Positions 1 through 10,336 of a stretch of 10,336 nucleotides of DNA are shown here, one piece after another; the first letter of the stretch is position 1; every line of letters starts with the position of its first letter. The translations under genes were made by a program, and so were the position numbers. The stretch spans positions 1 through 10,336 of the forward strand of contig DMHA01000341.1 in assembly GCA_003449615.1 (NCBI GenBank), given 5' to 3'. A model generated the notes under the pieces. It was not told the origin of the DNA. It ran no database searches and was given only the letters and a program-made list of their open reading frames with translations. The DNA comes from Flavobacterium sp. (GTDB lineage: Bacteria > Bacteroidota > Bacteroidia > Flavobacteriales > Flavobacteriaceae).

Positions 1-22
1 CGACCTAAACGCCTATACCTAT
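1..22. repeat. 22-bp inverted repeat, left copy
   Basis: The first 22 bases (starting CGACCTAAAC, ending CTATACCTAT) are the exact reverse complement of 10243-10264. The match ends at base 23 (C here, where the other copy predicts A). It may continue leftward beyond the window, so 22 bp is a minimum. This copy lies 4 bp downstream of the phoH stop codon; the other copy lies inside a truncated PIN gene. Identity is certain. Whether the repeat is a dispersed element or the edge of a larger one cannot be seen here. Confidence 0.85.
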
Positions 23-26
23 CAAA

Positions 27-977
27 TTAATCGTGATTCTCTATCTGTTTGTACGCATCAATCACTTTTTTGACCAAGCGATGGCGAACAATATCTTTGT
101 CGTCAAGATAAATGATTCCAATTCCTTCAACATCTTTCAAAACCAAAATCGCTTCTTTCAAACCAGAAATGGTTCGTCTTGGCAAATCGACTTGACCGGG
201 ATCGCCAGTAATCATAAACTTGGCGTTTTTACCCATACGCGTCAGGAACATTTTCATTTGCGAATGGGTGGTGTTTTGGGCTTCGTCGAGAATGACAAAA
301 GCATTGTCTAAGGTTCGCCCTCGCATAAATGCCAAGGGTGCAATTTGGATAATTCCTTTTGCAATATGATCTTCTAGTTTTTCGTTGGGCAACATATCGC
401 GCAAAGCATCATACAAAGGTTGCATATACGGATCTAGTTTTTCCTTCATATCACCGGGCAAAAACCCAAGATTTTCACCAGCTTCAACAGCAGGACGAGT
501 CAAAATAATTCGTTTGACTTGTTTTTCTTTCAAGGCTTTTACTGCCATAGCCACACCTGTGTAGGTTTTCCCTGTTCCAGCAGGACCAACAGCAAAAACC
601 ATATCGTTTTTGTTCATTGTATCGACCAACAACTGCTGATTGGGCGTCATTGCTTTGATGATTTTTCCGCCCACACCGTGAACCAAAATTTTGTCGTGAC
701 CAAAACCTTTGGCATCTTCTTGAATGGTACTTTGCAACACGCGGTCGATTACATTATCGTCGATGTTGTTGTAACGGGTAAAATGAAGCATCAAGCGGTT
801 GAAGCGATTTTCAAACTCATCGAGGACTTCTTTTTCGCCAAAAGCCTTCAGGGTCGTTCCTCGAGCTACAATTTTCAGTTTGGGATAATACTTTTTAATC
901 ATTTCAAGATGAGAGTCTTGAGCGCCCCAAAAATCTTTTGGAGCGATGTCTATGAGCTCGATGATTCTTTCGTTCAA
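27..977 (-). CDS. PhoH-like ATPase (PhoL type)
   Basis: Cytoplasmic P-loop ATPase of the PhoH family, often linked to RNA metabolism or phosphate starvation; its exact role in Bacteroidetes is unsettled. The 316-residue protein has an N-terminal KH-like region (about 1-100) and a PhoH ATPase domain (about 105-312). Walker A is GPAGTGKT at 131-138, Walker B is VILDEAQN at 228-235, and ITGDPGQ at 256-262 is the conserved motif that follows. The length is normal for the family. The start is a TTG at 977: the only upstream in-frame codons before a TAA are TTT AAA CTA TAC CAT, with no ATG, and N-terminal residues such as NERIIELID look native. It is transcribed away from the plus-strand genes, and its upstream gap holds a minus-strand TAnnTTTG box at 1033-1040. 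Family assignment is very secure; function in vivo is inferred. Confidence 0.95.
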   Translation of the reverse strand: MNERIIELIDIAPKDFWGAQDSHLEMIKKYYPKLKIVARGTTLKAFGEKEVLDEFENRFNRLMLHFTRYNNIDDNVIDRVLQSTIQEDAKGFGHDKILVHGVGGKIIKAMTPNQQLLVDTMNKNDMVFAVGPAGTGKTYTGVAMAVKALKEKQVKRIILTRPAVEAGENLGFLPGDMKEKLDPYMQPLYDALRDMLPNEKLEDHIAKGIIQIAPLAFMRGRTLDNAFVILDEAQNTTHSQMKMFLTRMGKNAKFMITGDPGQVDLPRRTISGLKEAILVLKDVEGIGIIYLDDKDIVRHRLVKKVIDAYKQIENHD

Positions 978-1017
978 ATGGTATAGTTTAAATTATTAAT
1001 TAATCGCTGATAATTAT

Positions 1018-1025
1018 TAGCTTTG
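1018..1025 (+). promoter_or_regulatory. Candidate -7 box for the SAM adenosyltransferase gene
   Basis: The bases TAGCTTTG match the Bacteroidetes -7 consensus TAnnTTTG exactly. A start near 1031 would give a leader of about 52 nt before the ATG at 1084. No TTG at the expected -33 position is visible. The box lies only 7 bp from the opposing phoH box, so the two promoters would overlap. Confidence 0.4.
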
Positions 1026-1032
1026 CATTTCT

Positions 1033-1040
1033 CAAATTTA
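1033..1040 (-). promoter_or_regulatory. Candidate -7 box for phoH
   Basis: On the minus strand these bases read TAAATTTG, an exact match to the Bacteroidetes -7 consensus TAnnTTTG. Transcription would begin near 1027, giving a leader of about 50 nt before the TTG start at 977. No clear TTG -33 element lies 17-23 bp upstream, so this rests on the -7 box alone. Confidence 0.4.
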
Positions 1041-1083
1041 ATGAGTTTTAGCTTGCATTCGCTTTTTATTTATAAACAATTTT

Positions 1084-1911
1084 ATGTCAATAATTACCCT
1101 TACCACCGATTACGGCTTGAAAGACCACTTTGTTGGCGCTTTGAAAGGGAAAATTATCTCCGAGTATTCCGAGGCTACTATTATTGATATTTCGCACCAT
1201 ATTGATGCATTCAACACAGTAGAAGCAAGTTACATCATTGGAGCGGCTTATTCGAGTTTTCCAAAAGGTACCGTGCATCTCATTGGTGTGGATATGGAAT
1301 TCAACAAAGAAAACCAACATATCGTGATGCAATGGAATGATCATTATTTTATTGCCGCCGATAATGGTATTTTGAGTATGCTGACGCAAAAAATTGTGCC
1401 CCAAAAAATAGTGACTATCAACATTCACGATCGTTTGCCAAGTGACGCCACCGATTTGGATGTTTTCGTCAAAGTCGCTTGTCATATTGCTAAAGGCGGT
1501 TTGCTGAACGTGATTGGCAAAGAAATAAAAACCATCAAACAAGTAACAGAATTACAAGCTGTTACTGCCAATGATGGAAGTTCTATAAAAGGCTATGTGA
1601 TTTATATTGACCATTTTGGGAATGCGGTAACGAATATTTCCAAGAAACAATTTCTGGAAGTCGCCAAAGGAAGACCATATGAAGTCGTAATGCGCACCAA
1701 AAACATTAAAACCATTTTGCCCAATTATTCCGCGATTGCAAGCTCCGCCAAATATCCTCTCAAGAATTATGAAGGTGAAAAATTAGCGATTTTCAACGAA
1801 GCAGGTTTTTTAGAAATTGCCATTTTCAAAAGTAATCCAACAAAATTTGGCTCAGCCAATAGCTTGTTGGGGTTGAATTATAGGGATGTTATAATGATTA
1901 AATTTGTTTAA
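1084..1911 (+). CDS. SAM hydroxide adenosyltransferase (DUF62) family protein
   Basis: Family members use water or hydroxide to split S-adenosylmethionine into adenosine and methionine; the fluorinase/chlorinase enzymes are relatives. The 275-residue protein opens with the family signature TLTTDYGLKDHFVG (5-18), has the second-domain signature IDHFGNAVTN (175-184) and a C-terminal SAM_adeno_trans-like end (LAIFNEAGFLEIA, 234-246). Length fits the family. The segment around Asp70 reads GVDMEFNKENQ instead of the usual DPGVG-type loop, and the site expected to hold the catalytic His (TFHGRD in many members) reads about ATDLD (122-126). The Asp-Arg-His triad known from the archaeal enzyme is therefore not obvious, and activity should not be assumed. 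The stop codon falls inside a 10-bp-period repeat. It leads a plus-strand run towards gldFG. Confidence 0.9.
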   Translation: MSIITLTTDYGLKDHFVGALKGKIISEYSEATIIDISHHIDAFNTVEASYIIGAAYSSFPKGTVHLIGVDMEFNKENQHIVMQWNDHYFIAADNGILSMLTQKIVPQKIVTINIHDRLPSDATDLDVFVKVACHIAKGGLLNVIGKEIKTIKQVTELQAVTANDGSSIKGYVIYIDHFGNAVTNISKKQFLEVAKGRPYEVVMRTKNIKTILPNYSAIASSAKYPLKNYEGEKLAIFNEAGFLEIAIFKSNPTKFGSANSLLGLNYRDVIMIKFV

Positions 1912-1940
1912 AATTGTTTAAAGTTGTTTAAAAATTGTTT
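1901..1940. repeat. 10-bp-period repeat overlapping the gene's 3' end
   Basis: Four successive 10-mers, aatttgttta, aaattgttta, aagttgttta and aaaattgttt, share the core TTGTTT at exact 10-bp spacing. The stop codon of the upstream gene (1909-1911) lies across the first two units, so the last codons are part of the array. The fourth unit forms the left arm of the hairpin at 1926-1959. Confidence 0.7.
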
Positions 1941-1959
1941 CGTAAGAACAATTTTAAAC
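1926..1959 (+). terminator. AT-rich hairpin after the SAM adenosyltransferase gene
   Basis: The left arm 1926-1939 (gtttaaaaattgtt) pairs with 1947-1959 (aacaattttaaac), giving about 13 pairs with one bulged A and a 7-nt loop. The stem is AT-rich and is followed by a mixed CTTTAAACTCTTAAAC sequence rather than a clean T tract, so it is a weak terminator candidate. It may instead be part of the repetitive DNA. Confidence 0.45.
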
Positions 1960-1975
1960 CTTTAAACTCTTAAAC
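1956..1975. repeat. 20-bp direct repeat, copy 1
   Basis: AAACCTTTAAACTCTTAAAC here is identical to 6037-6056, about 4.1 kb away. Both copies are intergenic and sit shortly upstream of a plus-strand gene, which suggests a dispersed intergenic sequence type rather than chance. Confidence 0.75.
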
Positions 1976-1983
1976 CAAAATTA

Positions 1984-2280
1984 ATGTTCATAAGAATAGT
2001 AAAAATGTCCTTTCACTTGGAAAATATTCCAGCTTTTTTGGAAAACTTTGAAATTGTAAAAGACAAAATACGAAACGTGCCGGGAAACCGTTTATTGGAT
2101 CTGTATCAAGACAAAAACAATCCTTGTATTTTCTTTACGTACAGTTATTGGGAAACCGAAGAAGACTTGGAAAATTACAGAAAATCGGAGCTTTTTAATG
2201 AAGTTTGGGAATTCACAAAAAAGTTGTTCAATGGCAAACCTGAAGCTTGGAGCTTAGATAAATTAGTTAGTTTACAATAA
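1984..2280 (+). CDS. Small ABM-fold (antibiotic biosynthesis monooxygenase-like) protein
   Basis: This 98-residue single-domain protein resembles the dimeric alpha-beta ABM superfamily, whose members include small cofactor-free monooxygenases and haem-degrading enzymes. The N-terminal strand (MFIRIVKMSFH), the acidic helix, the strand FFTYSYWETEEDLENYRKSE (50-69) and the following FNEVW-type helix (71-75) are typical. No substrate can be read from the sequence, and many family members in Bacteroidetes have no known reaction. The ATG at 1984 follows the repeat-rich gap after the SAM enzyme by 72 bp. It lies 75 bp before gldF on the same strand and may be co-transcribed with it, although a repeat intervenes. 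The fold is fairly certain; the function is unknown. Confidence 0.85.
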   Translation: MFIRIVKMSFHLENIPAFLENFEIVKDKIRNVPGNRLLDLYQDKNNPCIFFTYSYWETEEDLENYRKSELFNEVWEFTKKLFNGKPEAWSLDKLVSLQ

Positions 2281-2326
2281 TTAGTGGTCAGTCTTTCAAA
2301 AATAAACAACAAACTATAAACGGAAT

Positions 2327-2352
2327 GAGATTGCTTCGTTCCTCGCAATGAC
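2327..2352. repeat. Dispersed REP-like intergenic repeat before gldF
   Basis: This 26-bp stretch (GAGATTGCTTCG then TTCCTCGCAATGAC) matches a sequence type that recurs between genes in many Flavobacterium and other bacterial genomes, known on the other strand as CATTGCGAGGAACGAAGCAA. ATTGC (2330-2334) and GCAAT (2345-2349) form short inverted arms. It ends 3 bp before the gldF start codon. Recognition of the repeat type is from general knowledge; only one copy is present in this window. Confidence 0.65.
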
Positions 2353-2355
2353 AAT

Positions 2356-3081
2356 ATGAAATCAATAGTAGTAAGAGAAATAAAATCCTTTTTTGGTTCA
2401 CCAATCGGTTATTTGGTGATTGCCGTTTTCCTGATTGGGAATGGATTATTCCTTTGGGTTTTCGAAGGAGAATACAATATTTTGAACAGCGGTTTTGCCG
2501 ATTTGAGTCCGTTTTTTGGTTTGGCACCTTGGATTCTCATTTTCCTGATTCCTGCTGTGACGATGCGCAGTTTTTCGGATGAGAAAAAGCAGGGAACATT
2601 GGAATTGTTGTTGACAAAACCATTGAGTATTTGGCAAATCGTGAACGGAAAATTTCTAGGTTCGATGTTGTTGATTGTTATGGCGATTGTTCCCACATTT
2701 ATTTATGTTTGGGTCATTTCTGGTTTAGGTTCGCCCGAAGGCAATATTGATATGGGCAGCACAATGGGTTCTTATTTTGGACTATTGTTTCTTATTGCGG
2801 CCTATTCCGCTATCGGAATCTTCACTTCTACCCTATCCGAAAATCAGATTGTGGCTTTTATTGTGTCGGTGTTTTTGTGTTTTTTCTTTTATTTTGGTTT
2901 CGAAAGTGTGGCAACGATTGTTCCTAGTTTTCAAGGTTTAATTTCCAGCATAGGAATGCAAGATCATTTCAAAAGTATGAGTCGTGGTGTAATCGACACT
3001 CGCGATGTTGTTTATTTTGTGAGCATCACGGTCTTGTTTCTTTCGATTACCGTTTATAATTTAAAATCCATTAAATCGTAA
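2356..3081 (+). CDS. gldF: GldF, gliding-associated ABC transporter permease
   Basis: Inner-membrane ABC-2-type permease that, in Flavobacterium johnsoniae, is thought to work with the ATPase GldA and with GldG; disruption mutants there were reported as non-gliding. Some gliding Bacteroidetes lack this transporter, so its role may be indirect. The 241-residue protein has about six hydrophobic segments (roughly 18-36, 55-70, 100-121, 138-158, 164-190, 218-236) and the conserved cytoplasmic stretch SFSDEKKQGTLELLLTKPLS (72-91). It contains no nucleotide-binding domain, and gldA is not in this window. Its stop codon TAA shares one base with the gldG ATG (TAATG), so translation is probably coupled. 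The start is the ATG at 2356; a REP-like repeat occupies the sequence immediately before it. Recognition is strong. Confidence 0.95.
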   Translation: MKSIVVREIKSFFGSPIGYLVIAVFLIGNGLFLWVFEGEYNILNSGFADLSPFFGLAPWILIFLIPAVTMRSFSDEKKQGTLELLLTKPLSIWQIVNGKFLGSMLLIVMAIVPTFIYVWVISGLGSPEGNIDMGSTMGSYFGLLFLIAAYSAIGIFTSTLSENQIVAFIVSVFLCFFFYFGFESVATIVPSFQGLISSIGMQDHFKSMSRGVIDTRDVVYFVSITVLFLSITVYNLKSIKS

Positions 3082-4766
3082 TGACCACTTCCAAGAAAAA
3101 AAACATCCAATCGTTAGGGATTCTTATTGCCTTTTTACTGGTTTTAAATGTAATTAGCAATTATTTTTTCCACCGTTTTGATTTGACTAAAGACAAAAGA
3201 TACACGCTTTCAACTACTTCATTGAACATCATCAAGCAAGTGCAAAATCCGTTGTCGGTAAAAATTTATTTGCAAGGCGATTTACCCGCTGCATTCAAGC
3301 GTTTGCAAAGCGAAACCAAAGATTTATTCGAAGAATTTCAGGCGTATAATAAGAATATAATTTTCGAATTCGTAGATCCTTTGGAAAACGAAGACGAAAG
3401 TATTGACAACATTAAAAACTTATATTTCAAAGGGCTCACGCCAATAAACATCACTGTTGACGACAAAGGAAAACAATCGCAGGAAATGGTTTTTCCTTGG
3501 GCGATTGCGGTTTACAACAACAAGGAAGTCAATATTCCATTGTTGAAAAATATTATGGGTGCTTCGACCACCGAAAAAGTGATTGGTTCAGTACAACATT
3601 TGGAATATTCCATTGCCGATGCCATCAACAAAATCACCAAAGATAAACAGAAAAAAGTAGCGATAATCAAAGGAAACGGCGAATTGCAAGAGGTTCAAAT
3701 TGCCAAATTTCTGATGCAGGTTCGGGAAAGTTATCACATTGGACCATTTACCTTGGATTCGGTGGCGAAAAACCCAACAGGAAGTTTGAACGCTTTGCAA
3801 AAATATGACTTGGCGATTATTGCCAAACCTACTGAAACATTTACAGATTCAGAGAAACAAGTCTTGGATCAATTCATCGTTAATGGTGGAAAAACAATCT
3901 GGCTTATCGATCAAGTGAATATGGAAATGGAAAGTTTATACAATGATTATGGTTCAACTTTAGCCTTTCCGAGAGATTTGAATTTGAACGATATGTTCTT
4001 TAAATACGGCTTTAGAATTAACCCTGATTTGGTTAAAGATGAACAAGGAAGCCCAATAAAATTGGCTACTGGCGAACAAGGAAGTGCCACGCAATATCAG
4101 GAATTCAATTGGAAATTTGCACCACAGGTTTATCCCATTAGCCAACATTCCATTGTGAAAAATTTGGGTGGCATTAAATTCGATTTTGCCAATGGAATCG
4201 ATACGTTGAAGAATGGAATTAAGAAAACAGTTTTGTTACAATCTTCAAAATATTCAAAGAGAATTGGTTCACCTATTGAAATTAATTTGAATATAGTCGA
4301 AGAAGAAACTTCTCCCAATCATTATTTGAATACTGGAAATATTCCGCTTTCGGTTTTGTTGGAAGGTTCATTTCATTCGATGTTCGAAAATAGGGTTTTG
4401 CCTTTTGACCAGAAAACATTTCAACCCATTGGCAAATTCAATAAAATGATTGTAATTTCAGACGGCGATTTGATTCGAAACCAATTGGATAAAAACTTTC
4501 AACCTGTAGAATTGGGTTACGACCAACGCTCTGGAAATTTGTATGACAATAAGGATTTTTTGATGAATTGTGTCAATTATTTATTGGATGACAACGGACT
4601 TATTAACATTCGAAGCAAAGACCTCGATTTGCCTTTATTGGATAAAGAAAAAGTTTACGAAAGTTATACCACAACACAAATCCTAACTATCGGGTTTCCA
4701 CTGCTAATTTTAGGGCTTTTTGGAGTGGTTTTTACCTTTCTTAGAAAGAAAAAATACGCTAACTAA
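3081..4766 (+). CDS. gldG: GldG, gliding-associated ABC transporter auxiliary component
   Basis: Partner of GldF in the GldAFG-type transporter. The 561-residue protein has an N-terminal membrane helix (about 11-30), then the family hallmark RFDLTKDKRYTLS (32-44), a large extracytoplasmic region (about 45-530) resembling the ABC-type auxiliary/uncharacterised Gldg domain, and a C-terminal helix (about 532-553) ending in the basic tail RKKKYAN. Both ends would be cytoplasmic with the bulk in the periplasm. It overlaps gldF by one base, giving a two-gene transcription unit. The length is normal and no frame damage is visible. What the complex transports is not known. Family recognition is strong; topology is predicted by eye. 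Confidence 0.95.
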   Translation: MTTSKKKNIQSLGILIAFLLVLNVISNYFFHRFDLTKDKRYTLSTTSLNIIKQVQNPLSVKIYLQGDLPAAFKRLQSETKDLFEEFQAYNKNIIFEFVDPLENEDESIDNIKNLYFKGLTPINITVDDKGKQSQEMVFPWAIAVYNNKEVNIPLLKNIMGASTTEKVIGSVQHLEYSIADAINKITKDKQKKVAIIKGNGELQEVQIAKFLMQVRESYHIGPFTLDSVAKNPTGSLNALQKYDLAIIAKPTETFTDSEKQVLDQFIVNGGKTIWLIDQVNMEMESLYNDYGSTLAFPRDLNLNDMFFKYGFRINPDLVKDEQGSPIKLATGEQGSATQYQEFNWKFAPQVYPISQHSIVKNLGGIKFDFANGIDTLKNGIKKTVLLQSSKYSKRIGSPIEINLNIVEEETSPNHYLNTGNIPLSVLLEGSFHSMFENRVLPFDQKTFQPIGKFNKMIVISDGDLIRNQLDKNFQPVELGYDQRSGNLYDNKDFLMNCVNYLLDDNGLINIRSKDLDLPLLDKEKVYESYTTTQILTIGFPLLILGLFGVVFTFLRKKKYAN

Positions 4767-4804
4767 TGTTAATAAAAAAGTTTCATTCTTAGGATAGTTT
4801 ACGA

Positions 4805-4812
4805 TATATTTG
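4805..4812 (+). promoter_or_regulatory. Candidate dnaN -7 box
   Basis: TATATTTG matches the Bacteroidetes TAnnTTTG -7 consensus exactly. A weak -33-like TTTC lies at 4781-4784, 20 bp upstream. The expected start near 4818 leaves about 39 nt before the dnaN ATG. With 90 bp between gldG and dnaN, this supports separate transcription of dnaN. Confidence 0.55.
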
Positions 4813-4856
4813 TAAACATTATAAAATTGCAATAAACAAACAAATATAATCTTCTT

Positions 4857-5975
4857 ATGAAATTTATAGTATCGAGTTCGTACTTATTAAAACAATTACA
4901 AGTTTTAGGAAATGTTATCAACAGTAGTAATACGCTACCCATTTTAGACAACTTCCTTTTTGAATTAAATCATCAAACTTTAACAGTTTCAGCTTCGGAT
5001 TTAGAAACTACAATGTCCGCAACTTTAGACATTGATTCTACCAGCAAAGGAAGCGTTGCTGTTCCTGCCAAATTACTTTTGGAAATCCTTAAAACCTTTC
5101 CAGAACAACCCTTGACTTTTACCGTTGAAGAGAATAACACCATAGAAATTAGTTCTAATTCTGGTAAATATGCTTTGGCTTATGCCCCAGGAGAAGAGTT
5201 TCCAAAATCGGTAAACTTAGACGAACCTTCGGTAACTTTAGTTCCTGCTGATGTTCTGGCAACTGCCATTAGCAAAACGATTTTTGCCGCTGGAAACGAT
5301 GATTTACGTCCAGTTATGTCGGGCGTTTTCTTCCAATTTTCTCCAGATGGTTTAATCTTTGTGGCGACAGATGCGCACAAATTGGTAAAATATGCCCGTA
5401 CTGATGTAACGGCTTCGCAAGTGGCTGATTTCATTATGCCAAAGAAACCTTTGAATATTTTGAAAAATATTTTGGTTGTTTCGGATGCTGAAGTGAAGAT
5501 AGAATACAACGATTCGAATGCTACTTTTTCTTTCGATAATTACATTTTAATGTGTCGTTTGATTGACGGAAAATATCCAAACTACGAAGCGGTTATTCCA
5601 AAAGAAAACCCAAACAAATTGATGATTGACAGAACACAATTCTTGAATTCTGTTCGTCGTGTTGCGATTTTCTCTAACAAAACAACACACCAAATTCGTT
5701 TGAAAATTGCCGGTGCCGAACTGAATATTTCTGCTGAAGATATTGATTATTCTAACAAAGCCGAAGAGCGTTTGACTTGTGATTATCAGGGAGATGATAT
5801 GCAAATTGGCTATAACTCCCGTTTCTTGACAGAAATGTTGACCAACTTACAATCGGATATGATTATGCTTGAAATGTCGTTGCCAAACAGAGCCGGAATT
5901 CTTACACCTGCTGATGGTTTAGAAGAAGGTGAAACCGTGACAATGCTGGTTATGCCTGTAATGTTGAATAACTAA
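4857..5975 (+). CDS. dnaN: DNA polymerase III subunit beta (sliding clamp)
   Basis: Forms the ring-shaped homodimer that tethers DNA polymerase III and other DNA enzymes to DNA. The 372-residue length matches bacterial clamps, made of three repeated domains (about 1-120, 128-245, 247-370). Visible signatures are NTLPILDNFLFE (25-36), RPVMSGVFF (about 151-159), the DGKYPNYEAVIP stretch (about 237-248), and the C-terminal strand TMLVMPVMLNN, equivalent to the peptide-binding pocket end (VMPMRL in E. coli). As is usual in Bacteroidetes, it is not beside dnaA here. It follows gldG and has its own promoter-like box upstream. A repeat array follows the stop codon. The identification is very secure. 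Confidence 0.98.
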   Translation: MKFIVSSSYLLKQLQVLGNVINSSNTLPILDNFLFELNHQTLTVSASDLETTMSATLDIDSTSKGSVAVPAKLLLEILKTFPEQPLTFTVEENNTIEISSNSGKYALAYAPGEEFPKSVNLDEPSVTLVPADVLATAISKTIFAAGNDDLRPVMSGVFFQFSPDGLIFVATDAHKLVKYARTDVTASQVADFIMPKKPLNILKNILVVSDAEVKIEYNDSNATFSFDNYILMCRLIDGKYPNYEAVIPKENPNKLMIDRTQFLNSVRRVAIFSNKTTHQIRLKIAGAELNISAEDIDYSNKAEERLTCDYQGDDMQIGYNSRFLTEMLTNLQSDMIMLEMSLPNRAGILTPADGLEEGETVTMLVMPVMLNN

Positions 5976-5981
5976 TTTTTG

Positions 5982-6035
5982 ATTGCAGATTGTAGATTGG
6001 CATGTAGATTTTAGATTTTAGATTGCTGATTGCAG
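5982..6035. repeat. Degenerate heptamer array, ATTNNAG type
   Basis: Seven successive units read ATTGCAG, ATTGTAG, ATTGGCATGTAG (5-bp insertion), ATTTTAG, ATTTTAG, ATTGCTG and ATTGCAG. The period is exactly 7 bp apart from the one insertion. It starts 6 bp after the dnaN stop codon and contains no open frame of note. It does not form a clear terminator hairpin. Confidence 0.8.
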
Positions 6036-6036
6036 A

Positions 6037-6107
6037 AAACCTTTAAACTCTTAAACTTTTTAAACTCCTAATCCCTAACTCATAACCCCTAACTTCTAAC
6101 TGCAAAC
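6037..6107. repeat. Degenerate 8-bp and 7-bp repeat array, TTAAAC and CTAAC types
   Basis: The first part has CTTTAAAC, TCTTAAAC and TTTTTAAAC at about 8-bp period (6041-6065). It passes directly into six units at exact 7-bp period: TCCTAAT, CCCTAAC, TCATAAC, CCCTAAC, TTCTAAC and TGCAAAC (6066-6107). The first 20 bases are identical to 1956-1975. The array ends 6 bp before the start codon of the next gene, so it fills the whole upstream region where a promoter would be expected. Confidence 0.8.
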
Positions 6108-6113
6108 TTAAAA

Positions 6114-6815
6114 ATGCTATTTACCGCTTTCATCTTCGGTTTAATCAGTAGTTTTCACTGCATCGGAATGTGTGGTCCCATTGCTATGATGTTACCTGTT
6201 GATAGAGAAAATCAAGCGAATAAAGTCACTCAAATACTTACCTATCACATAGGTCGTTTGACTGCTTATGCCTCTATCGGTTTAATTTTCGGATTACTGG
6301 GAAGGGGTTTGTATTTGGCTGGATTTCAACAAAAAATGTCAATTTTTATTGGTGTGGCAATGATTGTGGTCATATTGATTCCTGAGAAAGTTTTTGCAAA
6401 ATATAATTTTTCAAAACCCGTTTTCAAATTAATTTCTAAGATCAAGACCACTTTAGGAAGTCAATTCAAGAACAAGAGTTATAAATCGTTGTTTACCATT
6501 GGCTTATTGAATGGTTTTCTGCCGTGCGGAATGGTTTACGTAGCGCTTTTTGGAGCCATCGCTATGCAAAACGAATTTTACGGCATTTTATATATGATTT
6601 TGTTCGGACTAGGAACTGTTCCTGTGATGAGCAGCGTGATTTATATCAATTCATTTCTAACAATTCCTGTTCGAAATAAAATTCAAAAAATCATCCCTTT
6701 TGTTGCGGTTATTATCGGAATATTGTTTATCTTTAGAGGGTTAGGACTTGGCATTCCATACATATCTCCATCCGATATGAGTTTGTTTGTTCAATCAAGT
6801 CCGAATTGTCATTAA
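6114..6815 (+). CDS. TauE/SafE-like (DsbD_2-type) membrane protein
   Basis: Integral inner-membrane protein of the group annotated as sulfite exporter TauE/SafE or urease-accessory-like transmembrane proteins. In many Bacteroidetes and Proteobacteria such genes lie beside cbb3 oxidase genes and are suspected to act in metal (copper) handling or thiol transfer rather than sulfite export. The 233-residue protein has about six helices (roughly 1-18, 47-69, 77-92, 126-148, 156-180, 193-212). The first helix ends in HCIGMCGP (15-22) and the fourth carries NGFLPCGMVY (133-142), both cysteine signatures of this group; a further Cys lies at 232. No ccoNOP or ccoGHS genes are in this window, so the usual partner is not seen. 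The start ATG at 6114 directly follows the repeat array. The next gene begins 23 bp downstream. Family is secure; substrate is unknown. Confidence 0.88.
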   Translation: MLFTAFIFGLISSFHCIGMCGPIAMMLPVDRENQANKVTQILTYHIGRLTAYASIGLIFGLLGRGLYLAGFQQKMSIFIGVAMIVVILIPEKVFAKYNFSKPVFKLISKIKTTLGSQFKNKSYKSLFTIGLLNGFLPCGMVYVALFGAIAMQNEFYGILYMILFGLGTVPVMSSVIYINSFLTIPVRNKIQKIIPFVAVIIGILFIFRGLGLGIPYISPSDMSLFVQSSPNCH

Positions 6816-6838
6816 TTATTAATTAATTCTAATATAAC

Positions 6839-7069
6839 ATGGAAAACCAAGATTTGCTACACGTATCTCCTGATGTTCAGGAAAAAATTGAGAAATTAAT
6901 AACTGAAAATGATCATTTTGCAGCATTATTCGAAGAATATCTTAAAGTAAAGCACGAGGTATCTTTAATTAAGACAGATGAAGTTGTAACAACCGATGAA
7001 CATTTGAAAGAATTAAAAGTAAAAATTCTTCATTTAAAGGATGAGATATATTCTATACTAAGAAGATAA
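6839..7069 (+). CDS. YdcH/DUF465 family small coiled-coil protein
   Basis: A 76-residue, highly charged helical protein. The region DHFAALFEEYLKVKHEVSLI (25-44) followed by HLKELKVKILHLKDEIYSIL (55-74) matches the YdcH (DUF465) pattern of two antiparallel helices ending in a K-LKDEI-L motif. The family is widespread in Proteobacteria and Bacteroidetes and has no established function. The N-terminal extension (1-20) is slightly longer than in many members. It starts 23 bp after the TauE/SafE-like gene on the same strand and is probably transcribed with it; tandem hairpins downstream would end that unit. Family assignment rests on motif pattern alone. Confidence 0.8.
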   Translation: MENQDLLHVSPDVQEKIEKLITENDHFAALFEEYLKVKHEVSLIKTDEVVTTDEHLKELKVKILHLKDEIYSILRR

Positions 7070-7090
7070 AAGAAAAAAAGAATCATCCCG

Positions 7091-7138
7091 AAGAGCAAAG
7101 GTTATTATAAATCTTCATTCATTTTAACTTATGCTCTT
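7091..7138 (+). terminator. Imperfect hairpin downstream of the YdcH-like gene
   Basis: AAGAGCA (7091-7097) pairs with TGCTCTT (7132-7138), and GTTA (7101-7104) with TAAC (7125-7128), separated by a small internal loop. It starts 22 bp after the stop codon and is followed by TTCTTAT. It may be a first, weak terminator or a processing hairpin. Confidence 0.4.
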
Positions 7139-7146
7139 TTCTTATA

Positions 7147-7194
7147 AATAAACGCTTGTAACAGAATTATAATTTTCTGTTATGAGCGTTTATT
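7147..7194 (+). terminator. Strong intrinsic terminator
   Basis: AATAAACGCT (7147-7156) pairs with AGCGTTTATT (7185-7194), and inside it AACAGAA pairs with TTCTGTT across a short AT-rich loop; only three bases per side are unpaired between the two stems. A T-rich run (TTATTT) follows at 7195-7200. This separates the TauE/YdcH unit from the Sua5-MntA-HepT-CCA unit. The rest of the 7070-7366 gap is AT-rich with no convincing gene. Confidence 0.8.
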
Positions 7195-7338
7195 TTATTT
7201 TACAAGTCATACACTTTTCTAACTGACTTTCAATATTTGCTTTGAAAAGCTTGAATTCAATTTTTGATTATTTCATTTAACTAAAAAATTTCCTAAATCT
7301 TAAAAAAAATTGTACCCTATATTTTGAATCCAAATAAA

Positions 7339-7346
7339 TATCTTTG
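7339..7346 (+). promoter_or_regulatory. Candidate -7 box for the tRNA-maturation operon
   Basis: TATCTTTG matches TAnnTTTG exactly and lies 20 bp before the ATG at 7367, giving a short leader of about 14 nt. A TTG at 7324-7326 is only 12 bp upstream, too close for the usual 17-23 bp spacing, so the -33 element is uncertain. Confidence 0.55.
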
Positions 7347-7366
7347 TGACTCATTAAATATTTGTT

Positions 7367-7933
7367 ATGGACATCAACGAAGAAATTCACAAAGCATTTG
7401 AAATAATTAAAGAAGGTGGAATTATCCTCTACCCAACAGATACTGTTTGGGGAATTGGCTGCGATGCCACCAATGCTGATGCTGTTGCCAAAATCTATAA
7501 ACTAAAACAACGGGCCGAAACACAATCGATGATTTGCTTAATGAATGGCGAAAAAATGATATATAATGTTTTCAAAGACATTCCAGAAGTAGCTTGGCAA
7601 ATAATGGATTTGTCTGAAAAACCCACGACTCTAATTTTGGATAAACCCAGAAACGTAGCCCTCAATTTAATTGCCTCCGATAATACTTTAGGAATCCGAA
7701 TCGTCAAAGAGCCTTTCTGTTTCAAATTAATGGAAAAAATGAAAAAACCATTGGTTTCCACATCGGCAAATATCTCGGGACAGCCCACTCCTATTGCCTT
7801 CGCAGCTATTAGTCCAGAAATAATAAAAGGTGTGGATTATGTTGTAAATTTGCACCAAGATAAAATTGCTGGAAAACCATCTACAATCATAAAATTGACG
7901 AATGATTCGCAGGTAAAAGTAATTAGAAAATAG
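7367..7933 (+). CDS. L-threonylcarbamoyladenylate synthase (Sua5/TsaC/YrdC family)
   Basis: Makes threonylcarbamoyl-AMP from threonine, bicarbonate and ATP, the first step of the t6A modification at position 37 of ANN-decoding tRNAs; the TsaD complex then transfers the group. The 188-residue protein is a single YrdC domain without the Sua5 C-terminal domain. Visible are the nucleotide/threonine-site motifs LYPTDTVWGIG (21-31), KIYKLKQR (42-49), STSANISGQPTP (131-142) and KPSTIIKL (170-177). Bacteroidetes often carry more than one YrdC-domain protein, so it may not be the sole t6A enzyme. The start ATG at 7367 follows a -7 box. It leads a plus-strand run through mntA, hepT and cca, so two tRNA-processing enzymes bracket the toxin-antitoxin pair. 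Function by homology is secure. Confidence 0.93.
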   Translation: MDINEEIHKAFEIIKEGGIILYPTDTVWGIGCDATNADAVAKIYKLKQRAETQSMICLMNGEKMIYNVFKDIPEVAWQIMDLSEKPTTLILDKPRNVALNLIASDNTLGIRIVKEPFCFKLMEKMKKPLVSTSANISGQPTPIAFAAISPEIIKGVDYVVNLHQDKIAGKPSTIIKLTNDSQVKVIRK

Positions 7934-7941
7934 TTTTTTTG

Positions 7942-7949
7942 TAACTTTG
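7942..7949 (+). promoter_or_regulatory. Candidate internal -7 box for mntA-hepT
   Basis: TAACTTTG matches TAnnTTTG exactly, 8 bp after the Sua5-like stop codon. A start near 7956 would place only about 9 nt before the ATG at 7965. No TTG lies at the -33 position. If active, it would let the toxin-antitoxin pair and cca be transcribed independently of the upstream gene. Confidence 0.45.
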
Positions 7950-7964
7950 AAAAAAAATGAATTT

Positions 7965-8285
7965 ATGTTAAATCTACCCTCAATATTTCAGAATAAAGCA
8001 TTCGCTGTTGAACAACTTTGCTTAGAAAATAAGGTGGAAAAATTATACCTTTTTGGGTCGGCTTTAACTGCTGATTTCTCTAAAAAAAGTGACGTTGATT
8101 TAATTATAGAAATTGAAGAAAAAAACCCAATCCTAAAAGGAGAAATTTTAATGAAAACTTGGTCCGAATTAGAAAGTATTTTCCAAAGAAAAGTTGATTT
8201 ATTGACTTCTATAAATGTAAAAAATCCTATTCTGAAAAAATCTATCGAAGCAAATATTCAATTAATTTATGACAGAAAAAACTAA
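7965..8285 (+). CDS. mntA: MntA-type minimal nucleotidyltransferase antitoxin
   Basis: Antitoxin of the HEPN-MNT (type VII) toxin-antitoxin class; characterised members transfer AMP groups from ATP to a tyrosine of the HepT toxin and so inactivate it. Counting from the ATG at 7965 (106 residues), the polymerase-beta superfamily signature GSx10DxD is complete: Gly31-Ser32, Asp43 and Asp45, with the third Asp at 78 in RKVDLLTS. Length is typical. A longer reading from a TTG at 7947 adds six residues, but that TTG lies inside a promoter-like box, so the ATG is preferred. The 3' end overlaps hepT by 17 bp, the usual tight arrangement. The sequence is AT-richer than the flanking genes, consistent with acquisition. 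No key residue is missing, so activity is expected. Confidence 0.9.
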   Translation: MLNLPSIFQNKAFAVEQLCLENKVEKLYLFGSALTADFSKKSDVDLIIEIEEKNPILKGEILMKTWSELESIFQRKVDLLTSINVKNPILKKSIEANIQLIYDRKN

Positions 8286-8598
8286 AAAATATTTGGTTGA
8301 CATAATAATTTCAATTGAATTGATTGATGATTTTTTGGGCAATACTATTACATTTTCTGATTATGAACGGGATTTCAAAACCAAAAGTGCTGTTGAAAGA
8401 CAGTTAATAATTATTGGTGAAATAACCAATAAAATTAAAAATATAGAAGTCATAGAACTTTCTCACTCCAAAGAAATTATAAATTTCAGAAATCGTTTAG
8501 TTCATGCTTATGACTCAATTGACGATTCTATCGTTTGGGCAATAAAAATCAATCACTTACCACAATTAAAAATTGAAGTTGAAGCCCTTTTAAAATGA
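8269..8598 (+). CDS. hepT: HepT-type HEPN ribonuclease toxin (DUF86)
   Basis: Toxin partner of MntA. The 109-residue, mostly helical protein carries the HEPN active-site motif RX4HXY as RNRLVHAY, with Arg74, His79 and Tyr81; the Tyr is the residue that MntA-type enzymes AMPylate in studied systems. The preceding AVERQLIIIGEITNKI (41-56) is the typical DUF86 helix. Characterised HepT proteins are RNases, and at least one HEPN-MNT toxin trims tRNA 3' ends. All catalytic residues are intact. G+C over 8281-8520 is 61 of 240 (25%), well below cca. The start ATG lies within mntA (17-bp overlap), and the stop TGA overlaps the cca start codon (ATGA), so all three genes are likely translationally coupled. 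Family assignment is strong; the RNA target here is unknown. Confidence 0.9.
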   Translation: MTEKTKKYLVDIIISIELIDDFLGNTITFSDYERDFKTKSAVERQLIIIGEITNKIKNIEVIELSHSKEIINFRNRLVHAYDSIDDSIVWAIKINHLPQLKIEVEALLK

Positions 8599-10013
8599 AT
8601 TATAAAACTTCTTTAAATAACAACATTTTTCAAATCATTTCTCAAGCTTCTAAAGAACTTCAGATCGAAAGTTATGTGATTGGAGGTTTTGTGAGGGATT
8701 TTCTCCTTGAGAGAGATTTCAAGAAAGACATTGATATTGTTGCCGTAGGCAGTGGCATTGAATTGGCGCAAAAAGTATCGGAACTGCTTCCGGAAAAACC
8801 AAAAGTCCAAGTTTTTAAAACTTATGGAACGGCAATGTTGCGTTTTGAAGATACCGAAATTGAATTTGTAGGTGCTCGAAAAGAATCCTATCATTTCGAA
8901 AGTCGAAATCCTGTTGTAGAAAACGGAACATTGGAAGACGACCAAAATCGTCGTGATTTTACCATCAATGCCTTGGCTTTGTCATTAAACAAAATCAATT
9001 TTGGGGAATTATCAGACCCTTTCAACGGATTGGAGGATATGAAAAATAAAATCATCAAAACGCCGCTCGATCCCGATATTACTTTTTCAGACGATCCGTT
9101 GCGAATGATGCGAGGTATTCGTTTTGCTACCCAATTGGGTTTTGAAATCCAAGAAAATTCTTTAAATTCAATTACAAAAAATGCAGGACGAATCAACATT
9201 ATTTCTGGCGAAAGAATTGTCGATGAATTGAATAAAATCCTTGCCACAGATAAGCCTTCTGTCGGGTTTTTACTGCTTTACAAAACCGGTCTTTTAGATA
9301 TCATTCTTCCTGAATTAACTGCTTTGAACAATGTAGAGGAAATAGAAGGACAAACCCATAAAAATAATTTTTACCATACGCTGGAAGTGGTCGATAATAT
9401 TTGTCCAAATACTGAAGATGTTTGGTTGCGTTGGTCGGCATTATTGCACGATATTGGCAAAGCTCCAACCAAACGTTTCAATAAAAAACAAGGTTGGACC
9501 TTTCACGGACACGAATTTCTGGGCGGAAAAATGGCAAAAAAAATCTTTGAAAGATTGCGAATGCCGTTGAATCACAAAATGAAATTTGTACAAAAAATGG
9601 TAATGATGAGTTCGCGTCCCATTGTTCTGTCAGAAGATATAGTAACCGATTCTGCTGTTCGGCGTTTGGTTTTTGATGCTGGCGAAGATGTTGAAAGTTT
9701 GATGACGCTGTGCGAGGCCGATATTACTACTAAAAACCCTAATAAATTCAAGAAATACCATCAAAATTTTGAAATCGTTCGCAATAAAATTGTGGAAGTG
9801 GAAGAGCGAGATCATATTCGGAATTTTCAACCACCCATTTCGGGAGAAGAAATTATGGAAATTTTCAACTTGCAACCTTCTCGTGAAATTGGCATTCTAA
9901 AAGAAGCCGTGAAAGAAGCCATTTTGGAAGGCGAAATCCCAAACGAATACCAAGCTGCTTATGATTTTGTTTTGAAAAGAGGAGAGAAATTAGGGCTGAA
10001 ATTTGGAGATTAA
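8595..10013 (+). CDS. cca: CCA-adding tRNA nucleotidyltransferase with HD domain
   Basis: Builds or repairs the 3'-terminal CCA of tRNAs from CTP and ATP without a template. The 472-residue class II enzyme has the nucleotidyltransferase head GGFVRDFLL (30-38) with catalytic Asp45 and Asp47 (DIDIV), the RRDFTINALAL motif (119-129), the DDPLRMMRGIRFA motif (166-178) and ERIVDELNKI (206-215). A C-terminal HD domain follows, with LLHDIGK at 283-289 and further histidines at 261, 304 and 306. Distinguishing CCA-adding from A-adding or poly(A) polymerase specificity by sequence alone is not certain. As the only such gene here, and with Bacteroidetes usually using one enzyme, full CCA addition is likely. 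The start ATG overlaps the hepT stop. It ends 1 bp before the stop of the opposing PIN remnant. Confidence 0.93.
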   Translation: MNYKTSLNNNIFQIISQASKELQIESYVIGGFVRDFLLERDFKKDIDIVAVGSGIELAQKVSELLPEKPKVQVFKTYGTAMLRFEDTEIEFVGARKESYHFESRNPVVENGTLEDDQNRRDFTINALALSLNKINFGELSDPFNGLEDMKNKIIKTPLDPDITFSDDPLRMMRGIRFATQLGFEIQENSLNSITKNAGRINIISGERIVDELNKILATDKPSVGFLLLYKTGLLDIILPELTALNNVEEIEGQTHKNNFYHTLEVVDNICPNTEDVWLRWSALLHDIGKAPTKRFNKKQGWTFHGHEFLGGKMAKKIFERLRMPLNHKMKFVQKMVMMSSRPIVLSEDIVTDSAVRRLVFDAGEDVESLMTLCEADITTKNPNKFKKYHQNFEIVRNKIVEVEERDHIRNFQPPISGEEIMEIFNLQPSREIGILKEAVKEAILEGEIPNEYQAAYDFVLKRGEKLGLKFGD

Positions 10014-10014
10014 T

Positions 10015-10242
10015 TTACCACAACAATCTCAAACCTTCCATTCGATAAGGATTCATATTGACGTCATTTGAAATAAATGTAAAATTATTTTTTATGGCTT
10101 GCCAAATCAAAATTCTATCAAAAGGATCTTTGTGGTAATCCAGTTTTAATTTCCATAAAGTTGCCGTTTCATCACAAAGAATAGGGATAATTTTATACCC
10201 TTTTTCCTTAAAAATTATTGGCAATTCAGAAACATTAAGATT
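10015..10242 (-). pseudogene. C-terminal half of a VapC-type PIN-domain toxin, truncated
   Basis: The frame encodes about 76 residues that match the second half of the PIN proteins annotated as VapC-family toxins (about 125 residues when complete). It runs NLNVSELPIIFKEKG, then YHKDPFDRILIWQA with a conserved acidic pair, then FTFISNDVNMNPY, ending RLLW. The N-terminal half, with the first catalytic Asp (DTH-type motif) and the WE(I) helix, is absent. The frame stays open to 10284, where a TAA lies, but has no ATG; a TTG at 10224 would give a 69-residue product. Homology-like sequence ends where the 22-bp repeat at 10243-10264 begins, so the gene was probably cut by a rearrangement there. No antitoxin is visible. 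It is tail-to-tail with cca. Residual function is unlikely. Confidence 0.75.
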
Positions 10243-10264
10243 ATAGGTATAGGCGTTTAGGTCG
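10243..10264. repeat. 22-bp inverted repeat, right copy
   Basis: Exact reverse complement of bases 1-22. On the minus strand it reads in the same direction as the left copy and falls in the open frame of the PIN remnant (codons for DLNAYTY). Beyond it (10265-10336) there is no recognisable gene; a 25-codon minus-strand frame (10334-10257) ends inside the repeat. The match cannot be extended to the right because the left copy starts at the window edge. Confidence 0.85.
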
Positions 10265-10336
10265 CACTTGATTTTGTTGATATTTTACCATAATTAACCG
10301 TCTTTCTGATTAGCACATCGAATATTGTATCCATAT

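What the first reader, a model, noticed from the sequence alone, without database searches (positions are those of the whole stretch)
7947..10013. A HEPN-MNT toxin-antitoxin pair is coupled to the CCA-adding enzyme
Seen: hepT's stop overlaps cca's start as ATGA, mntA overlaps hepT by 17 bp, and the unit follows a t6A-synthesis gene. Known: MntA and CCA enzymes belong to the same polymerase-beta nucleotidyltransferase superfamily, and the HEPN toxin of a cyanobacterial HEPN-MNT pair cuts nucleotides from tRNA 3' ends. Inference: a toxin that may remove tRNA 3' ends is co-translated with the enzyme that rebuilds them, so toxin expression and repair capacity would rise together. CCA addition alone would not restore a tRNA that had also lost its discriminator base, so the link may instead be metabolic or accidental. 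Shared adenylate chemistry also raises the question of whether CCA enzyme or MntA can modify HepT.
Basis: partly seen in the sequence, partly recalled or inferred. Interest (0 to 1): 0.75.

Follow-up and report, generated by a model that had tools for sequence, protein, structure and literature searches.

The report
Toxin-antitoxin pair beside tRNA-tail enzyme gene
In one bacterium a common kind of RNA-cutting toxin and its antidote sit directly in front of the gene that builds tRNA tails; the layout is real, perhaps shared by a few relatives, and most likely reflects where the pair landed and not a proven partnership of the two enzymes.

Summary
In detail: tsaC, mntA (ATG 7965-8285), hepT (8269-8598) and cca (8595-10013) are intact, with overlaps of 17 bp and ATGA. 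HepT has RX4HXY and MntA GSX10DXD, so the pair meets the motif definition of a class I HEPN/MNT (type VII) toxin-antitoxin.

The pair is an insert. In 51 of 70 other Flavobacterium genomes compared, tsaC lies directly upstream of cca on the same strand; none of the 51 has the pair between them, and 18 have a PDDEXK_3-type gene or remnant there. No other fetched hepT relative lies near cca.

It may not be confined to one strain: two further HepTs (77% and 82% identical) share exact contig lengths and sources with Cca proteins. This is indirect. Against it, the identical HepT's longest contig (102,662 bases) matches no listed Cca.

Best reading: a self-regulating toxin pair landed upstream of a gene most tRNAs need (22 of 25 readable tRNA genes encode no CCA) and rides on its expression. 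A toxin-repair circuit is untested; the HEPN reported to trim tRNA ends removes four bases, which CCA addition alone cannot restore. A mycobacterial CCA enzyme opposing a tRNA-end toxin gives the idea some precedent.

The parts
7367..7933 (+). tsaC, L-threonylcarbamoyladenylate synthase (t6A pathway); frequent upstream neighbour of cca in the genus
   Evidence: PF01300 156 bits, TIGR00057 over cut-off; same-strand upstream neighbour of cca in 51 of 70 other genomes compared
7942..7949 (+). promoter-like TAACTTTG (Bacteroidota -7 box TAnnTTTG; consensus recalled), probably the pair's own promoter; no TTG at a -33 distance
   Evidence: box within 50 nt upstream of mntA in 39 of 82 other pairs against 3.3% of random 50-mers; within 80 nt upstream of cca in 4 of 45 relatives
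7954..7963 (+). first copy of the direct repeat AAAATGAATT
   Evidence: chance 1.2% for start-aligned gene pairs, 0.3% if the word must cover the downstream ATG
7957..7971 (+). four-codon upstream ORF ATG AAT TTA TGT TAA overlapping the mntA start; function unknown
   Evidence: sequence
7965..8285 (+). mntA, minimal nucleotidyltransferase antitoxin with GSX10DXD and a third Asp (D78)
   Evidence: NCBIfam MntA model 41.1 bits, under its cut-off of 60
8269..8598 (+). hepT, HEPN ribonuclease-type toxin with RX4HXY (R74, H79, Y81)
   Evidence: PF01934 72.1 bits over cut-off 23.5; motif; NCBIfam HepT model 42.8 bits, under its cut-off of 60
8592..8601 (+). second copy of AAAATGAATT, spanning the hepT stop and the cca start (ATGA 8595-8598)
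8595..10013 (+). cca, CCA-adding tRNA nucleotidyltransferase with HD domain
   Evidence: PF01743, PF12627, PF01966 over cut-offs; one match at E 1e-80 or better in 195 of 196 genus genomes with a match, two pieces in G026

Best explanation
A type VII (HEPN-MNT) toxin-antitoxin pair inserted between tsaC and cca in this Flavobacterium, possibly in an ancestor shared with a few other lineages. Shown: intact motifs, gene order, absence of the pair from the same slot in related genomes, base composition unlike the flanks. Inferred: the pair is transcribed from its own promoter just upstream of mntA; MntA adenylylates Tyr81 of HepT to silence it; HepT acts as an RNase when MntA or ATP runs short; ribosomes ending hepT re-initiate on cca through ATGA. 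The link is mainly a position effect: the insert now carries part of the expression of cca, a gene most tRNAs need, so losing the pair is costly. A working toxin-repair circuit is not needed to explain it.
For: Motifs: RNRLVHAY and GSX10DVD; R74, H79, Y81 in 90, 90 and 91 of 98 HepTs, MntA G31, S32, D43, D45 in 98 of 98 and D78 in 97. Insert: 0 of 51 readable tsaC-cca slots of other genomes holds the pair, among them two relatives with Cca 93% identical; mntA 27.1% and hepT 26.7% GC against tsaC 36.3% and cca 36.8%. Same habit elsewhere: 9 of 17 pairs looked at have a same-strand downstream gene within 200 bases of the end of the hepT match, mostly different genes (L024 and L083 share one). 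Own promoter. More than one lineage: Cca P0188 and HepT P0003 share contig length 37,403 and source lgn, Cca P0239 and HepT P0009 share 6,732 and source jgi; 2 matches against 0.075 expected for 15 HepTs, while 104 more distant HepTs gave 1 match against 0.695 expected. Need for Cca: 22 of 25 usable tRNA genes of this assembly lack an encoded CCA.
Against: Presence in other lineages rests on contig-length coincidence; same contig is not proof of adjacency. The identical HepT (P0001) has a longest contig of 102,662 bases, a length that no Cca in the two listings has, although a Cca beside it should be nearly identical to this one; so on that contig hepT may be at a contig end or away from a full cca. 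P0004, P0010 and P0011 (22-31 kb contigs) matched no listed Cca either; only the best 120 of 7916 and of 7936 Cca were listed. The common HepT end is weak evidence: 16 of 87 other HepTs, none beside cca, end at the same alignment column, three of them also in LLK, and P0013 (78%) is shorter (100 aa). Foreign origin is not proven: the HepT sister clade has weak support (86/68) and holds two named Flavobacterium rows, and MntA is unresolved. The direct repeat and the promoter box suggest different 5' ends of the insert. No expression data.
Confidence: 0.52

Rival explanations
1. Neutral placement: the pair is a selfish insert, cca is still expressed from tsaC read-through or an internal promoter, and the overlap has no consequence.
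For: The slot is variable: of 51 other readable slots 26 have gaps of at most 115 nt, 18 hold a PDDEXK_3-type gene or remnant, 7 have gaps of 140-273 nt (Pfam run on two of the 18 genes). Patchy distribution of hepT. The fixed HepT end is matched by 16 of 87 HepTs elsewhere.
Against: If the two length-matched lineages do carry the junction, it has outlasted lineage splits, and the ATGA overlap is a form known to couple translation (general knowledge).
Confidence: 0.28
2. Toxin-repair coupling: HepT trims or damages tRNA 3' ends, and making Cca in the same burst limits and reverses the damage, so the unit is an ATP-sensing, reversible brake on translation.
For: The only PDB sequences that the HepT profile finds are three versions of the HEPN toxin of entries 7ae9, 7ae6/7ae8 and 7ae2, best E 0.0076; that these are the tRNA-trimming Aphanizomenon protein is recalled. 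A CCA enzyme, PcnA, counteracts the tRNA-end toxin MenT3 when overproduced (PMC11541572, passages).
Against: The known HEPN removes four nucleotides, so the discriminator base goes too (PMC11676413, passage). The fetched HepT kin in other genomes are not near cca and have varied neighbours. Other characterised HepTs cut mRNA or rRNA. Coupling would also raise Cca whenever the harmless complex is made.
Confidence: 0.12
3. Cross-talk of nucleotidyltransferases: Cca, being of the same superfamily as MntA, adenylylates HepT or backs up MntA.
For: Shared superfamily only (Pfam assignments; superfamily membership recalled).
Against: MntA is intact, so no back-up is needed; no binding surface was tested.
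Confidence: 0.02
4. Assembly artefact of a fragmented metagenome assembly.
For: 437 contigs, 75.8% complete; the 102,662-base contig with the identical HepT matches no listed Cca.
Against: In-frame overlaps on both sides of hepT; two length matches in other lineages.
Confidence: 0.03

Closest known systems
HepT/MntA of Shewanella oneidensis (type VII, SO_3166/SO_3165)
   Same: PF01934-type toxin with RX4HXY and MNT antitoxin with GSX10DXD (motif definition from PMC7641770, passages)
   Different: Distant in sequence: its structures were not among the hits of phmmer or the HepT profile against the PDB; no cca neighbour mentioned in the passages I read
HEPN-MNT pair of Aphanizomenon flos-aquae
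   Same: RNRLVH.YD.ID stretch shared with the only PDB sequences that the HepT profile hits (7ae9, 7ae6, 7ae2; that these are of this organism is recalled)
   Different: 157 aa chain against 109 aa; lies next to a type I-D CRISPR-Cas system (PMC11676413, passage)
MenT3 and the CCA-adding enzyme PcnA of Mycobacterium tuberculosis
   Same: A toxin acting on tRNA 3' ends is opposed by a CCA-adding enzyme (PMC11541572, passages)
   Different: MenT3 adds cytidines and is itself a nucleotidyltransferase; whether its gene lies near pcnA was not in the passages I read and was not checked
PDDEXK_3-type genes in the tsaC-cca slot of other Flavobacterium
   Same: Same slot and orientation: an extra gene or remnant between tsaC and cca in 18 of 51 genomes (family from two of them)
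   Different: A different protein family

Membership tests
Class I HEPN/MNT (type VII HepT/MntA) toxin-antitoxin | HepT-like (PF01934) gene next to an NTP_transf_2 (PF01909) gene | tested here: met
   72.1 bits against cut-off 23.5 and 43.5 against 21; genes overlap by 17 bp
Class I HEPN/MNT (type VII HepT/MntA) toxin-antitoxin | RX4HXY in the toxin | tested here: met
   RNRLVHAY, residues 74-81; the motif is in 16 of 16 proteins P0001-P0016
Class I HEPN/MNT (type VII HepT/MntA) toxin-antitoxin | GSX10DXD in the antitoxin | tested here: met
   GSALTADFSKKSDVD; spacing of exactly 10 in 66 of 98 pairs, 9-11 in 97 of 98
Class I HEPN/MNT (type VII HepT/MntA) toxin-antitoxin | Toxicity of HepT and its neutralisation by AMPylation of the motif tyrosine | not testable with these tools
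   Needs expression and mass spectrometry
NCBIfam equivalogs HepT_toxin and MntA_antitoxin (the NCBI names only) | Score over the curated cut-off of 60 bits | tested here: not met
   42.8 and 41.1 bits: the pair does not earn NCBI's equivalog names although it meets the motif definition
CCA-adding tRNA nucleotidyltransferase | PolyA_pol head and RNA-binding domains | tested here: met
   PF01743 86.4, PF12627 72.0 bits, over cut-offs
NCBIfam CCA equivalogs (the NCBI names only) | Score over the curated cut-off | tested here: not met
   Best is TIGR02692, 337 bits against 438.8
CCA-adding tRNA nucleotidyltransferase | CCA addition rather than poly(A) or A-only addition | not testable with these tools
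   Inferred from one strong match per genome and 22 of 25 usable tRNA genes without CCA
Conserved hepT-cca association | Recurs in more than one lineage | tested here: inconclusive
   Two contig-length matches with 0.075 expected; no DNA read there; 102,662-base contig of the identical HepT unmatched; absent from sampled genomes
HEPN ribonucleases that trim tRNA 3' ends | Removal of nucleotides from tRNA 3' ends | not testable with these tools
   Sequence does not tell the RNA target

The most novel reading that the evidence does not exclude
Some Flavobacterium lineages keep a HEPN toxin that removes only the CCA tail from tRNAs, welded by an ATGA overlap to the enzyme that restores it: a reversible, ATP-sensing brake on translation in which antidote, toxin and repair enzyme form one transcript.
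Probability: 0.09. Interest if true: 0.82.

Novelty: new member of a known kind. Interest (0 to 1): 0.38.

Why it matters
If the coupling is functional, it would turn a toxin-antitoxin pair into a self-repairing translation switch and show that repair enzymes can be recruited into toxin operons. If it is only a position effect, it is still a case of how such pairs can persist: by sitting in the expression path of a gene that the cell cannot spare.

Tried and rejected
A single, one-strain insertion was my first reading. I dropped it as the only reading after the protein search and the contig-length matches, but the evidence for more lineages is indirect. The reasons: the 102,662-base contig of the identical HepT matches no listed Cca, and the shared HepT end also occurs in 16 of 87 HepTs elsewhere.

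Target-site duplication as the proven mechanism: the 10-bp repeat flanks the insert, but the promoter box upstream of mntA looks like part of the pair, and several mntA genes begin ATGAATTT, so chance or microhomology is possible. Left open.

Phage or plasmid origin: none of the 19 pattern matches in IMG/VR was a relative of this HepT; four plasmid records matched at 33-42% identity. A tRNA-gene neighbourhood: not evident among 17 pairs, gene identities judged by eye; L022 has a gene 548 bases downstream that looks like methionyl-tRNA synthetase. PADLOC labels MntA PDC-S09; three papers naming it were seen as a listing only. Papers: searches joining HepT or HEPN terms with CCA enzymes (none; 4 papers, listing) showed no report of this gene order, within the held open-access library only; searches added none. 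A family draw of 397 genomes and a phylum draw of 395 gave 16 and 29 genomes with a hepT match at the E limits set, this genome included, none beside cca in the fetched loci.

Full report
What is there. The window is contig C67 of a 2.95-Mb, 437-contig, 75.8% complete assembly. It belongs to Flavobacterium by inference: genome G139 of the same genus has a contig of 4,503,648 bases, the length that the protein database gives for a Flavobacterium limnophilum protein (P0210). From 7367 to 10013 on the plus strand lie tsaC, mntA, hepT and cca, all open. mntA most likely starts at ATG 7965, not TTG 7947. The 17-bp mntA/hepT overlap recurs in six relatives away from cca.

Is it a working pair by sequence? 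HepT has RNRLVHAY and MntA GSX10DVD with a third aspartate, the two motifs that mark class I HEPN/MNT pairs in PMC7641770 (passages). Among 98 distinct pairs from the fetched loci, R74, H79 and Y81 are kept in 90, 90 and 91, and MntA G31, S32, D43 and D45 in 98. Both proteins fall below NCBIfam's naming cut-offs.

Is the link with cca general? No. In 199 Flavobacterium genomes, 56 had a HepT-like match, this one included, and 196 a cca at E 1e-80 or better. I compared coordinates by eye, for genomes whose cca was not listed: in the 54 other genomes with both, none had them adjacent; the nearest on one contig were about 100 kb apart (G168, G056). G181 had no cca match. A DNA search in 398 genus genomes found no copy of the pair above 68% identity over more than 400 bases. 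Of 113 fetched loci with a hepT match (several re-fetch the same place), the four that also hold cca are the window itself; L226-L229 add none. Flanks were 5 kb for L006-L020 and mostly 1.5 kb otherwise, and some loci end at contig ends.

What does the empty place look like? I compared one cca locus from each of 70 other genus genomes. In 51 tsaC lies upstream on the same strand; in 19 it was not found, in four of these because the contig ends there. None of the 51 slots holds the pair: 26 gaps are at most 115 nt, 18 hold a PDDEXK_3-type gene or remnant (PF13366 shown for two; the rest by similarity to one of them), 7 are 140-273 nt. Among them are L052 and L053, Cca 93% identical. In six relatives tsaC and cca are about 6-17 nt apart, so co-transcription of these two is probably the older state (inference). 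mntA and hepT have 27% GC against 36-37% for tsaC and cca. The HepT tree puts the window beside a clade of Marinilabiliaceae, Bacteroidales and Flavobacteriaceae rows, two of them named Flavobacterium, with weak support (86/68); MntA is unresolved. An insert is clear; its donor is not.

Is it one strain only? Undecided, probably not. The protein search lists the identical HepT on 21 contigs and eleven HepTs of 76-86% identity (P0002-P0012), all 109 aa, ten of them ending TEVEALLK; P0013 (78%) is 100 aa. The shared end could come from an overlap with cca, but 16 of 87 HepTs that are not beside cca end at the same column, three of them in LLK, so it says little. I could not read DNA for these proteins and compared contig lengths. 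Two HepTs share exact length and source with a Cca (37,403, lgn; 6,732, jgi): 2 matches for 15 HepTs against 150 Cca lengths, 0.075 expected; 104 more distant HepTs gave 1, with 0.695 expected. A Cca search centred on these two lineages gave no third match. Against this, the identical HepT's longest contig, 102,662 bases, matches none of the listed Cca, although the Cca beside it should be nearly identical to this one; the contig may end there, or hepT may lie elsewhere on it. Only the best 120 of 7916 and 7936 Cca were listed.

How it probably works. Many mntA genes have a TAnnTTTG box just upstream (39 of 82 against 3.3% of random stretches), and this one has TAACTTTG at 7942; cca relatives rarely have it (4 of 45). 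So cca probably now receives transcripts from the pair's promoter as well as from tsaC, and ribosomes finishing hepT can restart on cca. Of 26 distinct tRNA genes read from 30 of the 32 tRNA matches in this assembly, one zero-length row was dropped, 3 encode CCA and 22 do not, so Cca must serve most tRNAs. Losing the pair would then risk lowering Cca; this is the position effect that I favour. A 10-bp repeat, AAAATGAATT, stands before mntA and over the hepT-cca junction (chance 0.3-1.2%) and may mark the insertion, but the promoter evidence puts the 5' end of the insert further upstream.

The repair idea. For it: a CCA enzyme opposes a tRNA-end toxin in mycobacteria (PMC11541572, passages), and the only solved structures that the HepT profile finds are those of the 7ae HEPN toxin, weakly (E 0.0076). 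Against it: the tRNA-trimming HEPN takes four nucleotides (PMC11676413, passage), other HepTs cut mRNA or rRNA, and 17 pairs of the nearer clades have varied neighbours, cca not among them. I give it 0.12. No paper in the held library joins HEPN-MNT genes to cca by the terms I used.

Verdict. The gene order is real and is an insert relative to the sampled relatives; it is perhaps kept in a few lineages. As a toxin-antitoxin pair it is ordinary; the placement is a good test bed.

Noticed in passing
window 10015-10224 (-): Fragment of a PIN-domain (VapC-like) protein directly after cca, without its N-terminal part; PF01850 22.3 bits, under the cut-off of 23.6. Not found in the other loci held, so both sides of cca carry toxin-type sequence.
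   Followed up: partly
tsaC-cca gap in L055, L057-L059, L061-L063, L067, L071, L072, L075, L077, L078, L117, L120, L122, L187, L194: A PDDEXK_3-type gene lies between tsaC and cca in 18 of 51 other genomes; L072 holds only a remnant and L120 matches in two pieces (PF13366 shown for L055 and L077). The slot takes different inserts.
   Followed up: partly
tsaC-cca gap in L052, L053, L056, L060, L118: A palindromic element (such as GTCATTTCGACGAAGGAGAAATC with its reverse complement) fills most of the gap of about 100 nt in five relatives.
   Followed up: no
window 7957-7971: Four-codon upstream ORF whose stop overlaps the mntA start; could couple translation of mntA.
   Followed up: no
G000 contigs C234, C421, C335, C97: Four further HepT-like genes in the same incomplete genome; C421 and C335 have an mntA match upstream.
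   Followed up: no
L200, L204, L220 (G000): Three readable tRNA genes (Tyr, Val, Ser) do encode CCA while 22 do not; exceptions or contaminating contigs.
   Followed up: no
protein P0001, contig of 102,662 bases: The identical HepT occurs on a long contig whose length matches no listed Cca: either a contig end at the insert or a second location of the pair.
   Followed up: partly
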